In this document: piece after piece, positions 1 to 60,438 of the stretch
Position numbering within the stretch: the first letter of the stretch is position 1
Layout: each line of letters starts with the position of its first letter
DNA from: Candidatus Magasanikbacteria bacterium GW2011_GWC2_37_14
Lineage (GTDB): Bacteria > Patescibacteriota > Patescibacteriia > Magasanikbacterales > UBA922
DNA: 60,438 nucleotides
Assembly (NCBI GenBank): GCA_000990355.1
Contig: LBSX01000006.1
Coordinates: 1 to 60,438 of the forward strand
Reading direction: 5' to 3'
The notes under the pieces: generated by a model
Told to the model about the DNA's origin: nothing
The model's input: the letters and a program-made list of their open reading frames with translations, nothing else
The model's database searches: none
Position numbers and translations under genes: made by a program

Positions 1-115
1 TGCCGTTCGTAAAACGTAAACTCATTTGACATATGTGCCACCTTTATGGTTAAAGCCATATTTTACCATTTAGGTGGTGCTTCTAGTTTAGATTATTGTT
101 CCACAACCACTGGTC

Positions 116-144
116 TTGACAAAACATCTTAAGAATGATAGAAT
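116..144 (+). promoter_or_regulatory. sigma70-type promoter for rplJ-rplL
   Basis: TTGACA, 17-nt spacer, TAGAAT, upstream of the L10 leader. Confidence 0.75.
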
Positions 145-154
145 CTCTTTATCC

Positions 155-250
155 ATAGACAGTAGGGGCTTGAAAGAGCTTAATATCCTACCGAGGTACA
201 AAAGGGCAAATCCCAGGTCGATTTGTACTCTAAGGTCTGTGGTCAAAAGC
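155..250 (+). promoter_or_regulatory. Ribosomal protein L10 leader (autoregulatory mRNA structure)
   Basis: Pattern agacagtaggggcttgaaagagcttaatatcctaccgagg...aggtctgtgg directly upstream of rplJ, with L10-leader-like pairing; boundaries approximate. Confidence 0.7.
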
Positions 251-274
251 CACAGTTTTTAATTGGAAAAAATT

Positions 275-799
275 ATGCCAAAAACAAAAGAGCAAAAATC
301 ACAAATGATTAGTAGTTTAGAAAATGGTTTAAAATCTGCAAAGTCAGTGGTTTTTGCTAATTTTCAGGGTTTAAAGGTAAAAGAATCCGAAGAATTACGC
401 AAAAAATGCCGTGAACAAAATGTCAGTTTGGTAGCTAGCAAAAAAACCTTATTACGTAAGGCTTTGGAAGCTATTGGGATCACCCTTGATACTGATAAGT
501 TTAGCGGTGGCGTAGCAGCTATTTTTGGTCAAGGCGACGAAGTTGCCCCAGCCCAGTTAGTAGCTGAATTTGCCAAAAAGCATGAAGTAGTTACTATTTT
601 TGGTGGTCTTTTAGAAGGAAATTTAATTGATGGTGTCAAAGTAGTAGAACTTTCCAAATTACCAAGCAAACAATGTTTACTTGGCCAATTGGTTGGTACT
701 TTAAATGCTCCTGTTTCTGGCTTTGTAAATGTCTTGGCTGGAAACTTGCGTAATTTAGTTGGTGTTTTAAATAACATCAAAGAAACTAAAACTAATTAA
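275..799 (+). CDS. rplJ: 50S ribosomal protein L10
   Basis: MPKTKEQKSQMISSLENGLKSAKSVVFANFQGLKV...; ATG at 275. Confidence 0.95.
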   Translation: MPKTKEQKSQMISSLENGLKSAKSVVFANFQGLKVKESEELRKKCREQNVSLVASKKTLLRKALEAIGITLDTDKFSGGVAAIFGQGDEVAPAQLVAEFAKKHEVVTIFGGLLEGNLIDGVKVVELSKLPSKQCLLGQLVGTLNAPVSGFVNVLAGNLRNLVGVLNNIKETKTN

Positions 800-808
800 T
801 TATTAAAC

Positions 809-892
809 TGTCATTGCGAAGCCTATGAAATTGGCTGAAGCAATCCCGGGGGGATCGCCACGTCAGCTTTTGAAAGCTTCCTCGCGATGACA
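809..892 (+). repeat. REP-like palindromic repeat (family I, TGTCATTGCGA...CGATGACA)
   Basis: Ends inverted; same core recurs at 20135-20212 and 47503-47548. Confidence 0.75.
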
Positions 893-904
893 CACTATAA
901 AAAT

Positions 905-1309
905 ATGTCCGACGAACAAAAAAATGTAGTTGTACCAGAGAAATTTAAAGCTTTGGTAGAACAAGTAGAAAAAATGTCTGTTTTAGATCTTTCCGAATTG
1001 GTAAAGATTTTAGAAGAAAAATTTGGTGTATCTGCTGCTGCTCCTGCCATGATGATGGCTGCTCCAGCTGGTGCTGCTGCTCCTGCTGCCGAAGAAAAAA
1101 CAGAATTCAATGTAGAATTGGCTGATTTTGGTGCCAATAAGATTAATGTTATTAAAGTAGTAAAAGATATTACTGGATTAGGGCTTGCCGATGCTAAAGC
1201 TTTGGTAGATGCCGCTCCTAAAATGGTAAAAGAAAATGTGAAGAAAGAAGAAGCCGAAGAAATGAAAAAGAAAATTGAAGAAGCTGGTGGTAAAGTAAAT
1301 TTGAAATAA
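905..1309 (+). CDS. rplL: 50S ribosomal protein L7/L12
   Basis: Ala-rich hinge and C-terminal [50 protein letters not shown] at 905 preferred over the ORF start at 887. Confidence 0.95.
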
Positions 1310-1313
1310 GATT

Positions 1314-1407
1314 TGTCATGCTGAACTTGTTTCAGCATCTCTTTTCAATAAATTCATTTCATAAAATTTAAATTTATGAAAGATCCTGAAATAAATTCAG
1401 GATGACA
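1314..1407 (+). repeat. Palindromic repeat family III (TGTCATGCTGAA..TTCAGCATC / GATCCTGAA..TTCAGGATGACA)
   Basis: Two nested hairpins; copies at 33835, 46799 and 51096. Confidence 0.75.
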
Positions 1408-1408
1408 T

Positions 1409-1444
1409 AAAAAAATCCCCCGAGTAAATTGGGGGATTTTTTTT
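1409..1444. terminator. Rho-independent (bidirectional) terminator
   Basis: AAAAAATCCCCC gagtaaatt GGGGGATTTTTT between convergent genes. Confidence 0.85.
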
Positions 1445-2333
1445 ATATTTGTTTTAATCTACTAACCATAATAATCGCGAATAGTAAAACAATTGCACCC
1501 AGAAATTGGGTGAAGTTTAAGGTTTTGTGATAAAACAACCATTCAAAAATAATTGCCGAAAGAGGTAGTCCTAGCTCACAAATAGTAGAGACCGAAGCTT
1601 TTACGTGTTTTAAACCATAATAGTACAAAAGAATTGCGGCGCCACCAGTGCTAAAAACAATTATCAGAAATATTAACCATTGATGTGAGTTAACAGTTGT
1701 AAGTGCTTCCGTGGTACCAGAAAAAAACATGATGGGGAGCATTATTAAAGTGGTTAGACCATAGCGTAAATAAGTACCTACTCGGTAGTTTGTTTCGTTT
1801 AAAGCACGTTTGGAAAATACAGTGGAAGCACCCCAGGAAACAGCTGCCAGGAGTCCAAAAAGGGCTGCGAGAGAGGTTTTATCTCCAGTATTAAAATTTG
1901 GTATTAGAGTAGGGAAAGCTACGAAATAAGCTCCAACCAAGGCCATCACAGTATAAATAAAAAACTTTTTTGGTAATTTTTCTTTTAAAATTATCCAAGC
2001 TAGTAGTATTGCAAAAATCGGCTGTAATTTTTGCATTAAGATAACGGCCGACAAATCCGCAAAGTGAACATAGAACAAACCTTTGGTAATAAAAATAGTT
2101 CCCAAAGCGCCACCAAACAAGGCCACTAAAAAAAAGTAGAAATATCCAGTTTTAGTAATTGTGGATAATTTTTTTCGCTCCAGAATTAAAAATGGTAACA
2201 TGAAAACAAATCCCAAGGCGTGTAATAAAAAAACTACCGTGGGTACAGGTAGGGAATATAATGAAGGAGTTAAAATTATTCCGTCCAATCCCCAAAGCAT
2301 AGCCGCAATTACAATCATTATTGAATGAATCAT
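1443..2333 (-). CDS. EamA/DMT-family transporter
   Basis: About 10 hydrophobic segments, tandem EamA-like halves. Confidence 0.8.
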   Translation of the reverse strand: MIHSIMIVIAAMLWGLDGIILTPSLYSLPVPTVVFLLHALGFVFMLPFLILERKKLSTITKTGYFYFFLVALFGGALGTIFITKGLFYVHFADLSAVILMQKLQPIFAILLAWIILKEKLPKKFFIYTVMALVGAYFVAFPTLIPNFNTGDKTSLAALFGLLAAVSWGASTVFSKRALNETNYRVGTYLRYGLTTLIMLPIMFFSGTTEALTTVNSHQWLIFLIIVFSTGGAAILLYYYGLKHVKASVSTICELGLPLSAIIFEWLFYHKTLNFTQFLGAIVLLFAIIMVSRLKQI

Positions 2334-4609
2334 AAATTAATATTAAATTGATAAATTTTGTTATTATCCAAAATATAAATTAATTTTTTATCTTCTTGTA
2401 CAATCATGCCTGTAGGATTTTGCCAAACTGGATCACTAAATTGGTTTAGCAGTTTTCCTGTTTTGTCCAACATTACTATTCTTTTGTTTGTTGGTTCCAA
2501 AATATATATGTTATTTACATTATTGTAAGTCCAAATTGTTTTTGGATTATTTAACTTTGGATCCAAGCCACTAATATTAAATTCAGTTTGAATGCCGTTA
2601 ATTAATTTTATAATTTCTCCGTTAGCTTTTAAGACAAAAACATCCCCATCTATTGCCAAGGAATTGGCATCTTTTATGTTTAAATCAGTTGTTTTAAGCC
2701 AGTTGGTACCTTTATCAAATCCAGTTTGGGTAAAATTATGGCGATAAATTTGATTATTAGCAATATCTATTGTGTATAAACGACGATTGTAAATACAGAG
2801 TGCAGATAATTGAGTATTTTCACTTGGAAAACTAATATCTTCTGCCAATAAATTATTGCTATCTTTGCTGTATGCGGCTACACTTTTGTTATTGTTAATA
2901 AAAACAATAGTGTCTTGCTCTTTGGGAGTGGAAGCATTTTGAGGATGAAAGACATCGGCCAAAATTTTTGTTTCAGTTTTTTTTGTTGCCAGATCGGTTC
3001 TGTAGATTTTGTTATCCTCTTTGCCATAAGCAATTAAAAAATTATCTATTATTGCCAAGTTTTCAGTTTTGGCTTCTGGATTGGCAATTGTCAGGTCCGT
3101 TACTAGTTGACTTTGGGGGTTATAGATTTTACGTAATTTATTTAAACTATTTTCCAGGGCAATACCCAGAGTATTTATTTGTTCTTTTTCGTTTGTGTTT
3201 TTGTTTGGTAAATTATTCAAGATATTTTTTGCTTCCAATAAAAGGGTGAGTGCCTTGTTGGTATCATTGTATAGTAGACTAGCATCAGCCGCATTTTTTT
3301 TATCAATTATTGCTTGAACCTGGTTGGCATAAGCTGTTTTTTCTGCTTGCCAGGTTTGTTTTATTTTATAAACAAAAATACTAGAAACAAAAATCAAAAA
3401 TAAAATAACAGTTACGAAAAGAATAATTTTGCTAAAAGTTGGAATATTTTCTAATTTTTCTTTTTGTTGTAAATAACCACGACGCCATTCTTTAATAACC
3501 TCGGCTCTTTTGTGATCTTTGTTGCTTAAAAGTAAAATTAAAGCAATACTATTTCGGCCGATAAAAAAGATTAAAATTTTAATAAATTGCCAGAGTTGCC
3601 AAAAGATATTAAAAAGCATTTTGCCAAAAAATACCAAAAAATTGTCAAGCCACGTTCCTTGATTGCCTTTAGTTTTTAATAAGCGAAAATTTGTTTCGAT
3701 TGTACCATGGCTGGTACTGTCTATTTCTTTTCTTCGCTTAATTTGTAATTTTAAAAGTTTTTTCTTTTCTTTTTCTTCTTGGTGATTTTTCCACCAAATT
3801 TGCCATTTCTTTTTTGTGCGTCCCAAAAGTGGGGGAGTAAGCATTTCCTCGGTTGTTTGTTCCAGGTTGACCATTTTGTTTAAAGATTCAACAGAACCAT
3901 CTTCTTTAACAAAAGCTTTTTGTCCACTAGCCAACATTTCCATTTTGTCTGGATGATGGAAAAGTATTCCACCAAAAGAAATGTCGTTATTTAGTTCTTT
4001 GAGTACTTTTTGAATATGACTAGCGCTTTGTCTAGTATTTCTAGTGAGTAGAATTTTTTTAATGCGGTCAGCAGTAAAGTAGTCGCTGATATGAGGGGTG
4101 GCCAAATAAAAATAATCACCATCATTTAAAGTTCCTTGCAAAATTGCCGAGAATAATTGGCCGTTGGCAATTGTTTCTTCGGATAAAATATTCATTTCTT
4201 TAAATTCTTCGTTTTCATTATAAAAAAGCCAGGCTTGTGGTAGTCCATGATAAGATAAAGATAATTCGTGATTGCGTAGCACACCTACCAAAAAGCTGGT
4301 TACAGAATTTTTGTATTGTAAAATATGGTGCCCGCGACGATTGATAAATTCCAAGGTAATTTCAAAAGCACTTTTGTTTTCCAAGTCATCTGTCTCGTAA
4401 TATCCAGATTCCAAATCATCGATCATTTGTTGTAAATGTTCAATTTGTTCCAAAGAGCCATTGTTAATTTCCACAATAGCAAAAAAATAACCTTTGGCTT
4501 TTTCTTGGGGTGTGCCAGGTTCGGTAATGTGGAGTAACACATGAGAGCGTTCTTGATCTTTGCCCTCTACAAAAAATTCATGTATTTCCAATAAATCTTT
4601 CATAAACAA
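2330..4609 (-). CDS. Membrane protein: degenerate PP2C-like N-terminal domain, TM segments, C-terminal NHL-like beta-propeller
   Basis: SYHGLPQAWLFYNENEEF...LNDGDYFYLATPHISDYF (PP2C/SpoIIE-like core); hydrophobic segments at the middle; repeated propeller-like blades at the C-terminus. Confidence 0.55.
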   Translation of the reverse strand: MFMKDLLEIHEFFVEGKDQERSHVLLHITEPGTPQEKAKGYFFAIVEINNGSLEQIEHLQQMIDDLESGYYETDDLENKSAFEITLEFINRRGHHILQYKNSVTSFLVGVLRNHELSLSYHGLPQAWLFYNENEEFKEMNILSEETIANGQLFSAILQGTLNDGDYFYLATPHISDYFTADRIKKILLTRNTRQSASHIQKVLKELNNDISFGGILFHHPDKMEMLASGQKAFVKEDGSVESLNKMVNLEQTTEEMLTPPLLGRTKKKWQIWWKNHQEEKEKKKLLKLQIKRRKEIDSTSHGTIETNFRLLKTKGNQGTWLDNFLVFFGKMLFNIFWQLWQFIKILIFFIGRNSIALILLLSNKDHKRAEVIKEWRRGYLQQKEKLENIPTFSKIILFVTVILFLIFVSSIFVYKIKQTWQAEKTAYANQVQAIIDKKNAADASLLYNDTNKALTLLLEAKNILNNLPNKNTNEKEQINTLGIALENSLNKLRKIYNPQSQLVTDLTIANPEAKTENLAIIDNFLIAYGKEDNKIYRTDLATKKTETKILADVFHPQNASTPKEQDTIVFINNNKSVAAYSKDSNNLLAEDISFPSENTQLSALCIYNRRLYTIDIANNQIYRHNFTQTGFDKGTNWLKTTDLNIKDANSLAIDGDVFVLKANGEIIKLINGIQTEFNISGLDPKLNNPKTIWTYNNVNNIYILEPTNKRIVMLDKTGKLLNQFSDPVWQNPTGMIVQEDKKLIYILDNNKIYQFNINL

Positions 4610-4735
4610 TTTTGACTAAATTGATTAATAATATTATACTATATATGTTAAAAAATAACCATAATAACATATTAACATTCTAACATCTCAATAAATGTTA
4701 GAATGTTGTATTGTTAGTATGTTAAAATTATACTT

Positions 4736-5329
4736 ATGCTTGAACACCTATTTGGTTCAAAAACACGCTTAAAGCTTTTACGCTTCTTTTTTAGGCATTC
4801 AGATCGCCCTTATTTTGTACGAGAATTGGCCAGAGAATTGGGAGTGCAGGTAAATGCTATCCGCAGAGAATTGGAGTTGTTGGTTTTGGCAACATTAATC
4901 AAGGAAGTGGCTGCAGGAGAAAAAAGTAATTATGAACATGGTTCCAACTTACGTAAGTATTATATTTTAAATGAAGATTCATTGCTAACTCCAGAGCTAC
5001 AAGCATTGCTACTAAAAGCCCAATTGTTGGGAGAACAAAAGTTTATCAATGAGGTTAAGGATCGTGCTGGCGAAATTAAATTATTTTTATTAACTGGACA
5101 ATTTACTGGTGATACACGTACCAATAGTGACTTGCTTTTGGTGGGGGAAATTAAGGAAAGGGTAGTAGACAAAATAGTTACTGAGTATGAAAAAGAGTTT
5201 GGTTTTGAAATTCGTTATACAATTATGAGTGAAAAAGAGCTTTTAGATCGTCGGCGGATGATGGATAAATTTTTGTATGCTTTGTTTGAAGCCAATAATG
5301 TAAAGGTAATAGATAAGTTTAATATTTAA
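4736..5329 (+). CDS. Winged-helix DNA-binding protein with degenerate nucleotidyltransferase-like C-terminal domain
   Basis: FVRELARELGVQVNAIRRELELLVLATLIKE wHTH; TRTNSDLLLVGE resembles the MNT GSDxDLLVVG motif. Confidence 0.6.
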   Translation: MLEHLFGSKTRLKLLRFFFRHSDRPYFVRELARELGVQVNAIRRELELLVLATLIKEVAAGEKSNYEHGSNLRKYYILNEDSLLTPELQALLLKAQLLGEQKFINEVKDRAGEIKLFLLTGQFTGDTRTNSDLLLVGEIKERVVDKIVTEYEKEFGFEIRYTIMSEKELLDRRRMMDKFLYALFEANNVKVIDKFNI

Positions 5330-5330
5330 T

Positions 5331-5771
5331 ATGTATTTGCTAATTGACATGTCGGAACAGGACAAAATTCATCTTGCTGTTTTTGATAAAATACAAATTG
5401 AACACAAATATTATACAGGTAGAAATCGTAAGCTTTTGGTTTGTATAGATAAATTACTCAAGAGTTCCCCCCTTGGTAAAGGGGGGGCAGCCCGCCTGCC
5501 GGCGAGGCAGGGGGGGTTATTGTCTGGAATCATGGTGGCAGTTGGAACAGGAAGTTTCACTAGTACTCGTGTGGCTTGTGTAGTAGCCAATACTTTTGCC
5601 TACACATTACAAATTCCGCTCTTGGCTATTAAAAAAGAAGAAATTGTTAAAGTCCAAAAGTTGATTAAAAAATTTGAAGCTTGCCCGGCGAAGCCCGGAG
5701 GGCGAAGACGGGGACAATATCTCTCTGCCACTTATAGTGGCGAACCTAATTTAGGGCCAGCTAAAAAATAA
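5331..5771 (+). CDS. TsaB-like protein (t6A biosynthesis family) with two internal repeat insertions
   Basis: MVAVGTGSFTSTRVACVVANTFAYTLQIPLLAI matches the TsaB signature; repeat-derived segments SSPLGKGGAARLPARQGGLLSG and CPAKPGGRRRGQ. Confidence 0.65.
   Translation: MYLLIDMSEQDKIHLAVFDKIQIEHKYYTGRNRKLLVCIDKLLKSSPLGKGGAARLPARQGGLLSGIMVAVGTGSFTSTRVACVVANTFAYTLQIPLLAIKKEEIVKVQKLIKKFEACPAKPGGRRRGQYLSATYSGEPNLGPAKK
5464..5520. repeat. Palindromic repeat family IV (CCCCCCTTGGTAAAGGGGGG), in frame within the tsaB-like gene
   Basis: Same core at 11711-11795, 14703-14730 and 47239-47320. Confidence 0.75.
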
Positions 5772-5775
5772 TTAT

Positions 5776-7062
5776 ATGCGGGAGGAAGAATTAATAAAAA
5801 AATTTAAAAAAATGCCTTGGCGACCTTGGCTTAAAAGGTATTTTCCTGTGTTAGTAGCTTACTCAATGGTAAAGGGTGGCTTGGAGAAGAGTTTTGCTAA
5901 ACAAGGTATAAAAGGTGAAATGCCCTTTGTTTTGTTTGAAAAAAATATGTGGTATGGAACGCCAGAGATGTTTAAACAAGGTGGTTTGGAGGCAGAAAAG
6001 TATATTAAAAAATTAGGTATGAGGTTTTTGGTAATGATTTGTTTAAATGCTTATAAAAAAGCTTTACGAGAGGTGGACAAAATGGTTAAAGACAAAAAAA
6101 GTGATCCTCTAAAACAATATAAAAAAATTATTGAATTACTAGAACCAATTAACGTGAGTATCTGGACAGCACACGCAGGAGAGGTTTATTTTGATAATGA
6201 ATTAGAAAAAAAATTAAAGTCTTTTGTGCCAAAAAATAAATTGGATGAGTATATTGGTGACATTGGTTTTCCCAAACGTAAAAATGCTCACTCCTTAATG
6301 GTGGCTGACATTTTGAAGGGCATGAAAACCAGAGATTTATTTATTAAGTATTCTTGGTTGAAAAGCAGAATAGAAGCAGGCTTTGGTATTGGTTACACCT
6401 ATTCAGAAATTGTAGACTTACGTAAAAGTATTATTAATAATCCACCAGTTAAACATCAATACCCAAAAATTCCTAAAGAAATAAAAAAATTAGTTGCTGG
6501 CTTGCAAGATATTGTTTTTTTGCGTACTTTTCGTACGGATTCATTATTTGAAATTTATTTTAAGGCTCGGTCGATTTTTGCACGTTTAGAAAAAGAATTA
6601 GGCATTGATTCGGTTAAATATTATTTACCAGAAGATATTATTAGTGGTAGGCTAAAACGTTATGAAAAGTTTGCTGTTCTTAAGTATTACGACGACATTG
6701 TAGTAACCGAACAAAAAATTGTTGAAGAAGAGAAAGTAAATAATCAAGAGATAAAAGGGGCGATTGCTTGGAAAGGTATTGCACGCGGAAAAGTAAAAAT
6801 AATTTTTAATCCCTCGCAAATAAATAAAGTAGAAGTCGGTGATATTTTGGTAACCAACATGACGATTCCGGCCTATTTGCCGGCCATGAAAAAGGCAGCC
6901 GCTTTTGTGACTGACGAAGGCGGTATTACTTGTCATGCCGCCATTATTGCCAGAGAAATGAGAAAACCTTGTATCACTGGCACCAAATTTGCCACCAAAG
7001 TTTTACAAGATGGTGATTTGGTGGAAGTTGATGCTGATAAAGGAATAATTAAAAAATTATGA
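5776..7062 (+). CDS. PEP-utilising mobile (phosphohistidine) domain protein 1
   Basis: C-term VGDILVTNMTIPAYLPAMKKAAAFVTDEGGITCHAAIIAREMRKPCITGT. Confidence 0.85.
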   Translation: MREEELIKKFKKMPWRPWLKRYFPVLVAYSMVKGGLEKSFAKQGIKGEMPFVLFEKNMWYGTPEMFKQGGLEAEKYIKKLGMRFLVMICLNAYKKALREVDKMVKDKKSDPLKQYKKIIELLEPINVSIWTAHAGEVYFDNELEKKLKSFVPKNKLDEYIGDIGFPKRKNAHSLMVADILKGMKTRDLFIKYSWLKSRIEAGFGIGYTYSEIVDLRKSIINNPPVKHQYPKIPKEIKKLVAGLQDIVFLRTFRTDSLFEIYFKARSIFARLEKELGIDSVKYYLPEDIISGRLKRYEKFAVLKYYDDIVVTEQKIVEEEKVNNQEIKGAIAWKGIARGKVKIIFNPSQINKVEVGDILVTNMTIPAYLPAMKKAAAFVTDEGGITCHAAIIAREMRKPCITGTKFATKVLQDGDLVEVDADKGIIKKL

Positions 7063-8840
7063 ATTTAGAAAATTTTAAAAATAGAAATTGGATCAAGCAT
7101 TGGGCCGGGCATTGGCAGCTGTTAAACAACTCTTTGTTGGGTTATCAATACACTAAACTCTTGAAAGATGAAATTGGTAGAGGGCTAGAGGTTGATGTGA
7201 TAATTTCACATCAAGATCGATCAGTTGCCTATTTAGATGCAGATGATTATAAAAAATTTGCAACCTATTTGGCAGAGAAAGTGGTATATAATGAGGAGAG
7301 TCTTCAACATTGGACAGATTTGTTGCATAAAAAGGCAGATGGAATTTTAAATTTTATAGAATCTACAAAAAAACAAAAGGCTTTTGCAAAAGAAGGAGCG
7401 CAAAATTTTATTAACATTTTTTATAGTTATTCTGTGCCTCACAGAGTGGTAAAAGTCGTAGTTGATGGTTTAAGTCCGGACAAGCTAGAAAAGTTTTTGC
7501 CAAAACTTGAAGAGGCTAGAGTTTATGCCGAGCCGGTTTATGCCGAAACGGAAAAGTTTATAGAATTTTTGGCAGATAAAATTGCCAAAGAAACGTGTTA
7601 TAATGTCCAGCAACTGCCTCACCTTACTAAAGAAGAATTTTTAGAGTATTGGGATTCGGGAAAACTACCGAGTAGAGAAGAAATGGAGAAAAGATATTAT
7701 GCTACAGCTATATTATACAAAGAAGGCGAGTTTACTTTGTTGACAGGTGAAGAAGTTGGAGAGGTGGAAATGATTGTTACCAATCAGTCTGCTGTTGGTG
7801 AAGAGACTTGGACTAAAAATTGGTCGGGTAATTGGTGTTTGCTCTTGGGTTCGTCGTATGGAGATATTTATACTAAGGGCCTAAAAGAATTGGTGGGCCG
7901 TGGCTTTAAGAAATTTTTTGTTACTTTTGAATCGGGCACGAGTGCCAATTATCTGAACCAGGCAGAATTAGCCGAGCATTGTCATTATTTGGTTTCTTTA
8001 ATAGAAAAAGATAATACTTTACCAGAACGCTGGGTAGAGCAGGTGATGATTAATTCTGATAAAATTTTTGCTTTGTTTAAAGAAATTGCCAATAAAAAAA
8101 TTTACACCAGACGAGATTATGAAGATTTGCAAGAATATCGGTATCGCATTACCATGGCCAATTTTTCTATCAAAAAAGTAATTGATTTTTTACCTGATGA
8201 TTTGCGCGAAAAATATTTACCATTATTTACCAAAGCTCGGTTGCATTCCGAGCCAGTCTATAATGAAGCTGATGAATATCTGCGAATAGTAGTTGGTTAT
8301 TTATTGCAAAATCGTTTGTCAGTCCAAGCTTTGGCCGTGTTAACCAAAGAAGATTTAACAGAATTTTTTGCTTCGGGAAATTTACCAAGCGAAGAAATTT
8401 TATTAGAACGCTATGGTGGCTGTGCATTGGAATATAACCAGACTGGTGAAGTAAAAATATACCAAGGTGAAGAATATAAAAAATTAATGTCTGGCATTGC
8501 TAAACAATCAACTGGTCAAGAAATAAAAGGCCAAATTGCTTATCGTGGCAAGGTGACTGGCCGAGTGCGAGTAGTTTCAGACCCCAAGAATTGTCTTGAT
8601 TTTCAAGAGGGAGATATTTTGGTGACAGGCATGACGCGTCCAGAATATTTATCTTTAATGAAAAAATCTGGGGCTTTTGTTACCGATGCTGGCGGCTTAC
8701 TTTCTCACGCCGCCATTGTCGCTCGCGAACTTAAAAAACCCTGTATCATCGGTACCGAAGTAGCCACTAAGTTTTTGAAAGATGGGGACATGGTGGAGGT
8801 AGACGCCGAGAAGGGGATAGTAAAGAAGCTGAATTATTAA
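7059..8840 (+). CDS. PEP-utilising mobile domain protein 2 (duplicated N-terminal module)
   Basis: Two repeats NWIKHWAGHWQLLNNSLLGYQYTK.../TWTKNWSGNWCLLLGSSYGDIYTK...; C-term VTDAGGLLSHAAIVARELKKPCIIGT. Confidence 0.85.
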   Translation: MNLENFKNRNWIKHWAGHWQLLNNSLLGYQYTKLLKDEIGRGLEVDVIISHQDRSVAYLDADDYKKFATYLAEKVVYNEESLQHWTDLLHKKADGILNFIESTKKQKAFAKEGAQNFINIFYSYSVPHRVVKVVVDGLSPDKLEKFLPKLEEARVYAEPVYAETEKFIEFLADKIAKETCYNVQQLPHLTKEEFLEYWDSGKLPSREEMEKRYYATAILYKEGEFTLLTGEEVGEVEMIVTNQSAVGEETWTKNWSGNWCLLLGSSYGDIYTKGLKELVGRGFKKFFVTFESGTSANYLNQAELAEHCHYLVSLIEKDNTLPERWVEQVMINSDKIFALFKEIANKKIYTRRDYEDLQEYRYRITMANFSIKKVIDFLPDDLREKYLPLFTKARLHSEPVYNEADEYLRIVVGYLLQNRLSVQALAVLTKEDLTEFFASGNLPSEEILLERYGGCALEYNQTGEVKIYQGEEYKKLMSGIAKQSTGQEIKGQIAYRGKVTGRVRVVSDPKNCLDFQEGDILVTGMTRPEYLSLMKKSGAFVTDAGGLLSHAAIVARELKKPCIIGTEVATKFLKDGDMVEVDAEKGIVKKLNY

Positions 8841-8848
8841 TATAACTT

Positions 8849-10276
8849 ATGCTGGAAGAAAAAATTATTGATGAGAAAAATAACCTTATTTTAAAACAGG
8901 GAGTTCTTGATTTGAAAAAATATAAATTAGCAAAAATAGTTCGCAGAGATAATTCTCCATTTTTTAATTCACTGATGAGGGTTGGTTCAACAATAGAAAA
9001 TCCTGAATTAGGGTTTGATAGTCGTATGCCAGTACATGTAGTATTAGATAATGATATTTATTATTGTGAAGATGATTTTAAAAAACTGGAAAAAATAATC
9101 TTATTTAAAGCAGAAAATGACAGTACTTTTTATGACCGATATTTTGAAAAAGTAGAAAAAGATTGTGCAGAATTTTTACAATGGTCCAGGGAGCAGAAAG
9201 TTCTTTCCGAACCACTCCGGGTTTATAATGAATATATTGACTGGTCCTTAAAAATAATGAGTCATTTATGGCCTTGTTTGGCTCCAGAAAAACTAATATT
9301 AGAGCAGATAGAATTAAAACTTGCCAAATATATTGATCCTAAAACAAAATTTGCTGAATTTAAGAACGCCCTGATGTTGCTTACCTCGCCAACTGAGTTT
9401 TCTGAGATGAACCTAGAAAAAAAAGAAATTTTTGAAGGGAAAGATTTGAAAGAGGTTTATGATAAATATATTTATATAAGGGATCAAGGTCTTTATTTTA
9501 GATACCAAACTTTTGAAGAATATAAACAAGAGTTGGTTAAAATTGATAACCCAAAAAATCAACTGGAAAAAATGATGAACGATCTTGAGGCAGTGCGGAC
9601 GAATCAAAAAAATCTTATAAAAGAATTAAATTTGGATAAAGAGTTATTAACTTATTGTAAATTCGCTCGAGTAATACCACATATTCGCATGATTAGGAGA
9701 ATTTGTGTTATTGAAGCAGGATATAACATAAGAGAATTATTTTACGAATTGGGCAGAAAAGTTAATCTGAATGATGTTGCTCTTGCTTATTATTGGGAGA
9801 TTAGAGATCTTTTAGAAGGAAAAATAGTCGATAAAGATAAAATTGTCAAAAGAAAAAATTCGTATAGTTTTATTCTCATTGGTAATAATTTTTATGAGTG
9901 CGGAGAAAAAGAGGCAATTGAGTTAAAGAAAAAAATTGAGTCAGAGGTGGTTTTAGGAAACGAAATAAAAGGCCAGACAGCCTGTTTAGGCAAGGTGACA
10001 GGCAGAGTAAAAGTATTACATTCTGTTAAAGATTTGGGTAGAGTTGAGCGGGGCGATATTTTGGTGACGTCCATGACCATGCCAGATTATATTCCGGCTA
10101 TGGAAAAAGCCATTGCCTTTGTTACGGATGAAGGCGGTTTGTCTTGTCATGCAGCAATTGTAGCTCGGGAAATGAATAAACCCTGTGTCATTGGTACTAA
10201 AATTGCTACTAAAATGTTTAAAGATGGGGACTTGGTTGAAGTGGATGCCGCCAGAGGCATTGTTAGAAAAATATGA
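8849..10276 (+). CDS. PEP-utilising mobile domain protein 3
   Basis: C-term VTDEGGLSCHAAIVAREMNKPCVIGTKIATK. Confidence 0.85.
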   Translation: MLEEKIIDEKNNLILKQGVLDLKKYKLAKIVRRDNSPFFNSLMRVGSTIENPELGFDSRMPVHVVLDNDIYYCEDDFKKLEKIILFKAENDSTFYDRYFEKVEKDCAEFLQWSREQKVLSEPLRVYNEYIDWSLKIMSHLWPCLAPEKLILEQIELKLAKYIDPKTKFAEFKNALMLLTSPTEFSEMNLEKKEIFEGKDLKEVYDKYIYIRDQGLYFRYQTFEEYKQELVKIDNPKNQLEKMMNDLEAVRTNQKNLIKELNLDKELLTYCKFARVIPHIRMIRRICVIEAGYNIRELFYELGRKVNLNDVALAYYWEIRDLLEGKIVDKDKIVKRKNSYSFILIGNNFYECGEKEAIELKKKIESEVVLGNEIKGQTACLGKVTGRVKVLHSVKDLGRVERGDILVTSMTMPDYIPAMEKAIAFVTDEGGLSCHAAIVAREMNKPCVIGTKIATKMFKDGDLVEVDAARGIVRKI

Positions 10277-11709
10277 TTGATTTAACTAAAATTAATTGGC
10301 ATTATATTCATACTCGTCGGCGTAGTCCTTGGTATGCTTACTGTTGGTGGCAGGGTGTTGGCACTAAAACTTTAGATTTAGGTTTTGACTACCAGGTTAA
10401 ACACGTTGGCGCTGCTGGTCATAAAGTTCTCATGTCTGAGATTGATTGGCAAACTCAACAACAAGCTCTATTGGCAGAGATCGAGAAAGAACCTTTGTTT
10501 TTACACAAGATATTAAAAAAAGCCTATCAGGCTCATGAGGAATTTACTGAATTTTGTAAAAAAATGTATGAGATAAAAGATTTTAGTGGTTATTCTAATG
10601 ATGAATTGATTAGTAAAGTAAATAAATATAGGGATTTATTTTTTTGTTGTGATGGTCCATCGATTTTGCCGTTGTATATAGAAGAAGATATTACCGAAAA
10701 AATCTATAATATCTTTAAAAAGGAAAGTAAAATAGCTGATAAAGAATATGCAGTGGTTATGACACCGGTGAAAGATTCAATAATTATTTTGGAAGAAGAA
10801 AGTTTATTAAAAATTGTTGTTAAATATAAAGAAGAGGGTAAAGATACTATTATTAAAGATTTAATAGAACATATTTTTAATTATGGCTGGATGAAAAATG
10901 TTGGTTATTATGGTGAATTTTTTGATCAAGATTATTATCTACAGAGAATTGAAAAACTTATTCAGGAAAATACTGAGGAACAATTACAGATTATTCAGTG
11001 GGAGAGAGAAAAAAAGCAAAAAATATTCGCTGATTTATTGGAAAAATACAAAAATAATAAATATTTAGTTAGCTTAATTAAAACTATTAACGAAGCTATT
11101 TATTATCGTAGTTTTCGTAGTGAACAATTTTATCAGTCGCCTAAATATTTAATAACTTTTTTTATAGAAATAGCCAAACGTTTAGGTTTGAGTGAGTACC
11201 GAGATATTTTTTATTTTATTCCGCCAGAAGTAGTTGAACTTTTAAATAAAAAACAAAAAGGAAATCAAGAGAGTATTGCCAGACGTAAAGATTGTTTTGT
11301 GCTTATAACCAATTTTGAAGATAGAGTTTTTTATGAAGGTGAAGAGGCTAAAGTAATAGTAGACAAGATAGGTGTTGTTTCCTTGGAGACGGATGAAATC
11401 AAAGGCCAAGTAGCTTTTTCTGGTAAGGTTACTGGCATAGTTAAAATTGTTAAAGGTCCAGATGACTTTGATAAAGTTAATAAAGGTGATATTTTAGTAG
11501 CTATGTCCACACAGCCAAATTATGTGCCAATTCTTAAAAAAGTTGCGGCCATAGTTACAGAGGAAGGCGGAGTTTTGTGTCATGCTTCTGTTATATCTCG
11601 CGAATTAGAAATTCCTTGCATTATTGGAACCAAAATCGTCACCCAAGTTTTAAAAGATGATGATATGGTTGAGGTTGATGCCGAGAAGGGTGTGGTGAGG
11701 AAGTTGTGA
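10273..11709 (+). CDS. PEP-utilising mobile domain protein 4
   Basis: C-term VTEEGGVLCHASVISRELEIPCIIGTKIVTQ. Confidence 0.85.
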   Translation: MIDLTKINWHYIHTRRRSPWYAYCWWQGVGTKTLDLGFDYQVKHVGAAGHKVLMSEIDWQTQQQALLAEIEKEPLFLHKILKKAYQAHEEFTEFCKKMYEIKDFSGYSNDELISKVNKYRDLFFCCDGPSILPLYIEEDITEKIYNIFKKESKIADKEYAVVMTPVKDSIIILEEESLLKIVVKYKEEGKDTIIKDLIEHIFNYGWMKNVGYYGEFFDQDYYLQRIEKLIQENTEEQLQIIQWEREKKQKIFADLLEKYKNNKYLVSLIKTINEAIYYRSFRSEQFYQSPKYLITFFIEIAKRLGLSEYRDIFYFIPPEVVELLNKKQKGNQESIARRKDCFVLITNFEDRVFYEGEEAKVIVDKIGVVSLETDEIKGQVAFSGKVTGIVKIVKGPDDFDKVNKGDILVAMSTQPNYVPILKKVAAIVTEEGGVLCHASVISRELEIPCIIGTKIVTQVLKDDDMVEVDAEKGVVRKL

Positions 11710-11710
11710 G

Positions 11711-11795
11711 GTTTCTCCCCCTTGTAGGGGGAGCCAAGAGGGGGTCTGTTTTGCTAACGACCCCACCCTACCTCCCCTAAAAGGGGAGGAAATAC
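11711..11795. repeat. Palindromic repeat family IV, intergenic
   Basis: ctcccccttgtagggggag...ctcccctaaaaggggag between genes 4 and 5 of the array. Confidence 0.7.
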
Positions 11796-11801
11796 AAAAC
11801 T

Positions 11802-13187
11802 ATGTCAAAAATAATTTGGAGAAAATTTTGGGAAAGAGATTACACCTACCAATATGTGGAGTGTCTTTTGTCCGCTCTTACCAGTTGTTTGGAACAAGAA
11901 AAAATAAAATCTTTTAAAAACATGCTATTTGTAAGAAAGAATAATAGCTCGAGTATTTACAGTAAAACAAATGAACATGAATATTTTATTAAACAATTAC
12001 ACAAAAAATTTTTATCCAACAAAAATGAGATAATTAAGTTTAAACAACGTCTCATTAAAACAGGCAAAGCCTATCTATTTTCTGCCCAGACAAGTAAACA
12101 GGTTAACTTGACTCTGCTTTCACAACAAAAATTATTATCGTTATTAAAAGTTCATTATCAAAATTGGTTAAATTTTACAGTACGAATTTGGGTGGTTTGG
12201 AATAGTTCGGAATATTTTTCAGAATTAACCGGGCATTTACTAGAGGATAAAACTCGTCAGTGTGGGCAAGAGGCAAAATTATCACAATATCTTAAATATA
12301 TTTCTACACCAGTAAAAAAATCTTCGATTTTGTTATTAAATGAAAAATTAAACAAATACAAAGCTGGCAAAAAAATTGATCTGGATAAAGTATATAAAGA
12401 TTTTTTGTGGATGCCTTGTGGAGATTTGCATGGCGAACCTTGGACTAAAAAACAATTTTTAGAATATGTAAATAATTTCCAAATTAGCCAAGACGACGGA
12501 GTAATGGCAATTGATCCAAGTCAAGATTTGCATTTAAACGCTGAAGAAAAATTATTGATTAAAGTAAATAGAGAAATGGCATATTTGCGTGATTATCGTG
12601 ATGAGATACGTCGGCGTACTGTATATTTTGCGCGGTTTCTTTATCAAGAAGTAGCGCGACGCTTTAATATCACTTATGAAGATTTAATGCTTTATTCTAC
12701 TCCAGAAGTTTTTGAATTGTTTAAAGGTCATAAATTATTAGCGCGTGAATTGCAAGCACGACGCGGTGATACTATTATTATAATAAAAAATAATAAATTA
12801 AAAGTGTTGGTCGGTCAAGATCGAGACAAGATGCTAAAAGAAATTGTCTTTGCTGATAATTCTGAAGTAAAAGAAATAAAGGGGCTGGTCGCTTCCAAAG
12901 GTAAAGTGCAGGGAATAGCAAAAATTGTTAGTCTAGACAGTGATTTAAAGAAAATTAATCAGGGAGATATTATGGTGGCTGTCACTACGCATCCCGAGTA
13001 TGTAATAAAAATGCAATTGTCTAGCGCGATTGTCACCGACGAAGGCGGACTTACTTGCCACGCTGCTATTGTGGCCCGGGAAATGAAAAAACCTTGTATT
13101 GTTGGTACCAAAATTGCCACCAAAGTTTTGCATGATGGTGATTTGGTGGAAGTGGATGCCGAAAAGGGAATAGTGAGGAAAATATGA
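11802..13187 (+). CDS. PEP-utilising mobile domain protein 5
   Basis: C-term VTDEGGLTCHAAIVAREMKKPCIVGTKIATKVLHDGD. Confidence 0.85.
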   Translation: MSKIIWRKFWERDYTYQYVECLLSALTSCLEQEKIKSFKNMLFVRKNNSSSIYSKTNEHEYFIKQLHKKFLSNKNEIIKFKQRLIKTGKAYLFSAQTSKQVNLTLLSQQKLLSLLKVHYQNWLNFTVRIWVVWNSSEYFSELTGHLLEDKTRQCGQEAKLSQYLKYISTPVKKSSILLLNEKLNKYKAGKKIDLDKVYKDFLWMPCGDLHGEPWTKKQFLEYVNNFQISQDDGVMAIDPSQDLHLNAEEKLLIKVNREMAYLRDYRDEIRRRTVYFARFLYQEVARRFNITYEDLMLYSTPEVFELFKGHKLLARELQARRGDTIIIIKNNKLKVLVGQDRDKMLKEIVFADNSEVKEIKGLVASKGKVQGIAKIVSLDSDLKKINQGDIMVAVTTHPEYVIKMQLSSAIVTDEGGLTCHAAIVAREMKKPCIVGTKIATKVLHDGDLVEVDAEKGIVRKI

Positions 13188-14701
13188 AAATACCTAAAGA
13201 TTATAAAAAAGTTATTTCGACCGCTGCTGGTAAAAACAAATGGTATTTTTTAACCAAGCGTGGAGATATTCCACCGCTTTCTGTGTGGCTCAAAATTGTG
13301 GCTTTTTCTTATGAACCAGAAAGTAAAAAACTTTTTGGTGAAGCCATACCTTGGTCGGCTTATTGGTCTCACAACGACATTAGTTTGTATTTAACCACGC
13401 GCGGTTTTAAAAAGGCATGCGAAAAAATGACCAAGATTATCTATACGCCAACTTTGTTGCGTCGTCATTTAAATCGTTTAGATTATTTGTGCCAAGCAGC
13501 CAGACAAGAAGCTAAGTATTTTTATGATCGAGAATTAGTTGTAGTTAAAGAAAAAGAATTATTAAAACATTATCAAGCAGTAGTTAAAAATTACGGTTTA
13601 TCTTTTTCATATGGTTTTTTTACTTGGTGTTCACAAGTTTTACAAAAACAGGCTAAAGAAATTATTGTTAGCTATGAAGATAAGTTAAAAATTTTAAATT
13701 TGGATAAAGATAGCGCTTTGGGTATTTTAATTGTTTCCGAAGAGAAGTCATTGTATAGAAAAAAAGAAGAAGCTTTGGATAAATTATCCAATATTTATTA
13801 TTTAAAAATAAAAGAATTAAAAATTAAAAATCTTCAGGAAGTTGCCAAATTATTGCCAGCTTTGGATAAAGCTATAAAAGATTTTTTAAAAAAGTATCAA
13901 TGGGTAAGTTATGATTACAATGGGCCGACTATTTCTTATGAAGAAGTTTTATCGGCTATTAGTTCAGTTAGGGACGGCGGAGTAAAAAATATTTTAAACA
14001 AAGAACAAATTATTAGTAAGTGTAAAATTAAAAAATCTGAGCAAACAGTTTTTGAACATCTCTCACTAGTTTCTTGGGCCAAGGATTTACGCAATACTAT
14101 TGATGATTTTGTACATTGTTCACTAGATAATTTATATCGAGAAGTTGGTCGACGACGGGGATTAGAAAAAATTGAAGTTAAATATTTATGGCCCGAAGAA
14201 TTTGTAGATTTACTTTTAAATAAACAGCAATTTACTCATGCTTATCTTAAAGAAAAACATGATGAATGTTTAACTTTTACCTTGCCAAAAAAAGTTGGAG
14301 TGGCAGAGTTTTATGTGGGTGAAACAGCAAAAAAAATTGCTGAAAAAGAATTTTGTTTGGCAGTCGACAAAACCGATCGTACAAAGCCCTTGAAAGGTAC
14401 TGTGGCTTCACCAGGTAAAGTAGTTGGCCCAGTAAAGATTGTTCAAAATTTTTCAGAAATTAATAAAGTAGAAAGTGGTGATATTTTGGTAGCTTATATG
14501 ACTAGCCCGCGTTTTATGCCAGCAATTCACCGGTGTGCTGGAATTGTCACAAATGACGGTGGCCTTACTTGCCATGCAGCAATCATTGCCCGCGAAATTA
14601 AAAAACCTTGTATTGTTGGTACCAAAATTGCCACCAAAGTTTTGCATGATGGTGATATGGTGGAAGTGGATGCAAATAAGGGTGTGGTGAGGAAGTTGTG
14701 A
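13184..14701 (+). CDS. PEP-utilising mobile domain protein 6
   Basis: C-term VTNDGGLTCHAAIIAREIKKPCIVGTKIATKVLHDGD. Confidence 0.85.
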   Translation: MKIPKDYKKVISTAAGKNKWYFLTKRGDIPPLSVWLKIVAFSYEPESKKLFGEAIPWSAYWSHNDISLYLTTRGFKKACEKMTKIIYTPTLLRRHLNRLDYLCQAARQEAKYFYDRELVVVKEKELLKHYQAVVKNYGLSFSYGFFTWCSQVLQKQAKEIIVSYEDKLKILNLDKDSALGILIVSEEKSLYRKKEEALDKLSNIYYLKIKELKIKNLQEVAKLLPALDKAIKDFLKKYQWVSYDYNGPTISYEEVLSAISSVRDGGVKNILNKEQIISKCKIKKSEQTVFEHLSLVSWAKDLRNTIDDFVHCSLDNLYREVGRRRGLEKIEVKYLWPEEFVDLLLNKQQFTHAYLKEKHDECLTFTLPKKVGVAEFYVGETAKKIAEKEFCLAVDKTDRTKPLKGTVASPGKVVGPVKIVQNFSEINKVESGDILVAYMTSPRFMPAIHRCAGIVTNDGGLTCHAAIIAREIKKPCIVGTKIATKVLHDGDMVEVDANKGVVRKL

Positions 14702-14770
14702 TTTGTCCTCCCCTTACCAAGGGGAGGTGGCGAGTCAAGCGAGCCGGAGGAGTTGCCGGAGTTTAAAAAT

Positions 14771-14878
14771 ATGACAAAAATATACGCCCGTAAAGACAGA
14801 AAACAAATTAGACATAAATTACGCGAAGAAATGACCAAGAGCGAAACAGTATTTTGGAAAATTTATCTATTTATTTAA
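14771..14878 (+). pseudogene. DUF559 (endonuclease-like) N-terminal remnant
   Basis: MTKIYARKDRKQIRHKLREEMTKSETVFWKIYLFI* resembles the DUF559 N-terminus (..LRxxMTxxExxLWxxL) and is then truncated; flanked by family IV-like repeats. Confidence 0.6.
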
Positions 14879-15003
14879 AAGAAAGAGAAAAACAACTACA
14901 GACCTCGGCATCTCCTCTGCCTTCACTGCGTCGTTCAGGCACCTCCTCTTAGAAAGAGGAGGACACCCCTCCTTCGTAAGGAGGGGACAGACAATATTCT
15001 ATT

Positions 15004-15279
15004 ATGTACCAACTTAACCTCACAATCCACGGTCGAGTACAGGGTGTAGGTTTTCGTTGGAGTGTTATGAAAAAAGCCAAGAGTTTAGGCTTGGTTGGAT
15101 ATGTTAAAAATTTGGTCAATGGCATAGTAGAAGTTCTAGTAGAAGGTGATAAAGAAGACTTGAAAAAACTGCTAGAATATTGTAAAATAGGACCCTTACT
15201 TGCCCATGTTGAAATTGTCGGAGAAAAATGGGAAAGTTTAGATATTCTGCATTTTAAAATTTTTGAAATAAGATTTTAA
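15004..15279 (+). CDS. acyP: Acylphosphatase
   Basis: HGRVQGVGFRWSVMKKAKSLGLVGYVKNLVNGIVEVLVEG. Confidence 0.92.
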   Translation: MYQLNLTIHGRVQGVGFRWSVMKKAKSLGLVGYVKNLVNGIVEVLVEGDKEDLKKLLEYCKIGPLLAHVEIVGEKWESLDILHFKIFEIRF

Positions 15280-15284
15280 TTTTC

Positions 15285-15388
15285 AATAATCAATTTACAA
15301 TTTTCAATCAATTATTAATTTCCAATTACTATATTGAAAATTACTATATTGAAAATTTAATGTAAATTGTAAATTGAGAATTGTAAAT
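15285..15388. repeat. AT-rich palindromic/direct repeat (ATTACTATATTGAAAATT)
   Basis: acaattttcaatcaatt...aaattgagaattgt inverted, with tandem actatattgaaaatt x2. Confidence 0.5.
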
Positions 15389-15390
15389 TT

Positions 15391-16929
15391 ATGTTAAGTG
15401 ACTATCAACGTTATCGCCTTTATGAAATTTTGCCTGGTGCCTCCATCTGGCTAACTTTGCTTTTGGGTTTAGTTTTGGCATTTGTGCGTCCTTTGTGGGT
15501 GATTTATTTTGTAATTGTTTTTGATATTTATTGGGTTTTAAAAGTAATTAATTTTGCATTTTATTTAATTATTGCTTGGAGTCGATATTACCGTACCAAA
15601 AAAATTGATTGGAAAAAGAAATTGTCATTGGAACTCAATAATTGGCAAAATAAAAAACATTTAGTTTTTTTAACTTTGTACAATGAAACTTGGGATGTAG
15701 TAAAAACCGCTGTAGAGAGTATTGCTGGTGCTGTGTATGACCCCACAAAATTTATTATTGTGGTGGCCGGAGAAGAACGAAAAAAAGAAAACTATGAATT
15801 GATTTTAAACAACATTAAAAATGAGTTTGGCAAGAATTTTGGTGAAATTATTGGCACTTTGCATCCGGCAGATTTAGCAGGAGAGATTCCTGGCAAAGGA
15901 TCAAATTTACATTACGCCGAAAGACAAATGCAGAAAATTTTAGACGAAAGAAATTTAAATTATGAAGAAATAATTGCCACAATTTTTGATATTGACACAG
16001 TTTGTAATTCACAGTATTTTGCTTATCTTACTTATTTGTATTGTACTCACCCACGGCCAACTCATTCTTCTTTTCAGCCAGTGGCTTTGTACAATAATAA
16101 TATGTGGGAATCACCAGCGATTCTGCGGATTATGGCCTTTGGTACGACTTTTTGGTTAATGACCATGTTGGCCCGGCAAGATGCTTTGGTAACTTTTTCT
16201 TCGCACTCCATGAGTTTTGCCGCGATTGTGAAAGCTGGTTTTCATGAAAAACGCATTGTTAGTGAGGATTCAAGAATTTTTTATCAATGTTTTTTGGCCA
16301 ACAATGGCGACTACGAAGTAACACCAATGTATATGGCAGTGTCTATGGATACAGTACGTGATGATAAATGGTGGCAGAGTTTTAAAAATTTGTACCGCCA
16401 ACAACGTCGTTGGGCTTGGGGTGTGGAACATGTGCCATATTTAATTTGGGAATTTAAGAAAAAAGGCAAATTAATTCCTTGGTGGAAAAAATTTAAATGG
16501 ATTTTTGTGGAATGGGAAGGTAAATGGTCGTGGGGAGTAGTGGCAATTTTAATTACGATTTTGGGTCGTTTGCCAATGTGGGTGGCTCCGGAGTCAGTGC
16601 GCCAAAGCGCTTTGTTTTTTAATGCCCCGCACATGTTAGAAAATTTGATGATTATGGCAATGCTTGGTATGATACTCTCTGCTGCCCTAAGTTTGCCACT
16701 CCTGCCTCGTCGAGCCGAAAAAATTGCTTGGTATAAATATATTTTAATGTTATTGCAATGGTTACTGTTGCCAATTTCGATGATTTTTATTTCCGCCATT
16801 CCTGCAATTGATGCTGTTACTCATTTAATGCTTGGTAAATATTTAGGTTTTAATGTTTCGCAAAAAAAGCGCAAAGAAGATCCAGAGCAGAAAAAAGAAT
16901 GGGCGGTAATTGGTAGAAATATAAAATAA
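15391..16929 (+). CDS. Membrane glycosyltransferase family 2
   Basis: Multi-TM, IATIFDIDTVCNSQYF and QQRRWAWGVEHVPYL motifs. Confidence 0.8.
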   Translation: MLSDYQRYRLYEILPGASIWLTLLLGLVLAFVRPLWVIYFVIVFDIYWVLKVINFAFYLIIAWSRYYRTKKIDWKKKLSLELNNWQNKKHLVFLTLYNETWDVVKTAVESIAGAVYDPTKFIIVVAGEERKKENYELILNNIKNEFGKNFGEIIGTLHPADLAGEIPGKGSNLHYAERQMQKILDERNLNYEEIIATIFDIDTVCNSQYFAYLTYLYCTHPRPTHSSFQPVALYNNNMWESPAILRIMAFGTTFWLMTMLARQDALVTFSSHSMSFAAIVKAGFHEKRIVSEDSRIFYQCFLANNGDYEVTPMYMAVSMDTVRDDKWWQSFKNLYRQQRRWAWGVEHVPYLIWEFKKKGKLIPWWKKFKWIFVEWEGKWSWGVVAILITILGRLPMWVAPESVRQSALFFNAPHMLENLMIMAMLGMILSAALSLPLLPRRAEKIAWYKYILMLLQWLLLPISMIFISAIPAIDAVTHLMLGKYLGFNVSQKKRKEDPEQKKEWAVIGRNIK

Positions 16930-16938
16930 TTCAAACGC

Positions 16939-16964
16939 GTCATTCCCGCCTGCGCGGGAATGAC
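16939..16964. repeat. Palindromic repeat family II (GTCATTCCCGCCTGCGCGGGAATGAC)
   Basis: Near-perfect palindrome; related copy at 47930-47991. Confidence 0.75.
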
Positions 16965-16976
16965 GACTAGGGTTTT

Positions 16977-18422
16977 ATGAACAAAATTATAAAAATTATT
17001 CTGGGCATTGTTACATTTTTTGTTTTGGCACTTGCGGGTTTGGGTGTGGGTGCTTATTTTTGGTTAAAAAATTTAACTCCAGAAAAAATTATCAATTTTA
17101 ATTTAGTTAAAAATTCTGTAAGTCAAGAAAATCAAGTTGTTCTAAATTTATTACCCAAGGTTTTGGGTTATACAAAACCAATGAATTATCTAATCTTGTT
17201 TGCCAACAATACTGAACTTCGTCCTGGTGGTGGTTTTATTGGCGCTTATGGGGTGATTAAATTAGACCAAGGCAAAATGGAAATTTTAAAAGTTGATGGC
17301 ACAGAAAATTTGGATCGTTATACTCCAGAAGAATTTAAATTAGCACCGCCAGTGCCGTTAAAAGATAATTTAAAAGTAGATCGTTGGTATTTTCGCGACA
17401 GTAATTGGTCACCAGATTTTGCTGAAAGTGCCAAAAAATCTTTGGAATTATATATTGGTGAAAATGGCGTGGCAGCTAAAGATATTGACGCTGTAATTGC
17501 TTTTACTCCTACAGTTTTGGAAAAAATTTTAGAGACCATAGGTCCAGTAACTGTCCAAGGAATTGAATTTAATGCAAAAAATGTCACAGAAAAATTAGAA
17601 TATGAAGTAGAATATGGCTATGATGATAAAGGTATTGCCGTACACGAAAGAAAACAAATTATTCAACCATTGTTTTTGGCGATTTTGAATAAACTAAAAA
17701 ACAATTTGTTTTTTAATTTGGAAACATATTTTTCTTTGGGAAAAAACTTGTTGGTAGAAAAACAAGTAATGGCCTATGCCCTGGATCCAGAGTTAGAAAA
17801 AATTATTACTGATTGGCAAGGTGATGGGCGAGTAAAAGAAACTATTGGTGATTATCTTTTGTGGGTGGATGCTAATTTGGCCGCCTTAAAAACCGATTAT
17901 GCTATAAAACGCAATTTAACATATACTATTAAAAAACAAACAGATGGGCGATTTTTGGCTACAGCCCAAATGGAATACAAACACATAGGGAAATTTGATT
18001 GGAGGACTACACGTTATCGCACTTACACGAGAATTTTTGTACCACTTGGTGTTGAATTATTAAAAATAGACGGTTCAATGAACCGCGACAAATCCAAAAC
18101 ACCAGGAGCAATTGATCAAGGACAAGAATTAAATAAACAATGGTTTGGCACTTTTATTAGTATTGAACCAGGAACAACCAAAACTTTAAGTTTTAGTTAT
18201 TATTTACCAGAAAATATTGTACAAAATAATTATTCATTATTAGTACAAAAACAATTAGGGACCATTGATTCTGGTTTGACTTTAAGTCTAGATTTTGGTA
18301 AAAATATAGTATCAGCTAGGCCAGCAGAAATTGAAAGCAAATGGCTTGATAGTAAGTACGAATATAATACTGAGTTAAAACTAGATAAAACGTTTAATAT
18401 ACAGTTATCAGATAGCAAATAG
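16977..18422 (+). CDS. DUF4012 domain-containing protein
   Basis: NYLILFANNTELRPGGGFIGAYGVIKLDQGKMEILKVDGTENLD. Confidence 0.8.
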   Translation: MNKIIKIILGIVTFFVLALAGLGVGAYFWLKNLTPEKIINFNLVKNSVSQENQVVLNLLPKVLGYTKPMNYLILFANNTELRPGGGFIGAYGVIKLDQGKMEILKVDGTENLDRYTPEEFKLAPPVPLKDNLKVDRWYFRDSNWSPDFAESAKKSLELYIGENGVAAKDIDAVIAFTPTVLEKILETIGPVTVQGIEFNAKNVTEKLEYEVEYGYDDKGIAVHERKQIIQPLFLAILNKLKNNLFFNLETYFSLGKNLLVEKQVMAYALDPELEKIITDWQGDGRVKETIGDYLLWVDANLAALKTDYAIKRNLTYTIKKQTDGRFLATAQMEYKHIGKFDWRTTRYRTYTRIFVPLGVELLKIDGSMNRDKSKTPGAIDQGQELNKQWFGTFISIEPGTTKTLSFSYYLPENIVQNNYSLLVQKQLGTIDSGLTLSLDFGKNIVSARPAEIESKWLDSKYEYNTELKLDKTFNIQLSDSK

Positions 18423-18461
18423 CATTTTGTTATTTGTTATCTGTTATTTGAATTTTGTGTT

Positions 18462-19469
18462 ATGTGGATTAAAAAAGTTGCCATTGATTTAGGAACAACA
18501 AACATTTTGGTACATGTCCCCAAGCGCGGTATTGTAATTAATGAACCATCAGTAGTGGCAATTTCTCGAGATGATAAAAAAGTTTTGGCCGTGGGCAATG
18601 AAGCCAAAGAAATGATTGGCCGCACTCCGGATTCTATTATTGCCGAACGTCCTTTAAAAGATGGAGTAATTGCTAATTATCATACAACCGAGGCTATGCT
18701 TCGTTATTTTATTAATAAAGCTTTGGGCGGCGTAAGATTATTTCGTCCCGAAGTAATGGTGGCTGTACCAGCAGGAATTTCTTCTACCGAACGTCGAGCC
18801 GTAATTGATGCAACCATGGCAGCTGGCGCGCGAGCCGCTTATATTATTAAAGAGCCAATTGTGGCTGCCATTGGTGCCGATATTCCAATTGGTTCGGCAT
18901 CGGGGCATATGATAATTGATGTGGGTGGTGGTACAGCCGAAATGGCCGTGATTTCTTTGGGTGGAATTGTTTCTTGGGGTTCGGTGCGTATTGGGGGAAA
19001 TCGTTTTGACGCTTCTATTCAAGAATATGTGCGTCGTAAATATGGTTTGGCGATTGGTGAACGTTCGGCCGAAGAAATAAAAATAAAAGCTGGTTCGGCT
19101 GTGTATATGGATAAACCACTTAGCATGGAAGTAAAAGGCCGAGATATGGTTTCGGGATTACCACGCATTATTACGGTAACTTCTGATGATGTGGTAGATG
19201 CCTTACAACATGATTTACAAGGTTTGGTAGAAGCTCTAAAAGAAGTATTACACAAAACTCCTCCAGAATTATCGGCCGATGTAATGGACAAAGGTATTAT
19301 TATGTCTGGCGGTTCTTCACAACTGCGCAATCTTGATCAATTGTTTACTCAGGCAACTGGTGTGGCTTGTTATGTAGCCGATGAGCCACTTTTGTGTGTG
19401 GTAAAAGGCACAGGTATTGCTTTGGAAAATCTTGAGGCTTATAAGCGATCAATTTTAGCGACCAAGTAA
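18462..19469 (+). CDS. mreB: Rod shape-determining protein MreB
   Basis: KVAIDLGTTNILVHVPKRGIVINEPSVVAI...MIIDVGGGTAEMAVISLGGIV. Confidence 0.95.
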   Translation: MWIKKVAIDLGTTNILVHVPKRGIVINEPSVVAISRDDKKVLAVGNEAKEMIGRTPDSIIAERPLKDGVIANYHTTEAMLRYFINKALGGVRLFRPEVMVAVPAGISSTERRAVIDATMAAGARAAYIIKEPIVAAIGADIPIGSASGHMIIDVGGGTAEMAVISLGGIVSWGSVRIGGNRFDASIQEYVRRKYGLAIGERSAEEIKIKAGSAVYMDKPLSMEVKGRDMVSGLPRIITVTSDDVVDALQHDLQGLVEALKEVLHKTPPELSADVMDKGIIMSGGSSQLRNLDQLFTQATGVACYVADEPLLCVVKGTGIALENLEAYKRSILATK

Positions 19470-19470
19470 T

Positions 19471-20649
19471 ATGATAATTGGTATTGATGCTTCACGCGCC
19501 AATGAAGAACAAAAAACCGGCGTTGGTTGGTATGCTTTTTGGCTAATTGAAGAATTAAAAAAAATAACCCCCGAAAATATTCGGGTGGTTTTGTATACTC
19601 GTGAACCTTTAAAAGGCCAATTGGCAGACTTACCAGAAAATTGGCAAGAAAAAGTTTTGGGCTGGTGGCCAAAAAAATATTGGACACAAATTCGTTTAAG
19701 TTGGGAGATGTTGTTTCATCGACCTGATGTTTTATTTATCCCTGCTCATGTTTTTCCAATTATTCACCCCAAAAAAACAGTAATGACTATCCACGACATA
19801 GCTGCCAAACGTTATCCAGAAACCTACAATAAATTTGAACGTTGGTATACAGTGTGGAGTGCCAAAACAGCTTTAAAAAAACTTTGGCGCGTCATTGTAC
19901 CTAGTGAATTTGTGCGCCAAGAATTGTTGTGTTATTTTACTGCTCGTCATGAACATAAAATTACCGTAATCAAACACGGTTGCCACACAGAACTTTTTGA
20001 GTATGATAATTTGATAGATGGACAAGAAATTTTACGTTTTTATGGATTAAATAGTGATTATTTAATTTCTCTTGGGCGTTTGGAAGAGAAAAAGAATACT
20101 ATTGGAGTGGTGAAAGCTTTTGAACAAATCAAAATGTCATTGCGAGAAGCCTCAAAGGGCGACGAAGCAATCCCCAGGGATCGTCACGCTCCTGTCGTCG
20201 CTCGCGATGACAGTGGTTTAAAATTGTTATTAGTTGGTTCACCGGGTTTTGGTTATGAAAAAGTAAAACAAGCAGTAGAAGAAAGTCCTTTTAAAGATGA
20301 TATTATTATTCCTGGTTGGGTAAAGGGAAAAGACTTAAAAGTACTTTTGGGAAGCGCCAAAGTTTTAGTTTTTCCTTCGCGTTATGAAGGTTTTGGTTTG
20401 CCAATTTTGGAAGCTTTTGCCGCCGGTGTACCTGTGGTGGCCGGACAGGGTAGTAGTTTGGAAGAAGTTGGAGGAGAGGCGGTATTGTATTGCAATTCGG
20501 GAAATATTCAAGAAATTGCCGACAATGTAGAATTGTTTTTAAATAATCCAGAATTAACCACAGAAAAAATAAATTTGGGCAAAGAACGTTTAAAAAAATT
20601 TACTTGGCAAAAAACAGCCGAAGAAACCCTAGCTTTGTTATTAAAATAA
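19471..20649 (+). CDS. Glycosyltransferase group 1 (GT4-like)
   Basis: VFPSRYEGFGLPILEAFAAGVPVVAG. Confidence 0.88.
   Translation: MIIGIDASRANEEQKTGVGWYAFWLIEELKKITPENIRVVLYTREPLKGQLADLPENWQEKVLGWWPKKYWTQIRLSWEMLFHRPDVLFIPAHVFPIIHPKKTVMTIHDIAAKRYPETYNKFERWYTVWSAKTALKKLWRVIVPSEFVRQELLCYFTARHEHKITVIKHGCHTELFEYDNLIDGQEILRFYGLNSDYLISLGRLEEKKNTIGVVKAFEQIKMSLREASKGDEAIPRDRHAPVVARDDSGLKLLLVGSPGFGYEKVKQAVEESPFKDDIIIPGWVKGKDLKVLLGSAKVLVFPSRYEGFGLPILEAFAAGVPVVAGQGSSLEEVGGEAVLYCNSGNIQEIADNVELFLNNPELTTEKINLGKERLKKFTWQKTAEETLALLLK
20135..20212. repeat. Palindromic repeat family I, in frame within glycosyltransferase CDS
   Basis: tgtcattgcgagaagc...cgctcgcgatgaca encodes SLREASKGDEAIPRDRHAPVVARDDS; 78 nt. 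Confidence 0.8.
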
Positions 20650-20685
20650 GTTGTTTATTAAAATTTTTCGTGGTATTATATAACT

Positions 20686-21627
20686 ATGGAAGAGGTGACC
20701 GGACATGAAAAAATTTCTGCCTTTTTTAAAAAGGTAATCAGTAGAGGAAGTTTAAGTCATGCCTATTGTTTTGTTGGACCACAAAGCGTGGGCAAAAAAC
20801 ATCTGGCCAAATATCTGGGAGCAGAACTTTTGGGAGTATCGTTTGCAAAATTAAGCACTCAACCGGATTTTGTAATAGTTGAGCAGGAATATAGCGATAG
20901 CCAAGAAAAAACCAACAAAGATATTACGGTAAAACAAATTAGAGAATTGCGTTCTTTTTTAAGTCAAAGTGCTTATCTAGGCAAGTACAAAATTGCGATA
21001 ATTGATAATGCCGAAAAAATGAATGCCGAGGCAGCCAATGCTCTTTTAAAAATTTTGGAAGAACCTTCAAAAAATACTATACTTTTTTTAATTACTGCTA
21101 ACGAGACAATGCTCCCCAGTACCGTAGTTTCTCGTTCGCAAGTATTTTATTTTGCTCCAGTTTCTGGGCATTCTCTAGAAGATTGGCTCCAAAAAATTGA
21201 TACCAAATTAGACAAGGACGAACTAATAAAATTGTCTTTGGGTTCGCCGGGCAAAATTATAAATTGGTTAGAAGATTCAGAAAAATTTTTGACTTACAAA
21301 AAAGAAGTAGAGCGTTTTAACAAATTAATTGGCAAAACTTTTTTTGAAAAATTAAAAATAATCGAAGATGTTTTTGTAAGCAGTGAAGATAATGTAAAAG
21401 TAAAAGAAAATTGGCAAAATATTTTGGCGCTTTGGAGACTGTTGGTGCGTGATAGTGAATTATTAAAAAATAATTTAGCAGATTTGGCAGTACATAAAAA
21501 TTTAGAGCAATTAACTGTGGAAGAAAGTTTGGCAATTGAAGAAAAAATTTTACAAGCGCAAGATTTATTAAATAAAAATATTAATCCACGTTTATTAATA
21601 GAAAATATTTTATTAATTTTACCTTAG
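20686..21627 (+). CDS. holB: DNA polymerase III delta prime subunit-like ATPase
   Basis: FFKKVISRGSLSHAYCFVGPQSVGKKHLAK...AEKMNAEAANALLKILEEPSKNTILFLITAN. Confidence 0.82.
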   Translation: MEEVTGHEKISAFFKKVISRGSLSHAYCFVGPQSVGKKHLAKYLGAELLGVSFAKLSTQPDFVIVEQEYSDSQEKTNKDITVKQIRELRSFLSQSAYLGKYKIAIIDNAEKMNAEAANALLKILEEPSKNTILFLITANETMLPSTVVSRSQVFYFAPVSGHSLEDWLQKIDTKLDKDELIKLSLGSPGKIINWLEDSEKFLTYKKEVERFNKLIGKTFFEKLKIIEDVFVSSEDNVKVKENWQNILALWRLLVRDSELLKNNLADLAVHKNLEQLTVEESLAIEEKILQAQDLLNKNINPRLLIENILLILP

Positions 21628-21628
21628 T

Positions 21629-22750
21629 ATGAAACATAAAAAATTATTTAATTTAGGAATGCTAACGCTAATTTTATTTTTTGCTGGTGCTGGTTGTGTT
21701 AGTTTGTCTTCCAATAAACAAACTACCACTGGTCCGGCAGGAGTTTTTGTTTCCAGTGATGCTGGCGAAAGTTGGAAACAGGCCAATGTTATGCCTACAG
21801 CCGAGGGAGTAAAGTCTATTGCCGGAGTGAATGTTTATCAAATTGTGGCTGATCCCCAAGACCCCGATACCATGTATTTGGCTTCGCGAGAAAATGGTTT
21901 GTTTTATACTTATGATGGTGGGGCTACTTGGCAAAAATCAGGCAGTCCTTTTGCCAGTGGCTTTGTTTATAGTGTAACTGTGCACCCCAAAGATAAATGT
22001 GAACTTTATGCTACCAATGGGCGCCAGATTTTTAAAACTATTGACTGCAATCGCAGTTGGCAGGAAGTTTATCGTGAAGGCCGTTCCGATGTTTTGATAG
22101 GTGCTTTGTCTTATAATAATTTTCCTCCTTATCAAATGTACATGGCCGAAAGCAATGGTGATTTTTTGCAAAGCAAAGATGGTGGCGCTAGTTGGGGTTT
22201 ACTCAAAAGATTTAATGTACGTTTGTCTTTTATTTCTGCCAGTCCCTTTGATGGAAATTTACTCTATGTAATTTCTCGTACCGATGGTATGTATCGTTCC
22301 GAAGATGGAGGAATTACCTGGGTAAATTTAAAAGATAAATTAGCCAAATTTGCCGGAGGTTTGGAATATCGCCGACATTTGTTGCATCCCACAGATATCA
22401 ATACTATTTATTGGGTTTCTACCTATGGTATTATGTATTCTCATGATCGTGGTAATACTTGGAGCGCTTACAAATTAATTACTCCACCAGGTAGTGCCAA
22501 TATTTACAGTTTTGCCGTCAATCCCAAAGATGACAAACAAATATTTTATGTAGCCACAATTAATAATCGTTCCACTTTTTATAAAACTCTAGATGGCGGT
22601 AAAAATTGGATTACCAAAAAAGTACCTTCTGATCAATTGCCAGTATTACTGCGTTATCATCCTACAAAACAAAATCGTTTGTATTTGGCTTTTACAGTTT
22701 TGCCCGATGCTAGTAAAACCCAAACTAACACTCTTACTAATACTAAATAA
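21629..22750 (+). CDS. Lipoprotein with BNR/Ycf48/sortilin-like propeller repeats
   Basis: Lipobox LFFAGAGC; repeated Asp-box GLFYTYDGGATWQ, GMYRSEDGGITWV. Confidence 0.8.
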   Translation: MKHKKLFNLGMLTLILFFAGAGCVSLSSNKQTTTGPAGVFVSSDAGESWKQANVMPTAEGVKSIAGVNVYQIVADPQDPDTMYLASRENGLFYTYDGGATWQKSGSPFASGFVYSVTVHPKDKCELYATNGRQIFKTIDCNRSWQEVYREGRSDVLIGALSYNNFPPYQMYMAESNGDFLQSKDGGASWGLLKRFNVRLSFISASPFDGNLLYVISRTDGMYRSEDGGITWVNLKDKLAKFAGGLEYRRHLLHPTDINTIYWVSTYGIMYSHDRGNTWSAYKLITPPGSANIYSFAVNPKDDKQIFYVATINNRSTFYKTLDGGKNWITKKVPSDQLPVLLRYHPTKQNRLYLAFTVLPDASKTQTNTLTNTK

Positions 22751-22751
22751 T

Positions 22752-23303
22752 ATGAGTATTGTTGATAATCACAAAGGAGATTTTAATCAAAGTGTAGAAT
22801 ATTTTAAAAAAGATATTTCTAGTTTGCGTACTGGCCGAGCTACTCCGGCTTTGGTAGAAGATTTGGTTATTGAGGCCTATGGCGCTCGCCAAGCATTAAA
22901 AGCTTTGGCTTCGATTACTGTACAAGATGCCAAAACTATTGCTGTAGAACCTTGGGACAAGAGTATTACTATGGCCGTAGAAGCAGGAATTCGAGCCTCC
23001 CAGTTGGGAATTAATCCAGTAAACAATGGCAAGGTAATTTTATTGCCTTTGCCAGAATTAAGTTCCGAACGTCGTCAAGAATTAATTAAAGTTTTGCATC
23101 AAAAAATAGAAGCAGCACGCATTGCTATTCGTCAACTTCGCGAAATGGTGCGTGATGAAATTGAGGCAGGGGAGAAAGCCAAAGAAATTTCTGAAGATGA
23201 AAAATATAAATTGCAAGATGAATTAGAAGAAATGGTAAAAGAATTTAATGAAAAATTAAAAGAATTGGGTGAAGGTAAAGAGACGGAAATAAATACGATT
23301 TAA
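22752..23303 (+). CDS. frr: Ribosome recycling factor
   Basis: SSLRTGRATPALVEDLVIEAYG...RQLREMVRDEIEAGEKAKEISEDEKYKLQDELEEM; ATG at 22752. Confidence 0.95.
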   Translation: MSIVDNHKGDFNQSVEYFKKDISSLRTGRATPALVEDLVIEAYGARQALKALASITVQDAKTIAVEPWDKSITMAVEAGIRASQLGINPVNNGKVILLPLPELSSERRQELIKVLHQKIEAARIAIRQLREMVRDEIEAGEKAKEISEDEKYKLQDELEEMVKEFNEKLKELGEGKETEINTI

Positions 23304-23342
23304 GAGTTATAAAGTTGAAAGTTATAAAGTTCGTAAAGTCAA

Positions 23343-23376
23343 AATGTTTCACAATTTGTGAAACATTTTTTGTAAA
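23343..23376. terminator. Rho-independent terminator
   Basis: AAATGTTTCAC aattt GTGAAACATTTTTT. Confidence 0.85.
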
Positions 23377-23417
23377 TAAAAAACTGCTAAAAGCAGATTT
23401 AAAAAAAGATTCCTTTC

Positions 23418-23457
23418 AGCCCCGGTCGCGTTTTGGCGCGACCGGGGCTGGCTGTTT
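23418..23457 (-). terminator. Strong GC hairpin, probable terminator of GC island A gene
   Basis: CAGCCCCGGTCGCGttttggCGCGACCGGGGCTG. Confidence 0.6.
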
Positions 23458-23470
23458 CTCATGGTGCGCG

Positions 23471-23866
23471 CTAGGCGCGCTCGGGCTCGTCGCAGAAGGC
23501 GACGGTGGGGTCGTCCGTCGGGTCGTTGGTCAGACTGGGGTCGGGGCCGAGGTTTTTGGCCCGGCTACGCTGATCAGCCAAGAAGTCGGCGACGGCTTCA
23601 TCGATCGTGTAGCGCGGGGTCATGATGACCTCGGCTTGGTCCATGTCCGGACGCGGCCTGAATTTGGCCGGCGGGCCGAACTCGGTGATCTCGTGCAGGT
23701 GGCCTTCCCTGTCCAGGCAGAGCCAGAGGCTCTCGCTGGTCCCGACCAATCGCAAGTATTTGCCAAAGCCCACGTCGTAACCTTTGCCCGACACCTCGAA
23801 CCTCTCCTCCTCGTCCACCACGATGGCATCGCTTACCCAGAGTTCGTCAAAGGTCTTTTGGTCCAT
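23471..23866 (-). CDS. Hypothetical protein in GC-rich island A (131 aa)
   Basis: ATG at 23866 preceded by SD AAGGAGGG on the minus strand; MDQKTFDELWVSDAIVVDEEERF... Confidence 0.65.
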   Translation of the reverse strand: MDQKTFDELWVSDAIVVDEEERFEVSGKGYDVGFGKYLRLVGTSESLWLCLDREGHLHEITEFGPPAKFRPRPDMDQAEVIMTPRYTIDEAVADFLADQRSRAKNLGPDPSLTNDPTDDPTVAFCDEPERA

Positions 23867-23940
23867 GAGAAATTTCCCTCCTTGTGGGATTGTGGAATGA
23901 ACGCGTCGCCATGGGATTTTAAGCCCATTTATGACTACCA

Positions 23941-23969
23941 ATTATAGCACATTTTAAGGGTTTTGTCAA
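23941..23969 (-). promoter_or_regulatory. Consensus sigma70 promoter for island A gene
   Basis: Minus strand TTGACA-AAACCCTTAAAATGTGC-TATAAT (17-nt spacer). Confidence 0.85.
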
Positions 23970-23993
23970 GTTCTTCGGCCCGGCTCAGGGTTT

Positions 23994-24022
23994 TTGACAT
24001 TTTGCTTGAATTTTGGGATAAT
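23994..24022 (+). promoter_or_regulatory. Sigma70 promoter for glyS
   Basis: TTGACA, 17-nt spacer, GATAAT. Confidence 0.8.
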
Positions 24023-24049
24023 AGCTACACTTAATTACTTAAAATTTAT

Positions 24050-25435
24050 ATGGAGAATTTATTAGATAAAGTAGTGTCGCTTTGCAAACGCCGAGGGTTT
24101 ATTTTTCCAGGCAGTGAAATTTATGGGGGCTTGGCCAATTCTTGGGATTATGGTCCACTTGGGCACCAGCTAAAACAAAATCTTAAAAAGGCTTGGTGGA
24201 AATTTTTTGTGCAAGAGCGCGATGATATGGTGCCATTAGACACGGCCATTATTATGAATCCCAAAGTTTGGGAAGCTTCGGGACATTTGGAAAATTTTTC
24301 CGATAAACTTGTAGAATGTAAAAAGTGTCATCATCGTTTTCGGATTGATCACTTGCTAGAAGCAAAAACTATAGAACCAAAATACGACAAAGAACAGCCA
24401 GACAAAGAATTATCCGAAATAGAGTGTCCAGATTGTGGTGGTAATCTTACCGAACCAAAAGATTTTAATTTAATGTTTAAAACTTTTTTGGGTACGAACG
24501 AAGATACTTCAACCACTGCTTATTTGCGTCCCGAAACTGCAGCAGGTATGTTTGTAAATTTTAAAAATGTTTTAAATACCACGCGTCGTCGCTTACCGTT
24601 TGGTATTGCCCAAATTGGCAAGAATTTCCGCAACGAAATTACTCCGGGTAATTTTATTTTTCGTACTCGTGAATTTGAAATTGGTGAATTTGAATATTTT
24701 ATCAATCCCAAAGACTGGGAAAAAACTTTTGAAATGTGGTTGGGTGAAATTAAACGTTGGTGGCAGGACATTATGCAAATTAATATGGATAACTTGGTGT
24801 GGCATGAACTCAAAGGTGATGATTTAGCATTTTATTCCAAACGTACGCTAGACATTGAATACAAATATCCTTTTGGAGTAAAAGAATTACACGGTATTGC
24901 TTATCGCACCGACCATGATCTTACTCGTCATCAAGAATTTTCCAAAGCAGATTTAAGTTATGTGGATCCCGAAACAAATGAGAAATTTATTCCACATGTA
25001 ATTGAGCCAACCTTTGGTATTGATCGCATGCTCTTGGTGAGTTTGTTAGAAGCTTATTGTGAAGAAGACTTGCCCGCCGTAGCTTCAGCGAAGGAGGGAG
25101 ACGGAGAAACCGAGACTCGCGTGGTAATGAAATTTCCCAAACATTTGGCGCCAATTCAAGTGGCAATTTTGCCTTTGTCCAAAAAAGAAGAATTATCTGG
25201 TGTGGCCAAACAAATTGCTAGTGATTTACGAAAAAACTTTTTGGTTGATTACGACGAAACTCAGTCTATTGGCAAACGTTATCGCCGCCAAGACGAAATT
25301 GGCACCCCATATTGTGTGACTGTAGATTTTGATTCTTTGGAAGACAAAAAAGTTACTGTTCGTGATCGCGATACTATGGTGCAGGAAAGGATTGAAATTA
25401 GTGAATTAAAAAATTATTTGTTGAGCAAATTTTAA
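24050..25435 (+). CDS. glyS: Glycyl-tRNA synthetase (single-chain class II type)
   Basis: LCKRRGFIFPGSEIYGGLANSWDYGPLGHQLKQNLKKAWW...RPETAAGMFVNFKNV. Confidence 0.93.
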   Translation: MENLLDKVVSLCKRRGFIFPGSEIYGGLANSWDYGPLGHQLKQNLKKAWWKFFVQERDDMVPLDTAIIMNPKVWEASGHLENFSDKLVECKKCHHRFRIDHLLEAKTIEPKYDKEQPDKELSEIECPDCGGNLTEPKDFNLMFKTFLGTNEDTSTTAYLRPETAAGMFVNFKNVLNTTRRRLPFGIAQIGKNFRNEITPGNFIFRTREFEIGEFEYFINPKDWEKTFEMWLGEIKRWWQDIMQINMDNLVWHELKGDDLAFYSKRTLDIEYKYPFGVKELHGIAYRTDHDLTRHQEFSKADLSYVDPETNEKFIPHVIEPTFGIDRMLLVSLLEAYCEEDLPAVASAKEGDGETETRVVMKFPKHLAPIQVAILPLSKKEELSGVAKQIASDLRKNFLVDYDETQSIGKRYRRQDEIGTPYCVTVDFDSLEDKKVTVRDRDTMVQERIEISELKNYLLSKF

Positions 25436-25440
25436 AAATT

Positions 25441-25806
25441 ATGGTAATAGACAACAGAGAAAATGAAGTAAGTCAAAGAGTACAGGCTCTAATTGGCTCG
25501 GTAGAGGGCGCTATAGCTAGTTTTTTTAATAGTAGAGATTTAGAGCCGGCTAGAAAATTAGAACTTATTGAACAACATAAGTTAAAAATTAAATTTGATG
25601 ACACCGGTAGACTTATGCCGGTTTTTCATGATTGTGTTATACCAACTGTTTTGTTAAAAGCTCTAACTGCTATTGATGTAACCATGCAGGAAATGGTTAA
25701 TGAATACGGTCCAGAAATAATACCAAAAAAATATAGAATTACTGAGGAAGAAAAAGAACTTTTGTCTAATAAAGATTTGACTTTACAAATTGAAGAAGAA
25801 GAATAA
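25441..25806 (+). CDS. Conserved hypothetical protein
   Basis: Intact ORF between glyS and M16 peptidase. Confidence 0.6.
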   Translation: MVIDNRENEVSQRVQALIGSVEGAIASFFNSRDLEPARKLELIEQHKLKIKFDDTGRLMPVFHDCVIPTVLLKALTAIDVTMQEMVNEYGPEIIPKKYRITEEEKELLSNKDLTLQIEEEE

Positions 25807-25810
25807 AATT

Positions 25811-27115
25811 ATGCCTTTTAAAAAATACGAATTAAAAAATAAAACTACAGTTTTTTTGGTGCCACAACCAGATGCTCAGTCCACCACTGTTTTGGTATTG
25901 TATCCAGTTGGTTCGCGCTACGAAAATAATAAATTGGCTGGTGTGTCGCACTTTATAGAACACTTAATGTTTAAAGGTACAAAAAAACGTCCCACTAGTT
26001 TGGCTTTAACGCGTGAGATTGATCGGTTGGGAGCAGAATACAATGCTTTTACCAGCAAAGAATATACAGGTTATTATATAAAATCTGATGCTAAATATTT
26101 AGACATTAGTTTGGATATTTTATGCGACATGCTTAATAATTCTAAATTTGATGCGAAAGAAATGGCCAAAGAAAAGAAAGTGATTGTAGAAGAATTGCGC
26201 ATGTACAACGATAACCCATTAATAAATATTGAAAATGTTTTTGAAAATTTAATTTTTAAAGACACTGATTTAGGACGAAACATTGGTGGTAGTGAAACCA
26301 GTGTTTTAAATTTGCCAAGAGCCGAAGTTTTAAAGTATTATCACAATTTTTATGCTCCAGAAAATACTTATATAGCCGTTGCCGGAGCCGTTGGTGGTAA
26401 TACTGTAAAATTGATTGAAAAATATTTTGGCCACGTAAACCCCGCAAAGGCGGGGCACGTGGCAAGTCACGCAAAGTCGTTACACTCCCGCGTGCCAAGC
26501 CGCAACTATAGTCCGGCCAAGTTTGGTCCGGAAACAAAAACTGCTAGAATTGCCGTAGAAAAAAAACCTACCGATCAAGTTCAACTTATGCTTGGTTTGC
26601 CGGGTTTGGATCACAACGACAAACGCAATGAAGTTTTGTCAGTTTTAAATACTATTTTGGGTGGTTCCATGAGTTCGCGTTTATTTAGTGAAATCCGCGA
26701 AAAACGTGGGTTGGCATATATGGTAAGAAGCGGGGAGATGAATTATCGGGACACTGGTTTTTTTGATGTACGTATGGGCTTAGAAGCCAAAAATATTAAT
26801 GGTGCTTTACAAGTAGTAAAAAAAGAAATGGAAAAAATTATTAAAAGTGGTGTAACAGTCAAAGAATTAAAAGACGCCAAAACTCATTTACATGGTGCGC
26901 TTACACTTTCAATGGAAGATTCTAGTACGCAGGCTAGCTGGTATTTACAACAAGCATTGTTTTTGAATGAAATAAAAACTCCAGCCGAACGTCTAAAAGA
27001 AATTGATAGGGTGACCAATGTGCAAATAAAAAAATTAGCCAAAGAAATTTTTGTTTGGAATAAAGTTCGCGTGGCGATAATTGGCAACGTAGAAAAAGAA
27101 AATATTAAATTTTAA
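25811..27115 (+). CDS. M16-family zinc peptidase
   Basis: HFIEHLMFKGT (HxxEH) and later SSRLFSEIREKRGLAYMV. Confidence 0.92.
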   Translation: MPFKKYELKNKTTVFLVPQPDAQSTTVLVLYPVGSRYENNKLAGVSHFIEHLMFKGTKKRPTSLALTREIDRLGAEYNAFTSKEYTGYYIKSDAKYLDISLDILCDMLNNSKFDAKEMAKEKKVIVEELRMYNDNPLINIENVFENLIFKDTDLGRNIGGSETSVLNLPRAEVLKYYHNFYAPENTYIAVAGAVGGNTVKLIEKYFGHVNPAKAGHVASHAKSLHSRVPSRNYSPAKFGPETKTARIAVEKKPTDQVQLMLGLPGLDHNDKRNEVLSVLNTILGGSMSSRLFSEIREKRGLAYMVRSGEMNYRDTGFFDVRMGLEAKNINGALQVVKKEMEKIIKSGVTVKELKDAKTHLHGALTLSMEDSSTQASWYLQQALFLNEIKTPAERLKEIDRVTNVQIKKLAKEIFVWNKVRVAIIGNVEKENIKF

Positions 27116-27119
27116 TACT

Positions 27120-27857
27120 ATGAAATACTTATTTGGTAATTGGAAAATGTATTTGGATTACAATGAATCAATTAATTTGAGCAAGCAATTAGCCGAGGTT
27201 AATTTGCCTAGTAAAAATAAAATAGTAGTTTTTCCCAGTAATTTGGCTTTTAAAGCGGTTCAAGAAAATTTAGCTAGTACCCAAATAGCCACTGGTCCAC
27301 AAAATGTGGCTTGGGTTCCAAAAGGAGGTTACACCGGAGAAGTTTCTGCACATATGTTTAAAGATCTTGGTGCTACTTATGCTTTAATTGGTCACTCGGA
27401 ACGCCGTCATGTGTTTGGTGAAACCGATGACGAAGTACGAAAAAAAGTAGAAGCCTGTCTTGATGCTGGATTAATTCCTGTAGTTTGTATTGGTGAAACC
27501 AAAGAAGAATTGTCCGAAGGAAAAAGAGAATATCGCTTAAAAAAACAAATCATGAAAGTATTTGAGAATTTAGATTTAAGTGGCAAAGAAATTATTGTGG
27601 CTTATGAACCAGTTTGGGCGATTGGCACAGGCACCCCATGTTTACCAGCCGATGCCGATGATATTCATGGCTGGGTAAAGAATGAATTAAAACAATATAC
27701 GAATCAAGAAATTCCTGTGCTTTATGGCGCTAGCGTTAATGCCGAAAATGTGTTATCATTTCTTTCACTGTCAACTATTGATGGCATATTAGCGGGTGGT
27801 GCTTCTGTTAAGTTTAATGATTGGCAAGAAATTGTCAAAAAAGCAGAAGAAATATAA
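27120..27857 (+). CDS. tpiA: Triosephosphate isomerase
   Basis: FGNWKMYLDYNES...IGHSERRHVFGETD...VAYEPVWAIGTGTP. Confidence 0.95.
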   Translation: MKYLFGNWKMYLDYNESINLSKQLAEVNLPSKNKIVVFPSNLAFKAVQENLASTQIATGPQNVAWVPKGGYTGEVSAHMFKDLGATYALIGHSERRHVFGETDDEVRKKVEACLDAGLIPVVCIGETKEELSEGKREYRLKKQIMKVFENLDLSGKEIIVAYEPVWAIGTGTPCLPADADDIHGWVKNELKQYTNQEIPVLYGASVNAENVLSFLSLSTIDGILAGGASVKFNDWQEIVKKAEEI

Positions 27858-27861
27858 ATTT

Positions 27862-28764
27862 ATGATCAGTTTTTTCCCTTTTATTTTAATAATACTAGGA
27901 TTAGTAATTTTAATTGTAATTGTAGTGCGTAAATTTCCACAACTAAGTCTTTTGGATGTGGAAAATATTCCCGAAGTAGTATTGGAAAATAAAAAGGATA
28001 ATATATTAAAAAAGCGTTTAGCCGAAAAACATCAAGAAACAGATAAAGCTAGAAAAGAATCTTTTAAACCATTGGTGCAAAATGCAAAAAATCTTCAATT
28101 AGTTTTTAGAAAATATGTTGGTAAGATAGAAAGATCAGTAATTGAGTACAGCGAACGTCGTAGGAAAAATGAACCACAAGAAAAAAAATTAAAAAAACGT
28201 GAAGACTTGCGAATTTTGTTGCAAGAAGGGCAATTTGCTTTTGAGCAAAAAAGTTTTGAAGATGCTGAGAAAAAGTTTTTGTCGGCTATTAAAATAGATC
28301 CTAAAAATTTTGATGCTTATTTGGGCTTATCTAGTGTGTATAGTGCACAAAATAATTATAATGAGGCCAAAGAAACTCTTAATTTTCTTTTGCAGCTAAA
28401 TTCCCAAAATGAAACAGCATTGGTAAAATTGGCAGAAATTTATGAACAAGAAGGTAAAAAAGAAGAAGCCATAGAATTTTATCAGCGGGCAGTATTGGTG
28501 CAGGCCAATCGTCCAGGCTTGTTTGCCAAATTAGCCGAACTCTTAGGCCAAGCTGGTAAAAATGAAACCGCCTTAGAAGCAATTAGCCAGGCAGTAGAAA
28601 TAGAACCACAAAACCCTCGGTATCTTGACATGATGGTGATGTTTAGTGTATTATGTGGTAATAAAAAAATCGCGGAAAAAGTTTATCATGAATTAAGAAT
28701 GGTAAATCCAGAAAATCAAAAATTAGCAGTTTTGAAAGATAAAATAGACAACATGCCGGGATAG
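27862..28764 (+). CDS. TPR-repeat membrane-anchored protein
   Basis: N-terminal TM then TPR repeats (AEKKFLSAIKIDPKNFDAYLGLSSVYSAQNNYNEAKETL). Confidence 0.8.
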   Translation: MISFFPFILIILGLVILIVIVVRKFPQLSLLDVENIPEVVLENKKDNILKKRLAEKHQETDKARKESFKPLVQNAKNLQLVFRKYVGKIERSVIEYSERRRKNEPQEKKLKKREDLRILLQEGQFAFEQKSFEDAEKKFLSAIKIDPKNFDAYLGLSSVYSAQNNYNEAKETLNFLLQLNSQNETALVKLAEIYEQEGKKEEAIEFYQRAVLVQANRPGLFAKLAELLGQAGKNETALEAISQAVEIEPQNPRYLDMMVMFSVLCGNKKIAEKVYHELRMVNPENQKLAVLKDKIDNMPG

Positions 28765-28829
28765 CTCAGCTGGTACCATGAACCACAGGGGTTCATGGCC
28801 CTGCACCCTTGTGGTGCAGGGGAGCAGCT
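28755..28829 (+). pseudogene. Partial tRNA-Thr copy split in the D-loop by a double-hairpin insertion
   Basis: gccgggatagctcagctggta | 46-nt double palindrome | gagcagct, versus the intact tRNA-Thr at 28858. Confidence 0.8.
28776..28821. repeat. Two adjacent perfect 9-bp hairpins
   Basis: CCATGAACC acagg GGTTCATGG + CCCTGCACC cttgt GGTGCAGGG. Confidence 0.85.
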
Positions 28830-28857
28830 TGGACTTTTAAAACAAAAAAAATTACAT

Positions 28858-28930
28858 GCCGGGATAGCTCAGCTGGTAGAGCAGCTGTTTTGTAAACAGC
28901 GGGTCGCGGGTTCGAATCCTGTTCCCGGCT
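28858..28930 (+). tRNA. tRNA-Thr(UGU)
   Basis: GCCGGGA acceptor, anticodon loop TTTGTAA, TTCGAAT T-loop, TCCCGGC. Confidence 0.93.
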
Positions 28931-28947
28931 CAGTGGAAAATTTAAAA

Positions 28948-29029
28948 GGGCAGGTACCGAAGCGGTCAAACGGGGCAGACTGTAAATCTGCTGGCTTAGC
29001 CTTCCAAGGTTCGAATCCTTGCCTGCCCA
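28948..29029 (+). tRNA. tRNA-Tyr(GUA)
   Basis: GGGCAGG acceptor, anticodon GTA, long variable arm, CCTGCCC. Confidence 0.92.
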
Positions 29030-29036
29030 CACAAAA

Positions 29037-29064
29037 AATATCACTTATAATAAGTGATTTTTTT
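29037..29064. terminator. Rho-independent terminator
   Basis: AAATATCACTTATaATAAGTGATTTTTTTT. Confidence 0.8.
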
Positions 29065-29098
29065 TGCTTGCCAGCCGAAGCTTACAAGCGTAGGTTGG

Positions 29099-29171
29099 TC
29101 GGAGTAGGCGGATTTGAACCGCCGGCCTCGTCGTCCCGAACGACGCGCGCTACCAACTGCGCCATACTCCG
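29099..29171 (-). tRNA. tRNA-Pro(CGG)
   Basis: Minus-strand CGGAGTA...anticodon loop TTCGGGA...TACTCCG. Confidence 0.92.
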
Positions 29172-29267
29172 TATATTGTCCAATTTTACTATTTTTAAGT
29201 TTTAAAATCAAGTTGCTCTCTAAGGGCTTTTGTGATAAAATACTAGTAATAATTAATAGTTTATTTT

Positions 29268-30302
29268 ATGAAAAATTTAAACCAATATTTTGATTTAGCC
29301 ATTGCCCAAAATGCTTCGGATTTGCATTTGGTAGGAGAAGAAAAACCAATGCTTAGAAAAGAGGGTGAGTTAGAGGAACTAGAAGACAAAAAATTACCAA
29401 ACAAAGAATTAAGCGAGGCAATTTTTGAATTATTAAACAGTGAACAAAAAAAGCGTTTTAATGATGAACTAGAATTAGATTTTGGCTATGAACATAGTGG
29501 AGTGCGATTTCGTCTTAATTTACATTTGCAAGAAGAAAAAATTGGTTTGGCTGCCAGAATTATTCCAAAGGTTATTCCTACTCCAGAAGAATTAAATTTT
29601 GAGCCAGCTTTGGATAATTTTATTAATCTTTTGGACGGCTTGGTCTTAGTTGTTGGGCCAACTGGAAATGGTAAATCTACTACTTTAGCCGCGATGGTCG
29701 AACAAATTAACAAAACCAGAAAAGCCCACATTGTGACTATAGAAGATCCAATTGAGTTTGCTTTTGAAGATAAAAAGAGTTTGGTTGAACAACGAGAAAT
29801 TGGTGTGGACACCAAATCTTTTGCCAATGCTTTAAAACACGTCTTGCGTCAGGACCCCAATGTTATTTTGGTTGGTGAAATGCGTGATCCCGAGACTATT
29901 GCTACAGTGCTTACTGCTGCCGAAACCGGGCATTTGGTTTTTTCTACTTTGCATACTTCTACCGCTGCCGAAGCGGTCGAAAGAATTGTTGATGTCTTTG
30001 AAGGCTCAAAACAAAAACAAATTTTAATTCAGTTGAGTGCTGTACTTCGGGGAATTGTTGCCCAACAATTAATTGTTGGAGTAGATGGCAAAAGAATCGC
30101 GGCCAGAGAAATTTTAATAAATACCCCAGCAGTTTCCAATCTTATTCGTGAAAATAATATTTCACAAATTACTAGCGCCATGCAAACTGGTGCCAAAGAT
30201 GGCATGATAACTATGGAAAACGCTCTAAAAGAATTATTAAAGAAAAATTTAATTGACAAAGGAACAGCCGAACGTCGCACTGGCAGACAAAAACGTATCT
30301 AA
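29268..30302 (+). CDS. Type IV pilus PilT-like twitching ATPase
   Basis: VVGPTGNGKSTTLAAMVEQIN, VEQREIGVDTKSFANALKHVLRQDPNVILVGEMRDPETIATVLTAAETGHLVFSTLHT. Confidence 0.9.
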   Translation: MKNLNQYFDLAIAQNASDLHLVGEEKPMLRKEGELEELEDKKLPNKELSEAIFELLNSEQKKRFNDELELDFGYEHSGVRFRLNLHLQEEKIGLAARIIPKVIPTPEELNFEPALDNFINLLDGLVLVVGPTGNGKSTTLAAMVEQINKTRKAHIVTIEDPIEFAFEDKKSLVEQREIGVDTKSFANALKHVLRQDPNVILVGEMRDPETIATVLTAAETGHLVFSTLHTSTAAEAVERIVDVFEGSKQKQILIQLSAVLRGIVAQQLIVGVDGKRIAAREILINTPAVSNLIRENNISQITSAMQTGAKDGMITMENALKELLKKNLIDKGTAERRTGRQKRI

Positions 30303-30303
30303 T

Positions 30304-32076
30304 GTGGCCTACCTAAAAGCAAAATTAAAAGATGAATATGGTAAACAAAATAGTAACCCAAGATTAAGAATGGTTTTGGTTATTTTTTTTGTTTTTTTAA
30401 TAGTAATAATTTTTCGTCTAGTGCTTTTAATGCTTTGGCAACATAATTTTTATTTGGCTTTGTCTTCGGGATCACGAGAATTTTATAGCCAATTATATCC
30501 AAAAAGGGGTAGTATTTTATTTCAGGATTCTCGCACCAAAGAAGAATTTCCATTGGCTTTAAACAAGGATTATTTTTTGCTCTATGCCGATACTCGAGAA
30601 ATAAAAGATAATCAAACAGCCGAGCAAGTTGTGCAAAAATTAACGGAAATTTTTAATTATAATGACGAGAAAAAAGTAACTGTTTTGGCTCAACTAAACA
30701 AACGTACTGATCCTTATGAACCTTTGGAAAAGAAAATAGCTGAAAGTGTTTATGAAAAAATAAAATCTTTAAACTTACCTGGTGTTAATTTTGTTCGTCT
30801 TGCTTATCGCTATTACCCCGAAGGTGAGTTGGGGGCACCAATAATTGGTTTTTTGGGTAAAGATAAAGACGACAATAATATTGGAAGTTATGGTGTAGAA
30901 GGTTATTGGCAAAATGAATTAGCCGGTAAAGGTGGCTTTATGACTGGTTCCAAAACTGCTGTTGGTAGTTTGGCGCATTTGGCTAATTGGTCTTTTAACA
31001 AAGCCGAAGATGGCGCGGATATTTTATTAACAATTGACCGGACTTTGGAATTTAAAGCTTGTAATACTTTAAAAAAAGCTCAAGAGGAGTATGGGGCCGT
31101 AAGTGCTAGTTTGATTATGCTTGAGCCAAGTACCGGGGCAATTAGAGCAATGTGTAGTTTTCCAAGTTTTGATCCCAATGATTATGGTCAAGTAACTTCG
31201 GCTAATGTTTATAATAATAATACTATTTTTGCTCCCTATGAGCCTGGTTCGGTTTTTAAACCTTTGGTAATGGCCGTGGCGATAAATGAAGGTGTAGTAA
31301 AACCAGAAACTACTTTTGTGGACACTGGTTCGCGCGAAGGTTTTTGCCAGACACCAATAAAAAATGCTATGGGGCGTTCCTATGGATTGCAAAACATGAG
31401 TGGTGTTTTAGAAAATTCCATAAATACTGGCATGGTTTTTGTGGTAGAAAAATTAGGCAAAAACAAACTTATTGATTATATTAAAAATTTTGGTTTTGGT
31501 ACAAAAGAGGGAATTGAATTGGATACCGAAGTAAGTGGTAAAATTGATACCTTAAATCAAAAAAAAGGCGATAAAATAGATTGTTACGCAGCCACAGCTT
31601 CTTTTGGTCAAGGTATTACAGCCACACCTTTACAATTAGTTACGGCTTTTGGCGCGATTGCCAATGGTGGCCAATTAATGAAACCATATATTATAGATGA
31701 AATGCGTTTTGCAGATGGTCATATAGAAAAAACCAAACCTCAAGAAGTACGTGAAGTAATAACCAATCGTTCGTCGCTGCTTACCCGTAGTTTAATGGTA
31801 AATGTAATAGATAAAGGGCATTCAACCTTAGCTGCGGTAAAAGGCTATTATGTGGGTGGAAAAACTGGCACAGCGCAAATTCCTGGGCCTGGTGGCTATA
31901 CCGAAGAAACTATTCATACCTTTGTGGGTTTGGCGCCAATTGATAACCCTAAATTTGTTTTATTAGTAAAATTTGAAAAACCACAGAGATTGTGGGCCGA
32001 TGGCACAGCCGCGCCAATTTTTGGCGAAATTGCCAAATTTGCTTTACAGTATTATCAAATTCCGCCAAGTCGTTGA
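30304..32076 (+). CDS. Penicillin-binding protein (FtsI/PBP2 family)
   Basis: FAPYEPGSVFKPLVMAVAI (SxxK), YYVGGKTGTAQIPGPGG; GTG start proposed at 30304. Confidence 0.85.
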   Translation: MAYLKAKLKDEYGKQNSNPRLRMVLVIFFVFLIVIIFRLVLLMLWQHNFYLALSSGSREFYSQLYPKRGSILFQDSRTKEEFPLALNKDYFLLYADTREIKDNQTAEQVVQKLTEIFNYNDEKKVTVLAQLNKRTDPYEPLEKKIAESVYEKIKSLNLPGVNFVRLAYRYYPEGELGAPIIGFLGKDKDDNNIGSYGVEGYWQNELAGKGGFMTGSKTAVGSLAHLANWSFNKAEDGADILLTIDRTLEFKACNTLKKAQEEYGAVSASLIMLEPSTGAIRAMCSFPSFDPNDYGQVTSANVYNNNTIFAPYEPGSVFKPLVMAVAINEGVVKPETTFVDTGSREGFCQTPIKNAMGRSYGLQNMSGVLENSINTGMVFVVEKLGKNKLIDYIKNFGFGTKEGIELDTEVSGKIDTLNQKKGDKIDCYAATASFGQGITATPLQLVTAFGAIANGGQLMKPYIIDEMRFADGHIEKTKPQEVREVITNRSSLLTRSLMVNVIDKGHSTLAAVKGYYVGGKTGTAQIPGPGGYTEETIHTFVGLAPIDNPKFVLLVKFEKPQRLWADGTAAPIFGEIAKFALQYYQIPPSR

Positions 32077-32101
32077 CAAACAGTGCTTTTTTGTGTTACA
32101 A
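32073..32101 (+). promoter_or_regulatory. tRNA promoter overlapping the stop codon of the PBP gene
   Basis: TTGACA, 17-nt spacer, TTACAA. Confidence 0.65.
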
Positions 32102-32115
32102 TTTTTCTACTTTGT

Positions 32116-32190
32116 GGCCCTATCGTCTAATGGTTAGGACCTATGATTCTCAATCATGTAATACGGGTTCGATTCCCGTTGGGGCTACCA
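32116..32190 (+). tRNA. tRNA-Glu(CUC), CCA encoded
   Basis: GGCCCTA acceptor, anticodon loop TTCTCAA, T-loop TTCGATT, 3' CCA. Confidence 0.9.
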
Positions 32191-32248
32191 GACTCCGTTG
32201 TATTGTGCCTGGCAGGCTAGTTTATATAAATTATTTGATGTAGATTTG

Positions 32249-32281
32249 CCTGCCCGGCGTAGTTCCGGGGAACGAAGACGG
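32249..32281. repeat. Repeat family V (GCCTGCCCGGCG...GGCGAAGACGGG type)
   Basis: cctgcccggcgtagttccggggaacgaagacggg, similar to 5683-5720; abuts the tRNA 5' end. Confidence 0.55.
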
Positions 32282-32355
32282 GTCAGGGTAGCTCAGCTGG
32301 TTAGAGCGTAGCATTCATAACGCTAAGGTCGGGAGTTCGATCCTCCCCCTTGACA
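32282..32355 (+). tRNA. tRNA with CAU anticodon (Met type; Ile2 not excluded)
   Basis: GTCAGGG acceptor, anticodon loop TTCATAA, CCTTGAC. Confidence 0.85.
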
Positions 32356-32356
32356 C

Positions 32357-32383
32357 TAAAAAAATCCCGAAAGGGATTTTTTT
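32357..32383. terminator. Rho-independent terminator
   Basis: AAAAAATCCCgaaaGGGATTTTTTT. Confidence 0.85.
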
Positions 32384-32407
32384 GTGACTTTTTTTTAACT
32401 ATTTATA

Positions 32408-32878
32408 TTATTTCAACACACCAATTTTTAATTTCGCTAACATCTGTTCTGGTTTTGGTTGATCACTGTGTTTTTGATCAAAGGCATTAGTACCGTCTTT
32501 GCCACAAATTTTTAAAATATTTGTCTCTCCACCCGGATGATTAGGCACAAAAGAAGTTACATCATAAACATTACCATTAACTATTGTGTAACAACTACTG
32601 ACAGAATTATGAATAGCAACTTCTGCCAAAGTAAAGGTTTTTGGGCCATTGTTTACAGGGGGTGGTGTGGGGGCAGGGGTTGGTTTAGCAGTGGTGGTTT
32701 GTCCATTAGAAGTTTGTACAGTTACCGTAACTGGTGGTTCAGTGGTATTTTGTGTGGTAGTATTTTGTACTGTATTGCCAGCAGGTTTGGTCTGTGTGGT
32801 ATTAGTGCCACCACAGCCAGCGCCAATAAGCAAAATGGTTAAAACCGCTAAATTTAAGATTAAAAGTTTATTTTTCAT
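32408..32878 (-). CDS. Lipoprotein with cytochrome b5-like heme-binding domain
   Basis: Lipobox LLIGAGC; TFTLAEVAIHNSVSSCYTIVNGNVYDVTSFVPNHPGGETNILKICGKDGTNAFDQKHS (HPGG and distal His). Confidence 0.85.
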   Translation of the reverse strand: MKNKLLILNLAVLTILLIGAGCGGTNTTQTKPAGNTVQNTTTQNTTEPPVTVTVQTSNGQTTTAKPTPAPTPPPVNNGPKTFTLAEVAIHNSVSSCYTIVNGNVYDVTSFVPNHPGGETNILKICGKDGTNAFDQKHSDQPKPEQMLAKLKIGVLK

Positions 32879-33199
32879 ATAAAAAATTAAGAATTATTAT
32901 TATCTTATACTTATAATACAATTTATAATACTATAAAATTTCAAACTAAACAAGTTGACTATTGTTAAAATGTCATCCTCGCGACTGTGTGTTGCCAAAG
33001 CTTTAGCGATGGTACAAACGGGGAACCAGAAATCGAATAATTTGGTGGAGGCAAATTGCGAACGGATTTTTTGTTTGTCATTTTTTAAAAGTTAGTCGTT
33101 GGTAAATCCCCTCTAGCCTTCGGCTCTGAGGCTCAGGCTCGAAGAGAGAGGGGTGTCAGCCGTCGCAGGCTGACGGGGTGTGTTACCGTTGTTATCAAT

Positions 33200-33430
33200 T
33201 CATTCATACTATTTACTTCTCATACTTCCACTTTTTCAAAAAAGTGGAGCAAAAACTTCGCGCTAAACAAACACTACAGAAAATTTAGGCCTCGTCATTC
33301 GTTTTTGTTCTGAACTCGCTTATTATATAGCTCAAACAGCAGAACAAATCCGCCTTCGCTCTCGCTACGGCGTACCACTCTTCCTCGCCTCTAAATTTTT
33401 GCTTTGTGTTTGTGCGCGCGTGAACGATTG
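33200..33430. repeat. Large imperfect inverted-repeat element, intergenic
   Basis: cgcgctaaacaaacac..aaaatttaggc opposes gcctctaaattttt..gtgtttgtgcgcgcg; inner TTGTTCTG/CAGAACAA. Confidence 0.55.
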
Positions 33431-33463
33431 AAAGTATTTGATATGATTAATAATGAAAATAAA

Positions 33464-33492
33464 ATACTCACAAAATTTTGTGAGTATTTTTT
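33464..33492. terminator. Rho-independent terminator
   Basis: AAAATACTCACAAAATTTTGTGAGTATTTTTT. Confidence 0.85.
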
Positions 33493-33524
33493 ATCTGTGT
33501 TATTTGTGTAATAAAATCTGTGGT

Positions 33525-33803
33525 CTATTTCTTCAAAGAATCTTTTAAATTTTTTCCAGCTTTGAATTTGGGTACTTTTACTGGAGGAATTTGAATTTTT
33601 TCTGTTGGTCTTTGTGGATTTACCCCAATGCGACCAGCCCGAGTTTTGGCGCTAAAGGCTCCAAAACCAGAAATAGTTACTTCACCGCCATCTTTAATGG
33701 TTTCGGTAATGATTTGAGTTAAAGCTTCAACCATGGCTTCACCTTCTTTTTTGGATAAGCCAACTTTTTCGGCGATTTTTTGGGCAAGTTCTGCTTTGTT
33801 CAT
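33525..33803 (-). CDS. hup: HU-family DNA-binding protein
   Basis: MNKAELAQKIAEKVGLSKKEGEAMVEALTQIITETIKDGGEVTISGFGAFSAKTRAGRIGVNPQ. Confidence 0.95.
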   Translation of the reverse strand: MNKAELAQKIAEKVGLSKKEGEAMVEALTQIITETIKDGGEVTISGFGAFSAKTRAGRIGVNPQRPTEKIQIPPVKVPKFKAGKNLKDSLKK

Positions 33804-33834
33804 ATGTTTTAATTATTAATTGTTATTCCTATTT

Positions 33835-33893
33835 TGTCATGCTGAACTCGTTTCAGGATCCTGTTGGGATGCTGAAATTAATTCAGCATGACA
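33835..33893. repeat. Palindromic repeat family III
   Basis: tgtcatgctgaactcgtttcaggatcc...attcagcatgaca. Confidence 0.75.
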
Positions 33894-33975
33894 TAATAAT
33901 TGTAGGATGACACTTGTATTATATTGTTTAAATAAATTTGTGTCAATAGAGCCAAATTTTTTATCCACAGAACGA

Positions 33976-35367
33976 TTATTGACCTTTCATGCGTAAAACC
34001 AAATTAATTGTTCTTAAAATAATTACCAAGTCCAAAAGCGGTGATTGGTTTTTGATATAAAAAATATCATATTGTAATTTTTGTAAAGTGGTTTCCAAAG
34101 TATCGGTGTAATTTTGATTAATTGCTGCCCAGCCAGTAAGCCCGGGTTTTACTATGTGACGAAGTGGGTAATAGGGCATTATTTTTACCATTTCTGCTAC
34201 TATTTCTGGTCTTTCGGGTCGGGGTCCAATTAAAGTTAATTCACCTTTTAACAAGTTGATACATTGTGGCAATTCGTCAATTCTAGTTTTGCGTAAGAAT
34301 TTTCCAAAAGGAGTAATACGTTTATCATTTTTGGTAGCAAATTGATAGCCATTTTGTTCGGCTCCGCCGTCGGCTGTCAAAGCATACATGGAACGTAATT
34401 TATAAATAGTAAATTCTTTGCCATTTTTGCCAACTCTGATTTGTTTGTAAAATATTGGTCCAGGAGAAGTGAGTTTTAAGATAAGGGCAAAAATTGGGAA
34501 AATGATAATTAAAACACCAAAAATTATTAAACCAATCAGTCTATCTAATAAGTTTTTTATTTTATTATAGAATAGTTGTTCATTGGTTTTAAGGTTTTCC
34601 AAAAACCAAGCTTCGGAAAAAATAGTTGGAGGAATACGGCCAGTAATTACTTCGTAAAAAGAATCCAAATCAATAATATTTAATTTGCTTGAAAAAAATA
34701 AATTAAAAAGGTTTTTGGAAATTTCCTCATCTTTTTTTAAATGGCTGGCGATTATAAAAGTGTTGGTTTTTAATGCTGTGGCAATTTTTTCTATGTTTTG
34801 TAGAGAATTATAAGTGTTAAAAAAACTATATTTATTGGCTAGGTTTTTGTTTTCCAAGTCTATTAAAGCCGTAATCCTATAACCACGTTCTGGATAGTTT
34901 TCCAAGATTTTTATTAATTCGGTACTTTCTGGGGTGTAACCAATAAAAATAATATTAGTTTTAAGAGTGTCATTGTTTAGATATTTATTGTAAATCAAAC
35001 GCCAAATAAAACTTAAAATAAAACCAAGTAAAATATTTAAAAGCAAAATTGTTTTGGGGGTGATGTTTTGTTTTGGTAGTAAATAAAAAAAGATTGTGGA
35101 GAGAAATAAAGACAAAAGAGCTGTTTCAATAAAATGTCTTTTGTATTTTTCTTGACGTAAGTGTGCCAAGTCGTAAAGGCCGTTAATAAAAATAATAATA
35201 ATCCAAAAAATAAAAAGCAAAAAAAATAAGCTCAAATGGCGTTCAATTTGTTCCCATTGGGGAATTTTTAGGTAGCGTAACCACAGACTTAACCAAAAGC
35301 CCAAAGTAAAACACAAAAAATCACCAGTGGCCAAAAGTAGTTGTTTTATTCGGTAAATTAAGCGCAT
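33976..35367 (-). CDS. Polyprenyl-phosphate sugar phosphotransferase (bacterial sugar transferase)
   Basis: GPIFYKQIRVGKNGKEFTIYKLRSM...LRKTRIDELPQCINLLKGELTLIGPRPERPE...PGLTGWAAINQ. Confidence 0.92.
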   Translation of the reverse strand: MRLIYRIKQLLLATGDFLCFTLGFWLSLWLRYLKIPQWEQIERHLSLFFLLFIFWIIIIFINGLYDLAHLRQEKYKRHFIETALLSLFLSTIFFYLLPKQNITPKTILLLNILLGFILSFIWRLIYNKYLNNDTLKTNIIFIGYTPESTELIKILENYPERGYRITALIDLENKNLANKYSFFNTYNSLQNIEKIATALKTNTFIIASHLKKDEEISKNLFNLFFSSKLNIIDLDSFYEVITGRIPPTIFSEAWFLENLKTNEQLFYNKIKNLLDRLIGLIIFGVLIIIFPIFALILKLTSPGPIFYKQIRVGKNGKEFTIYKLRSMYALTADGGAEQNGYQFATKNDKRITPFGKFLRKTRIDELPQCINLLKGELTLIGPRPERPEIVAEMVKIMPYYPLRHIVKPGLTGWAAINQNYTDTLETTLQKLQYDIFYIKNQSPLLDLVIILRTINLVLRMKGQ

Positions 35368-35429
35368 ATTGGTTTTTTTTATTTTATTTGCTATAATAAA
35401 GCTAAATTCATCTTAATCATAGCTTATTT

Positions 35430-36944
35430 ATGCAAAAAATACAAGATAGGCAAATATTAGTATTTGGCATATTTTTATTAGCCTCTTTTTTTATTGGTAA
35501 TTATGTTTTGGCTGATTCGGCTTATGTAAATATCAACAACCGAGAATCTGTTACTAGAATTAGGGCGGTAACTATTGATTTTTCTGCTCCCGAAGGCACC
35601 AGACAAATGCTAATATCCAATGACAGTGGTTTGTATGGCGCAGAATGGGAACCTTACCAAGAAAGTAAGACTTGGTATTTGGAATATGGGGTAGGTACCC
35701 ATACAGTCTATGTAAAATTTAAAGACAAAGCAGGAAGCATTAGCCAAATTTACAAAGACACTATACAATTATCTCCAGCCAAAGAAATGGGTGTGGAATT
35801 TGAAATTAATGATGGTGCCAAAGAAACTATTTCTCGTAAAGTTACTTTAACTATCAAATATACTCCTGGTGTAGAAGGAATGATTATTAGTAATAATGAA
35901 AAATTTACGGGTTTAAGTTTTTCCGATGTAAGTGAATCAGCAGTTTGGGCTTTGAGTGAAGGCAGCGGCCAAAAAAAGGTTTATATCCAATTCAAAGATT
36001 CTGCTGGCCATGTCAAAACTATTAGTGACACTATTAAATATAGCGAACCAGCAAATTATATTAATGATGGTGTATTATTAAAAGGGCAGGGAAGTACTAT
36101 TTATTATTTAGGAGAAGATTATAAATTACATCCTTTTTCCAGTTCCCTCGTTTTTCATAGTTGGTACAGCAATTTTTCCAAGGTTCAATATGTGGGTAAT
36201 GCCAAATTACGTGAATATGAAATTGGCAGTACCATGTGCGTGCGTCCAGGCACTTGGTTGCTAAAATTTAATGATGCCCCAACTGTTTATGCTGTGGAAC
36301 CAGGTTGTAAATTACGTCCAATTTTGTCCGAAGCCCAAGCCTATTTGCTCTATGGTTCTGCTTGGTCCAAAAAAATAATTGAATTAGATACTATTGAACG
36401 CAGTATGTACCAAGTGCGTAGTTATGATGTTACAAATAAAGACAAAAAAATAGTCGATAGAGACCGAGATGGAGTGAATGAAGCAATTGAAAAATTACAA
36501 GGTACAAGTGATAGAAATAGCGATAGTGATAATGACGGTCTAAGTGATTATGAAGAAATTTTTTATTGGTTTTCTGATCCTACCAACACAGATACCGATG
36601 GTGATGGTTACAAAGATGGCGCAGAAATTGCCACTGGCTTTAGTCCTTTTAGTTCTGGCAAGTTAAAAGAAGTTCCCGAAGGCACTTATCGATATCCTTA
36701 TGGTTCGTTTTTTTCTACCAGTAATGGAAACTATTATTATGTAGGGGTTGGCGGTATTATTTATTCTGCTGGCAGTGCTACCAATCTTACTGTTTTAAAT
36801 GGTAATAGCCTGTCTAAGATGTTTGTTAACAAACCACCACTGCGTTTTAATTTAAATTTTAGTAATGCCCAAACTTTGGATATTAATGTAAATAATATAG
36901 AAGTGCCAATGATTTATGCAGGTAATCGATTGCAAAGATTGTAA
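35430..36944 (+). CDS. Secreted protein with Ig-like repeats and thrombospondin-type-3/EF-hand-like calcium-binding repeat
   Basis: Signal peptide; DRDRDGVNEAIEKLQGTSDRNSDSDNDGLSDYEEI..TDTDGDGYKDGAEI. Confidence 0.75.
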   Translation: MQKIQDRQILVFGIFLLASFFIGNYVLADSAYVNINNRESVTRIRAVTIDFSAPEGTRQMLISNDSGLYGAEWEPYQESKTWYLEYGVGTHTVYVKFKDKAGSISQIYKDTIQLSPAKEMGVEFEINDGAKETISRKVTLTIKYTPGVEGMIISNNEKFTGLSFSDVSESAVWALSEGSGQKKVYIQFKDSAGHVKTISDTIKYSEPANYINDGVLLKGQGSTIYYLGEDYKLHPFSSSLVFHSWYSNFSKVQYVGNAKLREYEIGSTMCVRPGTWLLKFNDAPTVYAVEPGCKLRPILSEAQAYLLYGSAWSKKIIELDTIERSMYQVRSYDVTNKDKKIVDRDRDGVNEAIEKLQGTSDRNSDSDNDGLSDYEEIFYWFSDPTNTDTDGDGYKDGAEIATGFSPFSSGKLKEVPEGTYRYPYGSFFSTSNGNYYYVGVGGIIYSAGSATNLTVLNGNSLSKMFVNKPPLRFNLNFSNAQTLDINVNNIEVPMIYAGNRLQRL

Positions 36945-36971
36945 TTATTTATGGTGAATTTTTATTGAACT

Positions 36972-38954
36972 ATGAATAAAATATTTTTTCTATTATTTTT
37001 GATTTTATTTTTGCCAATTACAGTTTTGGCAAAAATGCCCAATGACCCTGGAGCTAACCAGTGGTCTTTTGAACATATCAAAGCTTACGAAGCTTGGGAT
37101 AAATTTACTGGTTCCAAAAAAGTAGTAGTAGCCATAATTGATAATGGCTTTGACATGTTTCATCCCGACTTAAGAGATAATTTGTGGGAAAACACCAAAG
37201 AAATAAACAACAATGGAATTGATGATGATAATAATGGTTATACTGATGATATTTGGGGATGGAATTTTGTACCCGAAGACACCAATAATAATGGAATTTT
37301 GGATGATAGTGAAATGTTGGGCAACAATGATCCACGTCCTAAAGTAGATAATATTGGCGATGAAGAAAAAGTTGGAAATATTTTTAGTCATGGCACAGTA
37401 GTAGCTGGTTTAATTGGTGCTAAGGGCAATAATAAATTGGGGATAGCAGGATTAAATTGGCAAGTACGACTAATGAATTTAAAAATAGCTAACAATGAAG
37501 GCACAGGTGATTATGCCAATGTTGCTCGAGCTATTCGTTATGCAGTAGATAATGGCGCTGACATTATAAATTTTAGTATTGTTATTTTGGATCACCAAAA
37601 TAATGAAGCAGAATTGAAAGAAGCAGTAAAATATGCTTATGATAAAGGAGTAGCCATGTTTGCTGCTTCGGGCAATGAAAGTATTGTTTTATCAAATTTT
37701 CAACGTTTTCCAATTTGTGCTGATGCGACCTCCACTGAACAACAAATTATTGGAGTGAGTGCAGTAACTGAAAAACATTATTTAACAAATTTTTCCAATG
37801 TTGGTGGTAATTGTATAGATATTGCTGCTCCGGGAATAAATATTACTAGTACTGTTCGTTTTTCACCAACCAATGGTTTAGAAAAAATGTACGGTGGTAA
37901 TTGGCATGGTACCTCTTTTGCGGCTCCATTGGTTTCGGGGGTAGCCGCTTTAATCAAAGGTATTATGCCAGAGTGGGGCGCCAAAGAAATTTATCAAGCA
38001 ATAACTAGTACAGTGCATCATACACCAGGACAAAATGAAGATGTTTATAAATTAATTTTTGGAGCTGGTTTGTTGCAGGCCAACAAAGCAGTAGATTATG
38101 CGTGGCAATTTAGAAAAATAAATAATAGCAAAATAGGCATGGTAGATTCTGCTTTGGGAAATTTGCAAACAATAGATTGGCAAAGCGCCACAGTTACTAA
38201 CACTGTATATAGTAGTACCCTTTTAAAAGCAGATAAAATTTTTAGTTTTTCGCAAAATGGTTTAAACAATTTTATTGTGGTTAGTAAACAACAAGTAGGT
38301 TGGCAATTAAATTTTTATAATCAAGATTGGGGCTATATTAATTCATGGATTTGGGACAATAATACTGATTTTTCTTTGGTAGTTGTTGATTACAATGATG
38401 ATAAAAAATTAGAAATTTTAATTTTACCAAAACAAAAAAATAATAATAAAATTTTTGTTTATTCTTTGTGGGGTAATGAATTAAACACCATTGCTCTAGA
38501 TTTAGAGGTTGAATACAAAGATATTTTTGTGGCCAGTTTTGATGATAGTGAATTGCTTTTGCGAGGCGTAAAAAATAAAGAAACAATTGTGGAAAATAGA
38601 AAAATGAATGGTGAATTAAGCAAAACTATAAATATTCCCAAATTGTTTTCGCAAATGGCCATTTTAAATAATTTAGGAGAAGAAAAGCAAATAGTTTTTT
38701 TGGCTTTAAATACCGAAGAGCCTTTTGTTTATGTTTACAATTTAGATGGGGAATTGTTGCGTAGTTTTTGGGCTTATGATACAAACTATCGTGGCAATAT
38801 AAAAATATATAATTTGGATATGAATAATGATGGCAAAGATGAGTTAGTGACTGTAGCTGAGAAGTTTGATTTGCCTTGGCGGCTTTGGAGTGGTGAAGGG
38901 CGTAAACTTAAAGAATTTAATACACAGATTTCTTCACAAGCAGTGGTATATTGA
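36972..38954 (+). CDS. S8 subtilisin-like secreted protease with FG-GAP/VCBS-like C-terminus
   Basis: VVVAIIDNGFDMFHPDL, FSHGTVVAGLIGA, GTSFAAPLVSGVAALI triad; DMNNDGKDELVTVAE. Confidence 0.88.
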   Translation: MNKIFFLLFLILFLPITVLAKMPNDPGANQWSFEHIKAYEAWDKFTGSKKVVVAIIDNGFDMFHPDLRDNLWENTKEINNNGIDDDNNGYTDDIWGWNFVPEDTNNNGILDDSEMLGNNDPRPKVDNIGDEEKVGNIFSHGTVVAGLIGAKGNNKLGIAGLNWQVRLMNLKIANNEGTGDYANVARAIRYAVDNGADIINFSIVILDHQNNEAELKEAVKYAYDKGVAMFAASGNESIVLSNFQRFPICADATSTEQQIIGVSAVTEKHYLTNFSNVGGNCIDIAAPGINITSTVRFSPTNGLEKMYGGNWHGTSFAAPLVSGVAALIKGIMPEWGAKEIYQAITSTVHHTPGQNEDVYKLIFGAGLLQANKAVDYAWQFRKINNSKIGMVDSALGNLQTIDWQSATVTNTVYSSTLLKADKIFSFSQNGLNNFIVVSKQQVGWQLNFYNQDWGYINSWIWDNNTDFSLVVVDYNDDKKLEILILPKQKNNNKIFVYSLWGNELNTIALDLEVEYKDIFVASFDDSELLLRGVKNKETIVENRKMNGELSKTINIPKLFSQMAILNNLGEEKQIVFLALNTEEPFVYVYNLDGELLRSFWAYDTNYRGNIKIYNLDMNNDGKDELVTVAEKFDLPWRLWSGEGRKLKEFNTQISSQAVVY

Positions 38955-38995
38955 GTATTTACTATTTTTTGTGGTACAATATAATTAAGATTACT

Positions 38996-40009
38996 ATGAA
39001 GGAACAAAATCCAATATTTGAAAAAAAGAATGTGCTCGTGACTGGCGGTGCTGGTTTTTTGGGTTCGCATCTTTGCGAAAGACTACTTCGTGAAGCCAAA
39101 GTAATTTGTTTGGATGATTTGTCCAATTCTAGTATTCAAAATATTGAACATTTATTGCAGTACCCAGATTTTGAATTTATTAAATATGATGTAAATAAAG
39201 AAATAGATTTGGATTCTTTTGATGAATTAGATAAATTTAAAGTAAAGTTTCAGGGAGTGCAAGAAATTTATCATTTGTCTTGCCCCACTAGTCCCAAGAA
39301 TTTTGAAAATTTAAAATTGCATTCATTGTGGGCCAATTCTAGTGCCATGCTTTCCACACTCAATTTAGCAGTCAAATTTCGTGCCAAATATGTTTTTGCT
39401 TCCAGTTCCGTAGTTTATGGCGAGCCTACACCCACACACAAAGTTTTTAAAGAAGGTGAAGAGGGGATTGTAAATCATTTGTCACCTCGGGCCTGCTACG
39501 ACGAAGGCAAGCGCTTTGCCGAAACTTGTGTAGAAACCTATCGTCAGGTTTACAATCTAGATGCCAAAATTGCGCGGGTTTTTACCACTTATGGCCCACG
39601 CATGAAATTGCGTGATGGTTTGCTTTTGCCAGATTTTATTTTGGACGCCTTAGAAGGTCGAGATTTGGTGATTTACGGTGATGAAAATATGGAACAATCT
39701 CTTTGTTATGTTACAGACATGGTAGACGGTTTAATTAGACTAATGAAAAGTGGTTCAAGTGTAAATTTGGTGAATTTGGGTGGTGATGAAATTTATAAAA
39801 TGAAAAACGTAGCAGAGCAAATTATCAAAATGACTAATTCCAATTCGCAAATAGCTATAGAAAAACCATTAATGTTTTTAACAGCCAAAGGCATGCCCGA
39901 TCTTACCCGTTCCAAAGAACAGTTAGGTTGGTTGCCGTTAATTAAATTAGAAGATGGTTTAAAAAAAGTGATTGATTATACAATTGCGAATAAAGAATTA
40001 TTTTCTTAA
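38996..40009 (+). CDS. NAD-dependent epimerase/dehydratase (UDP-glucuronate decarboxylase-like)
   Basis: NVLVTGGAGFLGSHLCERLL; YxxxK as CYDEGKRFAE; TYGPRM. Confidence 0.88.
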   Translation: MKEQNPIFEKKNVLVTGGAGFLGSHLCERLLREAKVICLDDLSNSSIQNIEHLLQYPDFEFIKYDVNKEIDLDSFDELDKFKVKFQGVQEIYHLSCPTSPKNFENLKLHSLWANSSAMLSTLNLAVKFRAKYVFASSSVVYGEPTPTHKVFKEGEEGIVNHLSPRACYDEGKRFAETCVETYRQVYNLDAKIARVFTTYGPRMKLRDGLLLPDFILDALEGRDLVIYGDENMEQSLCYVTDMVDGLIRLMKSGSSVNLVNLGGDEIYKMKNVAEQIIKMTNSNSQIAIEKPLMFLTAKGMPDLTRSKEQLGWLPLIKLEDGLKKVIDYTIANKELFS

Positions 40010-40018
40010 ATTGTTTTT

Positions 40019-40684
40019 ATGTTTTTGGCAATTGTGCCGGCCTTTAATGAAGAAAAAAATATTGGTTCCGTGGTACGGGACCTTTTTAATCATGGTGGTG
40101 TGGATAAAGTAGTAGTCATTGATGATGGCTCTGTTGATAACACGGCCGGAGAAGCGGAAAAAGCTGGAGCCGAAGTTTTAAAACACAGTTTAAATTGTGG
40201 CCAGGGTATGGCTTTACAAACAGGCCATGAATATGCCAAAATGATGGGGGCAGACTATATTGTTCATTTTGATGCCGATGGCCAGTTTTTAAGTACTGAG
40301 ATTGCTGAAGCTTGGCAGTATTTAAAAAATAGTAAAGCTAATATTTTGTTTGGTTCGCGATTTTTAAATAAAAAATCACAGATTCCTTTTTTTAAACGTG
40401 TGGTTTTGATTCCTCTAGGTCGACTGGTTAATCGTTTTTGGGGAGCGATTCCTTTAACAGATCCGCAAGCTGGTTTTCGTATTTTAGATAAACGAGCTAT
40501 AGAAAAAATTCAAATTGATCAGCCACGCATGGCCCACGCTACGGAAATTTTAATCAAAACCAAAAAGTATAATTTACAGTATGTAGAGTATCCTGTATAT
40601 GTAATTTATCATCGTTTTGGGCAAAATTTTTCTGGGGGTTTAAAAATTATTAAAGATTTATTATTAGGTAAATTTGTAAAGTAA
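40019..40684 (+). CDS. Glycosyltransferase family 2 (DPM1-like)
   Basis: FLAIVPAFNEEKNIGSVVRDL..VVIDDGSVDNT..HFDADGQ. Confidence 0.88.
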   Translation: MFLAIVPAFNEEKNIGSVVRDLFNHGGVDKVVVIDDGSVDNTAGEAEKAGAEVLKHSLNCGQGMALQTGHEYAKMMGADYIVHFDADGQFLSTEIAEAWQYLKNSKANILFGSRFLNKKSQIPFFKRVVLIPLGRLVNRFWGAIPLTDPQAGFRILDKRAIEKIQIDQPRMAHATEILIKTKKYNLQYVEYPVYVIYHRFGQNFSGGLKIIKDLLLGKFVK

Positions 40685-40761
40685 GTGGCGTAAGACATAG
40701 GATATAGGACATAGTGGGTAAATATTTTATGTCTTAAATCCTAAGTCTTAAGTCTGTAAGT

Positions 40762-41091
40762 ATGATAATTGTTTTTAAGTTACTGTTCAGTTGTTTTGTA
40801 GTTTTTGCTTTATTAAATGTTTTTCAACGTAAAAAAGAGGGTCTTTTGGGTCCCAAAGGCTTATTTTTTTGGGTATTATTTTGGCTTTTGGCCGGGGTGG
40901 CTTTTTGGTGGCCAAATAGTACCACCATTTTGGCAAATTATTTGGGTATTGGCCGTGGAGCGGACTTGGTAATTTATGTTTCTTTGGTAATAATATTTTA
41001 TTTGCTTTTTAAACTTCATATTAAACTAGAATCTGTCGGTCGCGATATTGCCAAGGTGGTGGGGAAGAAAGCTCTGGAAGATAAAAAATAA
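40762..41091 (+). CDS. DUF2304 family membrane protein
   Basis: PNSTTILANYLGIGRGADLVIYVSLVIIFYLLFKLHIKLE. Confidence 0.78.
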   Translation: MIIVFKLLFSCFVVFALLNVFQRKKEGLLGPKGLFFWVLFWLLAGVAFWWPNSTTILANYLGIGRGADLVIYVSLVIIFYLLFKLHIKLESVGRDIAKVVGKKALEDKK

Positions 41092-41096
41092 TTTTT

Positions 41097-42296
41097 ATGA
41101 AAATTGCTCACATTGTTTGTACTTTTCCACCCTACAACGGCGGTATGGGCAATGTGGTTTTTAGTTTGGCCAGTGAATTGATTAATCAAGGTGAAGAAGT
41201 GACTGTTTTTACACCAGATTATTTTGAAAGTTCGGAAATGAAAGATACTGGAGCAGAGCCAGAAAAAATACACACTGAATCAATAAATAATAATTTGGAT
41301 TTTGTTAATCGTTTACGGCCAGCTTTGCAATATGGTAATGCGGCCTATTTGCCACAAATTGCAGAGGAACTAAATCAATTTGATATTGTCCATTTACATT
41401 ATCCTTTTTTTGGTGTGGCTAATTTGGTGCGTAAATGGAAATTAAGAAATCCTCATAAAAAATTAGTGGTTACTTATCACATGGATACCAGGGGGCCAGG
41501 TTGGAAAGGTTTATTTTTTAAATATTATGGCTATTTTTGGCTTCCAAAGATTTTGGAATCGGCTGATTGTTTGTTGGCTACTTCACTTGATTATTTAAAA
41601 GTAAGTTTGGCAAGTGTTCATTATCAAAAGCACCCGGAAAAATGGCAAGAATTACCTTTGGGGGTAGATAGCCAAAAATTTCAACCGCACGAAAAAAATG
41701 ATATTCTTGTTCAGAGTTTAGGTTTAGATAATAATTTTCCAACAATTTTATTTGTGGGTGGTATGGATGAGGCGCATTATTTTAAAGGTGTGCCAGTGCT
41801 GTTAAAAGCACTATATTTATTAAAGCAAAATAATTTTGTTTGCCAAGTAGTTTTGGTAGGTGAAGGGAATTTAAAAGCAGAATTTAAATTGTTGACTAAA
41901 AGTTTGGGTTTGGAAAATCAGATAATTTTTGCCGACAATGTAGACAATGAAAATTTGCCTTATTTTTATAATCTTGCTGATTTATTTGTTTTACCTTCTA
42001 CAACTGCAGGTGAAGCATATGGCTTGGTGCTCTTGGAAGCAATGTCTAGTGGTGTACCGGTAATTGCTAGTGATTTGCCGGGAGTAAGAAAAGTGGCCGA
42101 ATTGGGTGGAAAAGTGGTACCAGCTAGTAATGCAGAATTATTGGCACAAAGTATTCAGGCTTATTTTTCTTTGTCTAATAATGAAAAAGAAAATTTAAAG
42201 AAAGAAGTCAGGCAAATTGTAGAAGTAGATTATAGTTGGTCAATAATTACGCAAAAATTAAGGCAGATTTATCAACAGCTTGTTGTAAAGACCTAA
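41097..42296 (+). CDS. Glycosyltransferase group 1 (GT4)
   Basis: CTFPPYNGGMGNVVFSLA...LPSTTAGEAYGLVLLEAMSSGVPVIASDLPGV. Confidence 0.9.
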   Translation: MKIAHIVCTFPPYNGGMGNVVFSLASELINQGEEVTVFTPDYFESSEMKDTGAEPEKIHTESINNNLDFVNRLRPALQYGNAAYLPQIAEELNQFDIVHLHYPFFGVANLVRKWKLRNPHKKLVVTYHMDTRGPGWKGLFFKYYGYFWLPKILESADCLLATSLDYLKVSLASVHYQKHPEKWQELPLGVDSQKFQPHEKNDILVQSLGLDNNFPTILFVGGMDEAHYFKGVPVLLKALYLLKQNNFVCQVVLVGEGNLKAEFKLLTKSLGLENQIIFADNVDNENLPYFYNLADLFVLPSTTAGEAYGLVLLEAMSSGVPVIASDLPGVRKVAELGGKVVPASNAELLAQSIQAYFSLSNNEKENLKKEVRQIVEVDYSWSIITQKLRQIYQQLVVKT

Positions 42297-42355
42297 ATTT
42301 GCTATTATATAATTCACGCTTAAATAGCGAGATAATTATTAATTTTATTTTTCTT

Positions 42356-43108
42356 ATGGAAGAAAAAAATCTTTTTGCTCTTTTAAATAAAAAGCAAGCT
42401 TTTGTTTTGGGAGCCGTTGGTTCGTTTTTAGTGCTTTGCACTGTTGGTTTTTTTATTTTGTTGGGAATTATGTTGTCTGGTGGAGTAAAAGTAGCCGATG
42501 GTAGCGCTAGTACAAGTTTTAAAGCGCCAAAAGTTTTTAGTCAATGTTTAGATGGTGGTGAGATGGCTGCCAAAGTTTCGGCCGACGAACAACTTGGTGC
42601 TTCTTTGGGTGTGCAAGGCACTCCAGCCACTTTTGTAAATGGTTATTTAATTGGCGGAGCTTTGCCTTATGAAGCAGTAAAATTGGTAGTTGATGCAACT
42701 TTGGCTGGTAAAGATCCAAACAATGAAGCAGGTTGGGATAAAACTAATTATGGTGTCTTGGAAAAAGTAGCTATACCAGAATTACCAGATGCAGTTTGGC
42801 TTGGCAACAAAGATGCCAAAGTAACCGTAGTAGAATTTAGTGATTTTGAATGTCCTTATTGCAACCGTTTTGCTCCTACCATTGATAAGATTGTTAAAGA
42901 TTATAGTAGTCAAATTCGTTTTACTTATCGCAATTTTCCTTTAACTTCTATTCATCCTAGTGCTCAAAAAGCAGCCGAAGCTTTTGAATGTGCCAAAGCT
43001 CAAAATAAAGGTTTTGAAATGTATAGTAAATTATTTGCTTTGTCTGTTAGTAAAACCATGAGTGTGGATAATTTCAAAAAAGCCGCCTCGGAATTGAACT
43101 TAAAATAA
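42356..43108 (+). CDS. Membrane-anchored DsbA-family protein with apparently permuted domain order
   Basis: N-terminal TM; FSQCLDGGEMAAKV..GVQGTPATFVNGYLIGGALPYEAVKLVVD (DsbA C-half) precedes DAKVTVVEFSDFECPYCNRFAP..FKKAASELNLK (DsbA N-half). Confidence 0.85.
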   Translation: MEEKNLFALLNKKQAFVLGAVGSFLVLCTVGFFILLGIMLSGGVKVADGSASTSFKAPKVFSQCLDGGEMAAKVSADEQLGASLGVQGTPATFVNGYLIGGALPYEAVKLVVDATLAGKDPNNEAGWDKTNYGVLEKVAIPELPDAVWLGNKDAKVTVVEFSDFECPYCNRFAPTIDKIVKDYSSQIRFTYRNFPLTSIHPSAQKAAEAFECAKAQNKGFEMYSKLFALSVSKTMSVDNFKKAASELNLK

Positions 43109-43124
43109 TTTAATTGTAAATTAT

Positions 43125-43442
43125 ATGGGTAAATTTAAAGGTGGTTTGCTTTTAGGAGGATTGCTTGGTGCCGGTTTTATGTGGTTAACAGTTACCAAAA
43201 AAGGCAAAGAAGTTCGGGAAAAGCTTTTGGACCAAGCAGCCGAAGTCTATGAAAACTTAAAAAAACAAGTATTAGTTTCTCCACAATATCAGAAATTAAG
43301 TAAGAGTGAATATGTAACATTGGTAAAAGAATATGTGGATAAGTATGCCATACAAAATGGCTTGGCCGAAAATGCAAAAAACATGGTCATAAAAATTGTT
43401 AGTGCCCAGTGGCAGAATTTGCAAAATGAGATTAAAAAATAA
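43125..43442 (+). CDS. YtxH-like small protein
   Basis: GLLLGGLLGAGFMWLTVTKKGKEVREKLLDQA. Confidence 0.7.
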   Translation: MGKFKGGLLLGGLLGAGFMWLTVTKKGKEVREKLLDQAAEVYENLKKQVLVSPQYQKLSKSEYVTLVKEYVDKYAIQNGLAENAKNMVIKIVSAQWQNLQNEIKK

Positions 43443-43468
43443 ATAAAACATTTTTATTGTTAAATTAT

Positions 43469-43864
43469 ATGAATGATGTGCAAAATGGTAATAGTGATAA
43501 TTCTAAGGACCTTTTTTATTCTAGCGTCTTGGGGCATGACTTAGAAAGAAAGAGTGAGGAAGAATTAAAAGCTGAGAGATTAGCTACAGTAGAAGAATTT
43601 TTTAACACAAAAATTCGTTCGTTATTGGAAAAATTAGTTGAAACTAGTAAACAAATGGAAAACAATAAGGAACAGGGAGCTACTTATGAAGTAAAAAAAG
43701 TTGCTGATGATGAATATCATAGATTAAAACTTGAAATTCAAAGATTAAGATCGGTTGGTTATCAAGAAGATTTAGGCATTCCAGAAAATAAAGAAATAAG
43801 TAGTTTGTTACGAAATTTAGAAAAAAAATGGTTTAGTGAAACAGGTAATGAAGATGAGTGGTAA
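43469..43864 (+). CDS. Hypothetical protein
   Basis: Intact ORF; ATG at 43469. Confidence 0.5.
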   Translation: MNDVQNGNSDNSKDLFYSSVLGHDLERKSEEELKAERLATVEEFFNTKIRSLLEKLVETSKQMENNKEQGATYEVKKVADDEYHRLKLEIQRLRSVGYQEDLGIPENKEISSLLRNLEKKWFSETGNEDEW

Positions 43865-43883
43865 GGTAATAGTTTGTAAAAAA

Positions 43884-43918
43884 TAAAACCTCCTTCGCAT
43901 ATTGCGGAGGAGGTTTTG
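43884..43918. terminator. Bidirectional Rho-independent terminator
   Basis: AAAACCTCCTTCGCatattGCGGAGGAGGTTTT. Confidence 0.85.
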
Positions 43919-43954
43919 ACTTTATGGACTTTAAAAACTTTATAAACTTTCAAC

Positions 43955-45484
43955 TTATCTCGCGTACTCAATGATTCTGGTTTCGCGTATTACATTTACG
44001 CGAATTTCACCAGGATATTGTAATTCATTTTCAATCTTTCTAGCAATATCTTTGGCCAAGTTATAAGCTTGATAATCGTCTACTTGGTCAGACTTAACAA
44101 AGATTCTTACTTCGCGGCCTGCTTGAATAGCATAAACTTTGTCCACGCCAGGGAAATCGGAAGCAGTTTTTTCTAGTTCTTCCAAACGTGCTACAAATTG
44201 TTCATAAGTGTCGCGACGAGCGCCAACCCGAGAAGCAGAAATAGCATCAGCAGATTTGGCAATTTGAGTGAGTAATTTTTCTGGTTTGTCATCATGGTGG
44301 TGAGCAGCAGCATCAGCAATGTCTTCATCCATGCCAAATTTCTTTAAAATAGTATAACCAATTTCTGGATGGCTGCCTTGGGTGTCTTGGTCCACGGCTT
44401 TACCAATATCATGGAAAAAGCCAGCTTTTTTGGCTTTGGCAGCATCTACACCAAGTTCTTCGGCAATCATGCCACAAAGTTGAGCTACTTCTATAGAGTG
44501 GTTTAAAACACTTTGGCCATAAGAAGTTCGATATTTAAGGCGACCAACAATGGAAACTAATTTTGGATCCAAACCAGTAATGCCTAATTTGTATAAAGCT
44601 TCCTCACCGGCTTTTTTAATATCCAGAGCTAATTCTTTTTTAGATTCTTCAATAAATTCTTCGATTCTGGCTGGCTGGATACGACCATCTTTGATTAATT
44701 TTTCCAAAGCTAACTGACAAACACGGCGGCGGATAGGGGAGAAGCCAGAAACCAAAATCATGTCTGGGGTGTCGTCAATTATTAATTCACAGCCAGTCAT
44801 TTTTTCAATAGTTTTAATATTACGTCCATCTTTGCCAATAATTCTACCTTTCATTTCATCACTTGGTAAATTTACCGCAGTAGAAGTGGTTTCCGAAGAA
44901 TGATCAGAAGCACAACGTTGAATAGCATCAATTACAATCTCACGGGCTTTGCTTTCGTAAACTTCACTGTTTTCGTGTTCCAATTTAATAATCCGGCCCA
45001 TTAAATCATCTTTTACTTGTTTTTCTACTCGTTCAAAAAGTAAAGCCTTCGCTTCTTCTTTGTCTAAGCTAGAAATTCTTTGTAATTCTAACAAAGCTTT
45101 TTCATAGGCTTCGTCTACTCGGGTTTTAATAGCTTGAATTTCCTCAACCTTTTTTTGCATTCTTTCTTTGCGTTCTTCAAACTCCAAGAGTTGTTTGTCA
45201 AACATGCTTTCGCGAGTTTCCAAACGTTTTTGAATTTGACTAATTTCTAGGCGACGTTGATTTTCTTCTACTTTGGCTTCATCAATAATTTTGATGGCTT
45301 TTTCTTTGGTTTTTAAAAGCAGTTCTTGCTCTTTATTTTTTGCTTCATTTAAGATTTTTTCAGCCTTGGCTTCTACACTAGAAGCTTGGTTTTTACCCAC
45401 TTGTTTGCGGATAAAATAACCCAAACCCAAACCAATGGCCAAACTGACAAATGAGGCAACAATTGCAATAATTATTTCCAACAT
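43955..45484 (-). CDS. rny: Ribonuclease Y
   Basis: N-terminal TM, coiled coil, KH (GRIIGKDGRNIKTIEKMTGCELIIDD), HD (AGFFHDIGKAVD). Confidence 0.95.
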   Translation of the reverse strand: MLEIIIAIVASFVSLAIGLGLGYFIRKQVGKNQASSVEAKAEKILNEAKNKEQELLLKTKEKAIKIIDEAKVEENQRRLEISQIQKRLETRESMFDKQLLEFEERKERMQKKVEEIQAIKTRVDEAYEKALLELQRISSLDKEEAKALLFERVEKQVKDDLMGRIIKLEHENSEVYESKAREIVIDAIQRCASDHSSETTSTAVNLPSDEMKGRIIGKDGRNIKTIEKMTGCELIIDDTPDMILVSGFSPIRRRVCQLALEKLIKDGRIQPARIEEFIEESKKELALDIKKAGEEALYKLGITGLDPKLVSIVGRLKYRTSYGQSVLNHSIEVAQLCGMIAEELGVDAAKAKKAGFFHDIGKAVDQDTQGSHPEIGYTILKKFGMDEDIADAAAHHHDDKPEKLLTQIAKSADAISASRVGARRDTYEQFVARLEELEKTASDFPGVDKVYAIQAGREVRIFVKSDQVDDYQAYNLAKDIARKIENELQYPGEIRVNVIRETRIIEYAR

Positions 45485-45706
45485 AAAAATATTCTCAAAT
45501 TGAGGTCTGGTTCTAAAATTAGGTAGAAAACCTTATGATACGAAGAAGCTTGTCACTTTAGTGTGACAATTTGGAAAATAGTTTGGAAGAAGAATAATTT
45601 GCTTTATTTAAGCTATTTTTTCTTAAAATCATAAACTTTTTTCGTCTTTTTCGCATCCGTTTAGAACAGAAATTCCTCAATAATTACTAATTTAAAAGAC
45701 CTCAAT

Positions 45707-45735
45707 ATTATAGCACATTTTAAGGATTTTGTCAA
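45707..45735 (-). promoter_or_regulatory. Consensus sigma70 promoter upstream of rny
   Basis: Minus strand TTGACA-AAATCCTTAAAATGTGC-TATAAT. Confidence 0.85.
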
Positions 45736-45843
45736 GATTTGGGTTTTGTGAGGGGAAAATAGTTTGGGGTGTGGATAACCTTGACAAAATAGAGGTTTTG
45801 GAGTAGGGTAAATACAACTTGCTCCAAATGAAGGGGGGTAAAA

Positions 45844-46065
45844 ATGGATGCCATTCAGAAGTGGTCACCAGTAGGCATCATTCTCCTGGTGATCCTGACC
45901 ATGGTCTGGGTTGGGTTGGGCAAGCCGGGCCTGGATAAGGCCGAAGTACAGCTCAACACGCCCACGCATGGCGTTCTGATTCCGCGTACGCCGTATGGCG
46001 AGCAGGATCTGGACGCTCAGGGGGAAACAACGAACTACTTCAGGAACAGGATCAATAACCAGTGA
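45844..46065 (+). CDS. Small single-TM protein in GC-rich island B (73 aa)
   Basis: SD aagggggg before ATG; GIILLVILTMVWVGLG TM. Confidence 0.6.
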   Translation: MDAIQKWSPVGIILLVILTMVWVGLGKPGLDKAEVQLNTPTHGVLIPRTPYGEQDLDAQGETTNYFRNRINNQ

Positions 46066-46077
46066 GGGGGACAAGCC

Positions 46078-46680
46078 ATGAACAGTCGTTTTCTCGTTGG
46101 GTGTGCCGCCTTGGTGGGCTTGGTTACTCTCATTCGAGGCGTCACGGCCTATTACAACGCCGTGTCCGCTTCGAACTCGGAAACGGTGGACAGTGCGCCA
46201 CCGGTCGACGTGGTCGACAGCCAGCTCGATACCACGGTCGAAGAGACTGACCAGATCGATCAGGCGGTCGAGCGCGTGGGTGAGGTTCTGCTACCCTATC
46301 AGATCGGTGACGACGGGTGCGTCACCAAACCCTACCACGGTGCCTTCATCAGCCCGCCAGACAACTGCAAGTACAGTAGCAATGTACTGCACTACTGCTG
46401 CCCCTGCGGCTACAGCATCATCTATACTGAACCATGGTGCTTCAACATGACCACGGGTGAAGCGTGGGGCGACGAACAGCCCGTGCCCTTCCTCGAGGTC
46501 GAGGCCGAGAACCTGAAGCCGGAGGAATTCGCTGACGAGTTCGGACCGCCCTGTCACCTGTGTCTCCACTTTGTGGAGTACCCGGGGCAGACTGTCACCT
46601 CCACCAGCCAGATCGTGACCTGCGACCAAATGCTCGACCTCGTCGACGGGTTCAACGCCGTGGTCGACCACCGGAGGTAA
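46078..46680 (+). CDS. Secreted/anchored Cys-rich hypothetical protein in GC-rich island B (200 aa)
   Basis: SD gaggggg; N-terminal hydrophobic segment; HYCCPCGYS..PPCHLCLHF clusters. Confidence 0.65.
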   Translation: MNSRFLVGCAALVGLVTLIRGVTAYYNAVSASNSETVDSAPPVDVVDSQLDTTVEETDQIDQAVERVGEVLLPYQIGDDGCVTKPYHGAFISPPDNCKYSSNVLHYCCPCGYSIIYTEPWCFNMTTGEAWGDEQPVPFLEVEAENLKPEEFADEFGPPCHLCLHFVEYPGQTVTSTSQIVTCDQMLDLVDGFNAVVDHRR

Positions 46681-46728
46681 CTGCCAATTTCGGCGTGGGT
46701 TTGGATGTTCATTCTAGAAAGGAGAAAA

Positions 46729-46798
46729 AAAGAACTCCCCAAATCTGCTTTGTTTCTTTATTAAAAGAATTAGAGCAGAGGGGAGTTCTTTTTGTTTT
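46729..46798 (+). terminator. Long-stem terminator at the end of GC island B
   Basis: AAAGAACTCCCC aaa TCTGCT ... AGCAGA GGGGAGTTCTTT TTG. Confidence 0.8.
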
Positions 46799-46903
46799 TG
46801 TCATGCTGAATTCACCTGCCTATCGGCAGACAGGTTTCAGCATCCCAAAGGATCCTGAAACCTTTCGGCGTGAGCTCAGGTCGAATGCAAGTTCAGAATG
46901 ACA
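46799..46903. repeat. Palindromic repeat family III overlapping the 3' end of truB
   Basis: tgtcatgctgaa...cagcatcc...gatcctgaaacc...cagaatgaca. Confidence 0.75.
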
Positions 46904-47644
46904 ATTGTCTGGCGTCTTTGCATCTGCTAATTTATATTCTCCAATCTTTGTCCTTTCCAATTCCTCGCAATACGCCCCACAGCCTAGCTTTTTACCAATG
47001 TCATTGGCCAGGGTACGGATATAAGTTCCGGCTGAACATTCTACTTCTATTTTTAGTGTTGGATAATTATAATCCAGAAGTTTTAGATTATAAATTTGTA
47101 TTTTATTTTTTTTACGTTTAACAGTTATCCCTTTGCGCGCCAAATTATATAATTTTTGGCCATTAATTTTTTTGGCAGAATACATTGGTGGCATCTGTTT
47201 AATTTTTCCGATGAATTTTTTTAACACCCGTTCAATTACCCCCCTTGGTAAAGGGGGGTGAGGGGGGTTATTGGTAAAAATTTTGGCAAACAACCCCCTT
47301 ATTCCCCCTTTTTTAAGGGGGATAATGATTGTACCTGTCTTATCAAACGTATCGCTTACTGAACCAAGTTTAATTGTTGCCACATAAGTCTTTGGTAGAT
47401 TTTTAAATTCATCCAGTCTTTTTGTTGCTTCTCTTCCCACACCAACAATCAAAAGCCCTGTGGCAAATGGGTCTAATGTACCGGCATGTCCAACTTTTAT
47501 TTTGTCATTGCGAGGAAGCCGATTCGCATCGGCTGACGTGGCAATCCCTTGGTTTTGTTTGCGTGCCATCTTTCTAACATAAGCCACAACATCAAAACTA
47601 GTCCAGCCTGAGGGTTTATTTATGAGCAGAAAATTATTTAACAT
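46820..47644 (-). CDS. truB: tRNA pseudouridine(55) synthase TruB carrying several repeat-derived segments
   Basis: LLINKPSGWTSFDVVAYVRK..KVGHAGTLDPFATGLLIVGVGREATK..CSAGTYIRTLANDIGKKLGCGAYCEELERTKIG. Confidence 0.92.
   Translation of the reverse strand: MLNNFLLINKPSGWTSFDVVAYVRKMARKQNQGIATSADANRLPRNDKIKVGHAGTLDPFATGLLIVGVGREATKRLDEFKNLPKTYVATIKLGSVSDTFDKTGTIIIPLKKGGIRGLFAKIFTNNPPHPPLPRGVIERVLKKFIGKIKQMPPMYSAKKINGQKLYNLARKGITVKRKKNKIQIYNLKLLDYNYPTLKIEVECSAGTYIRTLANDIGKKLGCGAYCEELERTKIGEYKLADAKTPDNCHSELAFDLSSRRKVSGSFGMLKPVCR
47239..47320. repeat. Palindromic repeat family IV, in frame in truB
   Basis: ccccccttggtaaaggggggtgagggggg...caacccccttattcccccttttttaaggggg. Confidence 0.75.
47503..47548. 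repeat. Palindromic repeat family I, in frame in truB
   Basis: tgtcattgcgaggaagccgattcgcatcggctgacgtggcaatccc. Confidence 0.75.
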
Positions 47645-47752
47645 ATTGTTCAGTTATCAGATATCAAATAGCAGATAGCAAATTGTAGACAAATTGATAT
47701 TTGTTATCTGCTATCTGTTAACTGTAGTCTGTTTATGTTACAATATTACCGT

Positions 47753-48721
47753 ATGCTGGATAAAAAAACAACAATGGGTTGGGGTAAAATTCAAGTAGAT
47801 GGTTCGGAAATTTGGGATGCCGAACCAATTTTTAAAAATGAAAAAGTTGTTTTTAAAGATTGGTTAAAATTACTTTTTTATCCCAAAAAATGGTTTTTGT
47901 ATAATTTTATTGTTAAGCATGTTAAAAGCGTCATTCCCGCGCAGGCGGGAATCTTCAGTAGGGGAAAGATCCCCGTTTTCACGGGGATGACGGAAGCTGA
48001 GTCATCTATTATTCGCGTACTAGATATTGGTTGTGGCACAGGCAGTGATGTAATTTCTTTAAAAAAGATTTTTGGTAGAAGTGTAGAAGTATATGGTGTG
48101 GATGTAGTAAATTTGCAAATGGATTTGGCACGCGAAAAAATAAAAAAATATGGAGTTTGGGCCGAAGTAAAGTGGTACAATGGCCAAGAATTACCATTTG
48201 TAGAAGATTATTTTGATGCAATTTACACTAGTGATGTTTTGGGTCATGTGGCCGATGTGCGTTCTTGGTTAAGTGAACTTAATCGGGTATTAAAACCAGG
48301 TGGGGTGTTGGCCATGTTTAGTGAATCAAAATTGGGTCGTCATGCTTATGTAAGAAATTATTTAATGAGTCGTGGTTTAAATGTAGATCCGCACGCCGAG
48401 TTTCATATTTCGCTTTATTCCAAAAATATTTTGCGTGAATATATTGAAGCCTCAGGTTTTGAAATAAAAAAAATGTATTCAGCTTTTTGGGCAAGTTTTT
48501 TGGTACACCCAGATGAATTTTTTGATAAGTTACAAAATCAACAAAAATTTCCAATTTTAAAATTAATTAATAAAATTTTATATAAAATTAAAAAACGTTT
48601 ACATCCTTATTCTACAGCTTTGTGTGAATTGTATGGACTAGTAGAAATGTATTTACTGGGCAAGTGGGTAGAGGCGCAGGGGTATGTGATACTTGCTAAG
48701 AAAAGATACGGCAAAGAATAA
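47753..48721 (+). CDS. SAM-dependent methyltransferase (class I)
   Basis: IIRVLDIGCGTGSDVISLKKIFG..YTSDVLGHVADVRSWLSELNRVLKPGGVLAMF. Confidence 0.88.
   Translation: MLDKKTTMGWGKIQVDGSEIWDAEPIFKNEKVVFKDWLKLLFYPKKWFLYNFIVKHVKSVIPAQAGIFSRGKIPVFTGMTEAESSIIRVLDIGCGTGSDVISLKKIFGRSVEVYGVDVVNLQMDLAREKIKKYGVWAEVKWYNGQELPFVEDYFDAIYTSDVLGHVADVRSWLSELNRVLKPGGVLAMFSESKLGRHAYVRNYLMSRGLNVDPHAEFHISLYSKNILREYIEASGFEIKKMYSAFWASFLVHPDEFFDKLQNQQKFPILKLINKILYKIKKRLHPYSTALCELYGLVEMYLLGKWVEAQGYVILAKKRYGKE
47930..47991. repeat. Palindromic repeat family II, in frame in methyltransferase
   Basis: gtcattcccgcgcaggcgggaatc...gatccccgttttcacggggatgac. Confidence 0.8.
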
Positions 48722-48892
48722 AGATTTAAAATAACAAATTACAAATTTCTAATGTCTAATAAAATGTCAAATTTTAATTTGATTTTTTGCAATTTCATTA
48801 GGTATTAGAAATTAGGTAATTAGACATTTATTCATACCTTGTTACTTTTATTAGCTTTTGTTATAATCTGTTTACTTATAAAATTATAAATT

Positions 48893-51079
48893 ATGTCTTA
48901 TAACTTCAAAGGTGGGGAATATTTAAACTTACAAGGCCAAACATTAGCAAGTTTACCAGGAATTGATCTAGAAAAATTAACCGAAATTGCCCGCATTATG
49001 CGTGGTTTTATTTTTACCACTGTAGAAGCGGCACGTTCTGGCCACCCAGGCGGTCCTAGTGCCAAAGTAGAACAATTTTTGGGAATGGTACTGGGTGGGG
49101 CAATGGCTTTTGACGCACTGGATCCAAAAAATACTGGTCGTGATCGGGTGATTTGGAGTGCTGGACATTGTTCGCCAGGTCTTTATGCTGGTTTGGCAGT
49201 AATTTATGAAGCTTTAAGAAAAGCTGGAATAAATTTTGATGGCAAAAAATTACAAGCAGTTTTGCCCGAAGATTTAGCTAGATTTCGTCACCCAGATGGT
49301 CCCCAAGGACACATTGAAAATCATAACCCTTTAACAGATTTTGGTACTGGCCCTTCGGGTCATGGTTTATCGGTAGCTGGAGGCATGGCAGCAGTACACA
49401 AATCTTGTGGTTTAAAAACCAAGTTTTGGGTGTTTATGGGCGATGCCGAAAGTGAAGAAGGTATGAGTTACGAAGCTCGTAATTTAATAAATGTAATTGG
49501 CTTGGATAACGTAATTGTTAGTTTGGATTATAATCATTATGGAATTGATGGCGATATCAACGAAGTAATTTCTTCGCCATATATTAATCATTGGTTGGGT
49601 ATGGGTTGGAATGTAATTGAAATTGATGGTCATAATCTTTTAGAATGTATTTATGCTTATAAAAAAGCTGCCGAAGGTTTTGCCAATGGCAGTCCGACAG
49701 TAGTTATTGCCCATACGATAAAAGGAAAATATTATGGTGCCAAAGAAAATACTGCTGATTCACATGGTAGCCCAGCGAAGTTTGATGAGTATGTGGCAAT
49801 CATGAAGAATTTAGGTTTTGAAGTGCCTGGTGTAGAAAAAGAAATTTTAAAAGATATTGCCGTAGTCCAAAATGCTTTAACTCCAGAATTAGGTAGTTAT
49901 ATTGCCGAGAGATTAGTAGTTACCAAAAATAATTTAAAAAGTGAGGAAGAAAATATAGGAATCATGAAAACAACTTTGGCTGGTCGAGAATTGGTTAATC
50001 CTACTTCTATAAAATGTCCAGTCGAATTACCAGCAGAATTTGTTTATGAGCCTGGCACCAAAGTAGCCACCCGCAAAGCCACCCAAGCTTGGTTTGAATG
50101 GTTAATGAAACAAACTGCTTTTTTCTATGCGGGTACTGGGGATTTAAGTAAATCAATTTTAACCGACAAGGCCGAAAAAGTATTTGGAATAATGTCGCGT
50201 ACTAATCCACTTGGTCGTGGCGTGCGTTTTGGGATTGCCGAACAAAATATGGCCATGTGGTCGGCCGGTTTAACCGTGGATCGTTTGCCTGGTGGTTTTG
50301 CGCCAGTTTCTATTTTTTCTTCTTATGCGGTGTTTACATCCATGATGACCAATTGTGTGCGTTTAACTTTAATCAATAATCATTTAGATCCAACGCACAA
50401 AGGTTTCTTTATAATGTTGGCCGCGCATGATGGCCCAGAAACTGGTGAAGATGGCCCAACGCACCAAGGAATGTATTGGATGAGTATTTTTACTGCCTAC
50501 CCAGGAATAAAAGTTTACAAACCACTAGACGCCAATGAAACCATTGCCATGTTGTTTTATGCTTTAGAAAAAGGCGAACCAATTGTTTTGTCGGTTTCTC
50601 GTCCTGATACTTTGGTCTTAGACAGAAGTGTAGGTTCGTCAAAGCCAGCTGACGCTAATAATGGTGCTTATGTTTTTTATGAAACTAAAGAATCAAAAGA
50701 AAATAGTAAAAAAATAGTTTTGGCTGTGAGTGGCAGTATTCCAATGGCAAATACCATGAAAATTGTCCCAGATTTGGAAGCACAAGGTTTAAGTGTAAAA
50801 GTTTTGGCAGTTACTTCGCCACAATTATTTGAAGAATTGCGAAAAAATAATCCGGCCAAAGCCCAGGAAATATTTGCCGATGAAGAACGCGCCATTACTA
50901 TTCCTATCCATAATGGTTGGAAAGGATTTTTGTATCCTTTTATTTTGCCAGCTGATTATCAGGAACGAGGAATTAGTATTGACACTTACTTAAAGTCTGG
51001 CACTAGTGATGAAGTATATGCTTTGGCGGGAATGATGAGTGAAGATATAAAAAATAAAATTTTAAATATTATTAAATAA
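48893..51079 (+). CDS. tkt: Transketolase
   Basis: RSGHPGGPSAKVEQFLG..HGLSVAGGMA..FMGDAESEEGMSYEA..HDGPETGEDGPTHQ. Confidence 0.9.
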   Translation: MSYNFKGGEYLNLQGQTLASLPGIDLEKLTEIARIMRGFIFTTVEAARSGHPGGPSAKVEQFLGMVLGGAMAFDALDPKNTGRDRVIWSAGHCSPGLYAGLAVIYEALRKAGINFDGKKLQAVLPEDLARFRHPDGPQGHIENHNPLTDFGTGPSGHGLSVAGGMAAVHKSCGLKTKFWVFMGDAESEEGMSYEARNLINVIGLDNVIVSLDYNHYGIDGDINEVISSPYINHWLGMGWNVIEIDGHNLLECIYAYKKAAEGFANGSPTVVIAHTIKGKYYGAKENTADSHGSPAKFDEYVAIMKNLGFEVPGVEKEILKDIAVVQNALTPELGSYIAERLVVTKNNLKSEEENIGIMKTTLAGRELVNPTSIKCPVELPAEFVYEPGTKVATRKATQAWFEWLMKQTAFFYAGTGDLSKSILTDKAEKVFGIMSRTNPLGRGVRFGIAEQNMAMWSAGLTVDRLPGGFAPVSIFSSYAVFTSMMTNCVRLTLINNHLDPTHKGFFIMLAAHDGPETGEDGPTHQGMYWMSIFTAYPGIKVYKPLDANETIAMLFYALEKGEPIVLSVSRPDTLVLDRSVGSSKPADANNGAYVFYETKESKENSKKIVLAVSGSIPMANTMKIVPDLEAQGLSVKVLAVTSPQLFEELRKNNPAKAQEIFADEERAITIPIHNGWKGFLYPFILPADYQERGISIDTYLKSGTSDEVYALAGMMSEDIKNKILNIIK

Positions 51080-51095
51080 AAATAACTAAATAATT

Positions 51096-51180
51096 TGTCA
51101 TGCTGAATTTATTTCAGCATCCCGGGAGATCCTGAAACCTTTCGGCGTGAGCTCAGGTCGAATGCGAGTTCAGGATGACA
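51096..51180. repeat. Palindromic repeat family III
   Basis: tgtcatgctgaatttatttcagcatcc...gatcctgaaacc...caggatgaca. Confidence 0.75.
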
Positions 51181-51190
51181 ATTAACACTT

Positions 51191-52621
51191 ATGCAAATAC
51201 CCAAATTTTTATCCGACAAAGGTTTTGTCCCAAACGTTACCATTAATCCTGCTTTAAATTATCTTGGCACAGAAACTGCTTTTGGTTTTGGTGCCGAAGT
51301 AATAAAAGTAGAAAATTCTGGCAAATTTCCGCAGATTTATAAATTTCATGTTGGTGATACCGGCCCTACCACTCCCGAACCAATTATCAATGTAGCAATT
51401 GAAGCTTTAAAAAATAAACAAACCAAGTATGGTCATTTCTTGGGTTATCCACAAGTGCGACAAAATATTGCCACATATTGGAGCCAAGTGCGGGGAGTGG
51501 AAATTAAACCAGAAAATATTTTGCTAGAACCAGCTGGTAAATCAGCTATTGAATTAACTTTGCAAACTCTTATTGCCCCAGGAGACAAAATTATTGTTCA
51601 AGATCCTGGGTATCCGGTTTATGAATCGTTAGCCGAGTTTTATCATCATGGCCAAGTTTTACATTGGCAAGCACACAAAGAAACAAACCCTTCGGCTATC
51701 GCTCAGGGCAAGACATTGGAATTTCGTGTAGAAGATTTGGAAAAATTATTTAGTGAAAATCAAAATATAAAATTATTAGTTATCAACACCCCACAAAATC
51801 CCACAGGCATGATGATGCCAAAAGAAACTTTGGAACAAGTGGCAGAATTAGTTAAGCAACACAAATTTTTTGTAATTTTTGACGATATTTATGATCAAAT
51901 TGTTTTTGGCGGGCGAAAACATTTTAGTTTTCTTTCTATTCCGGGCATGTTGGATTGGACGGTAAATTTAAATGGTTATTCCAAAAATTATGCGATGACT
52001 GGTTGGCGACTTGGTTTTACGGTTGCTCCAGCGTGGTTAATAGAAATTTTTGGTCGTTTGGCGATCAACAAATGGAGTAATGTAAATAAAATGGAACAAA
52101 TTGTGGCTGGGGCAATTTATGGTGATGTTGATTTGGATGGTTATCATTACAAAAGTGTAAAAGACGAAGTGCAAAAAATTATCAATCAAGATTTTGTGGA
52201 ATATGAAAAAAAGGGTGGATTTGTTTCCGAAGCCTTAAATTTACTTAAACCCTATATTGTTTGTAATGAAGCCGAAGGCGCTTTTTATCTTTTCCCAAGT
52301 TTTCAGCGAGTGCTAGATTTAAAATATGTAAAAGAAGATTTGGGTTTAAAATCGGATGTTGATTTACGTAATTGGTTATTGAATGAAAGGGGAGTGGCGA
52401 CACTGTCGGGCTCAGACTTTGGCGAAATGGGACGAGGTTATATTCGTTTTTCTTATGCCGAAGATCGCGAACGTCATATTATTCCGGGTATGAAACATAT
52501 TTTAAAAGTAGTAATTGAATTAATTGAAAAATCTGGTGAAGTGCCTTCAATAAAAGTAGAAGAGGTGGATGGAAAAGTTGGAGAATTAGTGAAAAAATAT
52601 TTTGTGGATAACTTGTATTGA
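51191..52621 (+). CDS. PLP-dependent aminotransferase class I/II
   Basis: VINTPQNPTGMMMPKETLEQ..FDDIYDQIVF..NGYSKNYAMTGWRLGF. Confidence 0.92.
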   Translation: MQIPKFLSDKGFVPNVTINPALNYLGTETAFGFGAEVIKVENSGKFPQIYKFHVGDTGPTTPEPIINVAIEALKNKQTKYGHFLGYPQVRQNIATYWSQVRGVEIKPENILLEPAGKSAIELTLQTLIAPGDKIIVQDPGYPVYESLAEFYHHGQVLHWQAHKETNPSAIAQGKTLEFRVEDLEKLFSENQNIKLLVINTPQNPTGMMMPKETLEQVAELVKQHKFFVIFDDIYDQIVFGGRKHFSFLSIPGMLDWTVNLNGYSKNYAMTGWRLGFTVAPAWLIEIFGRLAINKWSNVNKMEQIVAGAIYGDVDLDGYHYKSVKDEVQKIINQDFVEYEKKGGFVSEALNLLKPYIVCNEAEGAFYLFPSFQRVLDLKYVKEDLGLKSDVDLRNWLLNERGVATLSGSDFGEMGRGYIRFSYAEDRERHIIPGMKHILKVVIELIEKSGEVPSIKVEEVDGKVGELVKKYFVDNLY

Positions 52622-52646
52622 CAATGTATATACAATGTGATATAAT
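52618..52646 (+). promoter_or_regulatory. Consensus promoter with direct-repeat putative operator for the toxin-antitoxin operon
   Basis: TTGACA, 17-nt spacer, TATAAT; ACAATGTatatACAATGT in the spacer region. Confidence 0.8.
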
Positions 52647-52674
52647 GAATTTGTTAATATTTAAGTTAAATAAT

Positions 52675-52959
52675 ATGTCTAATACAGTGCAATTGCGTGT
52701 GGATGCTAAGACCAAGAAAAAAGTGGCTAGTATTTTTGCTAATTTGGGTTTAGATTTAAGTACTGGTGTGAAAATTTATTTTCAGCAGGTTTTAAAATGC
52801 AAAGGTATACCTTTTCCTTTGTTAACAGACAATGGTTTTACACCAGAACAGGAAAGAAAAATTTTGCGTGAATCAGAACAGACCAGAAAATTTTATGAGT
52901 TGGGAAAACGCCATGAACATACTTCGGTTGCTAGTTTGCTAAAAGAATTAATGGCTTAA
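52675..52959 (+). CDS. RelB/DinJ-family antitoxin
   Basis: VQLRVDAKTKKKVASIFANLGLDLSTGVKIYFQQVLKCKGIPFPL; ATG at 52675. Confidence 0.88.
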   Translation: MSNTVQLRVDAKTKKKVASIFANLGLDLSTGVKIYFQQVLKCKGIPFPLLTDNGFTPEQERKILRESEQTRKFYELGKRHEHTSVASLLKELMA

Positions 52960-52965
52960 TTTATT

Positions 52966-53250
52966 ATGTATTATAAGCTTAGATACTCCAGCCGTTTTAA
53001 GCGTCAATATAAAAAATTATGCCGTTCCGGACAAAATAGAATAGTTACTGAATTAATTAAGATAATGAATTTTTTGGCAGACAACAAGCGGTTGCCGGAG
53101 AAAAATTTTGTCCACAAATTATCTGGTGAATTTGAGGGATTTTACGAATGTCATATTTTTCCTGATTGGTTGTTAATATATCGTGTTTATGAAGATATTT
53201 TAGTTTTAGAATTTGTTGCTACTGGCACGCATGCAGAATTGTTTGAATAA
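52966..53250 (+). CDS. YafQ/RelE-family mRNA interferase toxin
   Basis: YKLRYSSRFKRQYKKLCR..LSGEFEGFYECHIFPDWLLIYRVYEDILVLEFVATGTHAELF. Confidence 0.9.
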   Translation: MYYKLRYSSRFKRQYKKLCRSGQNRIVTELIKIMNFLADNKRLPEKNFVHKLSGEFEGFYECHIFPDWLLIYRVYEDILVLEFVATGTHAELFE

Positions 53251-53267
53251 TTAATATTCAATATCTA

Positions 53268-53294
53268 CTACCACTTGTTTGAGTGGTTTTTTGT
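53268..53294 (+). terminator. Rho-independent terminator
   Basis: ACCACTtgtttGAGTGGTTTTTTG. Confidence 0.75.
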
Positions 53295-53296
53295 TA

Positions 53297-53325
53297 TTGA
53301 CAAATCTCTCTCTCTCTGCTTAAAT
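53297..53325 (+). promoter_or_regulatory. Promoter with (TC)n tract in the spacer, upstream of the OPT gene
   Basis: TTGACA-AATCTCTCTCTCTCTGC-TTAAAT, 17-nt spacer. Confidence 0.65.
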
Positions 53326-53512
53326 GAAAGTAGATTTCCATGTTTAAAGACGGCCTTTTTGGTCTATCTTGGCGTGGATTAACGTTCATTTTCAACGCAA
53401 CCTTGTGGGTTGCTTCAAATTGTTCGTTTGCAACTTGCACTTGCGGACGATTGATATTTTACTATTTGCACAATTTGCATCACTATCCCGATGAGATCGG
53501 GGGGAGGGACAG

Positions 53513-55597
53513 ATGTCAAGTCCGGGAAATGAGAGAAAAGAGTGGAGTGTAGGAGTCGTGGTACTCGGGGTGGTGTTGGCGATTTTCTTCGCCTTCTCGT
53601 CCCTTTACCTCGGTCTCCGCACGGGCAACACCATCTGCGCCAGTGTGCCTGCGGCTGTGGTCGCGGCCATCATCCTGCGGCGCGGCAGTTTGCTCCAGCA
53701 CAACATGGTCCAGACCATGGCCTCGGCCGGCGAGTCGCTGGCCGCGGGTGTTCTCTTTACCATGCCGGCGCTCGTCGTGAGCCAGGCGCTTCCGGATCTG
53801 CCTTGGTACCTGGTTTCGAGCGTTGCATTGTTCGGTGGCGTCGTAGGCATCATCTTCATGATCCGCATTAGGCGGCCGCTCATTGTGGAGCGCGACAAAG
53901 AATTGAAATATGCTGAAGGCCGTGCTACTGCGCGTATGCTCCAGATGTTCAAGAACAATCCGAGCGGCATTTGGTCACTCGTCAAGTTCTCGCTCATCGG
54001 AGTCATCGTCAAGGTCATGAACGGTATTCTGGGCATTGTTCCAGATACGGCCGTGCTCAAGGAGTTCAGCCGTACGGTCGACGGTGGTAAGGAAAAGACC
54101 GTCGTCATGTCCGTTGTCAGCGACATTTCGCTGGCCATGGTCGCTGTGGGCGTGATCATCGGTTTCAACGCCGCCATGCTGGTCCTGATCGGCGGCCTGA
54201 TGAACATGTTCACCCAGCCCCTCTACAGCTACCTGAGCCCGGACTTCAGCGCCGATACCAACCTCAAGTTGGTGGTACGGTTCCTGGGCATTGGTACCAT
54301 GGTGGTCGCGGCTTTCTACTCGCTCATCGCCATTGCCTTGGATCTCTGGAAATCGGAGAGCAAGCGACGTCGGGGGGCGGTCGGGGCTGTGGTCGTAAGC
54401 GACAACCAGGTCGACATGAAATCGTCGCACCAACTCGTCATCGCCGCCATGTGCATCTTCGGAGTCTTCGTGCTCTACCTACAGTTCTCGGGTTCGTTGG
54501 TACTGAGTCTGAGCTCCACGGTGGCTATCGTGATCGCCAGCGGATTCTTCTCGTTGGTCGCCAGTTACACTGTGGGACAGCTCGGTTCCACTTCCAACCC
54601 GGTTTCGGGCATGACCATCTCCGGCCTGCTCTTCGCCTGTTTGGTGCTCCTGCCGTTCCGGTCGCTTCTGACCGCAGACATAGCGCAGGCCAAGGTCATC
54701 TTGCTCGTGATCGCCGGAGTGGTGTGCTGTGCCGCGTGTACGGCCGGCGCTGTGTCGCAAGACCTGAAGACCGGTTTCCTGCTCAAGGCTAGTCCTAAGC
54801 GTCAGCAGTGGGCCATGATCCTTGGCACGGTCGTTTCGGCCTTGATCCTGCCCGTTCTGCTTTCGGCCTTGAATCAGGCGTACGGTTTTGGCGATCCCAC
54901 TCCCGAACATCCTCACCCCATGCCCGCACCTCAGGCCATGCTCATGTCCACCATTGTCCAGTCGTTCCTGACCTGGCTCTCTGGTGGGCAGATGCCGTAC
55001 TTGGGCATGGTGTTGATTGGCATGGTCCTGGGCCTCGTGCTCGTGGTCGGCGACATCCGGCTCAAGAAACTGCAGAAGCAGGGTCGCCAGGTCTTCCGGC
55101 TTTACCCCATGGCCACGGCCGTTGGCATCTACCTGGGCATCGCGGTAGCCATTCCCATCGCGATCGGCGGTCTGCTGGCGCTCTTCATCCAGCACAAGAT
55201 CAGCCCCAACAAGAACTTCCTGCCCAAGGTCCAGGCTGACGATGATGAGACCAGTCTGGAGGTTACCCCCAGGCGCGCCTACGAGACCATGGTGGAGACC
55301 CACTACGTCATGCCTGCCGCAGGTCTCATTGCTGGCGAAGCGCTCGTCGGCATCATCATCGCCCTGTGCCTGGTTAGTGGAGCTCGACTGCCGCTCGTGG
55401 ACCAGGCGGTCTCGGATCCTGGTCAGATCGGCGCCATGATCCAGATCTCGGCTGAGAAGTGGGCCAGCTTCATGAACATGATCTCCTGGTGTTCCTTCGT
55501 CGGGCTGTCCTTCATCGCGATCTACCTGCTCGGCTCGATCAGGAAGAGCTCCGGCGACACGTTCAAGAAGATCTACTGGGAAACCAGGAAGAAGTAA
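53513..55597 (+). CDS. OPT-family oligopeptide transporter in GC-rich island C
   Basis: Polytopic 694 aa; FFAFSSLYLGLRTGNTICASVPAAVVAAIILRR, AEGRATARML, TSNPVSGMTISGLLF; SD gggaggga. Confidence 0.85.
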   Translation: MSSPGNERKEWSVGVVVLGVVLAIFFAFSSLYLGLRTGNTICASVPAAVVAAIILRRGSLLQHNMVQTMASAGESLAAGVLFTMPALVVSQALPDLPWYLVSSVALFGGVVGIIFMIRIRRPLIVERDKELKYAEGRATARMLQMFKNNPSGIWSLVKFSLIGVIVKVMNGILGIVPDTAVLKEFSRTVDGGKEKTVVMSVVSDISLAMVAVGVIIGFNAAMLVLIGGLMNMFTQPLYSYLSPDFSADTNLKLVVRFLGIGTMVVAAFYSLIAIALDLWKSESKRRRGAVGAVVVSDNQVDMKSSHQLVIAAMCIFGVFVLYLQFSGSLVLSLSSTVAIVIASGFFSLVASYTVGQLGSTSNPVSGMTISGLLFACLVLLPFRSLLTADIAQAKVILLVIAGVVCCAACTAGAVSQDLKTGFLLKASPKRQQWAMILGTVVSALILPVLLSALNQAYGFGDPTPEHPHPMPAPQAMLMSTIVQSFLTWLSGGQMPYLGMVLIGMVLGLVLVVGDIRLKKLQKQGRQVFRLYPMATAVGIYLGIAVAIPIAIGGLLALFIQHKISPNKNFLPKVQADDDETSLEVTPRRAYETMVETHYVMPAAGLIAGEALVGIIIALCLVSGARLPLVDQAVSDPGQIGAMIQISAEKWASFMNMISWCSFVGLSFIAIYLLGSIRKSSGDTFKKIYWETRKK

Positions 55598-55659
55598 TTC
55601 AAGGAGGGAAAAGTCGGATGTATCCGTGACGCGTGTTCACCACACGCCGATCGTCGATC

Positions 55660-55694
55660 ATCAACAGGGGCGAGAAGTGCAAGATCTCGCCCCA
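55660..55694 (+). other. GC-rich hairpin downstream of the OPT gene
   Basis: GGGGCGAGA agtgcaaga TCTCGCCCC. Confidence 0.6.
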
Positions 55695-55752
55695 CCCTCC
55701 ACATTTTTTATTTTCTAATAAAAGAAAGTAACAAGTGTGGAGGGTTTTTTGT
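55695..55752 (+). terminator. Long-stem terminator at the end of GC island C
   Basis: CCCTCCACA...TTATTTTCT aataa AAGAAAGTAA...TGTGGAGGG TTTTTT. Confidence 0.8.
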
Positions 55753-55789
55753 TTTTCTGCTATAATATAGTTATTGTAATTTCTTCCAC

Positions 55790-57127
55790 ATGCCTGTCGA
55801 AAATAAAAAAGCTTATGTGGTAGCTGTTGATATGGGCTATGGCCATCAACGTGCTGCCTATCCCTTGGCCGATTTGGCCGAAGGCGGAATTATTAATGCC
55901 AATATTTATCCGGGTATTCCCAAAGCCGATGAAAAACGTTGGCAAGCAGGACAAGGACTATACGAAACAATATCACGTTTAAAAAATTTACCATTTGTTG
56001 GCGAACGAATTTTTAAAATGATGGATTATTTTCAACGGGTAGAAAATTTTTATCCTGCACGTGATTTAAGTAAACCAACATTACAACTTCAACAAATTTA
56101 TAAAATGATTAGGAGTGGCTGGGGGCGTGATTTAATTAATCGTTTAAACAAAAATCCTTTGCCACTAATTAGTACTTTTTTTACTCCTGCTTATTTTGCC
56201 GAAGAGCACGGCTACAAAGGCGACATTTATTTGGTAATTTGTGATGCTGATTGTTCTCGGGCCTGGGCGCCGTTACATGCCAACAAAAGTCGGATTAAAT
56301 TTTTAATACCCAATCGTCGGGTCAAAGAACGTTTGGAACTTTATGGTGTTCGGCCTAGTAATATTTTTATTACTGGTTTTCCACTCCCCAAAGAAAATAT
56401 TGGTGGTCGAGATTTAAAAATTTTACGCCAAAGCGTGGCTCATCGGGTAAGTCATTTAGACCCGGAAGGCAAATATCAAAAAAAATTCAAAAATACTTTA
56501 AGTGAATTTTTGGGTAAAGTTTTTACCAACAAAAAACATGATGGTAAAGAACCACTGACCATTACTTTTGCGGTAGGTGGTGCAGGTGCACAAAAAGATT
56601 TAGGGGTCACAATTTTAAAAAGTTTAAAGAACCATATTAAAAATGGGACCATCCGTTTAAATTTGGTTGCTGGTGTGCGTCAAGATGTTTATCGTTTTTA
56701 TCAAGAGGCAATCAAAGAATTAAATTTAGAAAATTTTTATAATAATCAAGTAAATATTATTTTTGCAGAAAATAAAATGGCTTACTTTGCCAAGTTTAAT
56801 GCAATTTTGCTAGATACCGATATTTTGTGGACCAAACCTAGTGAGTTGTCTTTTTATGCGGGCTTGGGTTTGCCAATTATTATTGCTCCACCAGTGGGTT
56901 CGCAAGAAGTATTCAACAAAGCTTGGTTAAAATCAATTGGTGCGGGTGTAGAACAACAAGATCCAAATTACACTGCCGAGTGGCTTTTTGACTGGCTAGA
57001 ATCGGGGTGGTTGGCGCAGGCAGCTATGAGCGGTTTTCTAAATGCTCCGCGAAATGGCGCTTACCATATAGAAGATATTGTTTTAAAAGGTACCCCAAGT
57101 GAAATAGAAGACATTCATTTATTATAA
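55790..57127 (+). CDS. MGDG-synthase/MurG-like glycosyltransferase or conserved hypothetical
   Basis: VVAVDMGYGHQRAAYPLADL N-terminus; two-Rossmann style, VGGAGAQKDLGVTILKSL. Confidence 0.5.
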   Translation: MPVENKKAYVVAVDMGYGHQRAAYPLADLAEGGIINANIYPGIPKADEKRWQAGQGLYETISRLKNLPFVGERIFKMMDYFQRVENFYPARDLSKPTLQLQQIYKMIRSGWGRDLINRLNKNPLPLISTFFTPAYFAEEHGYKGDIYLVICDADCSRAWAPLHANKSRIKFLIPNRRVKERLELYGVRPSNIFITGFPLPKENIGGRDLKILRQSVAHRVSHLDPEGKYQKKFKNTLSEFLGKVFTNKKHDGKEPLTITFAVGGAGAQKDLGVTILKSLKNHIKNGTIRLNLVAGVRQDVYRFYQEAIKELNLENFYNNQVNIIFAENKMAYFAKFNAILLDTDILWTKPSELSFYAGLGLPIIIAPPVGSQEVFNKAWLKSIGAGVEQQDPNYTAEWLFDWLESGWLAQAAMSGFLNAPRNGAYHIEDIVLKGTPSEIEDIHLL

Positions 57128-57130
57128 ACT

Positions 57131-58033
57131 ATGTATTTATTTTTTTCTGCCATTGGTTATTTTTGTTTAGCCTTGGTGTCAATTTTGGATAAGTTTATTG
57201 TTAGTAACCAAAAAAGTAAGCCCGCAGTTTATGCTTTTTATACGGCAATTGTAATGTTGCCAATTTTATTTTTGCAATTTTATTTTGGTTTTCCTTTTTT
57301 AAATAATGATTGGTTTTGGGGCTTGATATCGGGAATAAGTTTTGGTTTGGCAATGTGGACTTTGTTTTTGGCAGTAGCCGAAGGAGAAGCATCACACATC
57401 GGACCATTTAGTGGAGCAATTTTAACTTTATTTACTTATTTATTAAGTAGTACTTTTTTAGGTGAAAAATTATCCAATATTCAAATTTTAGGTGTTATTA
57501 CTTTGTCAGTAGCTTGTTTGCTGCTTGCTTTTGAAAAGAGTAAACAACATAGCGGTTTTCACCGAGGATTTATTTGGGCAATAATTTCCGGATTGTTTTT
57601 TGCCGTTTCTTTGGTAAGTATCAAATATTTATATTTGCATTATCAATTTTGGCCAACGTTTATTTGGGCGCGTGGTACAACTGGTTTTTTGGGAGTTTTA
57701 ATGTTGGCATTGCCTAGTGTTAGAAAAAGTTTTAAAAAAACGAAAAATCAGGAACAAAAAACTAAACAAGAAAAGAAAATTTTTGTTATTTTGTCCAATA
57801 AAGTACTAAGTGTAGTAGCTACAGTTTTGCTTCAGTATGCCACGGCGATCGGCAGTGTAATTATCGTCAATGCCTTGGGTGGTTTACAATATGCTTTAAT
57901 GTTTTTGTTAATTTATTTGTCTACTAAATTTTTTCCTAAATTTTTTAAAGAATATTTTACCAAGCGTGAAATGGTTATGGAAATTTTGGCAATTATTTTA
58001 ATAATTATTGGTTCGGCCTTGTTTATTGTATGA
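57131..58033 (+). CDS. EamA/DMT-family transporter
   Basis: About 10 TM segments, EamA-like. Confidence 0.8.
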   Translation: MYLFFSAIGYFCLALVSILDKFIVSNQKSKPAVYAFYTAIVMLPILFLQFYFGFPFLNNDWFWGLISGISFGLAMWTLFLAVAEGEASHIGPFSGAILTLFTYLLSSTFLGEKLSNIQILGVITLSVACLLLAFEKSKQHSGFHRGFIWAIISGLFFAVSLVSIKYLYLHYQFWPTFIWARGTTGFLGVLMLALPSVRKSFKKTKNQEQKTKQEKKIFVILSNKVLSVVATVLLQYATAIGSVIIVNALGGLQYALMFLLIYLSTKFFPKFFKEYFTKREMVMEILAIILIIIGSALFIV

Positions 58034-59031
58034 TTTTTAAAATAATTAAAATTGTTTTTGGTTTATTATTTGTGGGTTTAATTATTTTTTATGGTTGTTT
58101 GTGGTTGTTGTCAAACAAACAATATAAAGTAGATTATGGAATAAGTTTTAGCCGTTTTCATGCCCAAAGTTTAGGTTTGGATTGGCAAAAAACATATTTG
58201 ACCATGTTGGACGAACTAAAACCAAAGTATATTCGTTTGGCAGCCACCTGGAGCGAAACCGAAGCCGAGAAAAATAAATTTGATTTTAGCGCTGTTGATT
58301 GGCAGATGAATGAAGCCCGGAAAAGGGGGGTAAATGTGCTCTTGGTGGTGGGTCAAAAAGCACCTCGTTGGCCAGAATGTCACGTGCCACAGTGGTCCAA
58401 AGAAGAAAATAACAGTGAGTACAGTCGTAGTTTTTTTAATTATGTAAAAATTGTTGTGGAACGTTATCAAAAAAATCCTGCTCTATATATGTGGCAAGTA
58501 GAAAACGAACCCTTTATAAAATTTCGTTTTGGCGAGTGCGAACATTATGACAGTACTTTGGTTAGTGATGAAGTAAGTTTGGTGAGAAGTTTAGATAAGG
58601 ATCATAGAATTTTAATTACTGACAGTGGGGAATTAAGTACTTGGCAAGATTCTTCTAAGGTTGGAGATTTGTTGGGCACTACAATTTATCGTATTGTTCG
58701 TACACCTAGTGGTCGGATTTGGCAGTATGATTGGGTACCAGCGGCATTTTATCGTTTAAAAGCCGAATTTTGGGGAGTAAACCTGGAAAATTTTATTGTT
58801 GCCGAATTACAGGCTGAACCTTGGTTTACTAGTAGTGGCCCAAGTAATACTGATTTGGAAGAACAAGCCAAAACTATGAATATAGGTCGTTTGGAAAATC
58901 ATTTTGATTATGTAGAAAAAATTGGGGTGTCACAAGCTTATCTTTGGGGTGTGGAATGGTGGTATTGGATGCGTGAAGTAAAACATGATGCGAGTTATTG
59001 GGAATTGGTAAAAACAAAAATCGCCAATTAG
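58030..59031 (+). CDS. Clan GH-A type glycoside hydrolase (cellulase-like)
   Basis: YIRLAATWSETEAEKNKFDFSAVDWQMNEARKRGVNVLLVVGQKAPRWPE..YMWQVENEPF. Confidence 0.72.
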   Translation: MIFKIIKIVFGLLFVGLIIFYGCLWLLSNKQYKVDYGISFSRFHAQSLGLDWQKTYLTMLDELKPKYIRLAATWSETEAEKNKFDFSAVDWQMNEARKRGVNVLLVVGQKAPRWPECHVPQWSKEENNSEYSRSFFNYVKIVVERYQKNPALYMWQVENEPFIKFRFGECEHYDSTLVSDEVSLVRSLDKDHRILITDSGELSTWQDSSKVGDLLGTTIYRIVRTPSGRIWQYDWVPAAFYRLKAEFWGVNLENFIVAELQAEPWFTSSGPSNTDLEEQAKTMNIGRLENHFDYVEKIGVSQAYLWGVEWWYWMREVKHDASYWELVKTKIAN

Positions 59032-59043
59032 GCGATTTTTTTG
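59019..59043 (+). terminator. Rho-independent terminator
   Basis: AAAATCGCCaattaGGCGATTTTTTT. Confidence 0.85.
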
Positions 59044-59192
59044 TACTGTATTATAAAAAGTGTTCGGACCCGCCTTCGTAAAAACTTTGGCGAGGCAGGC
59101 GAATTTTACCAGCCCCCCCCCCACTTTTACAAAAACGGTGTCGCGGTCTTTGACAATTTACAGTTTTTTAATGAGTTGATTATAACTCATTC

Positions 59193-59233
59193 CCATAAAT
59201 TTTTCAAGTCCCAAATGTTTGAAAAATTTATGG
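59193..59233. repeat. Perfect 15-bp inverted repeat
   Basis: CCATAAATTTTTCAA gtcccaaatgt TTGAAAAATTTATGG. Confidence 0.85.
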
Positions 59234-59254
59234 TTTTGGCGGCAAATTCTTTAC

Positions 59255-59334
59255 AAACAAAAAACCGTCAATCATTTTACATCAGCTCTCAACGATATTT
59301 CACATTAAGAACTAGTGATTGAGATTGACGGTTT
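59255..59334 (-). terminator. Long-loop terminator of GC island D (minus strand)
   Basis: Minus: AAACCGTCAATC ... GATTGACGGTTTTTTG. Confidence 0.7.
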
Positions 59335-59463
59335 AATGTCTCTTTTTCCTTACCAGCCTCGACCAGCCCCTGGACGAAGTATGCGTCCGATGATTTGGGG
59401 GCATCCGCTTAGGTTGGTTTGTTGGGGGGGTGAGATTGGGCTGAAGCGCCCTAGATCGCTGGA

Positions 59464-59883
59464 TTATCGAATTCGTACTTCGATTTCCAGCGTTGTTGAC
59501 GGCGTGGTGTCCACGCCGATTAGACACGCCAGTTCTTCGGCAGTCGCGTGGTAGTTGCCGAAGTTGGCGCCGAAGGCCGGGTCGAAATTACAGAAGTTCC
59601 ATTCTGGCACTTCTGTCAGCGGAACATGGCAGTAGAGGAACTTGTCCTTGGTGATCCCCTCGTACTTCTGAACCCCGGGGTACAGTGGCTCTTTCCCCGG
59701 CTTGCACCCGTGAGGGTTGAAGCAGAGGAACTTCGACACCGAGAGAGTGTTAGTCTCTCGGTCATACGAGATGACGCCCGGGCCCTTGAAGACCACTTGG
59801 GCATTTTCTCGCATCCTGTACAGAACCGCACCCAGCAGAATGCCGACGACGACGATGATCGCCACGATCGTTCGCGTTTTCAT
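59464..59883 (-). CDS. Membrane-anchored Cys-containing hypothetical protein in GC island D (139 aa)
   Basis: SD AGGAGGGG before ATG; MKTRTIVAIIVVVGILLGAVLYRM TM; SVSKFLCFNPHGCKPG. Confidence 0.65.
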   Translation of the reverse strand: MKTRTIVAIIVVVGILLGAVLYRMRENAQVVFKGPGVISYDRETNTLSVSKFLCFNPHGCKPGKEPLYPGVQKYEGITKDKFLYCHVPLTEVPEWNFCNFDPAFGANFGNYHATAEELACLIGVDTTPSTTLEIEVRIR

Positions 59884-59892
59884 CTACCCCTC

Positions 59893-60321
59893 CTAGCTCA
59901 GGAATGTGAACGAGTAGTACACGACCACACCCGACAGCACGACAGCCCTTGCCAGCAGAGCTCTCTTGTACATGCCGAAATGAGGGATGTGGACCCATGC
60001 TTCCAACCAACCCACATATTCATCTTCTGTGCACACATCTGGCCCGCTCGTTGGCAGCTCTTCTAGTTTGTGTGGGAAGAACGCCCAGAATATTCCTGAC
60101 TTTTTCAATTTTTTGTGGGTGAAAACAGACCAGAACCGTACCTTTGCGACGGACCTTTCGTGAATTTTGAAGGTGTCCATGTCACCCCTCCAGCGGGTGT
60201 ACCCGCCGGCCATGTCCATGTCTCGTGCGTCCGCCAGCACCCACGAGCGGCAGAACCACGTGTACACGAACATCAGCGCCACGAGCGCTACGAGCACCAG
60301 ATCCAACAGACTCACTTGCAT
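59893..60321 (-). CDS. Membrane hypothetical protein in GC island D (142 aa)
   Basis: SD GGGAGGA before ATG at 60321; MQVSLLDLVLVALVALMFVYTWF TM. Confidence 0.55.
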   Translation of the reverse strand: MQVSLLDLVLVALVALMFVYTWFCRSWVLADARDMDMAGGYTRWRGDMDTFKIHERSVAKVRFWSVFTHKKLKKSGIFWAFFPHKLEELPTSGPDVCTEDEYVGWLEAWVHIPHFGMYKRALLARAVVLSGVVVYYSFTFLS

Positions 60322-60438
60322 CGTATCCTCCCGCAAAGGGTTAGTCCAAAGGCACCCCGTGCCTCCGAACAAGAGCGACAGAGAAAATATAACCACCAGC
60401 TTTTTGTAGCTGGGCTTGTAGGTTGTAAAGAGCCAGAG

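Follow-up and report, generated by a model that had tools for sequence, protein, structure and literature searches.

A six-gene array of phosphohistidine proteins

What is the function of six neighbouring genes whose products share a C-terminal phosphohistidine domain and little else, and from where could such proteins obtain their phosphate? The question is raised by the window (the whole stretch of DNA that was analysed, 60,438 nucleotides), which lies on contig 6 of the 24 contigs of a 1,102,395-base Patescibacteria assembly with a completeness estimate of 100%. Between positions 5776 and 14701 it contains six consecutive open reading frames, all on the plus strand (Table 1). Three of the five junctions between them are 4-nt ATGA overlaps; at the remaining two, the genes are separated by 8 and 92 nt. 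Pfam searches located the phosphohistidine domain PF00391 (swivel or His domain) at the C-terminus of every one of the six proteins (E-values 1e-23 to 3e-25), and the His at the catalytic position was kept in all six, with the motif intact. The same His was present in 262 of 262 non-redundant swivel domains from related loci, including nine that depart from the strict motif. Amino acid identity between the genes is about 16% in the N-terminal regions and rises to 45-70% when either half of the His domain is compared. Neither an ATP-grasp (PF01326) nor a PEP-binding TIM barrel (PF02896) was detected in the six proteins by Pfam or NCBIfam. The sequence-only reading of this DNA had described the locus in the same terms: same-strand genes, several of them overlapping by 4 nt, with a common phosphohistidine domain, a conserved presumed phospho-His, highly divergent N-terminal regions and no obvious sign of either of these two catalytic domains. 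The searches bore out this description.

Beyond PF00391 no convincing Pfam or NCBIfam match was found in the six proteins. The NCBIfam matches (PEP synthase, the rifampin phosphotransferase Rph, PigC and similar models) covered mostly the swivel domain, with scores far under the cut-offs; for the model RIF_Ptrans_rph the window proteins scored 57-70 bits, the cut-off being 999 bits. In gene 2 a short N-terminal domain (N-domain) is duplicated in tandem (residues ~1-240 and ~250-485), and an alignment of one copy with the other scores 100 bits. Genes 5 and 6 have an identical 57-nt tail in common, which is probably the result of local gene conversion. Wholesale recent copying of the 3' tails was rejected: a long identical run occurs in genes 5 and 6 only, and apart from it the similarity of synonymous sites is no higher in the tails than elsewhere.

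The array occupies a slot between a pair of genes encoding a winged-HTH and a TsaB-like protein on one side and a glycosyltransferase gene on the other; in related genomes the slot has other contents. The HTH/TsaB pair also borders His genes in five related genomes (L146, L158, L162, L166, L175). In G008 and G009 it borders ATP-grasp genes too, and the slot contains a single-pair form consisting of one His gene and an ATP-grasp. The acylphosphatase gene that follows the array was rejected as a partner, as a motif scan of the loci showed it to be absent from other arrays; it is probably a bystander.

Table 1. Location of the array genes, their neighbours and related genes in the same genome
Feature	Contig	Position	Strand	Remarks
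Winged-HTH protein	6 (window)	4736-5329	+	Left flank of the array slot
TsaB-like protein	6 (window)	5331-5771	+	Ends 4 nt before gene 1
Gene 1, 428 aa	6 (window)	5776-7062	+	Substrate-binding-type N-domain; C-terminal His swivel domain (6835-7044)
Gene 2, 593 aa	6 (window)	7059-8840	+	Two tandem short N-domains; one His swivel domain (8601-8816)
Gene 3, 475 aa	6 (window)	8849-10276	+	Main-type N-domain; His swivel domain (10046-10258)
Gene 4, 478 aa	6 (window)	10273-11709	+	Main-type N-domain; His swivel domain (11479-11691); structure predicted
Gene 5, 461 aa	6 (window)	11802-13187	+	Main-type N-domain; His swivel domain (12957-13169)
Gene 6, 505 aa	6 (window)	13184-14701	+	Main-type N-domain; His swivel domain (14471-14683)
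Acylphosphatase	6 (window)	15004-15279	+	PF00708, E 3e-23; just downstream of the array
Second array, eleven His genes	1	L022:2166-18453	-	Several 4-nt overlaps
Stand-alone ATP-grasp, 330 aa	11	L024:5632-6624		PPDK_N match

Fold and homology of the N-terminal regions

Structures were predicted for two of the six proteins, those of genes 2 and 4; the gene 4 model was built on an alignment in which 44 array-type proteins, taken from the window and public genomes, were combined. When the AlphaFold model of gene 4 (pLDDT 90.4, pTM 0.86) was compared with the PDB by Foldseek, the six best matches were six structures of Rph (E-values 6e-15 to 4e-13, ~560 columns), the best being 5fbu, 5fbt and 5hv1, with a TM-score by query of up to 0.61 (5hv1). 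PPDK, pyruvate kinase and enzyme I matched the swivel part only (TM ~0.2). For the gene 2 model (pLDDT 82) the six top PDB matches were again Rph, at low TM-scores that are probably due to the doubled domain. Genes 3, 5 and 6 are linked to gene 4 by the N-domain profile; the link of gene 1 is weak (19 bits).

The sequence profile of the family aligns with residues 452-866 of Rph, through the substrate domain. With the N-region alone, three Rph sequences ranked 1-3 of 177,635 PDB sequences, at a marginal E-value of 0.03. A profile of the N-domain built from 14 sequences of the window's own genome retrieved no relatives in the PDB or NCBIfam, and the link to Rph emerged only with the wider 44-sequence profile and with structure prediction. 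The case for homology to Rph comes mainly from structure, the sequence signal without the His domain being marginal. Because Rph is the top structure match and the profile alignment extends along Rph, we conclude from the predicted fold that the N-domains bind substrates in the way of the corresponding Rph domain and are neither ATP-grasps nor PEP barrels. This fits well with one suggestion made from the sequence, swappable N-terminal recognition modules attached to a common phosphocarrier tail, the fold being that of the rifampin-binding (substrate) domain of Rph.

The second active site of Rph comprises R666, E667 and K670 (PMC4844700). The stretch R666-E667-x-x-K670 aligns with the family motif [Q/R/K]-D-x-R-K, in which D is found in 33, R in 36 and K in 31 of the 44 sequences. 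The exact Arg-Glu pair of Rph is not retained; the acidic and Lys positions are kept in kind in most relatives. In the window genes only the R of D-x-R-K is well kept, the acidic and Lys positions being weaker.

A stand-alone ATP-grasp and a second array in the same genome

The genome containing the window was surveyed by family searches and in selected stretches of sequence. PF00391 was matched 19 times: by the six window proteins, by eleven proteins of a second array (Table 1), by a PEP synthase and by a 364-aa protein whose gene adjoins a pyruvate-kinase barrel gene. The two arrays make up 2.3% of the genome and comprise 17 acceptor-type genes. The PEP synthase (L023, 987 aa) is complete, with PPDK_N, swivel and PEP barrel domains.

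PPDK_N, the ATP-grasp domain, occurs twice in the genome, in the PEP synthase and in a stand-alone protein of 330 aa, which is encoded on a separate contig outside both arrays. Over its full length the stand-alone protein matches the Rph ATP domain (E 9e-56) and PDB entry 9GOJ (E 5e-47). The latter is HpeI, which serves as the ATP subunit in HpeHI, a two-component dikinase (PMC12167813). Positions K22, R117, E297, Q309 and R311 were kept in 24 of 24 collected stand-alone ATP-grasps, and T136 was either T or S. When 71 ATP-grasp domains were placed in a tree, a 100/99 branch separated the 23 stand-alone and 5 fused domains from all 43 PEP synthases. An ATP-grasp partner in trans, for which the sequence-only reading had recommended a search, is present in the same genome.

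Co-occurrence, fusions and distribution

The ATP-grasp partner also accompanies the His proteins across relatives. Fifty-nine genomes (the window's own and relatives) were classed by hand for His domains and ATP-grasps beyond PEP synthase. Both were present in 24, only the His domain in two (G016, G032), only the ATP-grasp in none, and neither in 33 genomes. A Fisher test, which treats the genomes as independent regardless of kinship, gave p = 1.5e-14, or 2e-13 when three genomes are left out: G043, whose ATP-grasp is partial and lies at the end of a contig, and G010 and G017, counted on fused or partial ATP-grasps. In many relatives ATP-grasp genes directly adjoin His genes (e.g. L164, L165, L166, L157, L175, L139). 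By hand count, 36 of 286 Patescibacteria genomes have at least three PF00391 domains.

Instead of the stand-alone ATP-grasp, it could be PEP that charges the array proteins, with either the complete PEP synthase or an enzyme-I-like protein as the intermediary. The presence of L023 would be in line with this, as would six genomes (G084, G106, G142, G183, G223, G289) that have at least three PF00391 domains and a single PPDK_N of PEP-synthase size. Four other genomes (G097, G120, G198, G269) carry arrays and have 6-10 His domains each, and the sole PPDK_N detected in them is a stand-alone protein of 312-343 aa, which argues that PEP synthase is not needed. The strict co-occurrence and the separate branch of the ATP-grasps also speak against charging by PEP, and in fused proteins it is the ATP-grasp, not the PEP barrel, that is joined to N-domain/His modules. 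We regard this alternative as very improbable.

Two such fusions, L172 (779 aa) and L082 (853 aa), have the order ATP-grasp, N-domain, His in a single chain, as Rph has. Others contain two His modules (L098, 1311 aa; L163, 1130 aa). The largest were found in archaea: a Woesearchaeota ORF of 3761 aa (L066) combines one ATP-grasp with eight His modules, and an ORF of at least 2937 aa (L074) contains eight His modules. Module 0 of L066 is related to window gene 2 (E 2e-29) and module 3 to a Nealsonbacteria gene (4e-59); module 6 of L074 is related to L164, from a relative of the window genome (6e-95).

Fusions of this size bring to mind a biosynthetic assembly line, whose modules would act successively on one intermediate, each phosphorylating and so activating it, in the manner of the one-step PigC/RedH-type ligases, L066 being its single-chain form. 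That the modules of L066 and L074 have relatives encoded as single genes in Patescibacteria and in a Planctomycetota MAG, and that prodigiosin and undecylprodigiosin ligases are among the weak NCBIfam matches, would be consistent with such a function. An assembly line is difficult to combine with an array gene order and content that differ between genomes or with the one-acceptor systems of G008 and G009, and other biosynthetic, carrier or export genes do not recur near the arrays. We consider it improbable.

Single members of the family can be followed over large distances. Orthologues of gene 1, matching across the whole N-domain, were found in G007 (L146), G057 (L156), G014 (L158), Uhrbacterium (L083) and a nanoarchaeon (L065); the top matches of gene 1 in the sequence collection have 33% identity over residues 5-428. 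The N-domain of gene 5 has a 138-bit match in a Woesearchaeon (L073). An array is also carried by a Planctomycetota MAG (L072), the contig of which is possibly mis-binned. A conserved array order was not supported: subfamilies recur between genomes, their order does not. A viral origin was also rejected, since the matches in the collection cover the swivel domain or little more and those in a viral structure library are only His-domain-sized.

The very divergent N-domains, the variable content of the arrays and the one gene-converted pair of 3' tails would suit a family in which variation is the point, in conflict or surface diversity, and catalysis plays little part. Single members, however, recur in different genera, phyla and domains, which argues against mere diversification and for a specific job that each of them has kept. 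The catalytic His, invariant in the 262 domains, and the retrieval of Rph first, by structure, with both short and long N-domains point in the same direction. Diversification for its own sake is extremely improbable in our estimate.

Histidine-phosphatase-superfamily genes near the arrays

Divergent genes of the histidine-phosphatase superfamily, scoring above the Pfam cut-off, lie inside or beside the arrays of L156 (two genes), L150, L146 and L157, and there are further PF00300 matches on the array contigs of G022, G034 and G036. In the window's own genome the protein encoded upstream of the ATP-grasp has an RHS motif and a sub-threshold PF00300 match (13.7 bits). By a rough count, which assumes that array surroundings are 5% of the genome, 11 of 21 PF00300 matches in genomes with the system are near array genes.

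These neighbours could be taken to suggest a regulatory phosphorelay. The ATP-grasp would be an enzyme-I-like donor, the array proteins would be sensors or effectors passing phosphate from one His residue to another or to proteins, and the RHG phosphatases would reset the system, as in the SixA/NPr case. According to two reports, SixA is a phosphohistidine phosphatase of phosphocarriers (PMC7948535, PMC6282199), acting on the carrier His (PMC7948535), and one donor with many carriers does resemble a branched relay. Yet receiver, HPr-like, kinase and DNA-binding domains are absent from the array proteins in Pfam and NCBIfam searches, the fold of the N-domain is that of a small-molecule site, and the fusions follow the order of Rph. 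A multi-component His-to-His phosphorelay, the other suggestion of the sequence-only reading, gained no direct support; fold and fusions point elsewhere, and we think it unlikely.

Proposed mechanism

We propose that the products of the six genes are the acceptor part of a split dikinase resembling Rph and HpeHI, charged by one separate ATP-grasp that serves ~17 acceptors, and assign this reading a probability of roughly three in four. In Rph and PpsAB, ATP is bound by the ATP-grasp, its beta-phosphate moves to the swivel His by way of pyrophospho-His, and the swivel domain turns and passes the phosphate to the substrate domain (PMC4844700, PMC12167813). The contig-11 ATP-grasp would likewise bind ATP and hand the beta-phosphate to the swivel His of an array protein. 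The swivel domain would then turn to its own N-terminal substrate-binding domain, where a small molecule would be phosphorylated, giving AMP, Pi and the phosphorylated compound as products. The range of substrates would be set by the N-domains present in the arrays. We infer the phosphorylation itself, the dependence of all subunits on the contig-11 ATP-grasp and the direction of transfer; the domain content, the fold, the conserved catalytic residues, the co-occurrence, the fusions and the common branch of the ATP-grasps are results of the analysis.

HpeH and HpeI are both required and form no stable complex (PMC12167813), so one ATP-grasp could serve many acceptors by collision. In the genome studied here the single charger would make such transient contacts with the ~17 acceptor subunits. 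Counting against this reading are the position of the ATP-grasp gene outside the arrays, the two genomes with His domains only (G016, G032) and the six in which PPDK_N is of PEP-synthase size only. It is also hard to see why a genome of 1.1 Mb, with a presumably sparse metabolism, should encode seventeen kinases of small molecules.

The authors of the HpeHI work proposed that phosphorylation traps scavenged compounds inside the cell (PMC12167813). By analogy, our best guess for the role of the split dikinase is that it serves in the metabolic trapping or activation of small molecules that the cell has scavenged, and the next guess is detoxification, as by Rph. In a wider and more tentative reading, to which we give well under an even chance, Patescibacteria and DPANN would share a phosphohistidine platform made up of one ATP-grasp, interchangeable acceptor modules, encoded singly or strung together in a chain with eight His modules, and neighbouring phosphatase-like off-switches, the repertoire being determined by the choice of modules or by a serial assembly line.

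Comparison with described systems

The described two-component small-molecule dikinases are HpeHI of Rhodococcus, CreHI of Corynebacterium and the phenylphosphate synthase PpsAB of Thauera (PMC12167813). As in these, a separate ATP-grasp and an Rph-like substrate-binding domain with a C-terminal His swivel are encoded in one genome: the ATP-grasp subunit has the catalytic residues, the acceptors are Rph-like (gene 2 more weakly) and the swivel His is present. In contrast to the one acceptor per ATP-grasp of the described systems, 17 acceptor subunits share one stand-alone ATP-grasp in this 1.1 Mb genome, and their N-domains are very divergent. The acceptor subunits are 360-593 aa long, compared with 71 kDa for HpeH. 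Further differences from the HpeHI kind are the fusions with 2-8 His modules, the nearby RHG phosphatases and the absence of aromatic catabolism genes from the places beside the arrays.

Rph (PDB 5FBS, 5FBT, 5FBU, 5HV1; PMC4844700) has the same three kinds of domain, in an order also found in L172 and L082. It differs from the window system, in which the ATP-grasp is a separate protein (the one-chain form of ATP-grasp, substrate and swivel domains occurs only in these two fusions), and its R-E-x-x-K appears as D-x-R-K in the window family. PEP synthase and PPDK have the His swivel and the ATP-grasp family in common with the system, whereas the array chains have neither TIM barrel nor ATP-grasp and the ATP-grasps belong to another branch of the tree. 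With PTS enzyme I, and with PTS-Ntr and its SixA, the system shares a phospho-His swivel carrier and, here as genomic neighbours, genes of the histidine-phosphatase superfamily. Unlike in PTS enzyme I, the HPr-binding helical domain, the PEP barrel and EII-like partners were not found, and the matches stay within the swivel domain.

Both the chemistry and the division into two parts are already described for HpeHI, CreHI and PpsAB (PMC12167813), and to this extent the suggestion that the locus represents an undescribed system does not hold. It may hold for the one-to-many expansion, the mega-fusions and the setting. In the openly licensed literature we found no description of one-to-many arrays, of multi-His fusions or of the Patescibacteria/DPANN family, nor a paper on 'PEP-utilizing' proteins in CPR or Woesearchaeota. 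We know of no account of one-to-many dikinase arrays, multi-His fusions or this Patescibacteria/DPANN setting. Most likely new are the single charger for ~17 acceptors, the archaeal fusions of one ATP-grasp with eight His modules, the cross-phylum occurrence of single members and the neighbours of the histidine-phosphatase superfamily.

More than 2% of a reduced genome is devoted to one enzyme kind. The host dependence of such organisms is a long-standing question, and the substrates of the enzymes would reveal what these cells scavenge, trap or detoxify. Trapping of scavenged compounds would suit host-dependent cells with small genomes.

DPANN genomes have been credited with a 'phenylphosphate synthase' and aromatic degradation, the next enzyme being missing (PMC8091004), and Patescibacteria with rph resistance genes (PMC8651080). 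Both annotations may include members of the array family. The Woesearchaeon L073, which has a nine-gene array and a separate ATP-grasp, appears from its isolate name (DPANNHV_H2.bin.75) to come from the former study (PMC8091004).

Genes adjoining the arrays

Highly divergent genes of the histidine-phosphatase superfamily (RHG) recur inside or alongside the arrays, often on the opposite strand (loci L146, L150, L154, L156, L157, L160, L151, L163 and L072). An NAD(P)H-hydrate dehydratase gene (PF01256) overlaps the first array or ATP-grasp gene, or lies within a few nucleotides of it, in several relatives (L165, L160, L161, L148, L178 and L179); none was seen adjoining the arrays of the own genome.

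Array members and related proteins

The recurrent array-end member has an altered His motif, GGHGIT[ST]HPATL[AS]REAG, and likely represents a special subtype. The archaeal ORFs of L066 and L074 are modular and very large, given the small genomes of these archaea.

Locus L073 (JAAOYF010000016.1, isolate DPANNHV_H2.bin.75) belongs to a MAG and encodes nine His proteins and an ATP-grasp. The isolate name fits the DPANN-HV study, in which a 'phenylphosphate synthase' was reported without the carboxylase (PMC8091004). The annotation of this synthase may derive from the array family.

The gene pair of L025 looks like a split relative of swivel-carrying pyruvate kinases and is not part of the array family. 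The proteins with fragmentary PPDK_N matches, some of which carry a weak swivel domain, form a family distinct from PEP synthase and from the array system.

Palindromic repeats

Palindromes of the type CCCCCTT..AAGGGGG occur in the window between genes and within two reading frames, where they look as if they were in-frame insertions.

Coordinates of the features described
Feature	Position	Source or context
Candidate divergent RHG gene adjoining ATP-grasp	L024:6634-7677	own genome
Divergent array member, array end	L148:16358-17863; L150:11312-12826; L156:13364-14869	recurs in three arrays
Single ORF, eight phosphohistidine swivel domains, one ATP-grasp, 3761 aa	L066:7262-18544	Woesearchaeota
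Single ORF, eight phosphohistidine swivel domains, at least 2937 aa	L074:1-8811	archaeon nzgw56
Pyruvate-kinase barrel gene (353 aa), then 364-aa protein with C-terminal swivel domain	L025:3602-5754	own genome, contig 15
Divergent family, ~780-860 aa, fragmentary PPDK_N matches	G040:C10 (L182); G024:C22 (L184); G057:C40 (L183); G009:C37 (L176)	relatives
C-run/G-run palindrome	window 5467-5487	inside TsaB-like frame 5331-5771
C-run/G-run palindrome	window 47239-47321	inside TruB-like frame 46820-47644
C-run/G-run palindromes	window 11717-11786; 14710-14724	intergenic
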